A stretch of DNA of 64,000 bases from Polytrichum commune (Eukaryota; Streptophyta; Polytrichopsida; Polytrichales; Polytrichaceae). This document shows, one piece after another, positions 1 to 64,000 of this stretch. A program made the position numbers and the translations under genes. The notes under the pieces were generated by a model that did not search any database, was not told the origin of the DNA, and saw only the letters and a list, made by a program, of their open reading frames with translations. Numbering within the stretch: position 1 is the stretch's first letter; each line of letters opens with the position of its first letter. The stretch is taken from the NCBI GenBank assembly GCA_950295325.1, contig OX485803.1, positions 30,681,554 to 30,745,553 on the forward strand. The letters run 5' to 3'.

Positions 1-720
1 TACTCAAATGACTTTGCATGTTTGCTCAAATCAATGATTAGTGATACACATTAGGGAATCCTTCTCAATTGTGTGTCAAAGGTACCTACATTTTACCGCT
101 ACAAAAAGTTAATTGAACGCGGTTTTTTTTTGTGGGGTTCCAAACACTTGCGTAATGGTCACCCAACTAGAAAAAGCTTTAGGCTTGCCTAACAATCACT
201 ACCTACATTGTCATCTCAAAATAACCCTTCAGTATTCATGAACATAATCTTTCAAGAACCGAGCAACACTCAAATGGTCTTGACATCCTTATAATACGCT
301 CTCATGGCCTACAATAACCTCACATATTGATATTTGAATGTTCTAAAGAGACGATCTCATGTAAATTCCATCGCTCATTATGATGAGAGTCTTTAGTCAT
401 GAATGCATCCATTGCATAAAGAGTTCTCCATTAAAGGAATCCCACATGTTCTACAAATCTCTCTCCCGTATTTTTATTCGGCCCACATGACTTTTGCCAA
501 AAGTCAAGCAAGGTTGTGAAAGAGGACAATTTTAATAGTTTTTTTTTAGAATAGGCAAGAACCTCCGTGGTCTATAGATACATTCATCTTCCTTATAATT
601 TTTCTTTTGTTTCCAAATTGAAAAACCCACCTTCCAAATTTTATATATCCAAGCTAACAATATATGATAGAAATATGAGATTAATAGTGACCATATCCTC
701 CATTTTTTTAAGGTACATGT
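1..720. other. No gene recognised
   Basis: AT-rich sequence with only short open frames on both strands and no recognisable domain. The last nine bases before the next element read ACACACAGC when 721-729 are included; that 9-mer is the left target-site copy of the element at 730-1020. Confidence 0.5.
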
Positions 721-729
721 ACACACAGC

Positions 730-1020
730 TCGGGGGGTTCACTGGCGAAAATCGTAGAACAACGTGCGATAAAAATAGGGTCCAATATATTCATTGTAGA
801 TAAATTTTATAAAAAATGTACATGTAAAATAGGGGATTTTAAAATAGTGAAACATGTTTACATGTAAAATACCATCACATATGATATTTTCAGGCTTTTT
901 ACATGTAAAATACCATCACCTTATAATCTTTTCTGCAAGGTAAATACCCCCCCCCCCCCCCAATAAATAGGTCCCGAACACACGTGTATGCAAAATATAA
1001 GAGGGAGTGAACCCCCCAAG
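730..1020. mobile_element. Poly-G-ended TIR element, copy A (about 290 bp)
   Basis: Seen: the element begins TCGGGGGGTTCACT and ends with the complement of CTTGGGGGGTTCACT. It is flanked by identical 9-mers ACACACAGC at 721-729 and 1021-1029. Inside are a direct repeat of ACATGTAAAATACCATCAC (about 858 and 901) and a C-run near 945-961. No coding capacity, so it is a non-autonomous MITE-like element. Related ends occur at 26205, 29942 and 32126. The 9-bp duplication would suit Mutator-like elements and 8 bp would suit hAT, but I do not recognise these termini, so the superfamily is left open. Confidence 0.75.
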
Positions 1021-1029
1021 ACACACAGC

Positions 1030-2337
1030 CTTGACAACTCACACCAATTCCATTTTTTTTCAATAATTTTTTAAATACCCAATTTTAGAGTTTCTTTTTC
1101 TTTTTTCTTTCTTATGAATGGTTTTGCGATCTATATACATGACAACTCATGGTGGTGGGAGTCTACAAAAAATGGACACATGTCTAACTAGTTTTCCAAA
1201 GAAAACGGACCACATGCCCAAAAATTTCTCTTAAAACAAACATCTGATAAAGAAGGAGGAAACAAATGTGGAAAGGTGGGGAATACTAGAGGAGGGGGGG
1301 GGGGGGCGAGCATGGGGCTAAAGATGGCAACATCACATGGGCAATAAGACAAAGTAGGACACTTTAATAAATAAATAAGTAATTTCATTTGCATTTTCTC
1401 TTAAAGAGCTCCATGATGCTACCATGATGGCAGGTCATCAAGGGCTTATGAGCATGGGGCATGGACATACATGTATATGGCGTGTGAGCACGGGCATGGG
1501 CATATGGTTGCATGTGTCCATGAGTGTATAGGGTTGGGTTCATGCAGAATATTCACTTATATGCACAAGTGCATTGGGTTGAGACGGCATGGGTCCAAGC
1601 TACACTAAATCGTCCTACTAGTGTGGGTGAGAAATTAGTATGGGCCACATTATTTTTTGGTCAAGGTGGAATTAACGTGGGTCCAAGACCCCAAGTCTTC
1701 CCCTAAGTCTTCATGAAAATTTCCGACCAACATATTAAACATGAGTTATAGGAAAAAAATACCATAAAATCAATGATCACTCACATTGATATATAAAAAA
1801 AACAATCATTGTGACCCATGCTATTTTATACTAAAATTTAATAAAAAGTAATGTAACCCACATTAATTTTCATTATGAGAATTAGCATGGGCTCTAGAAA
1901 ACTATTGTGGCCCAAAGTAATGAGACTATTTAGTGCAGTTTTCTACAATTACACATAGTTTGATTGGAGAGAGGGGAAATAAATAAATAAATAAAACTCA
2001 CTCACTTGAAAATCATCACTCTATGCGGATGAGGATTTGTTGTAAAGGACATACCTAGTTGATTGAATGATACAGAGTTTTTTTTTTTCACAAATTGAAA
2101 ATTCAATTACAAGAAAGGAATTGATTGATACATAGTTGACATGATGTCAATGGGAAAAAGGACAAGTTATTTTGTAACTTACTTATGTAACTTACAATTG
2201 GGTTGGTGGTTTGTTTTCATAGTACTTTGTACATGGTAAGCTAACATAACCACCATTGCACCAACATCCTCCGTGAAGGAGGAGCGTGAAGGTGTGTTCT
2301 ATTTAATTACTTAGCATTTCAGTATGTAAAAGGTAAA
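1030..2337. other. No gene recognised; G-run and AT-rich spacer
   Basis: Only short overlapping frames. A G-run lies near 1296-1308. Several ATGG/CATG-rich words recur around 1440-1530. No transposon termini were found here. Confidence 0.45.
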
Positions 2338-2505
2338 CATAACATTATTCAGATCCATAATAGTGTTTTATGGGACTGACAGTATTCCACATAGTATTCT
2401 TAGATATTCCCCACATACAGTCTAAATGTGGGGAATATCTGGAAATACTACGTGGAATACTGTCAGTCCCACAAAACATTGTTATGGATCTGAAAAATGT
2501 CATGA
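2338..2505. mobile_element. Foldback MITE, copy 1
   Basis: Seen: almost the whole segment is an inverted repeat. The left arm (about 2338-2415) runs through TTCAGATCCATAA and GGGACTGACAGTATTCCAC. The right arm carries the same words in reverse complement, with a very short loop near TACAGTCTAAATG. A second copy lies at 20606-20752. No coding capacity and no convincing target-site duplication. A transcript could fold into a long hairpin, which is how MITE-derived small-RNA loci arise (inference). Confidence 0.8.
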
Positions 2506-2794
2506 ATAAATAAGACTTCAAATATATGTATCATATTATGAAACTTTTAAGAACATGCATGAGTGTAGTGATTTTTTCGGGGCTATGTATCACTCATACC
2601 ACTAAATATTTTTTGGGTGAGGAAATGTTTGGTTATATATCCCATGTTTTGGGCAGATGATATTGCTAAAATCTTTCCAATCTTGAAAGGTATCGTTAGA
2701 GTTATCCGTAAAGTTCCCTCAAAGAGCAATAAAATTGTGGGTTTGAAACTTCTATCAAGAACTCATCAGCTCGTCGTACATTAGAGCCTAATTT

Positions 2795-3085
2795 GAAAGT
2801 TGGGTGCAGATTTTGGGACCTCCTCTTCCCACCTCTTTAACTTTGAGAGATTTTAAGATCTAAATTAGGGTATGCGCATGGTATCCACCATCCTAAATCC
2901 CATATTGACCTATCCAAGGCTAATTTGGCCCAACCATCTTAGTAGAACAAGCTAGAAAGCCAATTTCTAATAGCCCGACACCACTCCTTGTGTATGATAA
3001 TTTAAGCATTAAGAAAACTTGAGTGACTTTGTGTTAATTCTCATAAACTCAAGGTTTGGGACTAAACCCATAGTTTCATCTCCTT
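2795..3085 (+). repeat. Dispersed repeat, inverted partner at 35530-35835
   Basis: Words such as GGGACCTCCTCTTCC, ACACCACTCCTTGTGTATG and AAACTTGAGTGACTT recur in reverse complement and in the same order at 35530-35835. The copies are clearly diverged. No termini or coding sequence seen; class unknown. Confidence 0.65.
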
Positions 3086-4547
3086 TACTTTACAAATAGC
3101 TCTATTGTTTTATGAATGCCAAAAAATTTCTCTTTTTAAAACTAGCTAAACAAATGAGACAAATGAGTCTACCGATTGGCAACCGATTGGCACTCATCAC
3201 CCATTGCAATACGGCCTCCATCAACCTTCCACCTTTATTTGAACCTAGGTACGAAAACTAGATCGGGTGCATCCCATCACAAGCTCTACACTCTAGACAT
3301 GTGCCCAATTTCCCTTTGCTTGGACATGTAGAAATTCAATATTGAATCCTTGTTGTACGTTGGGAGCAACCTTATTATTTGTTTTTGAAAAGTAGTAGGT
3401 TTGGCTACATATTGAGTTCAGAAGTAATTAAGGTAGTGAGCATAATTTCTTTTATGGAGATTAGGGTGGCTACATTTAACTGAATCAAAGGGAGTATTTG
3501 GCAAATGCACGGAACTTATGTGTCAAATTGGATGGCAGCTTCTAATTATGCATGGAAGAAATCCAAAGCTATATGTATGCTTTGATAAGGTGAACAACAA
3601 CCCCATTTATAAAATAATAAGTAGCCCCATATTTACATTCACATTCTACAATTGGCCACACGCACCACAACTTAGGGTGAAGTTGGCTATGTATTGAAAT
3701 TGGCTACACAAAAAACAAATTGCACTAGCCCCTTAAACCTCTAGAAGCTTTTAAGTTCAACTAGTTTGGAATGGGTCAACATGCATACATCATATAGTTC
3801 AAGCACTTAGCAACATCTTAGGCCAACAAATGTTGCACCAACTCTCTTAAATATCAATGTGCACCCAAATGGTACCATTTTGCACACATATAAGATGATT
3901 GGCATTAAAACGTGTCCTACTCTTGAAGTACCTAATGCATTTCTACACCCAAAAAGATTGGACCAACCCACTCAAATAAGACAGTACACCCAAAATGAAC
4001 ATCCTTGCCTAAAAAACACTCATGTAATCACACTTACAAGTACAAATAGGTAGGGAGGGAGGTTGGCTCCTTCAAGCACCACCAAGGCGTTCCACTCCAA
4101 AACTTGAAATTTTGCACCCAAAATTCTTCAACCCCACTACAATTGAAATGTGGTATCACTATTTGCCACTACATAAATAAAGAGGCTACAAGGTACAAGC
4201 TAAAAGAGCAAGAGGGTGGCAACCATAGGGGTGGAGAATGGAGGAGAAAATGGCGACACCACTCACCCCATCCAACTAAACCCTAGGCAACAAAAGACCT
4301 TGGATGGGAGGATGGGCTCCATCTATGTCTCACAGTGGAGCTCATTGGCTACTCCCAAGAATGGAGCTTAAAGGCAGGTCCCAATTTTTAGGTGACTCCA
4401 CTCCACCCATGTGAAGCTAGTTGGCGCCACCTCTTACCCACGAAGAGTGGAGGTGACACACATTGTTTAAACATGTGTGTGTAAATCAATTCACTTCAAT
4501 GTAGCAAAATCCTACTAGTAGCCAAACAAGAAAGGTTTGCTTAGGAG
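3086..4547. other. No gene recognised
   Basis: AT-rich sequence with short unrelated frames. The 64- and 60-residue frames at 3859 and 4104 show no domain and low coding character. Confidence 0.45.
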
Positions 4548-4595
4548 CACTACACCATTTATGGTGTTTAGTGTCCCATAAACTATTTGCGAAGG
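4548..4595 (+). mobile_element. End fragment of a CACTA-like MITE
   Basis: CACTACACCATTTATGGTGT followed by TTAGTGTC matches the terminal inverted repeat of the complete element at 61433-61659. The other end is not recognisable downstream, so this is a truncated copy. Confidence 0.5.
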
Positions 4596-5254
4596 GCCTA
4601 AACTAGATGCCTAGAGGTCTTAAAGAGTCACGTCCGCTACTAGCCAAAATGATACTATTTGTCAACATAAGTAACTTTTTTAGGTGAAATAATATTTACA
4701 CTATAATGTTTCGTGCAGCAAATTGGGATGCTTGAGACGATAATTTTGCGTTCTAGTATGCAAGGGGATTATATTATTCAGCATGTTAAGGGCAAGTGTC
4801 ATGTGTTTACATTTTAGTCTACAAGAGGAAGATATTCTTGAGCATTCTAATGCCAAGTGTCAATTGTGCATACTTTAATCAACTTGTAGACCATTGTGTA
4901 AAATAGGCATACACCTCGTAACACTATTGGACATATCCATGCCAAATATTCGGGCATGTTTGCACAAAAGCCACTAGGCCATGGCTCTTGAGAAACCTTA
5001 AATTCTCATTGGTTGAGAGTGTCACGTGCCCATGCTTTAGGTTTTCATGAGGGTAGTAATGGACTACAACTCTCAACATTTTTAATAGATGAAAAATATG
5101 CCTGGAATCCCACATGGCAAGTACGTATAATGATGACCGGGATTATAGGGGAGTTTTTTTTGTCTAGACGGATTTTGAAGGTGGGCCAGGCAGAATGTGT
5201 GGCGGGCCCTGAGGGACAACCCATCAGTGGCAAGCTCACACTGATTGTGGGAAA

Positions 5255-5780
5255 AGTGTGGCTTACCTTGGGCAACCCTATAGCTCGAGGTACCTATATG
5301 TACTTTGTTCACACCACGTATGGCGAATGAGTATTTTCAAGGGGTTATAAATGAAACTCCACATGAATGATGGATCTCCTACATATACTCTTCAAATGCA
5401 TATACTAAATCTTACTTTCTATTAATATTTCTATTTTTAGGTTCAATGCTTCAATTGACTCTATTAATTACATCCCCGAGCCCTATAGTTCAGTCCACAA
5501 TATACATGATCATGCATGAAACAATATTCAGCCAAACTTACCCTTGTCACGTCATTGTGATATATGTACCTCCTTCCCCTAGGTTGGAAGTCTTTCAAAT
5601 GCACATTATTTTCAACAGATTAAGAACTTTATAACCTACAATGTGCACGTTCGATGTTAAATGCTATCGGTGGATAAGTAATGTACACCCACTATAGTAT
5701 CCTCGATATCTCTTGAGCACAAATACACTCAATACTATGGACCACAATATTCACCATAATCAATTCAATTGGTTTTTTAA
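5255..5780 (+). repeat. Dispersed repeat, same-strand partner near 63.1-63.8 kb
   Basis: Shared words in the same order include GTGTGGCTTA, GGGCAACCCTATAG, CACAATATACA, ATAACCTACAA and GACCACAATATTCACCAT. Similarity is patchy. The open frames on both strands at 5013-5330 overlap this repeat and contain no domain I recognise. Confidence 0.55.
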
Positions 5781-6029
5781 AAATGAAATCAAACTTGAAA
5801 AATCCATTTAAAAAAAGTATTAATTGAAAACTCTTCAACTGATAACTCATTGAAGGTCCACCCAAAATCAAAAGTTCTACAATCATGTGCATAGGCATAA
5901 TTAGTGATACTGCCTAATCCCCTTACATTCTCATATGGACACCACCTAAGCAACCCATAAGCTGTCATCCATGCCAACTTTCATTTGTAAAATAGTGTGA
6001 ATAGGGATGGGAAAATTGGAAGCAATGGA

Positions 6030-6826
6030 GACTTTTCTCTTTGCACATACTTTTCGTAGGATATGAATGAAACACGTAACTAGTGCGAGATGATTAGCAA
6101 TTCCAAGTTGTGCCCATAGTGACTTTCCTCGAGATTTTTTTAATATTATATGAATATCTTATTTTGTTGTCGAAGTGAGGATTTTCTAAGTTATAGAATG
6201 GTCCAATAGACCCCCTCAATTATGTTGATTATTTTTTCTATAATGGTTGATAAATTCTGGCCACATAGTCCAATCTCTTTTCAACACATATCTTTTTGGT
6301 GTCCGTTCTCAGATCCACATCCAACCATTCACCACTCAAATATCAATGTATGTTCAAATGAGACCCTGAATTGGGCACATCCACCCTATATTCAACAATA
6401 AAAGGCTCACAATCAATTGAATAGGACGCACTAAAGGACATGTGCCTAATTTGGCACGTATGATCTTAAATGGACACCTATATTATGAGTGGTGTATCAT
6501 TGGGTGTGAGTATGAGAAGGGACAACAAAACAAAAACAAAAACAAAAAGTGTCGAAAGGAGATTGGACTATGTGCTCAAAATTCTTTAAGCATTTTGGAC
6601 GCAATAATCAACGTAATAAGAAACACCTATATGATCACTTAGTAAGTCAAAGAAGCTTCACTTTGACATTGAATAAGATATCCATACGAGCTCTAGAAAT
6701 CGTGAGGAAAGTGGTTGCGGGAATGGTTTGGATTTACTAATCATCTCGCACACCTTCCATGTTTCATTCATATCTTAAGAGAAGTGAGTGCAAAGAAAAT
6801 AGTGTCCGTTTAAGACCCGCTTACCT
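6030..6826. repeat. Inverted pair of one MITE family (about 6030-6400 and 6430-6826)
   Basis: The right unit runs from a GTGGTGTATCATTGGGTGTG-like start, through AGATTGGACTATGTGCTCAA, to CCGCTTACCTTA. The left unit contains the same landmarks in reverse complement (TAGTCCAATCTCTTTT, GCACATACTTTTCGTAGGATA). A third member lies at 33400-33755. No coding capacity; the small open frames at 6442 and 6549 are chance frames of the repeat. Confidence 0.6.
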
Positions 6827-7149
6827 TATGTACTCCATTCCTATGGATCGCCGCAAATGGTGGAGTTGGCAAAGAAATGTCCGAGTCACACGTGAATGTG
6901 CATAGCCAACTTCCAATGCCAGACTCACAGCTGGTCTTCTCAATCCGTACCATGAACAAAACATAAAACCACATACCAAACCAAACAAAAATTAAAACAA
7001 AAATTAAATTAAAATTAAAATAAATAAATAAAAGAGGAGAAGAAGAAGAAGAAGAAACTCAAAGCTGGCAGTGAGTTCAACTTGGCTGCAAATTTCCATA
7101 TCATGTCCACCTCCAATCTTTATCAATAAATTCAAATCTACTTCCAAAG

Positions 7150-7312
7150 CATTACAAGGATCATGGATTGTTGTCCTTGTTTTTTTTTTTTTGGTCACTA
7201 CAAGCCACATTTTAAGTGTCCAAATCTTATACATCAAGAAATGTGGATACCTAAAATCTACTTTGTATTGGCAAAGAACCAGTGGCAATGACATGTGATC
7301 GATCTTTGTATG
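7150..7312. mobile_element. CACTA-like foldback MITE, diverged copy
   Basis: One end reads ACAAGGATCATGG and the other GGCAAAGAACCAGTGGCAA. These words form the two arms of the better-preserved element at 44975-45125. A T-run of about 15 lies inside. Confidence 0.5.
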
Positions 7313-7412
7313 AAAGTAAATTTCTCACTTCTAGGGTTAGAGCGCCTCCAATAGTCATTATAAAGTGATTCTCTTAATAATCAACTTGCTAGAGGTTTTA
7401 GAGCAGAGTTGC

Positions 7413-7414
<2 letters not shown>

Positions 7415-7473
<59 letters not shown>
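7415..7473. repeat. (GA)n microsatellite
   Basis: About 29 uninterrupted GA units. Confidence 0.95.
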
Positions 7474-7478
<5 letters not shown>

Positions 7479-7900
7479 AATCCCCTATCCACCTTCAAAT
7501 ATCAAGTGACTGAGGACTTTAGAGGGTTGTCTCTCTCTCCATGATTGGTGCCCAATGTAGATTTATGATATACCTATGTGGACTTTGTGTGAGATATGAG
7601 AATGCGACATTAGCCCAACAATACCATATGAGTTGCTCTTACAAGGATAAAGGGAGCAACATCACTACCCAATAAGATATTGATAAGTTGTTGTCAAAAA
7701 TCATGAAATCTAGCTCAATCCCACTTCAATGTACACAATGTTTCATTTATCGATTTCATTATTGAGGTTAACTTCCCTTCCATGTCATGAGAAAACATTT
7801 CTTTAAGGTAGCTTGTTCCATGGGTCGACCCTATTTTAGATCCACACTTAATCACATACCACTCAAACATATGTGTCCTAAAAAGAAAAATTAATTGACC

Positions 7901-8035
7901 AAGGGTTGTCTACGTTAAGTAATTGAATAAGGGTTGTCTACGTTAAGTAACTGAATAAGGGTTGTCTACATCAAGTAGTTGAATAAGGGTTGTCTACCTT
8001 AAGTAACTAAATAAGGATTGTATATCTTAATGTAG
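7901..8035. repeat. 28-bp minisatellite, about 5 copies
   Basis: Unit AAGGGTTGTCTACGTTAAGT plus eight more bases. Starts at 7901, 7929, 7957, 7985 and 8013, exactly 28 bp apart, with a few substitutions. It runs directly into the terminal repeat of the MITE that begins near 8030. Confidence 0.85.
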
Positions 8036-9228
8036 ATGGGTCTTAAGTGGCTCGTTTCCTTAATCGGAATCCTATATTTGAGTGGTATGTGGTTCATTGA
8101 AGTTCATCATAAAGAGCAACTCAAGACACATGTTTAAAAGAGATTAGACAACGTCTCTAAATATTCAATTACTACTCTACACTCAATAGTGAACACAATT
8201 GGGAGGACCTATGTATCTAGTCAAAAAATCAACAAAACATGAACTTCCAATAACCGTAACTAAACCAGGGGAGGTCCGATTTCCAATCCGATTTTTGCAT
8301 ATATTTCATCGTAGATTTTCTAACAAACACAAGTTTTGTCATATAAATCTAATTGATAGGAGTTGGAGAACATGAAAAACGAACCAAATAACACCCAAAT
8401 ACCTTACAACGGGCGAAATGGTGGTCGGTTGGCCCATAGTTTACAAGTGCTTGCATTCAAAGGCGAGGAAGTTAGGGCTGTCAAGAAGGCTCCAAGGCCG
8501 GTCATGAGTGGGTGTACCCGTGAAGAATTGAAGTGAATAAGAAGCGGGGGATCCGACGGTCACGAGATGCTTCCACCGTTCCATCAACGGTTACAAATGG
8601 ATTCAGAAGGGGGGCGGGCAGGCCGGGCACTTTGTACTCACTCATGAGCCCAATTGCTTTGCCCATCATGAGGGATATATGAGAGTGATGAGCGGAATGA
8701 ACACCCCCGACGCCACTCAATAGGTAGGGCCAATCATTTATGCCGCGTGCCCATAGTGTAGTGGTTGTGGAAAAAAAAGGGAAAAAAAAACACAAAAAAC
8801 AATTTAAACAAATGTATGCCAATGCACGATTCTACTCGAATACATAAGGTATGTGGGTGTTATTTGGTTCATGTTTCATGTTCTTCGACTTATGTCTATT
8901 AGACTACACACCAAAACTTATGTTGCATTAGCAAATCTACAATGAAACATACGCAAAAATCGGACTGAAAGTCGGGACCTCCCTTGATGTAGTTATGGTT
9001 ATCAGAAGTGCATGTTTGTTGATTTCTTAACTAGATACATAGGTCCCCCAATTGTGTTCACTATTGAGTGTTGAGTAGTTATTAATATTTGAGGATGTAG
9101 CCCGATGTCCTTATAAACATGTGTCATTTAGATGTTTGCTCTTTTGAGCCTCATCGAACCATATACCACTCAAATGTAGGGGTCTAGTTTAGAAATCGAG
9201 CCACTTAAGACCCATCTACCTTAGGCAA
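8028..9228. repeat. Long inverted repeat of a TAAGGTA-ended MITE
   Basis: Two units of about 380 bp face each other (about 8028-8405 and 8845-9228) around a 440-bp spacer. The right unit starts AAGGTATGTGGGTGTTATTT and ends AGACCCATCTACCTTAG; the left unit is its reverse complement. Both carry the internal landmark GTGAACACAATTGGGAGGACC. Related copies lie at 9229, 16058 and 30424. Ends of the type TAAGGTA..TGGGT are imperfect terminal inverted repeats; TTA or TA would be the likely target. The 106-residue frame in the spacer (8502-8822, minus) shows no domain. Confidence 0.7.
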
Positions 9229-9700
9229 AGTACTCTAAGATATGTTGGTGGTGTGGGGTTTGTTTGTTATGTTCTCCAACTTTGTCCACTGATTTTATGT
9301 ACACAACAAAACTTGTATGATAAAAACACCAACAAAGTTCGGATTGGACACCAAATCTCCCTTGTTTAGTTATGGTTATTGGAAAAGCATGTTTGGTGAT
9401 TCCCTTAATTGAACACACAAACCTTTCCAAGTGTGTCCACTATTGAATGTGGAGTAATTGATAGAAGATGTAATCCAATTTCTTGTAAACATGTGCCCTT
9501 ATGGTGTTTGTTTCTTCGATGTTCACCTAAGCACACACCAATCAAATATGGGTGACGTGTTAATCAAATCTAAAGACGTAATCCAATCTATTTTAAACAT
9601 GTTTTCTTGATCCTCACCAAACCATACACCAATCAAATATAGGCGTCTGATTAAGAAAAGCGATGGAATAAACACCCATATATACCTTGTGTGAAGTGGA
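9229..9700 (+). mobile_element. Further copy of the TAAGGTA-ended MITE
   Basis: It follows the inverted pair directly and has the orientation of its right unit. Landmarks: ATATGTTGGTGGTGTGG, CTCCCTTGTTTAGTTATGG, TGTGTCCACTATTGAATG, GTAAACATGTGCCC. The last third (CCAATCAAATA) is duplicated. Degenerate. Confidence 0.5.
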
Positions 9701-11450
9701 GGTCCCACTATTAGCCTTGTGTGGTTGGATAACCAAATAAACAAATGTAACATCGGGGTTTGTTTATACACCGACGTGAATGGGAGCCCGTTCCCCTATA
9801 CCGTGTTCATTGTATGGTTGGATAGATAGTTGTGTGGATAAGTTAGAAGCTCTTTGGAGTTCCCACAAAAACCTTGGCAATTGGGATGTTTAGGGTAGAA
9901 TCCACACGAGCAGTGCAAAGTTGGTCCTTGTGAAGATTTTGAGTGGCCCAACACACCCGGAGGACCATTCCAAGGTTCTCAACCTCTTCCAACGTCAATA
10001 ATGCGCTTCTTAACCCGTAAAAGGTCATGGGTGTTTTTTGGAAATTGGGATAACTTTGAACCAAACAAAAGACTCCCAACGCTCAAATGTCGTTTACATT
10101 AAAAACGAAGAAGAAGTAGTTGTTACAAATCACTTGAAGATGACATGGATCCATGATGCCATTGGAAGCTACATTCAACATTTTGACATGTCAAAAATCC
10201 ACTCCATCGTATTAAGAAATTGCGTCTCAAGGCTCAAACTAACTTATGCACAACATAGTTGACACATATCATACACCAAAACAACATTTATGTGTAGGGA
10301 TGGTAGCTCAAAATACTAGGATTGTTAGAGAGAGTTGTGTGTTGGATTCTTTCATGTACTTGATCTTGATTTCAATTGATGTGTTCGATTCAAGAACGTC
10401 AACTACTTAAGGAATGATCACTTTTCTAAGAACCAATTAGAGCCTAGAGGGCTTTCTTTTTCTTTTTCTTTTTTTGTCTCCAAGGCCCTGTTGAGGCTTA
10501 CTTGATGTTGAAGGTTGACCTAGGCACTTACTCTTTGTTAAGAAGATAGGAGAAAAGACATTTAGTAGATTAGTAGGACCGTCCTAGCTAGAAGAGCAAG
10601 ATAGTTGCCGTCCTACAACATGAAGAGCAAGCAACTAGATGTGAACAATGTTTCTTCCGTGACAACATCGGTGAAAATATGTGACAGATTTTGTGATAAA
10701 AACGGTAGTCGAACTGTAGATTTTTTCACCAACATGTTGCTCAAGTTTGTTATGCATGTTCTGAAAGACATGTCTCTTACACATTTTGCAAGATGCCAAT
10801 GTTTCTTCCATGACCACCCTATTTTTAGGCAGGGAAAACTACTAGATCGAGAAATCTAGAGTTAAAAATAGAACACCACCCGCCCCCCCCCTAATCACAT
10901 GATTGGATAATATTTCCAATTTCTAGACGAACGTGTCCATATCTTGATTAAAATCTACAGTATCATCCGAACGTATTTCATCACTCGAACGATTGTCGCC
11001 AATTCCGCTTTCTTGAAATTCGAAAAGAAAGAAAGAAAGAAAGAAAGGGTTGCTCAGGAGCAGCAAGTGGATGGATTATCATTCACAGCGACCAACCGGG
11101 CAATTGTTTAAGAGGGCGGTTTCACTCTCTAGATACATAAAGAAAAATCCGGAGCTATATCATTAGGCTTGGAAAGTCCCGACTGCCAAAAGGGCGGTAG
11201 AGTGACTCATGACACGGGGCCTAGAAAGAAAAGAAAAGTGAAAAAAAAAAGAAAAAAAAAGAAAGACTAGTAGGTAAGTGTTTGTCCTACTACACACTGG
11301 CAATACACTTTATAAGTTTTGTCTTGTTGTATGGTGTATGTAAGTATGCGATTTTATGTTGACGGAATGGCACCCACCACGTCCCCCTATCGAACGGTGA
11401 CTCTCGTGGACCGGGCTATCATTGCACTTGCACTTGGAAAAGTGCACACG
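9700..11450. other. No gene recognised
   Basis: Short frames at 9843-10079 (minus, 78 residues), 10038-10262 and 10605-10859 have no recognisable domain and overlap frames on the other strand. A GAAA run lies at about 11025-11047. Confidence 0.45.
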
Positions 11451-11464
11451 AAGTGCTTAAGTTG

Positions 11465-11630
11465 CCCCCCCCCCCCCCCCCCCCCCTTCATGAGCAAGAG
11501 GGATGGGAGAGAAAGAGAAAGAGAAAGAGAAAGAGAAAGAGAAAGAGAAAGAGATAGAGAAAGAGAGAGACGCGGTCAACAAATACTCCACTAATTTTAT
11601 AATGTGGTGGTAGTGGGGGGGGGGGGGGGC
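11465..11630. repeat. Low-complexity block: C-run, GAAAGA repeat, G-run
   Basis: A run of 22 C (11465-11486), then about ten GAAAGA-type units (11510-11572), then a run of about 15 G (11615-11629). The polarity (C-run left, G-run right) is the reverse of the poly-G-ended elements, so it is not scored as one. The repeat-encoded frames on both strands are artefacts. Confidence 0.8.
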
Positions 11631-11824
11631 TATAGAGTAGTTGTAGCCTAGTTGGAGGCTTGGAGCATATTGATATGTTATAACTGAGGTGCACTCAACT
11701 ACACACACGAATGATGGGTCTGAGGCCTCTGCCAAGCCTCACTGGCACCCACACAAAGCTAATCATTGTGCTTTGCTCTTGGGCCACTGTGTGAAATCGA
11801 GCCAAATATGTTATGTTATGTTAC

Positions 11825-12326
11825 CGGTCCACGACACACGAGACTGAGGGCCCGTGACCATCACACCTCAAGCACTCTCATTGGTGGAACCGGTGGAGCC
11901 GGTCCAAGTTCGCTACTTCACACTGCGCTTGTGGGACCAACGGAGTATGTGAACGCACGATGGATGTGAAGTCTATGTGGATTCCTACGTGGCATCGAAT
12001 GGATCATGTTTCATGGTCACTTGGACTGATTTCAAAAACCATCTCTTGGAGGTAAGCCTAACACAAAACCGGGAGACCATGGCACTCCGAATGCTCAGAA
12101 ACCGTTGGTTTAGTCGATTTTATCATGCGTGAGGACCCGCATGAATAGAGATTCATTGAAATAGCATTTGGTTGAGGGTCCGGTCACGTATGACTTCACA
12201 CTACACTTGAGGGCCCGTGACCACGGTACATGATGTTGGAGGTGTGTTGGGACGGCCTTTGGACACTTTCTTTTGGGCTCTCACAATTTCATGGTCGCGG
12301 CTCTTGGCTCGTGTGTGAAATGGCCC
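11825..12326 (+). mobile_element. Harbinger-like MITE H1, diverged copy
   Basis: About 500 bp collinear with the well-preserved copy at 55056-55555. It starts near GGTCCACGACACACGAGACT and ends CTCGTGTGTGAAATGGCCC. Shared inner landmarks are GACCATGGCACTC and GTGTTGGGACGGCCTTTGG. The terminal GGGCC and the TTA/TAA target site have decayed here. The 67-residue frame at 11766 is a by-product of the repeat. Confidence 0.7.
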
Positions 12327-13790
12327 GTAGTATGTGGTGGTTTTGGACATCACATTCTTCAAATTGGGGGCTTGCATGAGCAATTCGAATAATTGGTCCT
12401 CTTTCTTAGTCTGAATATGAAAATGGGGATTTCTCGATGTTTCTTTGAACAAATATACATTGGAGTGATTAAGTGCAACAAATGTCGGTGAACAATGTCG
12501 TGACAGACTTCAGCCAAGCATAGAAAGCGAACTAATGGTATTAGTTGCTGAATGTTATGGATATGCAACTTATTTAAAAAGCATAACTAAAACTAGGATC
12601 TAAAACCTAAAACCAAGAAGTATGTACCATTGCCATATAGATTCTAAAGTCCTCAAATGTACCGTTGTGGGTAATTGGAGTAGATTAAGGTCTAAGGTTG
12701 ATTTGAGGTAATTACCTATGTTATTTAAGGGATGTGTGTCTATTTGTGGGTGTTTCTAACTACGTAGACTTATTGACCATTAGATTAGTGAGATGAAGAA
12801 TTCGTTCCGCTAGCATTTTAGAATGAGGATGAATGATGATGAGAAACTTGTTATTCAAGTCCGTATGTTCAAAGGATCTATAGTCAAAATGCACATTTCT
12901 TAACTCATAAATGATTTGTGTAATGGGTCCATTTGGAGGCTCACATGCGCCAATCGCCCAAAGCAACTTGCACCGTTACCTGATTGGTCATTGACAGTCC
13001 CACACACACCGGCAGTATGAACGTGGCAAAATGTGAGCACCACCCATTTGGAGGCGCTAGCTTCTCCACCTAGAAATCCTCACCAAAGCTCACTATCTTC
13101 GTACAACCCCAAGGACACTTGAGGACCACGAAACGCCCATCAATGTCCACTTTGCCCATGCACACACCCACACCCACACCAAAGTTACAACAAAAGAGCA
13201 GCATAGCCCATTGTTGGTGGCAGTCCACACACCCTAAACCGTATCCTAAGGAGGCCGTGTTCATGGGCGCTCGCTTGGGTTGGCTAGGCTTAGTTCTCTA
13301 CCGGAGAGGACAACACTCCTTACCCAAGCCTCGAGGCCTAGTGACCCAACCCAATTTTCATTTCATCTCATTCTTTGATTGAAATTGATTCCTCTTCTTC
13401 TTCTTCTTCTTCAACTATTAACATCAAGTTCCTTGAATGAAAGTGGAAGTCATTTTTGAATGACACAATTGCTTCCGATATATACACAATAAAAATATGG
13501 TTAACTTGTATGTGCTTAAAGGCCAAACAACCCCACCCTAGCTAACCCCACAAGTCACACGTATCCTAACACCTTAATCTTTAATTTGAAACCCAAATCG
13601 TTCTCATTACAGTAGAGCTCTTCATTCTTCGGCTTCAAAGATATATTGATTTCTGAAATATGTGCCACATGGCAGTCTTACATTGCTTAAAATGCACTCA
13701 ACTCCCATGTGGAAATTACAGCCCGGCACCATTTATTATTATTATTATTATTATGAATCGGGCCCGACTGAAGGTGCATTTTATAAGTTG
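12327..13790. other. No gene recognised
   Basis: Several 60-90-residue frames on both strands overlap each other and carry no domain. A CTT run (13391-13412) and an ATT run (13734-13753) are present. Confidence 0.45.
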
Positions 13791-13799
13791 CTCCACACA

Positions 13800-14125
13800 G
13801 GTGCTTCCTCACAACCAAATATCTGGGCATAATTGGTCAAAATCCTAGTGTTTTCAAGTCCAACTGGTTAGATGTTGCGATCTTTCGGATTTTTTCTTTA
13901 TTAATTTGAGGCAAATCTTGAACTTCAACTGGTTATATTTCAAAGTCAATCAGCTCAGAAAAGGAAAGAAAAAATAACGCCCATATTGGCATACCGGCGT
14001 GACTTCGAGCCCGTTGGCCTTATATTGATCACGGTATTCCGTGATGTAGTATATGGTTTTATGCCTCCTTTAATCAACTCATCTGTAACTAGCAGTTGGT
14101 TCTCCCATTTCATTGCTCACATCTG
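13800..14125 (+). mobile_element. MITE of the A/B foldback family, with an insert
   Basis: The left part (GGGCATAATTGGTC, AAATCCTAGTGTTTTCAAG) and right part (CTTCAACTGGTTAT; TCTGTAACTAGCAGTTGG) match the outer parts of the element at 55572-56205. About 100 bp between them (13978-14080, with GATCACGGTATTCC) is absent from the 55.6-kb copy but recurs near 42236-42330. Confidence 0.55.
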
Positions 14126-14730
14126 CTTGAAGGTGTGAAATACATTTCGAGGATTGTTTTCCAAATGTCAAATTTCCTGCACACGTGTGCAACAACTTAG
14201 TCACTCTTGAATTTTGTAGTGTTGAGTATGTGGATCTATAAATGGTGACCAAAAGCAAGGGAAATTATCACAAACCTCTATTAAAATAATAATAATAATA
14301 ATAATTTATTGAGAAGCAAGCATCGTAACATTACACAACTCCTTGGTTGCATTCCATGGGACCATGTATCGCATGAGAATGTTTTTTCTTTAATTTCAGG
14401 ATTCCCACTCATGGAGAGTACTCATGTTGTCTATTGCAAACTTTATCAAGTTTTCTTTAATCACATTTCTTTGGAAAAGAGACAATCGTGTAGTTGCTTA
14501 GTAATGTTGTTTAGGTACTTTGATTTGTGCAATTTTGAGATTGACCCATGCTAATTTATGGAGATTTCAAACTAACTTGAATATTTATTAGCACAATTGC
14601 AAAATTCTTTGTTTCTTTAACTATGGTTGCTATACAGATGAATCCACCAACTTATAAGTTTTGTGATTTGGTTTTGACTCAAGGTAATTTATTGCAAAGA
14701 GTCACAACTCAGGAGATTGAACTACGTACC

Positions 14731-15083
14731 GGTTCACGGGATCCCAAGTCCTAAGTCCTGAGTCACTTGAGGTCAATCCGTGCAATCTTAGTTGTTGAGA
14801 GCATGGAAGTTGGAACTTACGACATCACACGGAGTCCCAAGTATAACATGGATGCCCACATGACAACACTTTTTGAAGGTGAGGCTCATGACTTGTGTTG
14901 AAAGTTGGGTCTCGATTTTTGCTCGATCCAACTCTCAACCCAAGTCCCATGCATACTTTTGCATTAAATGATCAAGATCCAACTTTAATGATAATTAAAC
15001 ATATTTTAATGGTTTCCTAAGCCTCAAAAGTTTTGCTAACATGAGTGGGACTTGGGACTTGGGACCCCGTGTGAACTGGCCCT
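14731..15083 (-). mobile_element. Harbinger-like MITE H2
   Basis: Right end GGGACCCCGTGTGAACTGGCCC followed by TAA; left end the degenerate complement GGTTCACGGGATCCCAAGTC. These are imperfect terminal inverted repeats with core GGGCCAGTTCACAC and a TAA/TTA target, the pattern known for PIF/Harbinger (Tourist) MITEs. About 350 bp, no coding capacity. A second copy lies at 29580-30312. Confidence 0.75.
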
Positions 15084-16055
15084 AAATGCAGATACCAGTG
15101 GAGCTTACACATAACATCGTTATGATAAAATTGGGGAAAAAACACATATGCGCAAATTATAGTGCATCGTTAAAGTTCAAATTTATCAACCTATATTAAG
15201 CACATCAAATGGGTCAAAGAATGGCTTTCATAAGCATATCCCAAGGAAATTGATTAGTAGGCTCATTGCTAACAGGAAATCTATTTGTGATTTAAATGTG
15301 GAAGAGAACCCATGTGATGCCTTCCTTCCAAGAGGATTTTGTAGACTCACAAAAAAACTATTTTGAACGTCTTTTGACAATCTTCTAATTAAGGCTCCTA
15401 GGGAAACAAAGCTCAACCCTAAACCCTTAAACAATGCTCACAAGACTCCCGAACCCCTAAAGGGTCGTAATCTCATATCTCGCTTCTTTGAGCATTTCCG
15501 AACTTTGTCGCAAGACCAAAGAATGATTCATAAAAATGTGGGAGTCATTCTTATAGGCTTTTACCTTCCATTCACAAACAACATCATTTGATGGTAATTT
15601 TCTATTATCTACATATCAAAAGCAAGATGACATTTGAGCTTTTTGGACACGTTTTTTTGACATTCTAGAGGCATTTTTACATTGAGGCAAGTATCGTGTG
15701 GATAGGACCAATTGTGATGAAAATGTGCTAAAATTTTGAACACCATATATTTCTTTCTTCTAAATATATGCATCTTCTTATCTTCTTAAATATATTTAAG
15801 TTAGATTGAATATGGATCAAAATGCTCGATGGCTATCTCTTCTAAAGTGAAATAAGGTAGAGGGTTCTATATCAAACATCTCGCTCAACCCTATATCTTG
15901 CATTATAAGTACATATTGATTATAGGAATGTAAAGAACATTAACATTAGGTAATAAAGTTTTGAATCCTTAAAATTTTCATATTGAATTCAAACAAAACA
16001 AGTTTTAGAGCGTTGAATTTCATTGTCAATTGCTAACGAGATTCAAGAAAAAAAA
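15084..16055. other. No gene recognised
   Basis: AT-rich sequence; the 68-residue frame at 15228-15434 (minus) shows no domain. Confidence 0.45.
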
Positions 16056-16057
16056 TT

Positions 16058-16441
16058 GTAAGTAAGGTATGAAGGTGTTATTTACTTACAATTCTTAATC
16101 ATGTACCTTTATTTGATTGGTGTGTGGTTTGCAAAGGATCAAAGAATAAACACTATAAAGACATGTGTTTAAAAGAGGCTAAAGTATGTCTTCGAATTTT
16201 ATTAACTACTATGCACTCAATAGTGAACACAATCGGGAGGACCTTTTGTATTCAATTAAGAAATCAACAAACATGCACTTCCGATTCCCATAATTTAACG
16301 AAGGAAGGTTCAATATTCAATTCAATTAATGATGATCCTTCATTGTAGATTAGTTGATGAAACACAAGCTTTGTTGTGGAAGTTTAATTGCTAGAAGTTG
16401 GAGAACATGAAGAACGATCCGAATCACACCCACATACCTTA
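16058..16441 (+). mobile_element. TAAGGTA-ended MITE, fairly complete copy
   Basis: Begins TAAGGTATGAAGGTGTTATT and ends with the complement of TAAGGTATGTGGGTGTGATT, so both termini survive. Inner landmark GTGAACACAATCGGGAGGACC. About 380 bp, non-coding; the 74-residue frame inside (16124-16348) is incidental. Confidence 0.7.
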
Positions 16442-16605
16442 ACCCCTAACTTCCCAAGGAACCACTTTTTGGTTGATGGATGAATTCTACCCTACATTAA
16501 CCCATCTAAATCATTCATCCACAACTAGAAATACTTTTAAACATCAACCCAACATGGTATAATTCTACCCATAGACATTTCACATGTTAAGAGTGGCGGC
16601 TTGTG

Positions 16606-17203
16606 CTTAATTACATGCTAAAACCTCCAACCCACTATTATCTAGAATATAGTGGGCAAGCAACCTACATAGAAACTCACCCTCAACATTGCACAAAATC
16701 AACTACTCTCCACCTTATTCCTGTCATTTGTTAGGTATGTTTATATATAATTCTTCAGAGCCACTACCCTTGAATAGATTATGTTATGCAACCAAAACTT
16801 ATCTTGTGCTATTGATGTGCCTCACAATTGCCTCCCTATGTTTCAATAATTCATTACAACGTCTCTCTCTAAGCTACAATATGGTAATGCTTGTGGTAAA
16901 CCCTAAACCCTAAACATTTCTTTAAATGTGTGTGTTTGTTTGTGGGTACATTTGCAAAACGGATATTCAACAACCTTCCCGATTTTTTTTGGGCTTTGAA
17001 ATTTTATTTGACGAGTGCATGAATATTACAAACACGATGCTTGGATTCCGCTCAATTTCATTACGATTCTTACTAAAATATGATTATTCATAGATATAGA
17101 ACACCATCTTTAAGCTTAACAATGTTGTGTATCTATATGACTTGATATAACTGAATGCCTTTGCATTTGCACATGGTGCCATCTTTTATAAATTTTCATG
17201 GGA
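16606..17203 (+). repeat. 600-bp dispersed repeat; inverted twin at 38020-38628
   Basis: Near-identical by eye to 38020-38628 in reverse complement, from GTGCTTAATTACATGC to GGTGCCATCTTTTATAAATT. Both copies keep a 74-residue frame of the same length (16689-16913 here) with only a few changed residues. The frame ends in a telomere-like CCCTAAACCCTAAAC motif and has no recognisable domain. One flank contains CCTACATAGAAACTCACC, related to the ends of the foldback element at 54286. Confidence 0.8.
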
Positions 17204-17824
17204 GGATATATTAAGATTTTGGTGCATGTTCATGAGAAAAATTAAGATGCATGTTTCTTATTAAAAAAAACAAATAGTGGATGATGGAACCTCTTCTAGT
17301 TTGGCAAGGTATGAAATTTGGTGTATGTTCATGGGGGTTTATTATTACATGATGAAATCTCTCCCAATTTGTGAAGGATTGAAATCATTGCACACTTTGA
17401 TGTGAAGTTTCAATGCATGATGAAGTTTGGGAAGGTAGGTCATTACAGTCCTACCTCTTAAATTCGATACTCGACAATATGACTATCTTGATATAATGAC
17501 ACAAATTTTGTAAACCAAACTTTCTACTTAGAATCTACTTCTATAATACAACTTTGACATCGTTAACACAACACTTTTGGACCCCCAAAATGTCATATTA
17601 TAGGGGTAATTAATGCATATATAACGGGTTCCACACATGCATATGTACATAGTCAATATGATATTGATGTAACTTTCACATATGAAATGTGAATTTCTTT
17701 TCTAAAAAGAAAGTAGAATGATGTTAAAACATGAGAACTAAGGGAATCAAGTTCTCTATCTCAAGATCTATCCAAGAGACTCATTAGCCTTTTGTCTCTT
17801 TCGCAAAAAAAAATCACCTAAACC
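17204..17824. other. No gene recognised
   Basis: AT-rich sequence with short direct words around 'ggtgcatgttcatg'. Nothing identifiable. Confidence 0.45.
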
Positions 17825-18655
17825 TTAATTCAAGGTGTTTTCAAAGTGCACAATATGTTTTCGAGCATTTTGTACTTGATATTTATAGAATTAATTTCAT
17901 TTGTATATTTTTGGAAAGAAATTGAAATTGCGCTTCTTTTGGTGGTAGTTTTGCTAGATTTTGAGTTCTACTAGCAGAATTGTGACTGTTTGAAGGTTGG
18001 TTCCACTTTAGAAGTTGATTTTAAGACAATGATATACTTTTGCACATTCGAACTCGGCATTCTAATTTGCGTACTATGGGAAATCTATTGAAATTGCGTT
18101 TCTTTTGGTATTAGTTTTGCTCAATTTTGAGGTGTATTAGCAAAGTTATGATCGTTTGAAGGTTGGTTGAGTTTAGAAGTCGATTTGAAGACAATGATTT
18201 ACTTTTGCACATTGTGAGGTCAGTCATGATCCAGTTGCTTTGATTTGCATATTGTTGGAAAGCTATTGAAATTGTGCTTGTTTTTGTGGTTGTTTCACTC
18301 AACTATGAGGTGTATTAGCAAAGTTATGACCATTTGAAGGTTGGTTGAGTTTTGGAAATTGATTTGAAGACAACGATCTACTTTTGCACATTGTGAGGTC
18401 AGTTTCAATTCGATCATTCTGATTGGCATATTGTTGGAAAGCTATTGAGATTGCATTTCTTTTGGTGGTAGTTTTGCTCAATTTTGATTTGTATTAACAA
18501 CATTATGACTGCTTGAATGTTGATTGGGTTTTTGAAGTTGATATCAAGACTACAATCTACTATTGCACATTGTGAGGTCAGTTTTGATCTGATAATTCTC
18601 ATTGGCATATTGTTGGAAAGCTATTGAAATAGTGCATGATTTAGTGAGAGTTTTG
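17825..18655. repeat. 179-bp tandem repeat, about 4-5 copies
   Basis: The landmark TTGGAAAGCTATTGA (first copy ATGGGAAATCTATTGA) starts at 18076, 18255, 18434 and 18613, exactly 179 bp apart. Each unit also has TTTTGCTCAATTTTGA, GAAGGTTGGTTGAG and TTTGCACATTGTGAGGTCAG. An earlier, more diverged unit starts near 17900. The unit length is not a multiple of three. The length is in the range typical of plant centromeric satellites, but such a short array does not show centromere function. Confidence 0.9.
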
Positions 18656-18798
18656 CTCAATTTTGACTTTTTTTTGACAAAGGTATGATAGTAATGGGTG
18701 ATGTACAAATTGAACTTTGGTGAGAGTTTTGCTCAATTTTGAGTTGTTTTGACAGATGTATGATAGTAATGGGTGATGTAAAAATTGAACTTTGGTGA
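18645..18798. repeat. 76-bp direct duplication
   Basis: TGAGAGTTTTGCTCAATTTTGA recurs at 18645 and 18721, each followed by TATGATAGTAATGGGTGATGT and ATTGAACTTTGG. It borders the 179-bp array and reuses its TTTTGCTCAATTTTGA word, so it probably arose from it. Confidence 0.85.
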
Positions 18799-18799
18799 T

Positions 18800-20605
18800 T
18801 TTATTGTGAAGTGGCAACATCAATGGACAATTGATTTCTTCTTCAAGTCCACCAAGATTTCATGAGAGAATTGTATATATGTGGTCAAATATCTACTGTG
18901 TGTTTTCATGAAGTACATAGTTATTATTACAAAGAGGTCCAATTTGTCTTACTTACATGGTATTCGTGAAAATGTCACATGGCACACAAAAATGTCACAA
19001 ATGCCATTTTCTTGAAGGTTGGCTTGAATCGGTCTTTGAAAGCAACTTTTGTCAACTACATCCGGATGTATTTACAAAATGCTAGTAACATGTGCAAGTG
19101 ATAACAAGGGGAGAAGTTTTTATATCATGGATGCTATGTTATTCTTTGTTACTTCAAACACTCTTGATGGCAATCAAAACATAACAATCATGATACAAAA
19201 AGACTTCCTCTTACACTATGAACTTGTACTGTAGGTGCCCATACAAAATTAGTTTCAAAATGCAAAATCCAAAGTCCGCAAGACCAGAAATTGAGTCGGC
19301 CTTGAAAAGAAAATGTCACATGTGAACGTGCCATTTTCACGTATACTATGTTTATAATTATTGAATTTGTGATACCTCAATAATACAACAATTTTCTTGT
19401 TTCCCAAACATGTCATATTAAATAAGTAGGATTGTATGATGCATGTCTTTTAGTGCATGATGCAACCTCTTTTAAATGAAGAAGTATGACATTATGATGA
19501 TTTTTTATTTTTAAAAATTTAATTGCACAGTAGAATCTCTTTTAGTTTGAGGGGTATATGACATAATTCTCTATGGGAAAGTGTAAGGCATGGTGATTCC
19601 TATTTAATTTTGGTGAGGTATAACACCTTGGCAAATGTTTTTAGAGAAGCTTTATTGCCTCTTTATGCATGTTGCAACTCTCGTAGTATGGAGAGGTATA
19701 ATATCATGGTGCATGGGTGATGCATGCTTCTAGAGAAGTTTTGATGTGTGGTGGCACCTCTCGAATTATGTTGTAAGGTATGACACAGTGGTGTATGTTC
19801 ATGAGGAAATTGTAATAGTTTGGTGCATGTTCTCTTTGTATGGTTTAGAGTTCTCTTCTAAACCACTAAATCTACCACATGCCCACATTGATATGGACTA
19901 GAGGTAGTGAACAGACATCGCATGCCAATGTAAATAACCCGTTGTCGTTTCTTTTTTTCTCTTTTTATGGTATGATATTATATTATGGTCCATAAGTTGT
20001 TGGGATCATGTTTTATGCATTAGTTTCACCTCTATCTTCTGGTTTGGAGAGGATTATAAGTCCTTTGATGCATGTTATCATTTTAGTAATAACAAGTTGG
20101 ACAATTGTCATCTTTGCTCCTCCTCTCTCTTTGGTTGTCATGTGTCATTCTTTTCCTTTCTCCTTTTTTTTCCCTCTTCAATAATTACAAAATTCTTATG
20201 ATAATTTTTTTTGTTTACAAATTATGGCACCTTAATGATAGCAAAAAATCAACAACAACCCTTCCATTTGAGGTTTTGTTTTACTCATTTAGAAGTTATA
20301 TAGACCGTTGTGGTTTATCAAGGTAACTCAAACCCCACACATACAATCAAAAACAAAGAAGAAGAAGAAGAAGAAGAAGTTCTCATATTGAGATCAATTG
20401 GATGAACGAACCATTATCATGATGATCGGATCTTCACTAAAACTCACAATTCTCATGATCAAAATTTTGAATCTAGGAACCCAATTCCAAGTTTTGCCTA
20501 GTTATTTTTTCATTATGTTTTTCATTTGCATAGTCACGCCTCTCAACACCCACATGCACTAATGTTATGATCGGATGTGAGGAATGCATATTTCATATTG
20601 TTGAG
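18800..20605. other. No gene recognised
   Basis: AT-rich spacer. Short recurring words around 'atgcatgttgcaactctc' and 'gaggtatgac' at 19440-19830 suggest an old diverged repeat. A GAA run lies at about 20358-20381. Confidence 0.45.
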
Positions 20606-20752
20606 CATAACATTATTCAGATCCATAATAGTGTTATTTGGGACTGACAATATTCCACAAAATATTCCCCAAATTCAGTCTGAATGTGGGAAATATTTTG
20701 TGGAATATTGTCAGTCCCACATAACACTATTATGGATCTGAATAATGTTATG
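20606..20752. mobile_element. Foldback MITE, copy 2
   Basis: Begins CATAACATTATTCAGATCC and ends with the same sequence in reverse complement (GGATCTGAATAATGTTATG). The arms are nearly perfect over about 70 bp and include GGGACTGACAATATTCCAC. Same family as 2338-2505. The 61-residue minus-strand frame over it is an artefact. Confidence 0.85.
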
Positions 20753-21517
20753 AATCCACACTCTTGAGGTCTATAGAAAAGAAATAACAATAACAATAAC
20801 AATATCTTCCATTAGGCATTCGTTGTAGCATGTGATCAATGGTGCAAAGTGCGGACACGATTTTCTACAAGTTTATTGTGTCAAGTCCCTAACTTTCCAT
20901 GGAGAGCGATTCACTTGAAATGCCTACTCATCATGAGCTTAGTGAGCAAGCTTAAGTTATAGGTTACAGAAGCGATGCACAAGAAGTTGGTGGAGGCCAT
21001 AATTCAATAATTATAACTTGAATCTACTTACTTATGAGTGGTGATTGAAGAAGGCATTGACACACAACAACATTATGAAGGGCTTTATGACGAGCAATAT
21101 TTGGCCTCTCAACCCATCGGCCTTGGATGGGAAGCAATGGTCGGGGAAAACCGACGGCTAGTTCATTATCAGCCGATGGATTTCCCCTCATGGCCGGTCC
21201 AAATTTTCAATCATCGGATGGCAATCCGACTATAATTTCAATCCTCTGGCAATTAGCCGATGGACCAGAAAATGTCCTGGAAATGTAGCCGATTCTTCTT
21301 GTGAGTTACTGGATTTCAGCCGAAATAAGTATTCAAATACTGGCCGATACCCGGGAAATGGTAACCGATACCCTCCGGGCCATGAGCATGGGTATCTGAG
21401 TGCAAGCAGGTATCGAGGCAGGTATCGCAAGGAGTTCAAGTCCTTCCGCCGTTGGTGAATGCAACATTGTGCAAGCAAGAGTTTTTTGCTTTCCAGATAC
21501 AAGGAAGTACATAGTGG
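20753..21517. other. Sequence upstream of hAT relic; GCCGAT-rich, no domain seen
   Basis: Words such as GCCGATGG, AACCGAC and GCCGATAC recur at 21110-21400 and again downstream of the hAT domain at 22140-22260. This may mark subterminal repeats of the transposon that carried it (inference). The 65-residue frame at 21038 is not recognised. Confidence 0.4.
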
Positions 21518-21880
21518 ATGGATCTTACTTTTGCAGATGTATGGACATCAATTTCTTGGTCTCCATCTTTGAAAGTGAAGTATTCTAACCTTCTGATTCT
21601 TGTTGAGATTGCTAAGTGCCAATGTGTGAGTACTGCAACATGTGAAAGGGCATTTTCTGTTCAAAATATTATTAAACAAAAACTTCGTAATCGAATGTCT
21701 ACATCTAACTTAGAAAGTATGATGCGTGTTGCTATAGAAGGCCCAGACAATGATTTTGATGACATTCTAACAAGTGCTCTAGATCTTTGGAAGGATGCTG
21801 CTAAGTTTCGCTATTTGTATAGCAATCTAGAGCATTATTTGTTTGGGGCATCTGATGATGCACTTGAGGAAGTACCCTAA
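21518..21880 (+). pseudogene. hAT transposase C-terminal (dimerisation) domain, isolated
   Basis: The 120-residue frame matches the C-terminal dimerisation domain of hAT transposases. Landmarks: W-x-S-I-S near residue 10, LLILVEIAKCQCVSTATCER near residue 28, FSVQNIIKQKLRNRM near 47, then LESMMRVAIEGP and LDLWKDAAKFRYL. In the family this domain follows the RNase-H-like catalytic core and mediates dimer formation. Here only this domain is open: no BED zinc finger or catalytic core could be read upstream. TTTTGCAG just before 21537 looks like a 3' splice site, so it may be a terminal exon, either of a decayed autonomous element or a domesticated gene. It ends at a normal stop after LEEVP. No transcript evidence. 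Confidence 0.8.
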
Positions 21881-22329
21881 ACCTTAAACTTTTTGAATTA
21901 TGCAACCTTTCCATGACCAAATCCAATTGCTTCTATGAAGAATTGGGGGACCCTTGGCCTTCAAGCGGTGAAGGCATTGCTAGGTTCAATTCCTGCCAAG
22001 GATATTATCTCTTCAAATTTAAAGTTTTGAACATGCCTTTCTTTTCACTTATTCAAGATTTTGTACTAAGAATTGATTTCTAATAACTTTTCATACATTT
22101 TTTAAACAATCAGTGCCCATATGAATTCCATTTAATCGGATATTGGCCAATGAAAATATGAAAATATAGGCAATTGGCCGATTGATTTTACAAAAGAGCG
22201 GCTCTTGCCGATGTAAATTGCAAAAAAATCCGACCCTTCGTAGCAACTACCAGCAATTAGCCACTAAGGCTTCAAAAACTTCCCGAACTCTGATGGGAAG
22301 ATGCAAGTGAAGCATATGCACAATAATTG

Positions 22330-22960
22330 AGGAGATTGAGAGTCAAGAAGTGGAGGTGGAGGAGGTGATTGATGCTTCAATTGGCAATGTGCACACAAGC
22401 TCCAACATATGTCACTACTTTGTCAATGTTGATGAGGATGATAGCAACACAAGGAAAACAACACATGTGGACAAGGAGCTTGAAGATTGTGGAGAAGAAA
22501 CATGTCCAATTCCTCAATCAGTTGAAAGAAGCAACATTGCCAAATTTCTCACATTGCCTTTCATACCGGATCCAATCATTTAAAGGTAAAGCACATCCAC
22601 ACCTATCATTGAGTACTAAAAATCTTGGATCATGACAAACGACAAATACTTGGCACAATTGGAGCAAAAAGCAAAGTCGAAGGATGAGGCGGAGAGGTGC
22701 TGCAAAGAAGGAGGAGACGGAGAGGTGCAAGCTCAAGAGGCAAGCATAGAAAGAACTCAAAAACAAAGAGAAAAAACAAAGAATGTTGGATTGGCAAGCA
22801 ATGAAGAAATTTGACGAGGCTTGGTCAATGAAGATGTGCAAGGACGCCGTAGAAGCTCTCCATAATGCGATTAAGGAGAATCAAAACGGTAAACGACCTT
22901 CAGTGGTATATGGCCCCATATTGTAGATTCATGCCATTTATTTGCAAGCACAATATGAGA
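22330..22960 (+). pseudogene. Possible pogo/Tigger-like transposase tail, frame-disrupted
   Basis: Three short frames read on in different phases: KFLTLPFIPDPII (22350 frame), then NDKYLAQLEQKAKSKDEAER with a charged coiled-coil-like run (22632 frame), then KKFDEAWSMKMCKDAVEALH in a third phase to about 22910. An acidic/basic alpha-helical tail after a 'T-x-D/E-x-x-L..E-E-K' type motif is common downstream of the DDE core of pogo/Tigger-like transposases, and this is the best guess. No DDE core was found nearby, so it could equally be a captured host-gene fragment. At least two frameshifts are needed to join the pieces. Confidence 0.35.
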
Positions 22961-23274
22961 ATGGATATGGCAAAGAGGAAGATGCGGAAATAGTAGTAGC
23001 CAATTGATGGGTGCTCGAGGTTAGGTGGGGCTACAAGCCCCACCCAACGAAGACCCCAAGCCAATTTGTATTGTGCAAGATCGAACTGGAGTAAATAGAG
23101 ATTCATGTGGATTTAGAGTTCGTTTGTGTCACGAATTTGGTAGACAATGAGCAAGAATTATGGTTTTGTATGAATGGAGGTCATTGTCTCAATGAACTTG
23201 TGCATGGTGTGTAGGCTCTTTTTTTCCTATGTGGATTGTTGCCTTTTTGTCAAGCCAAGACTTGCAACTCAATG

Positions 23275-23958
23275 TGTTGGAGTGTGCCCTGGTTGGAGCC
23301 GTCAAGTACTATAGCATTCCGCCAATTAACTCCGATTATTGCCCACTAACACAAGTGGCCGCTGACTGTTGCCCACTACCTGGAACTACCGTCGGCTAGG
23401 CTAGAAGGGTGGGTTGTATAGTTGTAGGTCATAGTTAGGTTGATACCTTGGGCACACCGGGGTGGCTAGGCCTAGCCAACCAGTGGCTGGGGCTTGGGGA
23501 GCACCAGGCCCACCTACCCCGGTGTGGCACCCAGCCATCCTTGGGAACTTGGAGAGTCGCCGGCAGGGTTTGATGCCCTTGCCCTAGACGAAAATAAATC
23601 GGCCAAAACTGTGACAATTAAAATTATATAGTTTAAAAAGAAGCTTGGCCAACGTCAAAGCTAGTTGCCGGGCCGCCTAAAACCTGCCCGGATGGCAAGG
23701 GCGGGCAACTCCCCCTGTTGGATGGCTATAATGGGGAGTTGGCTGCACCCTGGCGCCTAGTGGCATGGTTGGCCGCCGAACTTCCCGCGGCCACCGGACG
23801 GGGCTGGCTAGCTAGTTGGGCCAGCTGCCATTGCAGTGTGGCCATACTATGAGTGGTTGATCACACTAGCCACTTCTAACACCATCCGTCAGCATCTTCG
23901 GTTGTAGTAGTATGAAAAGCAGTGGGCCAACATCTATTCCTCAACATTATCCCCAACA
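23275..23958 (+). other. GC-richer block, possible solo LTR
   Basis: Noticeably richer in G+C than its surroundings, with many GGCC/GGCTAGGC words. It starts TGTTGG and ends CCAACA, the TG...CA form of LTR ends, but no 5-bp target duplication, primer-binding site or gag/pol homology was seen. It could instead be an old gene fragment. Confidence 0.25.
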
Positions 23959-25050
23959 ATTTTACGACTAGAACCGGACGGAAAGTTTGGTGTAATCGGG
24001 GCATGAGGCAGGTGCCTCAACCACATAGGCTCGGCCATGCACCCGTTTTTGGGCAGCGACAAAAGAGGTTACCTCCATGATCCGGCCATTTCAAGGGCAC
24101 GACTTTGTAGCAGCTTTCTTTGGCTAGACTTCACTCGATGATGACGTTGCATTTGAATAAAGAGGGCTAGGCTTCTATTTACTTGAACTTTGCATCAGCC
24201 CATTTAAGGCTCAACCCAGTTGCATACTAAGGACAAGGTGGCCTAGTGTACAAGTAGAGAAGCCCCGTCATCGCGGGGCCCCTATTAGGCTGTCGTTTAT
24301 GGAATTGGGAGCAAAGCAGTTCAAAAATTCACAGCAAATTCATGCGAACTCCGATTCTCTAAATTTTCATAGCCGATGTCTCCTCACAGAATTGCCAACC
24401 CAGTGCAATATTTATTTATTTCATTGATCCAACCCTAGGAGCATAACAAACAGCAAATAGGGTCTGTTCAACACCCACTTCCTTTACCAGAAGTGGGCTA
24501 GTTGGGAAATGCAACCATTTAAGACCCCTCTACCTTACCTTCATTCTACGAGGTCACTTCAATGACTTTGATGAGTTTGGATAGAAAATTCTGATGGTAC
24601 GAGAAGAAAGAAGACGACGAAGATGACCTAACTCATATATCCACAATAGGATTGGGACCTGCAAAGCTTCGGATCCAGGAAGCTTCAAAGTATGACATCA
24701 ACTGCTCTGGCAGGCCAAGTGGTTGATGCTATAAATCATAAATTATGGCGGATTGATTCGACTGCCGTCGCCACATGTAAGTTAAATTTGGCTTGCTCCC
24801 GTTTCCAAGCTAGAAATAAAGTTAAGGTGGGGTGTTGTGTGGACTCAGCTTTGGAACAAATTTGTCGCGGTTTTCTATAAGACTTTTGTCATATGTGCAA
24901 GCCCGGTTGTAGTAAGCAAATCATTCAACTCTTCCAATCTCTAGCTCTTCAACCCCTAACAAGCGCGTGAGACAAAAGGTGTGTCTCAAGTTCTGAGCCT
25001 CAAGCCAGAGACCCTCGTGAAGGACCATAGAGTGATGATTGATGGTAGAT
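23959..25050. other. No gene recognised
   Basis: Moderate GC. The 62-residue frame at 24692-24880 has no domain. No termini recognised. Confidence 0.4.
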
Positions 25051-25051
25051 G

Positions 25052-25677
25052 AATTGTTGCATATGAGCATACCTCTCATCCATCCATGTTGGAACTTGAC
25101 CCCCCCCCCGGGTAGGTTTGTGGTTGATTCATCTCAAATGTGTTTGATTTCCTCTTTTGGTAAGATGATCCACATGAATGCAAATTCAATTTCATGATTT
25201 TGCAAACCACTTCAGCAATAGGTTCTACCAATTTCATTGGAATCGTGAACCAAGTTCACTATGTAGACAACTAATTTAACTTGCATTGTCAACCAATTTC
25301 ACTACATGTTGTGAACAATTTCATGATATGGTACCCATATTCACAACTTCACAAAATCAATTTCATGACTTGTATAATTGCAGAGAACGGAACATCATGT
25401 GTAAGATTCTCCTAATTGCTCCCTACGACCAGCTCTACCAAAAATATGATTGACCTCTCGTATCCAAACCACCTCTTATCTATCCATCATAAAAACTTGA
25501 CCCCCTTATAGGTTTGTGGCCAATTCATTTCAAATGACTTGGATTAGACTAATTTGAGTCATTAAATTGAACTTGGTGTCAAATCAACTAGAAATAGCAA
25601 CTTCCAAGTTGCTTACTATTTGAAGGCTTTTATGTAAGTTGAATGAGAGGTACGCTCATATGGGATAATTTCCTCTC
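25052..25677. mobile_element. MITE of the GCATA-GAG family, long or compound copy
   Basis: Left end ATTGTTGCATATGAGCATAC followed by CTCTCATCCATCC; right end the complement of GAGGAAATTATCCCATATGA. The same end words appear at 44292, 46832 and 48560. A partial second left end at about 25436-25500 (ACCTCTCGTATCC..CCATC) suggests two overlapping copies. A C-run near 25103-25112 expands a CCCCC present in the inner copy. Confidence 0.55.
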
Positions 25678-26204
25678 CATATACTTCTCCCTCCAAATGT
25701 ATTGTCTTTATGGGTGTACACAAGGTAGGCAATGCTAAATTACCATTATGCCACCCCCTATAACCATGAACAATAAGTGCCTATATAGTGTTTTTGGGAA
25801 TGTCCATCACCTTAACAAACAAGCTCCTGCGATAATTTTGGTCATCCATTGTTTAAACTTTGAATCATGATACGGTGAATGGTATTTGGCACTTGATATG
25901 CACAATGTTCTTTTCGAACAAGTTGGGTGTCTCGCAATGACATTGAACACTAATTCTCCCATTCACTGATAGGGACCACCTCCAACAGGAGACAATAGCA
26001 CTTGTCCTATAGACATGCCCCGTTAACATGTCTCGGATTCACATATAAGCTCACAACTATGATCAAGGTGGAGCATCCCTTATTCACACCAACGCAACAG
26101 GTTCTCTCACTCTCACTCACGCACATTCATCTCAACAATATTTGCCAACTGGAACTCTAAAAGTAACAATATCTACTGGACTATGTTTCTTTTGCATGGA
26201 AACC
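25678..26204. other. No gene recognised
   Basis: Spacer with no element termini. Its last nine bases, ATGGAAACC (26196-26204), are the left target copy of the next element. Confidence 0.45.
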
Positions 26205-27513
26205 TCGGGGGGGGCACTCCCTTGTATATTTTGCATACACCTGCGATAATGACCTATTAAAATGGGGGCTATTTACCTATGAGAAAGGATTATAAGGGAT
26301 GTTAATTTTTGAAATAATGGTAAATTGTTGTGATTATTTGCACCCTATTGGTAATTATAAATTCTTGGATGGTTGATTTTATGGTACCCTATATTACTTA
26401 TATGTATTTTTTTCCCCTGATTGCCCCATTCCTTAAAGTGTATGATACAGTAGAATTCTTGTTAGAAGCACATGTACAGAGTCAGAGAAACAAACATTTA
26501 CTAGGGTTTAGGGTTCAGGGTCACACTGAAGTCCGGGCAAAGCAAAACACTAAACAATAACAACAAAAGATTGCAATTACATGTCATTAAGCAACACGAG
26601 CCAACGAATAAAAGTTGTGTTGGATAACACAACTAGAAACCTTGAGGTCTTAGGGAACAAGCCAGCCACATGTGTCTCAAAGTCACATTTGCAAGGTTTG
26701 CAAAATCCCTACAATTGATGCCTTGATCTTCCAATCCTACACATTGGAGGAAAATCCCACGCCATGCAAGCAAAATCCACCTAAACTAGCTAGGCTACCA
26801 TTTACACATGTGGGAGATATGAGGGTACTCAAACTAAAATGATTACTACAGATTTCAAGGTATACTAATGATCATTCAGCCCTTTTTCCAAATTATATCT
26901 CCACATGTGTGAGATAGTACAAATTTAGCAGGTTTTATTTTTTATTTGAAATGAACTCACTCAATGAGTTTGCATCTACCTCATCTAAGGTGTAGATTTT
27001 GCTAGTTGATTCATACAGTAGAGACACAATTGAGATAATAGCATCCACATCAACCCACACACAACCACTCTCAACATACTTATATTTGTTGAGACCCGGC
27101 TGTTTTTTGAACCAATGGAGGTAAGCCATAGCAGTTGGGAAGAGCGTTTCTCTATTTCCGTTCTGGACTGCACGTTTCATCAAGTCAATGGGTTGCCAAC
27201 AATTGCCCCACTTAGTACCAACCTTCACCCTTATCTTTTGAACCCTTCCTATATAGAACATGCCATATTTTGGTGGCAAAGTATTTAATTTTTGAAACTA
27301 TCACTTTTTCTCCATGCTATTTTATATGTACCACTTAGGTAATTTAATCATGTTTTGTCAAATGCTATATTACATATAATCATGTTTCACAATCCCAAAG
27401 CACCCTATACTACATCTAATAATTTACAAATTTTATGCCAAATTTTTATACAAGACCCTATATTTTATCGCACGTAGTTCCTACGTTTTTTGCCAGTGCC
27501 CCCCCCCCCCGAG
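26205..27513. mobile_element. Poly-G-ended TIR element, copy B (1.3 kb)
   Basis: Left end TCGGGGGGGGCACTCCC; right end the complement of CTCGGGG(n)CACTGGCAAAAA, with 14 C in the right-hand run including the C of GTGC. Identical 9-mers ATGGAAACC flank it at 26196-26204 and 27514-27522. Just inside each end is a GTGCGATAAAA-type word (CCTGCGATAATG left, TTTATCGCACG right). The inner phrase ACCCTATATTAC is shared with copy C. It is the longest copy and the only one with a coherent open frame (26935-27279, minus). Confidence 0.8.
26935..27279 (-). pseudogene. Unknown coding relic inside poly-G-ended element
   Basis: A 114-residue frame with a protein-like composition: YGMFYIGRVQKIR near the start, KWGNCWQPIDLMKR, LHWFKKQPGLNKYKY, then VWVDVDAIISIVSLLYES and YTLDEVDANSLSEFI before the stop. 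I do not recognise the family. The predicted start is a TTG; the first ATG is 10 residues later (MFYIGRV). A TAG lies in frame about eight codons further upstream, so the amino end is probably missing or is an exon boundary. Position near one end of a TIR element suggests the last part of an element-encoded protein (possibly the missing transposase) or a captured host exon. No membrane segment or signal peptide is visible. Confidence 0.45.
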
Positions 27514-27522
27514 ATGGAAACC

Positions 27523-29576
27523 CACTCTTCACAACTGCAAAATCTTCCACGTGGGAATGGCATGGTTTCTTAAAATGTTTGACAAACAATGGGGTGCACA
27601 TGACATTCTCCGCTGCCAAGCCAATATGACTAAGCGGCACGGTCCCCTCACTTGTTAGTCCACAAAGAAAGTGTCTAGCTAAATCCCTTTCAAAGTGGTA
27701 GCTTAAGAAGCGATGGCCATTTTGTGCCTTGTAAGGGCGGTTGTTGGCTCTCACCATTTGTGACATGTGATCTTTTGGTTCATGATAAATGATCACATGC
27801 TTTCGTATGTCGCTTTGTTTCTACATATACGCCAATCTTCATGTGGGTCTTTATCCTAAGTTCTTTCCTAAACCCGACTTGGGGTAACACAAGTAGTTTG
27901 ACGAGTTTGTATTTTGTTATTCATTGGGAAAATGCCATTTGATGCAATAAGAAGTCATTCTTATAACTTTTCCATACATAATTCAAATAAAGATTACTCT
28001 AGAGGGATGGCATTTACTTTTAGTTGCTCTTAAGAATTGATGAAAATGTATAAATAATCAACGCTCAAAGAGATGGTTTTAGCAGTGTCTTCAACATAGT
28101 GCAATTCCTTAGAGACACGATTTGACGGCTAAAGCTTCTCAGTCCATTATGTGACCCAACTTCAATGTTAAGATGACAATCTCCTTAGCCGCTCCCTCAT
28201 CAAGATGGTTTGTAAGGTAATGTTCTGCCATTTGTATACACCTTGAAGACACACAAGTATGAAAGAGCATTTGTATCAAAGAAGTATGTTCACAATGTTC
28301 CCCAAATCCTCACAATGTTCCTCCAACGTTCCCATGCATGTTCCAAAGTACTAATCCCATATGAACCTTGAAACACACATGGGCCTCACCACTTATGCAC
28401 ATTAATTACCTCCAGTACACGACAAAACATGCCTAAAATATATCACTTGGAGATCAACTTAACACTAGAAAACCCGGTCGACGGGAAACACGTCGTATAC
28501 TTGAGGTGTCACATAATCAAGTCTCGTAACATGAAGATTGGACTGTATGAGAACCTAACACACACGCTTTTTCTTAAACAGGGTTATTTTAACGTACAAT
28601 GCTCCAAGAATCCTCCGTTTTCAAATGAAGAAACGTGCTACATTTCAAGTAGATTCTGACCACTTTTTACATGCGGTGTCCACTTTAGGCATGTTCCTTT
28701 TGTAAGTTAATGAAGTTGCGGCTCTTTCAAAGATGATGATCTTCTTCTTCTTCTTCTTCGTCTTCCGAATCGATTCCTGATTTCAACCTACGCTACCTTG
28801 CTACCGTACAGATAGAGGAGATTCAGGCGCAGTAGATGCCTTGCTTAAAAGGCACTGAAGTTTGACACCACCCGCCTCCACATTCTCAGAAAACCCTTTT
28901 GCGAGTATGGAAGCTTCATGAATGGAATCAGTTAGGAGAATATAATCATATGCAGTAGCCTGTGAAAGGGAATCTTCCGAGCTTCAATTCTAGTATATTC
29001 ATGCCCGGGAGTTCGAATTTCATTGTCTTATTGTGTATCTTATAGGTAGCATTTTGTCACAAATCTCACTCCTCACGTGGACGCCGTTCACGGTTCATGG
29101 GCCGGGTCAATCGGTGGTAAGAAGAAAAGGTCAACGATAGTCTTCATAGAACTACTCACATTTGGGGGTCTACGTTGAAGGTGCATGCCCTGGGCTAGAT
29201 CGCATCTTCATTTGGCTAGGCCCCGCCCCTCCCCCCCACGCCTCCTTCACTGCCCGGTCTTCCTGCCTGCATATGCGTGGGAACTCTTCCCCGTTGGGAA
29301 CCAATGTGACAATACCCTTGGTTGTTGTTTCCAAGTATCTCAATGAACTTGGTGAAGTGATTACTGTTGAAAAGAGCTGCAACCTCCATGTGATCCTAAT
29401 CGTGGATTTCAACTCCGAATGTGGCCTTTGACAACATTATGCATAGATTATCCGGGAAGCAATTAGTAAAGATGCATGGACCCACCAACTCATGCCCGTG
29501 GGTGAGAAAATTTGTAAATTAAAAAATGGAAAAAATTAAGTGTAAAGTAGTTTACAATGAACAAAGCATAAGAGGC
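27523..29576. other. No gene recognised
   Basis: Only short frames, including a pair on opposite strands at 29162-29431 and 29170-29412 over a GC-richer patch. A CTT run lies at 28741-28760. Confidence 0.45.
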
Positions 29577-29579
29577 TTA

Positions 29580-30312
29580 GGGCCAATTCGCATGGGGTCC
29601 TAAGTCCGACTAAAGTCAGCAAGTCCCAACATGGAGGCCAAGTCCCAACTTTTGAGCTTCAAGAAATCATTCAAGTACGGTTTCAAATTCATTAGTGTCA
29701 AATCTTGATTAGATTAGTGCTCGTGTTGTGGATTGGGTCTAGCGTTTTGCTTGACCCAACTCTTAACACAAGCCCTACGCCTCACGTCCAAAAAGGGTTG
29801 CTATGTAGGCATCCGTGTCACACTTTGGGACTTTTGGACTTGGGACCCCATGTGAAGTGGTACGTCCCAACTTCCATGGTCTCAACAACTAAGATTACAT
29901 AGATTGATTTCATGTGGACTGGGGACTTATGACTTGGGACCTCGGGGGGGGGGGGGGGAAGTGTGTTAAAAAGTTAAGGATATAGGTGCGAACAACCACT
30001 ATTTTATAGGGGGGTATTACTTTCAATTCTCTTCTTTTTTTCACATGCTATCATTATGTAAATTTCTACCTTGGGGTAATAGAAAAATGGGTTGCATTAC
30101 TTATAATTCCAAATTACCTATTATTCCATACCCTATAGTACTTTAAAGATGTCCAGTGTCATTTTTGATACCCTATATTACTCTTAAGTCCATTTATAAT
30201 TTTTAGCCCCCATGTTTTTAAAATACCCTATCATTTGTTCGCACGTATATTGCTACTCCAACCAATGACTACCCCCCCCCCCCCCCGCTTGGGACCCCGT
30301 GTGAACGAGCCC
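29580..30312 (+). mobile_element. Harbinger-like MITE H2, interrupted by a poly-G element
   Basis: Starts GGGCCAATTCGCATGGGGTC after TTA (29577-29579). It ends GACCCCGTGTGAACGAGCCC just before TTTA. Inner landmarks match the complement of 14731-15083, for example CATGGTCTCAACAACTAAGATT. The right terminal repeat is split by the element at 29942-30287. Without that insert the copy would be about 380 bp. Confidence 0.75.
29942..30287. mobile_element. Poly-G-ended TIR element, copy C, nested in H2
   Basis: Left end TC plus 15 G; right end 15 C plus G. The 9-mer CTTGGGACC flanks it at 29933-29941 and 30288-30296, and is part of the H2 terminal repeat it landed in. Inner words GGTGCGAACAA and TTGTTCGCACG mirror each other. 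TACCCTATATTAC is shared with copy B. Two bases expected between the C-run and the right 9-mer (AG in copies A and B) appear to be missing. Non-coding. Confidence 0.75.
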
Positions 30313-30423
30313 TTTAGTGTAGTCAAGTCAAGTCAAGTCTTAACACTTAAGGAAAGTAGACTTGAGCATAGAAGGCTCTCTGTTGACAAGAAAGATTGTG
30401 TCTTCAAGCTCTCAACCTCTCTA

Positions 30424-31310
30424 AGGTATGTGGGCGTTATTCGGTTATTTTTCTTGATCATGCACCTATAGTATTTGATTGTTGTGTGGTTTTAGTGAAG
30501 AGCCAAGAACAAACATCATAGAAACACATGTTCAAAATAGATTGGACTACATCTTTAGACTTTGATGACTACTCCATAGAGAGAAGAAACTTCGATCCCC
30601 GTAGGGGATCGACGTGAATGAAGTGTCTGTTCGTTCCACCCCTAGACCTATGTCCACGGGACATAGGAATAGGAGTAAAGAACTACTTCCCCCTTTCGAG
30701 AGTAGACACTATAGTCACAAGTAACCAGTAACAAGAGAAACCAGCATCAAAGAGGCCAGTAACATCTAGGAGGGTATAAATAGGGTTAATTAATGAGGAG
30801 GTGTGTTTGTGCAAAGTTGGGGTGCCTAGTCATGAGCTTATTGTTGTAGAGAGAGGATGTTTTTCATATATGACTTTGGTTTAGCTAAGGGGGGTCTTGT
30901 AGTTGAGGTAGGGGTTGGTGATTTTCTAGTCGTCTTTTGTGAAGGAGGATGGACATGGCGTATTGTATGGCAATGGTATTAATATTTTTGAAGGTATTTC
31001 GGATGGATGGCATAGGTAGTTTAAATTTGTCTTCAAGCAACTTCATTGATGGAATGTGTGTTGCGGCTTTGGCTCCTACTATAATAACAATGAGCGGGTC
31101 AATTTTCCACCCTAGAGCAGCAATGTTTTCTATGAGTGGCTTGTATTTGTTAGCTTTGGCTTCTAGTGTTTCTTGACTACTCCATACTCCATAACGAACA
31201 CAATAGAGAGGACTTGTGTATTGCGTCAAGAAATCAACAACCATATACTTTCGATAACTATAACCAAACCAAAGAAGGTCTAATATTCAATCCGAGTGAA
31301 AAGTGATAAG
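30424..31310 (+). mobile_element. TAAGGTA-ended MITE split by a retroelement
   Basis: Begins TAAGGTATGTGGGCGTTATT. It runs to GACTACTCCATA at 30567-30578 and resumes after the second GACTACTCCATA at 31175-31186 with AACACAATAGAGAGGACTTG, matching the order in the copy at 16058. Its far terminus is not clear beyond about 31310. Confidence 0.6.
30579..31174 (-). mobile_element. 5'-truncated non-LTR-like retroelement, copy 1
   Basis: Flanked by the 12-bp direct repeat GACTACTCCATA. Read on the minus strand it holds the end of an ORF (31174-30885), about 300 bp of 3' UTR, a perfect hairpin GATCCCC-TAC-GGGGATC (30594-30610) and the end TTTCTTCTCTC. The peptide has KYKPLIENIAALGWKIDP, then VGAKAATHIPSMKLLEDKFK and IAIQYAMSILLHKRRLENHQ. 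A 'W-x-x-x-P-L-I-x-I-x-x-G...' tail followed by a helical segment is typical downstream of reverse transcriptase domains in non-LTR elements (inference; no RT core is present). The 119-residue frame 30885-31244 is a chimera: its first residues come from the interrupted MITE. Confidence 0.7.
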
Positions 31311-31362
31311 GGGAGATTCAAGATGGTGGTCTACAAAATTACTTATCCTACTTGTGGAGACA

Positions 31363-31608
31363 AAACCAGGAGACAGTGGCACTCCGAATGCTCATAATTG
31401 TTAGTTTATTCTATTTATCATGTATGAGTACCCGCATAAATAAAAAAAATTGGTTGAGGGCCCGGTCACATGTGACTTCACACTACACTTGAGGGTCTGT
31501 GACCACACTACATGATTTTGGAGGTGTGTTGGGACGGCCTTTGGTCACTTTCTTTTGGGCTCTCACAATTTCACGGTCACGGCTCTTGGCTCGTGTGTGA
31601 AGTGGCCC
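31363..31608 (+). mobile_element. Harbinger-like MITE H1, 5'-truncated copy
   Basis: Matches the second half of 55056-55555 from GGCACTCCGAATGCTC to GTGTGTGAAGTGGCCC, followed by TTA. The first half is missing. Confidence 0.7.
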
Positions 31609-31611
31609 TTA

Positions 31612-32002
31612 GTGTAAACGGGGCCCGATTATGAACGGAAATTTGCTCAGAAATTGCAGTCCACCACATGTCAAAGTGATAAGGAGAGATTAAACTAAGA
31701 GTCCATGATCGTGAGTCAGAGAAACTGTGCGATCGAGGCCCAACTAGTTTTTTGTCTTTGTATTCAGTGTTGACTTACTTTATCTCCCATGTTTCCTTTG
31801 GGTCAAGATTCCTGTTATCGTCCGGGATTGCGATCTCAAAACTTACAGTGGAAGTTAGGGTAAGTCATAATATGAAGATCTTGATCACGTGATTAAATAA
31901 CGAACTCCTTTGTTTGTAAGTTAGGCTTTGCCCACATCTCGAACGTGGTGGCTTCTTCACGGATGAAGCGTAGGTGGTTGTCGAGTGGTTTGGCAGAGTA
32001 AC
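31612..32002. other. No gene recognised
   Basis: Spacer between two Harbinger-like elements. It holds short frames only. Confidence 0.4.
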
Positions 32003-32005
32003 TTA

Positions 32006-32974
32006 GGCCCGGTTTACACCATGGACCATGGAAGATGGTCTTTTTCCATGGTCTGACTTCATGATGGTCCAACTTTCATTGTTTGATTTTTTACAAACCC
32101 AACAACTTATAAAGTCTTTGGGGCCACGGGGAGGTCACTTCATTGTCAAGTTGACACCACGTGCGGACAAAGTTTGCTACCCCTATATTACATGCCATAT
32201 ATAATTTAAAATTTATGATATTTTTTCTACATATACATAACCATTGATAGTATCTTTTGTATATTTTTTTGAAATTTTTAGTCATCTTTATTTTTTTTAG
32301 TAATTGTTTTAGTTCAATTCTGTGTCATTCTAGTTAGAAACGGTATGTTTTATGAAAAAAAACAAATCATCAAATTTAGTTACCACTTTTAACTATGTCA
32401 TAGGTACTGTGTATATCTACTCATGAAAAACATTTGATAAAATTTTGATCCATTTTGGTGGTGCAACTTACCAAAAGAAGATTTTTTTTGGTTGCACGTG
32501 GTGTTCAACTTGACAATGGAGTGACCCCCCCGTGTTTGGGGCCCTCACTAGGTGTAGACTAAATGTGGACCAAAAGGAATGACCATGAACCAAACAATGA
32601 ATGTGCTGAAAATAAGACAGTTTTGAAGAAAAATAATTCAAGTTTGACCATTCGCTTGTCTTCTCTTGTTTTCATCTTCTCTTCCCAATTTTTTTTTTCA
32701 TTAAAAGATTATTATGACAACATTTTTTTGCAATGGGTCCTTGCCTTTTTCTACTAGAGCACCTCTTTTGCTTCTCCCACCGCAAAACCCATTGGACCAT
32801 GTGAGTGAACAATGTAGGCCTTAAAATGTGTCTTTTGGGAACCTCAAACTCCATGGTCATTTTGACATTTTTCCCTTGATGTAAAGCAAAGTGGTCATGG
32901 GATGAGTTTTGCAGCCAATCACATATGTTATAAGGCCTTGGGACGACTTCATGGTCCATGGTGTAAACAATCCC
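32006..32974. mobile_element. Harbinger-like MITE H3 with TTA duplication
   Basis: TTA (32003-32005) then GGCCCGGTTTACACCATGG; the other end is the complement of GGGATTGTTTACACCATGG followed by TTA (32975-32977). CCATGGACCATG occurs just inside both ends. The TIR core GG..C.GTTTACAC and 3-bp target fit PIF/Harbinger MITEs. Another element is nested at 32126-32534; the remaining sequence is non-coding. Confidence 0.8.
32126..32534. mobile_element. Poly-G-ended TIR element, copy D, nested in H3
   Basis: Left end ACGGGGAGGTCACTTCATTG; right end the complement of CACGGGGGGGTCACTCC. Arms of about 45 bp include TTGTCAAGTTGA and CACCACGTGC. Flanked by 9-mers TTTGGGGCC (32117-32125 and 32535-32543). 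The G-run is shorter than in copies A-C, but the C-W-C-GGGG...CACT order and 9-bp target are the same. Non-coding. Confidence 0.75.
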
Positions 32975-33399
32975 TTAGTGTCTAAGGTAGATGTGTGCGT
33001 AAGTTGGTGTTTGATCTTAACCCTTAAAGGAGGTGGGGTCTCAATAGATGGTCCTACACAAAATTTAAACATGCTTCACCAAGTCCATAAATCACATTTT
33101 ATCTACTTATATGCTTGAAACCTTATTACATACATTGTCTTATGTGAAGGGAAAAACATAAAAATATGCTCATATCAAAACATTGATGATCAAAATACAA
33201 CGAGTATATTTGTGCTACATATTTGACCTTAAATCTTCAATAGCTTCAAAGTGTTTAAATTTGTTTAAGTATTGTACTTGAAGAATAAGTTGGTCTAAGA
33301 TGGGTCACTTTTGACATGAGTGCTAAAAAAAACTGAAAGTATGTAGCTCAAATATGCTATTCTTTGATTGAAGAGGTCCAGTGCGGGCCTTTTACATGC

Positions 33400-33755
33400 T
33401 TACGATCTAAATAGACATCTACATTTGAGTGGTGTATGTTGGGTGTGAATCTAAGAATAAACACCTAAAAAACATGTGCTAAAAAGAGATTGGACTATGC
33501 ATTCAAGATTTATTGACTATCCTAGAAGCATTAGTCAACAAGATTGGGATGAGCTATATGATCATTCAATAACTCAAAGAATCTTCACTTTAATAATGAA
33601 CAAGATATTCACACGAGCTCCAAGGATTTTGAGAAGAGTGGCTAAGGGCATGATTTAAATTTGCTAATCACTTCACACTACTTGCATGTTTCATATGCTA
33701 CAAAAAGTGGGTACTCAAAGAAATGTGTTCGTATAAGACCCACTTACCTTAAGCA
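33400..33755 (+). mobile_element. MITE related to 6430-6826
   Basis: Landmarks ATTTGAGTGGTGTATG, AGATTGGACTATGCATTCAA, ATGATCATTCAATAACTCAAAG and the end AAGACCCACTTACCTTA. Non-coding; the 60-residue frame inside is incidental. Confidence 0.6.
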
Positions 33756-35020
33756 AGACTAGATTAGTTGACCTATAGTAGTTTTTTTTTCCTTCAATAA
33801 TGGCCATAACTTAAAGGCTACAAAGTTAGGAAACCAAGTACTTTTTGAAGCAAAGTTGTTGATATTGATGCAGCCAAATATGAGAGGAAAAATCAATTGT
33901 GAAGGACCAAAAAGGAAAGAAAAAACAAGGTAAAAGTATTTTGATAATAACTCAAAGCAATTGTAAGTTGTTCTTCCTATGTGGCATATATAACACTTAT
34001 GAAGGTCTACATGTGTCAAGAATGTTGATGTAATGTGGATCTCCAGCCTTATGTGTTATGAACGTTTTATACATTTAAATCATGTTTGGGACACAACAAG
34101 GTCAAATCAATGTTGGACTTGTATGTAGGTGAATACATGGGTATCAATAGTCGATGTCAACAATGGCTTTAAAAACTTCCCTTTGGATAATACCAATCAA
34201 ACATTGATATTTGATGGGCATGTCAAGATGAGAGATTCTCTCTATATTTGAGTTATAATATGGGTCAGTTACATTTTGAACCATACCAATACTTTGGTGG
34301 TTTCACTTAGGTATATATGTTTTTGTACAATAAAGAGACCTATCTAATATCAAAGAACTGACTATTGTCAAACATTTATACCCTATTGGTATCAAAAAAT
34401 GTGGATCCAGACTATATAAATACCCAAATAGCATCAACAAAAGACTATAGTGGTCCGATTCTAGTCCTAACCATGCATAAAGTGCATTATTGGTTATTAT
34501 GAACTTGTTGAGTCTACGACTTCAAATTTTGTGCATGTTGAGAGCGAGGTTTGAACATAGATTTTGTTTGACAAGGATTTGTGTGTCCATTGCATTCAGC
34601 TAGTAAAAAAAGGACTACCAATTTGGGCATAAATTTATTTTAAAGAACAATAGATTGTTATGAAACTTGGATCCAAATATAACTCACACATTTTTCATTT
34701 TTCATTTTTTTGAGAAAGGGGGAGGGGGGGGGGGGTATATGACATTATTTGCACTTTATTCAACCATTCTGGTTTTTTTTTGGAATTGGATGAAATTATC
34801 AAACTAAATCTTTAAGGGTTACTTACATTGACAATTATACTAGTAGCCAAGTTCAATTGTAAACATTATGTTATCATCATGTATGGTTGGAGACCGTCAT
34901 GTGGTTTGAGCTTCGGATAGTTTTCAATCTCACTAGAATACAGTTAAAATTCGCTCCTAGGGTGATGGGTGGTTATGGACTAGGTTCAAGACCTTTCAAA
35001 TCTGAAACGCATCATGCACT
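33756..35020. other. No gene recognised; G-run at about 34722-34736
   Basis: AT-rich spacer. The G-run at 34722 was tested as the left end of a poly-G-ended element with the C-run at 35466, but no matching 9-mers flank the two. Confidence 0.4.
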
Positions 35021-35022
35021 AT

Positions 35023-35251
35023 CACTACCATCATTTATGGATATTTAGTGTCACTTACTTTTTTGAAATTATGCAATGCTATAACTATTTACTATAGATC
35101 TCATTTCTTGCTAACAAAGGTGAAAACGATGGTTTGGGCATTCCAGAACAATAACATATTAGTAAAAACTTATATTAACTTTTAAAAAGCTATAGAAATG
35201 TCTATGCTATGAATTGTAAGTGACACTAAATACCCTAGACAATGTAATGTG
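35023..35251 (+). mobile_element. CACTA-like MITE, diverged copy
   Basis: CACTACCATCATTTATGG then ATATTTAGTGTCACTTAC at the left; AAGTGACACTAAATACCCTA near the right, as in 61433-61659. Inner word TTTACTATAGATCTCATTTC is also shared. The 61-residue frame from 35220 starts in this end and is incidental. Confidence 0.6.
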
Positions 35252-35529
35252 TGGCCCATGCATGTCATGTGCATCTAAAAGCCATGACCACCCATTTCCG
35301 TTAACTTTGGGTTCTTCTTTTTTATTAACGTTTGATTCTACTGTAGTTTTCCACGGACCCTTTTATACGAATATCGTCTATGACAACAATTTAAGCTTCG
35401 CCTAAACCCACCACAACATCTTCACTTGAGCCATAGTATTTTTTACAAACGTTGCAGAAGGTTCACCCCCCCCCCCCAAAAAAAAAGTTGGAATAAGGTC
35501 CACTAATCTTACTTAATATTAGAGTAATT

Positions 35530-35835
35530 TGTAGAGTACAACATATGAAACCATGGGTTTAGTTCCAAACCCTGAGTTTTTGAGAATTAACACACAAGTC
35601 ACCCAAGTTTTCTCAATGCTTAAATTACCATACACAAAGAGTGGTGTCAGGCTATAAAAGAATGGCTTTCTACCTAGTCTTACTAAGATGGATGGACCAA
35701 GCTAGCCTTGCATATGCCGATCTGGCATTTAGGACAATGGGTGTCATGGACAAAACCCTATTTTAGATCCTAAAATTCTCTCAAACTTTGAGAGGTGGAA
35801 AGAGGAGGTCCCAAATGTTTCACCCAAACCGGAGG
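35530..35835 (-). repeat. Dispersed repeat, inverted partner of 2795-3085
   Basis: Contains AAACCCTGAGTTTTTGAGAAT, CACAAAGAGTGGTGTC and AGAGGAGGTCCCAAA, the complement of the 2.8-kb copy in matching order. It follows a C-run and A-run at 35466-35488. Confidence 0.65.
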
Positions 35836-36225
35836 GGGCCGTTTCCCCATTAAAGTATTGATGGGGAATTGGCCTCGGCCGGTAAATGATGATTTTAACT
35901 AATAAATTTGCGTGTGAATACAGAAGAAATCATGGGGGAAATGAAGGACTAGGAACTTGGAAGTGACAAACCCTAGACACGAAATTAATTAGGCCGTTCA
36001 ATGACAGGTTCGTGACTTTGAGAACTTCAAAGCTGAATTCGATGGAGAATCGAAGGCGATGGAACAGGCGGCACTCGTGAGCCTTGATTTGCATTATATA
36101 TAATGTACAGCCCGATTTGGTGCTTATGAGTAAATTTTTACTCTACACTAAGAAATTATGGGTGGATTTGATGTGTATGGATTAGACTGGTAACTGAAAG
36201 GCCGCCGGCTATGGTCATGATAGAA

Positions 36226-36852
36226 CACTACACAAAATATGATATGTAGTGTTTGAATATATGTAGTGTTGCCACCTTAGTCCACCCAACTATGGTGGGG
36301 GGTCCTTGGACCTTGTTGTATGGGTACCTCAAAGTCCTTAGGGGGGATACCATGTCCGGTATCTTCAAGGCACTAGTGGCTAGCTAGGAACTTGTATAGT
36401 GTGTCACTATAGTGCCCATCCTCGAAAGGGGAGAGTAGTATTTGTCCCAATGTCCCCTTGTCCAATGGGCATCAGGTCATTGGCATTACGAACGGACACT
36501 TTATTCACGCCGGCCCCTTGCTTGAAAGGGTTGTAGTTTCTATCTATCTATCTATCTATCTAGTGTTGTTACCACCCTACCCTGTTCAACACTAATTTTC
36601 AATTCTTTGATAATTAGTGTTAGACATAAATAGATTGCTACCTTCCCTACTGCCACTTCCCTTACTATATCCTCTCTTTTTTCCATATCTTTACTAACAC
36701 TAAATTCAAACATGTAACTTCCACATATTACCATAGTTGATATTTAGTGTTTGAGTTTATATTTAATATTACTTACTTTCATAGGGTTATTGATATTTAA
36801 TGTATGTGTTCGTAGTTAGTGTATCGGGCGCTAAATATCATATTTTGTGTAG
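36226..36852. mobile_element. CACTA-like element, split by a retroelement tail
   Basis: Left end CACTACACAAAATATGATAT; right end the complement of CTACACAAAATATGATATTT. Several TAGTGTT words lie inside. No 3-bp target duplication could be fixed. The insert at 36277-36560 interrupts it. The 60-residue minus frame at 36552 is incidental. Confidence 0.6.
36277..36560 (+). mobile_element. Retroelement 3' end (copy 2) ending in TATC repeat
   Basis: Aligns with the 3' UTR of copy 1: TATAGTGCCCATCCTCGAAAGG, ACGAACGGACACTT, TTATTCACGCC, then hairpin CCCTT-(6 nt)-AAGGG at 36515-36530, TTGTAGTTTC and (TATC)n at about 36540-36560. Flanking repeats TAGTGTTGCCACC (36264-36276) and TAGTGTTGTTACCACC (36561-36576) look like a target duplication with a 3-bp difference. 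No coding part is left, so it is a heavily 5'-truncated copy. Confidence 0.65.
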
Positions 36853-36984
36853 CTGGAGGTTATTTCACACGTGTGATGGAGAAATGCCCTAGGGGTCTCT
36901 CTCTATTCCACCTTCATCTGTGCCAGCATGTAGTTCCACGTTGGATACTAGTGGGTCTTAGCGAATGTGAGCATGACACGTGGC

Positions 36985-38017
36985 AAATGTGAGAGAATAG
37001 AGTGCCCTCTACGGTACTACCTTCTTGATGAACTTGGTGGCGCTTGTGAGAGCTTGGACGTACTTACAAAACAAAAATATGTTTGATGTTGTTGCCGGAG
37101 ATTCAATAAGGTCAGTTCGATGGCGCTAAAACGTACATCCAAATCTGGTGTTTATAATTTCTTCACCGTAGAGGAAATTTGTGGTGGATTTGATGTATAT
37201 GAATTAAACTGGTAAGTGAGAGGAAGGCGGCTATGTTCATGATAGAACAAAAGATGGATTTGTTTCACACTTTGTGCTTGGGAAATACCTTCTCCTTGAT
37301 GAGCATAGTGGCACCTGCAAGCTTGTAAAACCCTAACTTCCCAAGCTTATGGAAGGGTCGGTTTGAGTCCATGTCACTCGACGTTGATCGTGAAAGTTTC
37401 ATGGGCACGATTTGAAGGTAAAGTGGGATATATATCCAAAGGATCTTGAAACATAGAAGACGAACAATGTTTAGGGAAAGATTGGGCATGAAATACTCGT
37501 TTGGTTTTCATATCATAACATTTGAAGAAAGGGGTGCACATGGAAGCGTCATGTTTTTCACCTTCCAAAGACAACATTTAATCATTCGAATTCACCTGGG
37601 AAACGAGTGAAATGCATGTGCAATCCATTAGATGGGAATGATTCAATGGTTGAGAATCTCCACAAATTCTCAAGCCGATATGTGCAAATATCACAATGTG
37701 CTAGCCACCTTGTCGTTGGAGTACGTAAATTATCCCATATTTCTAATGACACATATGCAAAGAATTTCCTAAGAATTAAAGAGTGTCCAATACTTGAACT
37801 AAACAATCAATGTGAGCTCGAAAGCCATATTCAAAAGAACATAAAAAAGAACATTTCACCTTTACCAAATTAAACGCTATCAATGTTCATGCAAAGTTTG
37901 CATCAAAGTTGCAACCATTGATTGGAGTGAAGCCCTCACATGAGCCAGGAACACAACAAGAACATGACCACTTCCCATTTTTTTACGTATTCTTAATATC
38001 TCCATATGTCTATGGGT
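36985..38017. other. No gene recognised; partial direct duplication of about 36.1 kb
   Basis: Around 37170-37250 the words GTGGATTTGATGTATATG, ACTGGTAAGTGAGAGG and GGCTATGTTCATGATAGAACA echo 36150-36226 in the same order. Frames at 37265-37873 occur on both strands without a domain. Confidence 0.45.
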
Positions 38018-38019
38018 AA

Positions 38020-38628
38020 ATTTATAAAAGATGGCACCATGTGCAAATGCAAAGGCATTCAGTTATATCAAGTCATATAGATTACACAACATTATTAAGC
38101 TTAAAGATGGTGTTCTATTTCTATGAATAATCGCATTCTAGTTAGAATCATAATGAAATTGAGTAGAATCCAAGCATCGTGTTTGTAATATTCATGCACT
38201 CGTCAAATAAAATTTCAAAGCCCAAAAGAAATCGGGAAGGTTGTTGAATATTTGTTTTGCAAATGTACCCACAAGCAAACGCATTAACCACACACATTTA
38301 GAGAAATGTTTAGGGTTTAGGGTTTACCACAAGCATTACCATATTGTAGCTTAGAGAGAGACGTTGTAATGAATTATTGAAACATAGGGAGGCAATTGTG
38401 AGGCACATCAATAGCACAAGATAAGTTGTGGTTGCATAACATGATCTATTCAAGGGTAGTGGCTCTGAAGAATTATATTTAAACATACCTAACAAATGAC
38501 AAGAATAAGGTGGAGAGTAGTTGATTTTGTGCAATGTTGAGGGTGAGTTTCTATGTGGGTTGCTTGCCCACTAGATTCTAGATAATAGTGGGTTGGAGGT
38601 TTTAGCATGTAATTAAGCACTAGCTGCC
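38020..38628 (-). repeat. 600-bp dispersed repeat; inverted twin of 16606-17203
   Basis: Reverse-complement copy with only scattered substitutions by eye. It keeps the 74-residue frame (38310-38534, minus), which differs at a few positions including I/K, L/S and K/T. The end bordering 38628 ends abruptly against unrelated sequence. Confidence 0.8.
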
Positions 38629-39735
38629 ATCCAACCACATTCCGGTGGTCTGCTAGAATATGAAGGACCGTGGACATGGGCCGCTAGACTTTCATGCATC
38701 CACTAAAGAATCTTTGACCTACGAGTGGTGGTCACCAAAGGATTAAGACTGGTTGATGACTCAAGAGAACCAATGTTGGTGTAGAACTCCATCCTTGATT
38801 ACCAGTAGGAGTAGATTAGTAGGTGGATGTAGATTTGCGATGATGGCAGTAGCTAATTGGCACATATGAACCCTACCCCACCAGATTCCCTCTACATTTG
38901 GACGGGTTTGTCCTTATTCACACTAGAATTTGGTGAACGAACAACCTACATGGAAACTCACTGTTAGCATGCTTGATCCCTCTAAACAACATTATCAACA
39001 ACCATTCATACGTGACTTCACCACTTCATACTTCATACCCCAATAATTAGTATCTATTTTCAACGTCTAACCACTTTTGGACGTACATACTTTAGCACTT
39101 GCCATTCTAAAATTTTATACCATCCCTCAAAAGTACCCACCCACATTCTACATGTGTCTAGTGGTATACTAATCACAACACCTACCCTCAAAAGTTCAAG
39201 CTCAATGGTGCCATGTACAGTTGATGGGAGTATATGTTACTTCACCTCTTGGATCCAAGATTCCAATCCTAAAAGTGCAAAAATAGACTTTTATATGTGT
39301 GAGTGTTTATTACATATGTTGCATCATGAGTCATAAGCACTTTAGACCCACAAAATGACAAATTGAATATCGTAGGTTGATAGCAGGTTGGGCAAGTTTT
39401 GTCCAATAATTAATTAATTAAAAAAGGCTTAGTGGTTTGTACAACATCTATGAGAAACTAGGCAAATGTGTATAAATATATTTATTCATTTAGGCACATA
39501 GTGTATCCTACGGCCTTCACACGGCAACACCTCACCTGGGATTTGCTTACACACGCACTTCTCTAGTAGACTTTGCATGTTGTTAAGTTTTCTATTGACT
39601 TGAATTTGAGCGTGTGAATGTGAAGTTGACTCAGTGTGAATACATGTGACATGATGTGTTGTCAGTTATGAGATGTTGACTTTGGATTGAGTTGTTCCAA
39701 TGCAACAAATTTCCTAAAATGCAGGCATTTTGATG

Positions 39736-39799
<64 letters not shown>

Positions 39800-41040
39800 C
39801 ATACATATTTTTTTCATTTAGGCCACAAACCCAATCATTTCCAAAAAATTAGGTTGCATTGTTCTGAATTGTTTTTTTGCCCAACCTACTACTAGCTTAC
39901 AGTAGAAGAAACTTGTGTTGGCAAGCAACCACCATTGTGGTGCATATATTGCAAGTATAGAGGTTGGTACTGCACGCACTACAATTATTTGGGATCTTCT
40001 TATGCTAGGATGGTAACCTTGTCCAACTTGTGAAAACATTCCCCTCTTCTAATTATTACTATTCCTCCACTTAAAGAGAAAACAATACAATAATATTGAG
40101 GAGTTTCTATTGTCACTCCTTTGCCATGTCACTACAAGTCTTTTGGCCCCATGAAATATCCACGTCTAATACTAAACCAAGAAATTATCGATGAGTCATT
40201 AAGGCCACACCATTGCCCTTCTTCCCATGTAATGATCTAAAATTGTCTTTTCATCACAACTTCTTGGTGAGAATATGTTTCCTTGTTTCTTTCACTTATG
40301 ACTATTGGAACTTGCTCCATCTCCAACAAATGGTTTACAAACAATGTACAAACATCTCCTTTCACAAATTTTCTTCTATGTTGACTTCATTTCATGTATT
40401 CAAAACACATTTTGTAGTATGCGTTTGATTTAAGGTGGAGTCTTCAGATGTGACAAAGCAAGGCTATAAGTAGATCTCTCCATATGCCAAAGCACTACTA
40501 TCACTTTCACATAATTATATTGAAACTTTCAAAAATTGTCAAGTATAAGTGGGAGTAATTTGGGCATCACTCATCATATGTTCAAGGACCCACAAAAGCA
40601 TGTAGGCCATGGTAAAGATTTTTTTTTAAAGTAACTAGATGATGTGGGTACAAGAATGGTAAACTGGACCAAAATAGTGCTCCGGTATATTAAAATCATG
40701 TTTTTTTTTTGGGGGGGGGGGGTCAAAGGCCTAAAAGTAACGGTATGGGAGCATATTTGGCATGAGTCCACTCAAATCAAAAACATGTCCAATAGTATAA
40801 ATTTGTGGGTATATAATCTTGATTTGATCTCAAGTGGAGATCTTTGAAGCTAAATTCAATGTCAAACAACTACTAAAAGTAATTACCAGACTAATATATG
40901 AGAAGTGTTTTGGCACATGAGTGGGGACCTACGACGTGGACATAGTTACTTGTCCAAAAATGTAATCAGAGGGGGAGATAAACTTTTGGGAGTTGACAAG
41001 ATGGCTTGCGAGGAGCCGCATGGCCTTCTCCTCTGCCCAT
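38629..41040. other. No gene recognised; (AT)n at 39738-39793
   Basis: Contains about 28 AT units at 39738-39793 and a T-run/G-run at 40701-40722. A segment near 38930 (CCTACATGGAAACTCAC) resembles the ends of the foldback element at 54286. Short frames only. Confidence 0.5.
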
Positions 41041-41048
41041 GTGAAGTT

Positions 41049-41665
41049 TGCATAGCCCTACTGCACGACCCTGCAAGCTCCGCGAGGTTTGCAAGTCCGG
41101 GGTGGCAACCTAAACAAATGATTACATGGGGCTCGTCCAAAAATTTCACAAAGGCATAGATCATGTACACATAATCGTACAAATAATCTAGATTATGTTT
41201 CGAATATGTTTCAAATAATCTACAACTTTCAACTATTGAAGAGGGGTTGAAGAGTTTCAAAAGAGACTTGGGGGAGAAGCCACCGAGAGAGAAGTCGGGA
41301 AGAGAGTTAGGGTTAGGGCTTACAAGCCAAAATACTCTATATTATCTTCAAAAATATATAAAAATTATAATTAGGTATGATAGAGACCAGATTATGAACT
41401 AGCCCCCCTGTCCAAGAGAAAGTCCACATTATTTTCAAATCATTCATGTATTATAATCCATAGATAGGTTCAAATCAAAACATTATTACGTATTATGAGA
41501 CGGTCTCCATGTGCACTACATCACTGCATTCTAAGTTATGTGAACTTGTTCTTTGGTATGGATACACAAGGATAATATGGATAGATAGTCTATTACATAT
41601 TATTTTGCACTCGTTGCCACCCCGGGTTTGCGAGGTTTTGCAGCTTGCGATCCTGCTCCGCAAAT
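41049..41665. mobile_element. Possible TIR element with GC-rich ends
   Basis: GCGAGGTTTGCAAGTCCGG then GGTGGCAAC at 41079-41108 is repeated in inverted form at 41610-41665 (GTTGCCACC, then CCGGGTTTGCGAGG). The ends are GC-rich against an AT-rich interior. No target duplication fixed; orientation of ends uncertain. Confidence 0.4.
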
Positions 41666-41959
41666 TTCCGCCATTGTCTCTGCTCCAATCTTGCTTTGTC
41701 ATGGAAAAGTGAAAATGAGCTTGAAAAATAAGCGAGGGAGCAGTGAACTGTGAAGGAGAACAAGAGGAATCATGCAGATCTGTTGTCTCGGTTTCAACAC
41801 GAGGTTTTGGACTCGAAGAGATCGTTGGCTCTCGAAATGTAATAAGCAAGATCATGCAGTCGAATGCAACATTGGATCAACCTCGACATGCTTTTGACGT
41901 TAATCGACACTTGCAACATCAAAAGCTATGGTTAATCGACGTTAACTACTCCATAGCAC

Positions 41960-42053
41960 ACATACCTAGTCTTAAGCAAAAGAAAACTAGACAATAAACA
42001 AGCCCATGTCCCCCCACCCTCATGAAACGGGACAAGTAGTACACTACCATAGT
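41960..42053 (+). mobile_element. Retroelement fragment, plus strand
   Basis: About 94 bp matching the end of the ORF and start of the 3' UTR of the minus-strand copy at 42133-42736: AAAGAAAACTAGACAATAAAC, CCACCCTCATGAAAC and AGTACACTACCATAG. It lies tail-to-tail with that copy, so 41960-42440 forms an inverted repeat. Frame KRKLDNKQ is still readable. Confidence 0.7.
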
Positions 42054-42132
42054 CCACAATTGCTATACACAAAAGCAATAGATTACAATTGCAATGTAGT
42101 GTTAAGTAGGTTGTAGACATATTGATTCATAT

Positions 42133-42736
42133 GTAGTTAGATAGACTTTAGAGTTCCATCAAGTTCTCGTGGTTCACCACCTCCAACATGTACAGACTCA
42201 AAACATGTGTAGAAAAGAAAGAAAAAAGAAAAATTACGCCCATACCTTAAGTACTGGCATGAATGTGAGCCCGTTAGCTTTATGTTGATCACGGTATTCC
42301 ATGATGCAACAACGTAGGGTGTTATGCCTCTTTTGGGAGGTAAGCTATGGTAGTGTACTAGTTATCCTGTTTCATGAGGGTGGGGGACGGGGGGTTGTTT
42401 ATTGTCTAGTTTTCTTTTGTTTAGGACTAGGTATGTGAGGTACTTGATGGCATTTAGATGCATATTTTTCATGAGGGTTTTGATGTTAGGTTGTGGGATT
42501 TTTAGTTTGGTAAGTTTATCTATGGAGTGTTTGTGTATAGCTCCTCTTACTCTAGCTGTGATGGTAATGAGGGGGGTGGTCTTCCATTCATTATTTTGTA
42601 TGGTGTTCATTAGTGGGTCGTATTTGGTGTGCTTGTGCATGAGGGCTTGTTCGGGGAATCTGTCGTGGCAGTTTGTGAATTCGTTGAGTTGGACTATGTG
42701 TGTGGGATACATGTGTACATAAAGTTTGGTGCTCAC
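42133..42736 (-). mobile_element. Non-LTR-like retroelement, copy 3, truncated
   Basis: Minus-strand ORF 42736-42362 (124 residues) ends with LNEFTNCHDRFPEQALM, KYDPLMNTIQNNEWKTTPLI, a TARVRGAIHKHSIDKL segment and LTYLVLNKRKLDNKQP. It clearly parallels copy 1 (KY-PL-I, W-x-x-x-PLI, I-A/K-Y, K-R-K/R-L-E/D-N) with a different sequence, so it is another subfamily. Its 3' UTR runs on to a hairpin GTGGT-GA-ACCAC near 42170 and AGTCTATC near 42135. About 100 bp (42236-42330) recur at 13978. The RT core is missing; no flanking duplication found. Confidence 0.65.
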
Positions 42737-42884
42737 AAGTGCCTGAGACAGAGCTATATGTCATTTGTTGAGATGTCCAAGTTTGATTGGAAGATTTGTG
42801 AAGAGTTTTTATATATGCTTATATAGAAGTGTTTTGTAGAAGTTTGCAAGGCTTTGGGAAGTACCGCACACCTTGGATAGCTGC

Positions 42885-43350
42885 CAAAATAACTATAGTT
42901 AACTAGATTTTTTTCAATACAATTTAGGGAACAACTGTAGTTAACTAGAGAAATATTAGACCAAATTCAAGAACAATTGTAGTTAACTTGAAAATTTTCA
43001 AATATTCTTATATATTCGAAGGAAGTTTGCCTCTTGATTTGCTTCAGTTGAGGGTCTTTAATGTGCTTGGGCCACTGAGGATCATCAAGAAACGCCTTTA
43101 TATGATCACTCACAATGCTGGGCTCGGGAACAACCGCCATGTATTGTACACCACCAACACACTAGTGACATTACAACACTACAACAAAATTCCCTTGAAC
43201 AGGCTGCGCTCAACTTTGGTCAACTAGATAAAGATAACTATAGTCAACTAGATTTTTTGACAGACCGAATCCAGAACAACTATAGTTGACTACATTCTTT
43301 GGCAGATCAAATTGCGAACAACAATGATTACGAAAGGCAACTAGTTAACT
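42885..43350. repeat. Diverged short repeats around ACTATAGTTAACTAGA
   Basis: ACTATAGTTAACTAGATTTT, ACTGTAGTTAACTAGAG, ATTGTAGTTAACTTG, ACTATAGTCAACTAGATTTT and ACTATAGTTGACTAC occur in two clusters (42893-42995, 43230-43320). A 79-residue frame sits between them (42988-43227) and has no known domain. The TAGTTAACTA core is a palindrome. Confidence 0.6.
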
Positions 43351-43559
43351 AATAGTTGAATTAGTTGGTTGGTTGTCCAAGATCTGAAGTAATGTTGCAG
43401 CATGTTGGATTCTTTGAATGGAGCTCTGGTTTGAATTTTAGCATGGATTTTTTGCTGACTTGTGAGCATGTACAAATTTCTTTCCTGAAAGATTTAACGG
43501 GGGGTCTGTTATACTAATACTAAGCCCATACCCATCATGAAGAGTTCATAACATAGCCA

Positions 43560-43612
43560 GATAGATAGAAACTCCAACCCCTTTCAAGCAAGGGCCCGGC
43601 GTGAATAAAGTG
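43560..43612 (-). mobile_element. Extremely truncated retroelement tail, copy 4 (53 bp)
   Basis: Minus strand: CACTTTATTCACGCCGGG, hairpin CCCTT-(6 nt)-AAGGG (43578-43594), GGAGTTTC and TATCTATC. The 11-bp repeat TAACATAGCCA flanks it (43549-43559, 43613-43623). Only the 3' end of the family is present, which is the expected result of target-primed reverse transcription that aborted early (inference). Confidence 0.75.
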
Positions 43613-43709
43613 TAACATAGCCAATCAATGATTGAGAGGCATTCTACTTGTGTGCAATAACTTCCCACATCCTAGGTTTTGTAGTTGGAGTTGGAACCCA
43701 TGGAGTTGG

Positions 43710-43868
43710 AGAAAGAACCGGTTAAGTTCATGACTTGAGGAAAATTACCCATCGTTCTAGAAGAATCTATAGAATATGCCTCAAATTAATTTAAGAAAAA
43801 CCGTCCGTAAGATCACACTTGTATTTTGATCAATTATGCTCAAAAATCCTCCCGGACACTATACCATC
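43710..43868 (-). mobile_element. Short copy of the A/B foldback family
   Basis: AGAACCGGTTAAGTTC near 43730, GAAGAATCTATAGAATATG near 43765 and CAATTATGCTCAAAAATCC near 43835, followed by TCCCGG. This is the B-to-A' order of the inner unit at 55734-55945. The 106-residue frame from 43826 starts in its end and has a Cys/His-containing stretch but no domain I recognise. Confidence 0.55.
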
Positions 43869-44291
43869 ACGATAATAGAGAGATTAGACGAAGTGTTTAC
43901 CTTGCTTTGCGATTCCCAAATTATGTAGTGCTCTTTGTAAACATCTACCCATGGATATATGCTCATTGTTGTATTTGCCAACAACACATGGCTAGGAATT
44001 CGTGGTGTCTACATAAACTCATCCATTGCAAAGGTGAAAATATTGTGAATTATATTAGAGCATGTAAATGGCTATTTATAGATGATTTGACTCCGGAAAT
44101 AGAGTTAGAGACCTCAAATCAGTCTAGTGATGTTGAATTGGAATGAGTTGGCCCTTCATCTTGTAGGGGATTTTTTTCATTGGAGCCCCTATCATCCACG
44201 GTGGATGAGTTTACACAGACACCACAAATCCAAGCCACAACACATGACTTTGAACTCGTGGCATGAGGTTTGGTACAAACTCACGAAGAAA

Positions 44292-44520
44292 GGGAATTAC
44301 CGCATACAAGCGTACCTCTCATTCATCCAATGTAAAAGCCCTAAAATAATATGCAGCCCATATCTTGCATTTTTGGTTAATTTGACATCGGAAATAGTTT
44401 CAAAGATCCCAAATTAATCAAATCCAAGTCATTTAAAACGAATCGGCCACAAACTTTTTAGCTCTTAGATAATTAAGGTAGATGGATGAGGGGTACACTC
44501 ACATGCGATAATTCCCTCTC
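44292..44520. mobile_element. MITE of the GCATA-GAG family
   Basis: Left AGGGAATTACCGCATACAAG and CGTACCTCTCATTCATCC; right the complement of GAGGGAATTATCGCATGTGA. TIR of about 35 bp, total about 230 bp, non-coding. Other copies at 25052, 46832 and 48560. Confidence 0.7.
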
Positions 44521-44974
44521 TCTCCCAATTTACACACCTCTATAGATTTTATGGTTGCTTCATTTTAGCTTAATCTCATGGGATTAAGTGGAGGTCTTTA
44601 TTACTAATGCCAAGGTCATTTATACTGTTAATCAAAATTTGAAGGTTTATGGTGAATGCTTTCACCTTTTACTCTCATAGTTGCTATAGCCATGACACAG
44701 AATAGTCATCTGCTAGTATAGTCATTACTACTCTAAACTCCCAAGATTCATTATTGAGTTTGAAGGTGGAAATCGTATGTGTCAATATGAGAGTTTTGAG
44801 ATAGTGTGCAACACCATCTCTCACAATTACATTCATTTGTGCATTTAGTTTGTCATTCTAAATTTTTGACACACAAATTTGATTGTGCACGTAGAGCACA
44901 TTATCTAAGTGCCAAATTTGCGTGATTGGTCATCCTATCATTAAATTCGATGTATAAATGAGATTCATTGCATG

Positions 44975-45125
44975 CATTGCAAGGATCATGGGTCGTTGCC
45001 ACTGGTTCTTTGCCACTATAAGGTAGATGTCAAATATCCAAATCTAAAACACTGAGATCTAGATAAATGAAACTACCTTGCAGTGGCAAAGAACCAATGG
45101 GCGACAGTCCATGATCCTTGTAGTG
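44975..45125. mobile_element. CACTA-like foldback MITE (150 bp)
   Basis: Left CATTGCAAGGATCATGG, GGTTCTTTGCCACT; right GGCAAAGAACCA, CCATGATCCTTGTAGTG. The arms pair over about 50 bp. The right end is GTAGTG, as in CACTA-type elements, while the left has decayed to CATTGC. Confidence 0.65.
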
Positions 45126-45229
45126 AAATCAATTTACTCATTAGGTACTTAGGAAATTAGAATGTGTTTATCAAACCTCTTCATAGAAAATTGATCCATG
45201 TGAGGGATATTTTCTTGAGAAATTCTTCA

Positions 45230-45950
45230 GATAGATAAATAGAATTGCTCGCCTCGATTGAGGCATGCATAAAGGAAGAGTCATTTTTCCCACATGCTAC
45301 TGCCACCTTTCGGTGGTGGACTCTATGTAACAGACTAGGCTATGCATAACCGGTAACTTCCCCCATTTAAGGATGAGAGGAGTAGGGGGGTAGAGTGGGA
45401 GGGGCTCTCTAGGTAGTGCATGTCCTCGTTTAAAGTTTGTGCTTGTTGAGGATGTTGGCGAAGAGGGAGCGGATGGCAGTGTGTGTAGTTGGGTTTGAAT
45501 TGTTTTGATGTCTATGGGTGGAAGTTTGAAGCGATCGGTAAGGGATTTGAGGGTGGAAGTGTGAATTCCTCCTCGTTGGCCAACGGTTAGGGCAAGAAGT
45601 GGTTGGATTTGCCAGTTGCTATTGGCAATGGCAATAATGAGTGGGGTGTAGTTGGGAAATGGTCATAGGTGTATTCAATGTAGTGGAGTTTGATGTTGGT
45701 AATACGTTATATGGGAAAGGGCTTGTGGGTTTGGGGGTCTTCTAATGAGAAGAATGTCCGGCCAAAGGCACGATGGGCAAATGCATGGGGTAGAAGGGTA
45801 GATGCAAGAGAGTAGCTAGCATGGGACGGTGTTGTCATTGGGGGTAGTAGAGGAAGATTTACCATTAATGAGGCATTTCCAACAAGTCAAGTGGTGGGAG
45901 AGTAGGAGTTGTTGAATGTGTTCGAGACCCTTAGTATGTCTATCTATGTG
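45230..45950 (-). mobile_element. Non-LTR-like retroelement, copy 5, truncated
   Basis: Flanked by AATTCTTCA (45221-45229 and 45951-45959). Read on the minus strand, a frame-disrupted ORF gives FPNYTPLIIAIANSNWQIQP, then VGQRGGIHTSTLKSLTDRFK and, one frame on, TAIRSLFANILNKHKL before a stop near 45432. These parallel the PL-I, W-x-x-x-P-L, G-x-R-G-x-IH and LNK-x-KL positions of copies 1 and 3. The 3' UTR ends in hairpin GCCTC-AATC-GAGGC (45251-45264), then ATTCTATTTATCTATC. Upstream there is a TCWKCLINGK peptide of possible zinc-finger type. At least one frameshift. Confidence 0.7.
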
Positions 45951-45959
45951 AATTCTTCA

Positions 45960-46830
45960 AAAAATCAATATGAGATGCACTAACTAGACATATGAACAAA
46001 AGAATGTACTCTTTAGAAAAGTGATGCGTGTGGTAGTTACAAAATGCTTGTGATTTCAAGTTATCATCATGAGAAATTATTTTTTATGATACATTTGCTT
46101 CATGACAACTTTGTCATGCTTATATGCTATATTAAGCATGTGAATTAGTGTGGATCACACTATTTTTCACTGACCCACATTAATAATCTTGCAAACATTA
46201 ATTGACATGCGATGCTATGTGACAAGTCATGAAGATCATTCAAATTAACACGACACACTATATTAAATGTGACATTTTAAAACCCAACATCCCACCCAAT
46301 ATCAACACCCTAAACTCTTGCAAAATAAGTACACATTGATTTTGAGAATGTTCAGCACCTTGAATATCAAACCTTTAGTTTGGTTTTGGGTCATTTACCA
46401 ATGAAACTTTGATCATTTATGGTTTTTATATATGGAATTTAGATAAGACATATTTTGGTGGGTTGAATCCTCTATCAATTGCTAACAATAGTTATTTAAA
46501 ACATGTTCAAATCCATTAACAAGATCCATTCTCATCACTTAGAGTAACGATTTAAGCACCAACTACCTAACCTCTTGAGGGGGATTAAGTTAATGACGCA
46601 CTGCACGCTTGCAACCGGTTTGGTTTCCTAGAACCTATTGACAGGGTAATAGTAAAACTTGACCTCCTATAGGATTGAGATGATTCATTCCAATACAAAT
46701 TCACTAGACCAATTCAGAACCTTTGACCATGATGTAGGAGTCAACTTAGCTAAAATTTTAACAATCCCTCAACTCTACAATAGAAAATAGCACCTTAATC
46801 CTCCCCTCCTTCTGTTTGCATACCTCCTCA
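45960..46830. other. No gene recognised
   Basis: AT-rich spacer without element ends. Confidence 0.4.
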
Positions 46831-46831
46831 T

Positions 46832-47074
46832 GAGAGAGGGAATTATTGCATACGTGTACACCTCCTATCCACCCAACATGAAAACCATGAAATAGTATGC
46901 AACCCAAGTATTACTTAATTGAGGTTGGCTTAACTATAGAAATAGCTTTGAAAACCCCAAATTTCCCAGTATAGTCCAAGTCATTAGAGATGAATCGGCC
47001 ACCAATTTATAAGGGATATCTAGTTCTATGTTGGATGGATGAGAGATATGCTCATATGCGATAATTCCATCTCC
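46832..47074. mobile_element. MITE of the GCATA-GAG family
   Basis: GAGAGAGGGAATTATTGCAT then TACACCTCCTATCCACCC at the left; complement of GATGGAATTATCGCATATGA at the right. The interior (GATGAATCGGCCACCAA) matches 44292-44520. Confidence 0.7.
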
Positions 47075-47139
47075 CACCCCCTTTGGTAGATGTTGTGAAC
47101 CCAATTCAAAACTGCACGCAAGTAGCAGGAGAGTTGCAA

Positions 47140-47260
47140 TGAACGGGGGAGAACTAACCGCTAATTATAGGTAAACTAGTTGCCTTTGAGAAACAACCAA
47201 TCAACGTTCAAGACTTTAGGAAAATTACTGATCATTTTTTGAGAATCTAGAGAACATTCC
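47140..47260 (-). mobile_element. Partial copy of the A/B foldback family
   Basis: GGGGGAGAACTAACCGCTAA, AGAAACAACCAATCAACG and TTGAGAATCTAGAGAACATTCC follow the B-to-A' order, with the A' part cut short. Confidence 0.45.
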
Positions 47261-47614
47261 TCAAATTCTTTTCTCTTTTTCTTTTGGGCACAAATTGAAA
47301 AATCAATTGTAAGAAGGAGTCAAAATACAACCACCTCGGGAGAACCAGCGCAATGTGAGGAGAAATCAAGAAAGCAAGAAAGAGCGCCCATCTGAGGTCT
47401 AACCTTCCAAGTCACCACTAAATTGCTACGGGTCACAATAAGACCTCTGACACCCCAATTCGAGTCAAATTCTTTAAGGACATCTTGATAGGCAGCATGA
47501 AAATACCTCATATTCATAAGGAAAAACCGAAAGATCCCAATGCTCTTCTGGCACTGGAGGGTGGGTGGATTGTCCACAAGCTGGGCTGCTCATCAAGGAC
47601 ATGTAATGAGGCAG

Positions 47615-47830
47615 GCAGTGTCCCGGGAGGTTTTGGGACATAATTGGGTCAAAATCCAAGTGTTTTCCAAGGCCAACCGAGTGTTCCATGTTGTGATCCT
47701 TTTGGGTTTTCTTTATTGACGCAAGGGTAAACTCCATAGATTCCTTTAATAATAATAATAAAAGAAGGATAGTTAATGTTCCCCAAGTCTTGAACTCCAA
47801 CAGGTTATCTGCAACTAGCAGTTAGTACCC
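47615..47830 (+). mobile_element. A/B foldback family, single A-to-B' unit
   Basis: Begins AGTGTCCCGGGAGG, then GGACATAATTGGGTC, CCAAGGCCAACCGAG and CTCCATAGATTCC. It ends CAGGTTATCTGCAACTAGCAG. An AAT run lies inside. It represents the unit without an inverted insert. Confidence 0.6.
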
Positions 47831-48559
47831 CCGTTCATTGCACGGATGAGGCATCTCCTTGTACTTTAATATGGCAAAATGGCTGTGGCATGCAAAGGCC
47901 TGGGCTCCCATTAACTTAGCTTGCATAGAGATTCAAGTATAATAAGCCTTTGCCCGCCCACCTGCCCATTGACTGGAAGAAAAATGGCCACACCATCGCC
48001 ACGTGGGGCCACGCCATTGGTTGTGGGTGTGGACATCTTTCCCAAAGGTTACAGTAACTTGGCCGCATACTTGTTAATGGAGGATAGTTGGCCTTTCGTA
48101 CGAGTGTGACTCCCTTCTTACGGATGGGGTTGGGCCTTTGAGTCACTTTGCTGCGGTGCCTTTAATTTAACAAATATAGTAGCATTAAACGGTAGTAATG
48201 TGGGCCATTGTTCTCACCGTCCTACATGAAACACACCTACGGACCTCCCTCGCCCGCTAAGTAGTAGCAAGAGAGGTTGAGCCATCTTGGGCCAAAGATC
48301 CACACACTTGACTCTTCATACGGTTTGTCTTATGCAACGATCGTAGGAGTCGTAGCCTAGCCCAAGAAGGCACGCGCTTATGAAGCTCAAGGCGCCTCCC
48401 GCTGTCTTCATGTTGCACTCTAATCAACATGGCATATCAATCTTCATGCCAGACTCAATCAAATGTATAGTGAGAATTGATATCCTCCCTCCCTTTGCCT
48501 ATGCTGCAATTCCAATCCCTATGTTGCATGTATCTGCTCAATTCGCACAACAAGAGGAC

Positions 48560-48805
48560 ATTGTCGCGTTTGATTGTACCTCTCGACCATCCATCCATGC
48601 TAAGAACATGTTCCCTATACATTTGTGGTTGATTCATCTCAAATGTGCTTCACTAGATTGATTATAAAAAAACACTTAATTTGGGGAGGGGGGTGAAGGT
48701 AGTTTCATTGCCAAAACGCACTTGAAAAGTAACGTTTATGTGACGTACTACTTTATGACGTATTTTTGTTGGATAAGTGAAAGATATGCCATAATTTCCT
48801 CTTGT
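48560..48805. mobile_element. MITE of the GCATA-GAG family, degenerate
   Basis: TGTACCTCTCGACCATCCATCC and GGTTGATTCATCTCAAATGTG at the left (both shared with 25052). AAAGATATGCCATAATTTCC at the right. The 93-residue frame at 48380-48661 runs into it and is not recognised. Confidence 0.5.
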
Positions 48806-49194
48806 CAAGTTTCACAAGGGTTTCACATGACCATTGGCTTCATATATCGGGTCAGTATCACTCAAATAACCTCTCAAGACCGAATTAGTCTATGTTAAGG
48901 TATTCTTCATAATGTGTACCTATTCACCCACAAAGGTCACCTCTTGGAAGGAAGCAATGATCTCTTAAACCATAATCTAATGCTCCGTAAACCCATCTCA
49001 AGTTGGCATAGCAACCTCAAGATGCCGCCTATGCATAAGAGAGAAAAATCTTTTATGTACATTGGTGAAACTCTAAGCTCCATGTTTGTTTTTTTTTTAA
49101 ACAAATGAAACAATAACAAATTGGGTGAACCCTATTGTTGTTACAGATCAAAAATTCTAAAGTCAAAGGCATTCACTTATTTTTGGGGCATTAA

Positions 49195-49891
49195 TACACC
49201 CTAACCTCCGTAATATCACCCTCCTTAATGTCACTCTATCTCTTATATCCGGAAACCCTAGAGAACGGATGTTCGTGAATTAAATGTCCCTCCTTGTTGT
49301 CACATTTCCCTCTTATATATCATGGTTTTTGATATTAAAGTAATCCACGAGAGAAATCAAACCACATGCTCACATGTATCACGTTGTCATCATTGTGATT
49401 ATTGTGATTATTGTAATGTTGACTTTGTGTGATTCCACAATGTCACATGCTACACTAATTCTCTATCATCACATATCCATGTTAACATTCCATACCTCCC
49501 TGATATCATGTGCACTTTGGTTGCCATAGGCATGATATTAGGGAGGTTGAGTGTAAATCCTAACCTCCATAATAATGTCACTCTAGAAACCCTTGGGAAT
49601 ATATGTACTTAGTTTACATCTCCCTCCTTGTTGTCACATTTCCCTCTTATGCATCATAGTTTTTGACAGTAAATTAATCCACCAGAGAATTCACACCACA
49701 CACTCGCACGAATCACGTTGTCATTATCGTCATTATTGCAACATTGACGTTGTGTTATTCCATAATGTCACAAAATACACTATTTCTCTATTATCATACA
49801 TCCATGTTAACACTACAGACCTCCTTAATATCATATACACTTTACTTGTCATAGGCATAATATTAGGGAGGTTAGAGTGTACCACCATGAT
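49195..49891 (+). mobile_element. Two tandem MITEs with CCTCCxTAATAT ends
   Basis: Unit 1 (49195-49548) starts ACACCCTAACCTCCGTAATA and ends with the complement of ACTCAACCTCCCTAATATCA. Unit 2 (49552-49891) starts CCTAACCTCCATAATA and ends with the complement of TACACTCTAACCTCCCTAAT. Both contain CTCCCTCCTTGTTGTCACAT, CACGTTGTCAT and ATCCATGTTAACA. About 350 and 340 bp, similar but diverged. The 114-residue frame at 49593 is incidental. Confidence 0.75.
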
Positions 49892-50950
49892 GCAACATTG
49901 TGGGCAATCACATACACCGAATCTCTTGCTTATTTGAGTCATGGAGGGTTTTTAAAGTTTTAGGCATGTTTCCTTATGTATTTGAGAACATTCTCACTTT
50001 CTTTGTCACCTATATGCACATGTCTCTTCTAGGCACTTTTTTTTCTCCCCTCACCATTTGGTGTGCTCTCCACATAAAGGCAGCTCAAGAACTTAACTCA
50101 AAGCCTAGTTTATTTGTTGTTGTTTTCCATGGTCAATAAAATTGGGGTGGAAAATTTGAAAATATGGGTGATCCCTTACAAAGTGGGGGATTTAGTCCCC
50201 ACTTTTGGTGACATTCTAGTTGAACTCCATTGTAGATGGAGAACTTGGTGCATGAATTTGGCAACGATTGGTCTTGGAAAATTAGTGTGGGTCGCATTAA
50301 ACCGGCAATTTGGCAGTTCAAGTCTAGTTTTGCACTCCTTGATATAGAGGAAAAGTGTGGGTTGGTTATCATTCCAAAGTTAGCTACAAGGTGTAGAACT
50401 AGGGCATTTATCCATGCATCGAATGTTAAATCTAAGTCGTTGTTTCTCTTTGGTCCACTAATTTGACATAATAAAAACAACACCAAGACATTTATTTGAT
50501 AACTCTGAGTGTCTAGTGGTAGTAGCTCACGCACTCGGGCATGTTATAAAATTGCAACTGTTGCTTTATGCAAACCTCATTGTTGAGAAAAAGTAACAAG
50601 TTGTTAGAACCTTCCATACAAAAATTGTGCCATGAGCAATAGGGAGTATATTGTATCTTTATCTGTCAAATGAAGTTCTGAGGAACCATCCATAGGTTGG
50701 ACATTTTACCGTTTTAGTTGATTTGACATTGAAGGTAGTTTTGAAGACCCTAAATTACGTTAAAACAACCACAAGGCATGTAGGGGCATGTTGCAAGCAT
50801 GTGTTTAGTTTATTCAAATGACAGGTACGTTCCTAAGCCACTAAATTCCCAACCTATGGCAATATGCCATTGAGCAAATATTGCAATGGCCATGATTGGG
50901 GAAACTTGTCATTTTTTAAATCTATTTTTGTAGAGAATCACCTATAGATA
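49892..50950. other. No gene recognised
   Basis: Open frames exist on both strands at 50133-50534 and 50236-50466 over the same DNA, with no domain. AT-rich. Confidence 0.4.
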
Positions 50951-50954
50951 TAGC

Positions 50955-52500
50955 ACATACGATGACTCTCAATACTAAGTCAATTAGAAAATTAACAAAT
51001 TATGGGAAGCCCAATCTGGAAGAGTATTGATCTTTTTGCCAAATCATAAATTGGGTCGTATGCGCAACCAAGCTAGTTATCGTCCTTTCAAATTTCAACT
51101 TGAGCGCTATAGCAACGAGAGAGAAATTGCATATTGAATGAATTAAGGTCTATTGATTTAGTTTTGGAATTGCTTTCATCACTCACCTTCAATTGCAAGA
51201 ATAAGTTCACATTGATGTCTAGGGTTCTCCCTCTCACTTTTCGTTAGTAGTGTGGTCTCTTAGGACACACAGTTGTGAAGGTTTTCTTTGCCCATGAGAG
51301 CATTACTAGAGGAGAAGAGGTTGAAAGCTATAGCCTTGTTGCAGCATGGGCGTAGCACACGTGAAGTGTCAAAATTGTTGGGTATCTCTCAATCTACAAG
51401 GTCTAGGATTCATAGAGAGTGTGTTCCTCATGTGGAGCCTTCGAGAGGAGGGCACCCAAAAAGCATCACCCTTGCTTAATGACGAGTGTGTTTAAGAGCC
51501 ATCGCAGTTGATGGACTAGATAATGTTGTAGAGATGAGGATTACTTTAAGTGAGCACCAACATAGTGAGGCGTGCACTTCATGAAGCAGGTCTTGGGTCA
51601 TTAAAGAAGCAGAATAAGCCGTTGCTCACGACCAAGAATGTGCATTGCAGGTTGGAATTTATTCAACATCATAAAGATTGGACTATCCATGATTGGTATA
51701 GGGTGATTTTTAGTGATGAGACTAAGATCAATCGATTTCGGTCCGATGGTCGCCCTTGGTGTTGGGCAAGGGATGGAGAATCTCAATCACAAGCTCATCA
51801 TGTGAGTCAGACAATTAAATATGGGGGTGGTGTAATTCTTGTGTGGGGTTGTATGACTTCTCGTGGCATGGGTTACTTGTGCAAGATAAAAGAGAAGATG
51901 ACACAAGGTGTGTATCTTAGCATTCTTCAAGATGGGGTCATGAAGACAATTGAATGGTACCATTTTGACCCTTCTCGTGTCATATTTCAACACAATAATG
52001 ATTCTAAACATATTGCAAAAGTAGTCAAACAATCACTGTCAATGCAAGATTTTGATGTACTTACTTGGCCTCCTTAGTCACATGACCTTAGTCCACCAAA
52101 GCACGTGTGGGCACCTATGAAACAAAAAATAAAATGAGTATTCAACACCAACCTAAGAAATGCTTCAATTGTGGGATTGTGTGCAAGCTTCTATCCATTC
52201 CATCACTCATGAGCAATGTCAAAAGTTCTATCATAGCATGCACAATCATATCCAAGTTGTTTTAGCTTCTAAAGGAGGGTAGATTTAGGTTACAAAACTA
52301 AGTCAATGCATATAGTTCTCTTCAAATCATTGTTCGCCATGTGTAGTTTTGCAATAGGCATGAGGCTTTAGAAATGATGTACTAGACTTGACTATTAACT
52401 TACATGAGTGACAATTTGTATGTTCATTGTTTTTATTTGCTTGGCATTGTGTGGAAAAATCGTTGTAGTGAGTCACTGACTAATTTGAGAGTCGGTGTAT
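50955..52500 (+). mobile_element. Tc1-like transposon, about 1.55 kb, inactive
   Basis: Encloses the transposase relic 51288-52282. Candidate terminal inverted repeats: GACTCTCAATACTAAGTCA at 50963-50981 and, inverted, TGACTAATTTGAGAGTC at 52477-52493. They match imperfectly (GACTCTCAA identical, then a diverged TAGTCA). Total length is normal for Tc1 elements. The TA target duplication cannot be fixed with confidence. One element, one dead gene. Confidence 0.6.
51288..52282 (+). pseudogene. Tc1/mariner-type transposase, multiply disabled
   Basis: The N-terminal helix-turn-helix (LLQHGRSTREVSKLLGISQS, 51288-51479) is followed by stops TAA TGA. A short stretch (51480-51550) reads AIAVDGLDNVVEMRITLSEH, then a frameshift leads to 51550-52077 with NIVRRALHEAGLGSLKKQ, RVIFSDETKINRF, WCWARDGE and VILVWGCMTS. 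The first catalytic Asp (SDET) is kept. The second is Asn (QHNND where the family has Q-D-N-D). A TAG follows WPP, and the third acidic residue is Lys (SPPKHVW for the usual NPIEHLW). After another frameshift the C-terminus EQCQKFYHS and VVLASKGG ends at 52282. Spacing fits a DD34E transposase. The phrasing resembles fungal Tc1-like elements from memory (unverified). Confidence 0.9.
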
Positions 52501-52860
52501 ATGTACATGTGAGCCCAAAATGGTGCCCACATGTGGTGATTAACTCTTCGAAACCAATTTTAGTTTGACTTTGATGTATTATGATTATTCACAAAACATA
52601 AAAAGAGTGAAGTGTGGTGTGGATTTAAGTTTAGGCTTTAGAATGGGTTGTGTGATTATTTCAAGGTTGAATTCAATAAGAGTATGCCTTGATAATGTGA
52701 GTAGGGGGTAAGGTGAAGCAAGGTGAGCTCCGCAGGTTAAATGCCCACTTTTGGATCCACCTTGGTAGTTTAGGAAGAAGGAAGCTTGGTGGAAGGGGAT
52801 TAGTCCCTACTTTGAAGGTGAAGGTTAAGGGATTGTGATTGGAGGTGCTAATCCTCTCAC
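52300..52860. other. No gene recognised
   Basis: Right part of the Tc1-like element and then spacer. Nothing coding seen. Confidence 0.4.
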
Positions 52861-52861
52861 C

Positions 52862-53180
52862 CTATCCTCACCTCTCTCTCCCTCTCTCCCTCTCTCCCTC
52901 TTTGCTACTTAAGGTGTTTTCTCTCTCATTTTTTTCTCTCTCCATCAAGCGCTCTCAAGGGAGCAAGCTCTTAAGAGCTTGAGCCACGTGTGTGGGTTAT
53001 TAGTTTTTAGTGAAGTTAGTTAGTTAAGCTCTCTCTCTCAATTTCTCCCACGGGAGTGAGCTCTTATAGCTTGAAAGCCATGTGTGTGGATTAGTTAGCC
53101 CTTAGTGATGTTAGGGAGTTAGTTTAGTTAATTAGCCCAAATCATAAAAACCAAGTAGCAAAGTATTTAATTAGAGGCTT
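52862..53180 (+). repeat. CT-rich tract and diverged about 110-bp duplication
   Basis: CTCTCTCCCTCTCTCCC tracts (52862-52900, 52918-52945, 53030-53045). GAGCAAGCTCTTAAGAGCTTG..CCACGTGTGTGG at 52972 recurs as GAGTGAGCTCTTATAGCTTG..CCATGTGTGTGG at 53055, each followed by a TTAGT(G)-rich stretch. With the minisatellite and small ORF downstream this might be the leader of a retrotransposon or of a gene (inference). Confidence 0.55.
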
Positions 53181-53302
53181 AGAGTCACCAAATTAGCTTG
53201 TAGTTTGAAAGCCCTTTAGGTGTACTCCTAATTAGTGGGTTGGTTAGGGCCATTAATAAGCTTGGCCAACCCTTAGTTGCGAGTGTACTAAGCTCTGCCC
53301 AT

Positions 53303-53662
53303 CAGACCAAGGAGCTACTGTTCGGCCAGCAGACTAAGGAGCTACCCGGTTCGCCATCAGACTAAGGAGTTACATGGTTCGGCCAGCAGACTAAGGAGCT
53401 ACCGGTTCGACCAGCAGACTAAGGAGTTACATGGTTCGGCCAGCAGACTAAGGAGCTACCGGTTCGACCAGCAGACTAAGGAGCTACCCGGTTCGCCATC
53501 AGACTAAGGAGTTACCTGGTTCGACCAGCAGACTAAGGAGCTACCCGGTTTACCATCAGACTAAGGAGTTACCTGGTTCGGCCAGCAGACTAAGGAGCTA
53601 CCCGGTTCGGCCAGCAGACTAAGGAGCTACCTGGTTCGGCCAGCAGACTACGGAGCTACCTG
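53303..53662. repeat. 28/29-bp minisatellite, 13 copies
   Basis: Unit CAGACTAAGGAGCTACCCGG plus TTCGGCCAG (29 bp) or a 28-bp variant (TTCGCCAT; TTCGACCAG). Thirteen GACTAAGGAG-type cores, with variants alternating (CTACC/TTACC/TTACA), which suggests a higher-order 57-bp arrangement. GC-rich relative to the flanks. Confidence 0.9.
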
Positions 53663-53958
53663 TTAAAGCCGAAATTACTACCACCTCAAGGGTAAACCAA
53701 GCCGAGCTAGGATTAAGGGACATGAGAATTAGTTGGAGACTAAGCTAGTGAAACCATCACCTAATGAGTGATGTGGGTGACTTAGAATTAGGACTTAAGG
53801 GGATGGCTTAATGAGATTAGTCAATGTGTGAGTTGTGTGATTAGATAGCTAGGAGGGTGTGTGGTTTTTGCAAGCAATTGTATTTGAGGTTAACCATTGA
53901 GGGAGTGTTTTTTCAACACTTACATCCTTTTTGGTAAAAATCAATCACTTATATAACA

Positions 53959-54132
53959 ATGGAGAAAGAGGAGGACTTAAGCAATGGCAAGGTGAAGGAG
54001 AGGATAATCAAAGGTGCAAGGAGAATATCCTTGAGAGCTTGTGTTGCCAAAGCTGCCGGTTGGACTCTTGAGAAGGCCAATTCGGCCACAAGCCAAGAGG
54101 CTACTATTAATAAACAAAGTGATTCAAAATGA
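53959..54132 (+). CDS. Small ORF (57 aa), hypothetical
   Basis: AACAATGG around the start is a good plant-type initiation context. The peptide begins MEKEEDLSNGKVKERIIKGA, is rich in Lys, Glu and Ala, and includes RRISLRACVAKAAGWTLEKA before ending SKtga. Codon usage looks more protein-like than its neighbours. It lies about 300 bp after the minisatellite. It may be the first exon of a gene, the start of a retrotransposon gag, or chance. No signal peptide or membrane segment. Family not recognised. Confidence 0.35.
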   Translation: MEKEEDLSNGKVKERIIKGARRISLRACVAKAAGWTLEKANSATSQEATINKQSDSK

Positions 54133-54285
54133 CATGAATGCCTTGGGATGTGAAGAGAGCATTTCTCAAGATTCATACAATACATGTGATTCTCAAAACC
54201 ATCACCCGGACTAGGACGCTTAAGGGTGGTGGGTTTGGCCTCACAGTACCAATATGGGTTCACCATGATAAATTATCAATGTTGG

Positions 54286-54415
54286 CTAAGGGTTAATTTC
54301 CATGTAAGCCACTCATCCACCAAATCCTAGTAGAAATGTAGATTCCACCCAATGGAATCTACATTTCTACTAGGATTTGGTGGGCGAGAGCGGCCTACAT
54401 GGAAACGAGCCCTAA
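54286..54415. mobile_element. Foldback MITE, 130 bp
   Basis: Left TTTCCATGTAAGCC ... CCACCAAATCCTAG, TAGAAATGTAGATTCCA; right the same in reverse complement (TGGAATCTACATTTCTA, CTAGGATTTGGTGGG, GGCCTACATGGAAAC). The loop is only a few bases. Outer bases TAAGGG and CCCTAA echo a TTA/TAA target. Related end words at 16660 and 38930. Confidence 0.8.
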
Positions 54416-54419
54416 GTCA

Positions 54420-55052
54420 CCCACATCTAGTTGGCTGAGGATAATTTGTGGTGTCTACATAAATTCATTCAATAAGAAAGCAAAAACGTAAGCAACTGAA
54501 CTATTATAAAGCATGTACATAACTATTTCGAGACCGTTTGACTCCAAAACTAGCAGCACACTTAATCCTTGGTTCAGTCATTTCAATAACCCACTCCTAC
54601 CCAACGCCATTACGAACACTTCGTGTTAGATTGACATATCATGTAGACCCACATTTCATACTAGCTAGTGACCTGTAAAACCCACCACATTTGATCCAAA
54701 AAGTCCTGAACTGCCCAACTTCAAAGAATGAGGACTCTCCGATCGTACGAAGAATAATCCTGTCAGTTAAGACCCACAATCCATGAGATCTCCACATGTT
54801 GAAAGGAAAAAGAGCAATTGGACTTGATGCATCCTGGAGACCACAATCAATCTTAGTTGAAATCTATTTGCGAAAATGTCACAAATTCACACTAACTTAC
54901 ACTACAGGAGGATCAAGTGGAGTGATGCCAAAGGCATTCCTTGTCAATAAGTTAGTGTCCTCTGCATATAGGTGAAGACAGAGACGTGTGATTCATGTAT
55001 ATGAGCATTGGCTTCTGTGCACTCACTGTACCCAGCCTACTGACTGCTACAC
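54420..55052. other. No gene recognised
   Basis: Spacer with short frames; the frame at 54995 runs into the H1 element and is incidental. Confidence 0.4.
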
Positions 55053-55055
55053 TAA

Positions 55056-55555
55056 GGGCCACTTCACACACGAGACTGAGAGCCCGTGACCATTACACTT
55101 CAAGCACTCTCATTGGTGGAAAAGGTGAGGTTGGTCCAAGTTCACTTCACACTACGCTTGAGGGACCAACGGAGTATGTGAATGCAAGATGGGTGTAAAG
55201 TCCACGTGGATTCCTATGTGGCGTCAAATGGATCATGTTTCATGGTTACTTGGACTATCTTCAAAAACCTCCTCTTGAAGGTAGGCCTAACACGAAATTG
55301 GGGGACCATGGCACTCTGAACGCTCGCAACCGTTGGTTTATTCTATTTTATCATGTGTGAGGACCCGCATGAATAGAAAGTCATTGAAATAGCATTCGGC
55401 GGAGGGCCCGGTCACATATGGCCTCACACTACACTTGAGGGACCGTTACCACACTGCACGAGTTGGGAGGTGTGTTGGGACGGCCTTTGGACACTTTCTT
55501 TTGGGCTCTCACAATTGCATGGGTCACAGCTCATGGCTTGTGTGTGAAGTGACCC
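55056..55555 (+). mobile_element. Harbinger-like MITE H1, best copy (500 bp)
   Basis: TAA (55053-55055) then GGGCCACTTCACACACGAG; the other end is the complement of GGGTCACTTCACACACAAG, then TAA (55556-55558). The 3-bp TAA duplication and GGGCC...TTCACAC termini fit PIF/Harbinger MITEs. The interior has two words of the type CTTCACACTACRCTTGAGGG that echo the ends and may be relics of nested copies. Copies at 11825 and 31363. Confidence 0.85.
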
Positions 55556-55571
55556 TAACTATGATGTTTAG

Positions 55572-56205
55572 TGCAGTGCCCGGGAAGTTTGTATTTGGGC
55601 ATATATAGTCAGTCAAGATCCTAGTGATTCTAAACCCAGCCGGTTACATGTTGACATCTTCCGGTGGTTTTGCTTTCATTCATTTGAGGTATATTCTTCC
55701 ATAGATTCCTCTCACATGATCGGTAACAATGATCAGGGAGAACCGGCAATTAGTTACAGATGAACTGGTTGAGTTTGAGAAATACCTGGTTGAAGTTGAA
55801 GACTGCATGAAAATTACCAATCATTTAAGAAGAATCTATGGAATCTACTCCAATTTAGTAAAGGAAAACCGAAGGATGTCAACATGTAACCGGTTGGACT
55901 TGCAAACACTAGGATATCAACCGATTATGCCCAAACAATCTCCCCGATCACTGATCAGTAAGTCTCTCAAAGTCTCGATCACTGATCAGTAAGTCTCTCA
56001 AAGTCTCGATCACTGATCAGTAAGTCTCTCAAAGTCTCGATCACTGATCAGTAAGTCTCTCAAAGTCTCGATCACTGATCAGTAAGTCTCTCAAAGTCTC
56101 GATCACTGATCAGTAAGTCTCTCAAAGTCTCGAACTTCAACCAGTTATTTCTCAAACTCAACCGGTTCATCTATAACTAACCGCTGCTTCTTCCCGAGCC
56201 CTGGT
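55572..56205. mobile_element. A/B foldback element with an inverted copy nested inside
   Basis: Order A (55580-55715), B (55734-55812), A' (55835-55945), tandem array, B' (56131-56205), where A' and B' are the reverse complements of A and B. A/A' words: GGGCATAATCGG-like, AACCGGTTACATGTTGACAT, TCCATAGATTC. B/B' words: AGATGAACTGGTTGAGTTTG. This is best explained as one A-to-B' unit (as at 47615) with a second unit inserted in reverse. The 87-residue frame 55729-55992 crosses the nested unit and is not recognised as a protein. Confidence 0.65.
55945..56131. repeat. 31-bp tandem repeat, 6 identical copies
   Basis: Unit CGATCACTGATCAGTAAGTC plus 11 bases, repeated six times without visible substitution. 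It contains the palindrome TGATCA. It sits between the A' and B' arms of the foldback element. Lack of divergence indicates recent expansion. Confidence 0.95.
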
Positions 56206-59200
56206 TTAGGGTGTTTTATGTCATTATGCTAACTTTGCAGATGGCACATCTTATGAATACCTGAGCAAATACTGTCATGGATGGATGGGTTCATCCACTG
56301 GCCAAAACCCTACCTTCTCTTGTCAGCAACTTTGTGATGAAATATTGTTACAAATGATTGAAATTTGGATGAAAAATCACTTGGTAAGTGACTGCAATTG
56401 CAATACTGTAAATCTTTAATCCCCCTCCCCCAAAAAAATTAAAAGGAAGGACAAATAATGTTGGGTTAACATTTAGTGTTGGTTACACTATATTGCAGAG
56501 CATGTATTCCAATCTTTTTCAAACACTAACCATGTTGGTTACTAAGCCTAGAATGGTTCACATGATTTGAGCACTTAGTCGTATTTTTTTAGGACGAGTG
56601 TCTCTTCAACATTTGTTCTTAGTTCAAGACTTTATCGCATTCCGCTCAAATGAAAGTGTCCAAATTAATGTTGTGTTGGACTTAAGAATGTCTACCTTAA
56701 CTTCTGAATTAGATAAGGTGGTTGGGTGCCAGGAGGCCATATGTGGCCTTTTCAACAATTTTGAGGAGCGCCACAAAGTTTTGATCAATGCAAACTAGAA
56801 CGAGGTAAAGTGTGGGGGTTCTCTATTGTAGTCTTTAATCTTCAACCCAAAAATAGTGTTTTAAAATTTTAATATGGTAATTCTAGAGGTGCAAAAACAT
56901 GGTGGCATCTCCAATTTTTGACATGGGGCATGCCCGGAAGGCTTCACATGGGCCAATAGGAGAGTGGCTGTGATAAAGGGTGGGCAACAGGGATAGGATG
57001 GGTTTGGCGGGCCATAATAAAGCACATAGTAAGGTGGTTAGATAGGTATTAGGATAACATGTCCACATAATTAGACCTTTAGCCTACATAACACTATTCA
57101 ATCGAATAAGCATGTTGGGTGGGTCTGGGAATATGTCAGAGTTTGTTCTCGGGCAATGCCATTGTGATCCTTCATTATGCAAATTCAACCCAAATCACAA
57201 GAACTTTTCTTGCATAAATATACTGGCCATTGTCTTTTCCTTTGTGTCGGTCCCATCCGCCCACCCTTGACAACTGGCTAACAACCATGTCTTCTGCCAT
57301 TTTCTATAGAAAAGTACTAATTAGTTTTCAAAGGCAAGTGGTTGCATGCACCTAATTTGTAGGCCTACCTACCCGGGGCCAAGACTCTATATATGAGGTT
57401 AGTTTAAAAAAATAAGTCCGTTCAAAGCTTGACAAGTTTTGTTTGAAGACCCTTCTTGCGAACAAATTTGTTTAAAGAACCTTCTCACATGGGATGTATG
57501 CCACTTGGCATGGGTCCTTGGTTAATGCGACCAACTTTTACCTAAAGAAGGTTATTGACTACCTAGTGAGCACCGAGTAAGACCTCGAGAATGGGATGTA
57601 CGCCACTTGGCCAAGGTCCCATTGGGAAAACAATTGGTTGCATTTATGTCGATAAATGCAACCAATTGTTTTCTAAACTAGGTTCTTGACTACCTAATGA
57701 GAACCAAGGCATTCTTCCTACTAATAGTGACGGACTAGTAGTAGTGATGGTCTAGGAGACCGATTGTCACATATGATAGGTCCATTCAATTTGAAATTCA
57801 TTTTCCTTTTTGTGGAATGGAACATGCTTGTTGAGTTGAATCATGTTATGTAGACATAGGGAGGGGTGTGACCTCCTGCAGGGTTGACATCCCTAGATGT
57901 AGGATCTGTCATAGCTAGTTATAAAGTCGTGTAAGAGCATGTCCATGATGATCCCCCCTCTACCAATATTTTTTTGGTGTGCCCATTGGCATAGGCCCAT
58001 GCACTAGTTTACAGGGGATAAGCCTCCACAAATATATCAAAAGATTCCCCAAAATTTTATTATTCATAAATACATTTATTTACAAGCATTTGTAGACCAT
58101 TTGGATTTCATATTTTCCACAAGCACATGTTTTATGTACACAAACGCTAAAATTGAAGTGCTTCATAGTCGTGATACAACAAGGCCCCTAGATCACACAA
58201 AAGCAAATCATATCAAGTTTTTTTTCTTTTAATTCTTTTTGCCTATGACATGTCATACACATTACGGTTACGGTTAATATGAAAATGTGTATAACATGTC
58301 ATAGGCCAAAACCCCAATGTGTTATCATAACCATAATGCCTATAACTGCATTTGTATTTAATTAAGCTAATTAAGCCTAATGAATGTGTATGAATACTTA
58401 TGAAAGTAGAAGGCATTAACTAAACTATGTAAATTTTACATATTCAATATATCATGCAAAATCTAGGTTTCAATTTACAATGATGAAGACCCTTCAAATG
58501 GTAAGTCACCAAAATCATAACCTCAATGCTAATGAGGATTGTTTAATATTTTTCAAATCCCAATCAATTGCTTGGTTACTAAGTGGAAGTGAGTGTATAT
58601 ATAGCATTCTCAACCTTGAAGGTGAAGTGCACTCAATATGGATTTTGTGGACAAGCAACCTTATTGAATGCAAGAGCAATTTTGTATTTGAAGTCGGGCG
58701 GGATGGCCAACAATCTTCAATTAAGATCAGAATTTTTTTGAAATTTTTGAAAGGGCTACTCGGGGGTTCAGATCACGGGCCCTAGTCCCTATCCATATAG
58801 AGACCCCTCCCCTTGAAACTTTGTAGGAGGAGGGTTAACGTCCACCCATTTGTATATTGCTTAGAGCTCTCTCTAGCTCTATACAAAGTTGTTGCACTAA
58901 ATATACCAATTAGTGAAGGTGATACTAAATTCTTTTACGCTCTAAATTAGTGTCACCAAAATAACTGTGAGTCAAGATTAGGAAGCATTATTCATCTTGG
59001 CACTTGGCATTTTCACTTAAAGCATTGGCACTTGGCACTAATCACTAAATGTATCGGCACTTGGCACTATGCACTGACAAGCATGTGACACACACTAATC
59101 ACAAACACACACTCTTTTTCTCAAAACCCATGATAAATGAGCACAGAAACCACCGTAGTCGTGAATTAAGTGTCACTCAATAGCAACTCCAGCCCTTGAT

Positions 59201-59408
59201 AACTTTGTGATTTGGCCAGATTGTGCGTGTGACTTGAATTAGTACCACCCTTAGTAATCGGTGCATTTAGTGTAGTGGCCTCTCATGGACAACCAAAGAC
59301 TAAGTAGAAAATTTTAGTTGCTACTTGCATCTATAGGGTTTGAAGTTTAGTTGTTGTCCCTTGTTCCTTCACTCCTCTCCACCATAGCCGACCTTGTTTG
59401 CTTTCCAG
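56206..59408. other. No gene recognised
   Basis: About 3.2 kb with no element ends I could pair. The 66-residue frame at 56598 and 101-residue frame at 58480-58785 are unrecognised. A duplicated phrase with AACCAATTGTTTTC / GAAAACAATTGGTTG lies around 57630-57675 (short palindrome), and GGCACTTGGCA recurs at 58998-59070. Confidence 0.45.
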
Positions 59409-60500
59409 TCAGTGATTGGGAAATGTACACTTAGTGTGGAAATCATGAGCAAACATCCTCACCACAAGGTCAAGATGAACGGTTAGTTGATTTCCGAGCT
59501 TGCTCTTTACAAAAGACATCAAGCTAAAGGTTTGCTCGTCCTCTACATTGCCGAGGACTTGCAAATGAGCAATTTGGGCCACTTTTAGATATCCCAACAA
59601 CTTAGTAGAAAGCAACGCATTGTGGAAGAGCTTCCTCCGTGACGTAACATTGGTTCTTTTGTTCATGGGAAGGGCCATCACAAATCTCGCATTGGTCAGG
59701 ATAGTGCTTTTAAAATAAAGAAAACACGCTTGCATCTCAAGGTTTAGGGTTTAGGGTTTAGGGTTTAGGGTTTAGGGTTGGCGGCACTCATGCCCCGATC
59801 ACACGAAGTTTCCATCAACTTCTGGATGTGAAGTAGTTGGGGATGTCGTCACGGCCAGATGCCCAAGTTGTTCACACCAACATCTCGGCTTCTTCAACAT
59901 TTTTGTTGTGATGTACAGTTGCTCGTTTGGCATCCCTACCTCCCTAGCAGCTAAAAATAGTTGTGGGGCAACAAAGTTGTGCCATGTGGACAAACCACAA
60001 GTTTTGGGTCGTGGGTCCCATGCGTCCAAACGTGGATGTCAGAGTGCAGGTTATGACCATCTCCGGCGCCGTCATATAAGTTGGACGGTGATGGCCCACC
60101 ATGAAAGTCATTGTGGGAGACTAATTCACCTATAGAAAATGCACTTTCAGTTTAGTGTGATCAAGGCATCACTCCTCGCCATCCTAACTCTTGGGTGCCT
60201 CAATTCATGCATCAAGGCGTACACACACGTTTCATAGTGATGCTTTAGTGTGTTCAAGTGATTTGGAAAAGGTTGTCAAACAAGTATCCATGAGCCAATA
60301 ATGTGGGTAGTAAATTTCCATAGCACACATGACCTCTTGGGCTAGAAATCTCTTGTCAAACTTCTATGTTTGGGTGACAGGCAACATCAACGCAATGTTT
60401 CTTCACCTCTTCCAAGATCACCCCTCGGTTGATATTCTTAATGTCCTCCCATTGCCCTGGCCAAGCCACTAATTGCATGCTCACTGCGGGGAACAACCCT
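59409..60500 (-). pseudogene. hAT transposase relic, second lineage
   Basis: The best-preserved part is 59735-59409 (108 residues): LLGYLKVAQIAHLQVLGNVE, DEQTFSLMSFVKSKLGNQL and DLVVRMFAHDF, the hAT C-terminal region in a form (VLG-x-VEDE...F-x-KSKL-x-N-x-L) distinct from the relic at 21518. Upstream on the minus strand are remnants ILEEVKKHCVDVACHPN and EVMCAMEIYYPHYWL with stops and shifts, consistent with the core preceding that domain. A 230-bp frame (60029-59799) lies between without recognisable motifs. The gene is cut by telomere-type repeats at 59743-59777. Confidence 0.7.
59743..59777 (+). repeat. Interstitial telomere repeat, 5 x TTTAGGG
   Basis: Five perfect TTTAGGG units, preceded by GG and followed by TT. 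This is the plant (Arabidopsis) telomere type. It lies inside the hAT relic, exactly between its two open stretches. Confidence 0.95.
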
Positions 60501-60509
60501 GCCTAGGAG

Positions 60510-61432
60510 GTGGACTCTTTATTGGAAACCTAAATGATGTGCATGGGTCACTATCAAATTAAACCCCCTAGATTTACAAGAAGTTTATAGAGACAACAAA
60601 TGTACACATACTAACAATAGGCTAGAAAATGGAGCATGTATTTATACCGAGCTTTTCAATTTAATGTGATAAATGCCTCCACCACACATACAAAATAAAA
60701 ATCTTGAATTACATATGCCTTTATTACATGGAAATTTCACTCTCTGATGAGAAAAATATTAAACATTTTTGTCATTCATAACATGTAACTTAATGATTGC
60801 ATCAAACAAACAAAGACAAGAGCATGATAACTTAGCCACGATCTAGAGAGCAAAATCATGGGAGCCCATGAGCACTCCAAGAGCCTCTAGCTTGTCCTAA
60901 AACCCTAACAAAAATGAACAAACGGGCCGTTGAGGACTATTGCCATATGACAACAATGGCAAATGTGAATTGAATGAAACTAACACATCTATTTCAAAAT
61001 TTTCAATAAACCTTAGGCCCCCTTTTGTATATCTACCTTTACTTCAAGATTCTTAATGGCATTTTTAAATATACACACTACAAAAAATCAATACCTCTGC
61101 CTTATGTCTACTATGTACACTAGTGCCTCAAATAATACCCCTTCTTGCACTCATGTTTGTTCGTATGTGGTATGGAGAGTCTACCCCCCCCCCCCCAAGG
61201 TTTGCCTCTAAGATAGGTATGGGCCAAGGGAATTGGGAGTCATATCATCTAAAATTGACGATATCCCTCATAGGCTTGTTTCTTGCAACATGATATTTTG
61301 GCTTGGGATCTAGACCACAACCATCATCTAATTTGTTAGGAGCAATGGAATGAGGTGACGGGTTGGCGCTGGTGTCAGGAGCGCTAGTACCAACCCTACC
61401 AAATAAACATTATACATGAAACTTTTGGGAAC
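60510..61432. other. No gene recognised; C-run at about 61182-61196
   Basis: The C-run is preceded by TTTGTTCGTATGTGG and GAGTCTA, like the right end of copy C (29942-30287), and followed by AAG. No left end or matching 9-mer was found upstream, so at most a truncated poly-G-ended copy. Confidence 0.4.
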
Positions 61433-61659
61433 CACTACACCATTTATGGTATTTAGTGTCACTTATTATTCGGTGTTATGTTGTGCTATAGCGTTTTACT
61501 ATAGATCTCATTTTTTTACCAACGAATGTCAATTGGTTGTTTGGACACTGTAGAGGATTGGCATCTTTACTTGGTAAAAATTGATACTAACGATAAAATG
61601 TTATAGCCATGTGTAACACCGAATAGTAAGTGACACTAAATACCATAAACGGTGTAGTG
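61433..61659. mobile_element. CACTA-like MITE, best copy (227 bp)
   Basis: Left CACTACACCATTTATGGTAT then TTAGTGTCACTTATTATTCGG; right the complement of CACTACACCGTTTATGGTAT with TTAGTGTCACTTACTATTCGG. The TIR is about 45 bp with few mismatches. The CACTA start is the hallmark of that superfamily. The expected 3-bp target duplication is not evident (AAC against GGG). Copies at 4548 and 35023. Confidence 0.8.
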
Positions 61660-63095
61660 GGGGAGTCAGAGGGGCTGAGAGTGCAGGCTACATGGCAAAG
61701 TAAAGAGAGGTTCAGCTAGATCAGAGCACAGGTAGATCGCGACAGATTTAACAAAGGAAAAGACAAATATTTTGCAGCAAGAGGGCAAAGTTTTCAAAGC
61801 CAAGGCAAGAGACTTCAAAGCAAACACACCTATCATACCACTTTGAGCAAAGGACAAAGACAGATCCAAAACACAAACATCAATGAAAACAAAACACAAA
61901 CTCAAGATAAAAGAATCCAAGAAGAATTGCAAGCCAAAGTGGGATAAGGTTGCTATCTCTATGTGCAAAGGGCCTTCCTACCTCACTCTCTCTAATGCCA
62001 AAGCACCCAAGCCTAACACCAAACACAAAAGCCTACTTAGATACTCTAAGCTTACACAGACCAACCCAAAACCAACACTAATCTTATGCAATCCTCTTCC
62101 CGCAAACCCTAGTGGAGACCTTCAACATATTATGCACCAACCTTGCCATCCAACAAACATTTACATTCAAAAATCTCAACATTGGAGTGTACTTGCCAAC
62201 ATTGCACTCGGATTTGCTACACCTTCATACAATTTGTGATCCATGGCAACAATCTCCACTGCCTAAACCAACGCCCAAGGTGGATTGCTCAAGCAACACC
62301 CTTAAACCCAAGACTTAGAGGCGGAACACAGGAGCAATGAACCGGACATTAGGAGAAAAATTGTTCATTGCAACTCATGGCAAGAAAATGCATCTATGAA
62401 CCATTATGGTTGTCAACTAGAGGTTTTTGGTTGCCGTTTCTCCAGAACCCGCAACCAACAATTTCGGTTGATAAACAAAATGATTTATTTATGCATTTTT
62501 TGCCATGAGTTGCAACGGATGGCTGGATTGGACAATTTTTTTTGCTAAAAGGAGTACACCCTAAAACCTAAACCTTCAGGTAAAACGGCAAGGGGGTTGG
62601 CAATTGGAAGCATGCGGAAATTTCTAATCACCCATGGTGGGCTGAAAATGAGCGGAAGATGGCTACATAATTGTTGCAACAAGTTGCAATGTGGTGACAT
62701 CCAATGAGCAACGGGAGTTGGTTGGATATGATTGGAGAGAGAGAGAGTATAGAGAAGCTATTGGTGACGCTAGCATGATCGGAAAATCACAAGGTCGCGA
62801 ACTGGCTACATGTAGCCCAAAAAATAAAAAATAAAAAATAAAATGACATAAAGACATTTTGAATAAAATTTTAATTTACACACTGAAACAATTGTAGTGT
62901 GTGTCTCCTATTGGCAAGGAAACCCCAACATAATCTCAACATGACCCCATTGATACCAATCCGGGGTAGAAATCGAGATGGCACCTCCATTACTTGACAT
63001 TAATGGAGAGAGCTTTGTGGCACTCAAATTGCTCTCAATATCAATGTAAATAGGGGGAGGGGGCACTACATTGATTATGTTGGATACTATGGGCA
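61660..63095. other. No gene recognised
   Basis: Several 60-118-residue frames on both strands (61666-61968 minus, 61883-62340 plus in two phases). None has a domain; the sequence is rich in CAA/ACC on the plus strand, which keeps frames open by composition. Confidence 0.45.
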
Positions 63096-63099
63096 GATG

Positions 63100-63760
63100 T
63101 ATAGTGTGGCTTATTGTGGGCAACCCTATAGTGTGGCCCACAATATACACCATCATATGAAAATATTATACAACCTTAATGACACTTGAATCTTCAACCA
63201 TTCACTATGTTCTCATTCTTTTAATTCCAATTAAGGGTATGGTATCAAATGAGAGTCTTTGAGAATGGTCCTAATATTGCATCCTACATCCAAGAATCAA
63301 GGGAGAATTCTTTTTTAAATAAAAAATAAATATTAGTTGAGCTTTGAATGGTCATTTCACCCAAATGGATGAGAGCTAGGAGGCGATCTTGGTGTGTATA
63401 GAAGAGCATTAGAATTTCCACAAGACAAGCTACTTGCTTTGAAGAACAATCACGATTTGAAGGAAATGCCATCATTTGAAGTAACTAGAGGTGTTTCTTG
63501 AAAGTAAAGTTTGATGATGAGCAACACCTATATTGTGGCATGTGCTCAATTTTAATAAATAAAAATGAGAATCAATAGAGATACATTGAATATTATTTCA
63601 AGTCCATTAGAAGTACTATAACCTACAACGTGGACCTATGTTAATCAATGCCCTGGGTTGCTAATTTGGTAGATATTGTGCACCCACAATATTATCTCCA
63701 ATGTCTTAGTGAGGAACATAGTAAAAAACCACAATATTTACCATGGTCTTTGTAGTGATT
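63100..63760 (+). repeat. Dispersed repeat, partner of 5255-5780
   Basis: GTGTGGCTTATTGTGGGCAA, CCCACAATATACACCATCAT, ATAACCTACAACGTG and CCACAATATTTACCATGG occur in the order seen at 5.3-5.8 kb. Diverged; no termini. Confidence 0.55.
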
Positions 63761-64000
63761 CAAGCCTATTCCACCCTAGACTACATTCATGATGATTGAA
63801 ACCACTCATTAAATATGGCTTGCATAGCCTTGTAATTGGTTGTTAATATACTTCAATTTGACATCCACAATCACACAACTTATGAACGGGAAATTGCCAT
63901 GGAGAGGTGGAAGATAAACAGACTATGAATTAATGCAAATTTAATTGACGCTTTGAGAACTCCTTCATCTATTGTCCTTGATGCCTATACATGTACATGT

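Follow-up and report, generated by a model that had tools for sequence, protein, structure and literature searches.

The window analysed here is a stretch of 64,000 nucleotides of Polytrichum commune DNA (C1:30681554-30745553, from a genome of 408 Mb in 64 contigs), and it carries four short elements, E1 to E4, that lie between identical direct repeats and whose ends are built on C-W-C followed by a run of G (Table 1). Three of them are MITEs and the fourth, E2, is a gene-relic derivative, and all four are non-autonomous. A sequence-only reading of the window had already picked out the four elements and all are present, with each left tip one base further left than it had been placed; the identical 9-mers with a trailing C that were said to surround them were found as described. 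The ends were also said to mirror one another, which holds for E1, E2 and E4 but not for E3, whose right tip reads C(15)-G and lacks the AG predicted from its left tip. Both ends of E1 match the ends of E2 at 73-75%, in reversed orientation. The target of E3 is a CTTGGGACCCC(A/G)TGTGAA motif that is also present near 29840 (window 29838-29857 and 30288-30307), and by eye a TKGRRRCC-like sequence is common to three of the four window targets.

Table 1. Elements E1-E4 and their parts in window coordinates; all target duplications were read from the sequence and from the run-pair scan, and fractions give the match to the subterminal box.
Feature	Position	Strand	Description
E1	729..1020	.	292-bp MITE; TIRs CTCGGGGGGTTCACT / CTTGGGGGGTTCACT
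E1 left target duplication	721..728	.	ACACACAG
E1 right target duplication	1021..1028	.	ACACACAG
E1 left subterminal box	762..769	+	ACGTGCGA, 8/8
E1 right subterminal box	978..985	-	ACGTGTGT, 6/8
E2	26204..27513	.	1,310-bp non-autonomous element; ends CTCGGGGGGGGCACT / CTCG(12)CACT; holds transposase C-terminal relic
E2 left target duplication	26196..26203	.	ATGGAAAC
E2 right target duplication	27514..27521	.	ATGGAAAC
E2 left subterminal box	26239..26246	+	ACCTGCGA, 7/8
E2 right subterminal box	27468..27475	-	ACGTGCGA, 8/8
E2 120-aa open frame	26935..27297	-	relic of C-terminal domain of ~1,500-aa protein; 35-40% identity to L053, L054 and L057 proteins
E3	29941..30287	.	347-bp MITE; G(15)/C(15) tips
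E3 left target duplication	29933..29940	.	CTTGGGAC
E3 right target duplication	30288..30295	.	CTTGGGAC
E3 left subterminal box	29984..29991	+	AGGTGCGA, 7/8
E3 right subterminal box	30239..30246	-	ACGTGCGA, 8/8
E4	32125..32534	.	410-bp MITE; TIRs CACGGGGAGGTCACT / CACGGGGGGGTCACT
E4 left target duplication	32117..32124	.	TTTGGGGC
E4 right target duplication	32535..32542	.	TTTGGGGC
E4 left subterminal box	32159..32166	+	ACGTGCGG, 7/8
E4 right subterminal box	32492..32499	-	ACGTGCAA, 7/8

The window was scanned for every G-run (at least 4) facing a C-run (at least 4) within 5 kb, with the tips placed 1-4 nt outside the runs. Among the resulting 931 pairs, the flanks were identical over at least 8 bp at E1-E4 only, and in all four the identity extended to 9 bp in one register. 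With shifted partners as the control (40 repeats), the mean number of matches was 0.575 for 8 bp and 0.25 for 9 bp. When the window was scanned blind to the G-runs, for an exact duplication combined with a symmetrical inverted repeat, only E2 and E4 were recovered at 8 bp (control 0) and nothing at 9 bp (control 1). The tips become symmetrical only when the first C is counted in the element, giving CTC/CTT, CTC/CTC and CAC/CAC besides the imperfect CTC/CG of E3, and the duplication is therefore 8 bp.

The sequence-only reading had proposed a comparison of flanking 9-mers with controls across the genome. We ran it on a blind sample consisting of all 18 facing pairs no more than 1.6 kb apart among the first 100 listed places of the short-form end pattern CWCGGGGNNNNCACT, with the flanks unseen at choice (L029 and L030, fetched alongside, are not facing pairs of that kind and were left out of the 18), and it was 8-mers, not 9-mers, that were in excess. 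The flanking 8-mers were identical in 12 of the 18 pairs and differed by at most one mismatch in 17, compared to 1 identity in 306 when left flanks were set against the right flanks of other elements; that sole control match paired L011 with L012, which are copies within one shared repeat. Three of the five one-mismatch pairs count less because L023 lies in a G tract and L011 and L012 lie in the shared repeat. The exception in the sample, L019, joins the ends of two different elements; for its right end, an exact 8-bp partner lies at 470. The target duplication of the family is thus 8 bp, and a 9-bp duplication, which had been left as an option, does not agree with a 9-mer form found in just 2 of the 18 blind pairs. 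The other option, 8 bp with a fixed C, was right in its length. However, the C is the first base of the element, and the base after the duplication was C in only 5 of the 27 catalogued elements outside the window; the four-of-four trailing C inside the window is then chance or local bias. The catalogue from which this count was taken holds 30 elements and required an exact 8-mer for entry, and therefore it is no measure of the frequency of the duplication, which is measured by the 18-pair blind sample.

These results bear directly on the suggestion that the family might be Mutator-like on account of 9-bp duplications. Mutator-like elements also have terminal inverted repeats, a MULE gene is present in the genome (L042), and the 9-mers do match at 4/4 window elements. 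However, the 9-bp argument falls away because the duplication is 8 bp, with the 9-mer form and the trailing C as scarce outside the window as given above, and the two gene-bearing elements described below show no match to a MULE transposase domain. The family differs from Mutator-like elements in duplication length and in its gene, and the genomic duplications refute this reading, to which we leave practically no probability.

The short-form pattern CWCGGGGNNNNCACT occurs at 2,305 + 2,301 = 4,606 places in the genome, compared to 105 + 107 = 212 when it is reversed. There are 297 ends with at least 12 G, against 16 reversed, and their runs reach about 20. The homopolymer G tract had been taken as the defining end, and this was overstated, given 4,606 short-form ends such as CACGGGGAGGTCACT against those 297. 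In the fetched genomic ends the G runs are 3-8 long, a range biased to the short side because the sampling pattern excludes long G runs. The steadier end signal is a ACGTGCGA-like box that lies near all eight window ends. In 31 elements the box matched at 7/8 or better in 49 of 62 ends, which are related and not independent of each other, with the best match 20-52 nt from the tip; such a match was found in 46 of 5,000 random places and in 0 of 62 stretches at 60-92 nt of the same ends. Its usual place is 33-36 nt from the tip, and it lies deeper where the G run is long.

A function of the G tracts themselves, with the ends forming G-quadruplexes used by the transposase or by the replication machinery, might be read from the excess of ends with at least 12 G over the reversed pattern and from the variable run length. 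However, the short-form ends, in many of which an A follows G4, greatly outnumber the long-G ends and have exact duplications, and long tracts also occur elsewhere in the window, which is consistent with general slippage. We therefore regard such a function as highly improbable. Long G tracts are frequent in this window: outside E1-E4, poly(G)/poly(C) tracts of 9-22 bases are found, for example, at 1294, 11465 (11465-11486), 11615, 34724 and 61184. The long tracts of the family probably arose by slippage from a short G run and would be tolerated without being required. Copies with long-G tips carry target duplications, and such tips therefore did not block insertion or arose later.

E1 is 77-94% identical to eight fetched elements of 245-329 bp (94% with the genomic copy L015), E4 shares 95.9-97.8% identity with five fetched elements that are 408-410 bp long, and E2 has a 96% identical copy in L052, which was considered as a source element and turned out to be another short E2-type copy. 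The genome contains at least 150 matches to the 120-aa frame of E2 (150 of 1,000 candidates were scored). Over 103 residues, the E2 frame shares 39% identity with a frame of 263 aa from a CAC-ended element of 1.5 kb; this 263-aa frame in turn matches the C-terminus of much longer frames elsewhere in the genome. Compared directly with three proteins of about 1,500 aa, the E2 relic gave 35-40% identity with E values from 7e-28 to 2e-24. A fold prediction for the relic was poor (mean pLDDT 48).

Two complete elements that contain the long frame were fetched. The first (C3:23844933-23854635) is 9,703 bp long, has one stop-to-stop frame of 1,502 aa, starts with CACGGGTAGGTCACTTAGTGC, finishes with the mirror of CACGGGTAGGTCACTCTAAGG and is flanked by an exact 8-bp duplication, CATAGACT. 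The second (C5:40490851-40499346) is 8,496 bp long, has an interrupted frame of 358 + 1,180 aa, CACGGGGAGGTCACT ends and an exact 8-bp duplication, AAAGGTGC. They have in common the gene (80% identical DNA), the initial 229 bp and roughly the final 294 bp, and no alignment is found over the 3-4 kb or so that separates the 5' end from the gene (from L055 and L056 up to the gene in L053 and L054). No frame of at least 120 aa was found in the L055 and L056 parts of this region, and in the L053 and L054 parts frames were listed from 200 aa only. It is possibly a variable cargo or regulatory region.

For CAC-ended elements, the route of internal deletion can be seen directly. In two elements of 1.5 kb, the first ~310 nt of the C5 element are followed directly by its last ~1,190 nt (97-98% identity), and a 562-bp element likewise joins the first 231 nt (97%) to the last 332 nt (92%) of the C3 element. 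Both of the fetched gene-bearing elements have CAC ends, and no gene-bearing element with CTC ends was seen. A facing pair with long G runs at C1:41914368 was considered as a gene-bearing element of the CTC type, but its flanks differ and it is not one element. The assignment of a mover to the CTC-ended E1-E3 would thus be extended from two CAC-ended elements, to which E1-E3 are tied by the relic in E2, the box and the duplication. This is the weakest link in our interpretation.

The protein appears to be diverse in this genome. A third protein (1,518 aa) shares 49% identity with that of 1,502 aa, and the core of the latter (residues 601-1130) has at least 89 genome matches at 31-100% identity (81 of 296 candidates were scored). 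Among the matches listed, 12 have frames of at least 1,400 aa, and 9 of these 12 are without a stop inside the matched stretch; many of the listed gene copies are partial or have stops. No Pfam match was obtained for the 1,502- and 1,518-aa proteins at E up to 10, and PDB searches to the same E limit, with phmmer and with a three-sequence profile, gave no match either. The residues D707, E708, D826, D871, D873, H876, K879, N883, D1065 and E1068 are identical in all three aligned proteins. As read from these motifs, the central part would be an RNase H core. At the N-terminus, two cysteine/histidine clusters (FCIECRK at 203 and CFYCRDLL at 318) and a GRRGRPS stretch resembling an AT-hook were noticed by eye; the CFYCRDLL cluster is incompletely kept in the 1,518-aa protein. 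The C-terminal tail has a WWVGRVQ domain that is kept in E2.

The statement that the four elements form one TIR family, with unusual ends that do not readily reveal the superfamily, holds, and the two gene-bearing elements have narrowed the choice. Our best reading is a new transposase lineage of P-like design, which is neither Mutator nor canonical hAT. To the finer version, in which the ~1,500-aa protein belongs, far diverged, to the P-element (P/THAP9) group and represents an unrecognised P lineage, we give slightly less than an even chance. The size is different: the CWC-G family, as we call it, has a protein of ~1,500 aa in elements of 8.5-9.7 kb, whereas the Drosophila P protein has 751 aa and the P element 2.9 kb. 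In the available part of PMC7776569, P is described with an 8-bp duplication, TIRs with internal binding sites and internally deleted copies, and that of PMC8230255 gives D, D, [C/D]xxH, E as the signature of the P superfamily. With Drosophila P and zebrafish Pdre2, as far as these accounts extend, our family shares the 8-bp duplication, the TIRs and the internally deleted copies, and internal sites such as the box would be a further P feature. A candidate DDE set with DxxH, in the order D707, D826, D873xxH876, E1068, resembles the P signature. The DxxH-to-E spacing is 195, compared to 192 between D339 and E531 of Drosophila P and 199 between D414 and E613 of THAP9, and the D2-to-DxxH spacing is 47, compared to 36 and 40; however, the D1-to-D2 spacing is 119, compared to 73 and 70 (available parts of PMC7776569 and PMC8230255), and since our motif positions were chosen by eye from the conserved residues, the likeness is one at the level of motifs and not a homology from a search.

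Against membership in P stands the lack of any Pfam or PDB match at E up to 10, and therefore of any THAP or TNP-like hit. In particular, no N-terminal THAP zinc finger was matched by Pfam in the 1,502- and 1,518-aa proteins at E up to 10, and the protein of the CWC-G family has an extra C-terminal domain, unlike P/THAP9. A search of the genome with PF21789 gave no match, which shows little because its control matched nowhere either. The family would work in the manner of a P or hAT element, but because sequence similarity to both P and hAT was looked for and not found, we file it as neither.

The alternative that the family is hAT, moved by a hAT transposase like that of which a relic with a dimerisation domain (PF05699, E 1.7e-5) lies at 21515-21880 on the plus strand, could be suspected from the 8-bp duplication, the short TIRs and the MITEs, from this relic itself and from a hAT gene in the fetched locus L044. 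However, the protein of the two gene-bearing elements has no Pfam match, a C-terminal hAT dimerisation domain was found in it neither by Pfam nor by hhalign, and hhalign against a hAT protein of the same genome gave a probability of 0.2%. The hAT gene in L044 interrupts a repeat that is uninterrupted in L043, and it was rejected as the transposase. The target preference also differs: in the 30-element catalogue, after symmetrisation, a T in the third and an A in the sixth position occurred in 32/60, compared to 19/60 for T at 2 and A at 7, which is the preference of hAT. It appears to us improbable that the family is hAT. Novosib of green algae has an 8-bp duplication and is alike in duplication length. 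Pfam also includes a model for Kyakuja-Dileera-Zisupton (KDZ) transposases; no KDZ domain, and no Pfam match of any kind, was found in the CWC-G family protein. The likeness to KDZ lies in the duplication, which the available part of PMC12730594 reports as 8 bp for Zisupton and for Zisupton-1_PGr, a Dileera.

Taken together, we put at roughly 0.85 the probability that E1-E4 are non-autonomous members of a large cut-and-paste family with 8-bp duplications, for which the ~1,500-aa protein would be the mover. The family has ends of the form C-W-C-G(n)...CACT with the ACGTGCGA-like box, and the protein encoded by the 8.5-9.7 kb elements of the same family would act on them. Its zinc-finger-like and AT-hook-like N-terminal part may bind the ends, with the box as the likeliest site, and a core of the RNase H type (D707, D826, E1068 and D873xxH876) may excise the element and join it to target cuts staggered by 8 bp, the repair of the gaps then leaving the 8-bp duplication. 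MITEs would arise through internal deletion and be moved in trans, and slippage of the short G run would lengthen the tips. More tentatively than for a P lineage, we suggest that this could be an undescribed eukaryotic cut-and-paste superfamily. Its protein of ~1,500 aa would combine a zinc-finger-like N-terminus with a P-like DDE core and an additional domain at the C-terminus, and it would be diverse in one genome and the source of thousands of short elements with CWC-G ends. Text searches of the literature found no paper naming the CWC-G family.

A short DNA transposon that makes an 8-bp duplication is easily classed as hAT from that feature alone. The elements of the CWC-G family probably trace to a different transposase that Pfam misses, and therefore similar short elements elsewhere may be misclassified. 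The family supplies deleted as well as complete copies; its end is defined, and it has a box that is a candidate for binding and a conserved set of candidate catalytic residues, which makes a P-like origin directly testable.

Several other candidates were rejected. The DUF7869 protein in L036 was considered as the transposase, but its gene is part of another high-copy element, whose end reads CACTATATTCG and which only adjoins an E4-type MITE, and the tail of the protein, compared by BLASTP with the L027 and E2 frames, reached E values of only 0.083 and 0.22. The MULE gene found in L042 is separate from the L027-type frame of that locus. A 5.7-kb pair in L029 is not a single element, as its flanks differ. 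Single ends in L043/L044 and L032/L045 were set aside as evidence on the duplication: their similarity continues beyond the tip, and therefore the surroundings were duplicated and no target duplication can be read. No relatives were found in collections of viral contigs, genome contigs, plasmids (searched with E2 DNA only) or phages, and the Rfam and tRNA scans of the window, as well as PADLOC, were empty.

The separate DUF7869 (PF25273) element, which lies at L036:916 onward and at L051:8701 (reverse complement), is CACTA-like in its CACTATATTCG end. It has at least 105 copies (105 of 1,735 candidates were scored) with 95-100% amino-acid identity, most of these copies have stop-free frames of 504 aa, and it looks recently active. 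In the window, a fragment of a Tc1-like transposase (HTH_Tnp_Tc3_2, E 8.5e-8) lies at 51550-52077 on the plus strand. Three frames on the minus strand (30885-31286, 42362-42760 and 45297-45662) are alike by eye, have no Pfam match above the cut-off and resemble the tail of a LINE ORF2. At 59741-59779, inside a chromosome, there are 5.6 perfect copies of GGTTTAG, the telomere unit of the plant type. An inverted repeat of 73 bp, 96% complementary and with a 1-nt loop, occupies 20606-20752, and minisatellites are found at 55945-56133 (31-bp unit, 6.1 copies, 100% match) and at 53299-53662 (an array of 29/57/142 bp).
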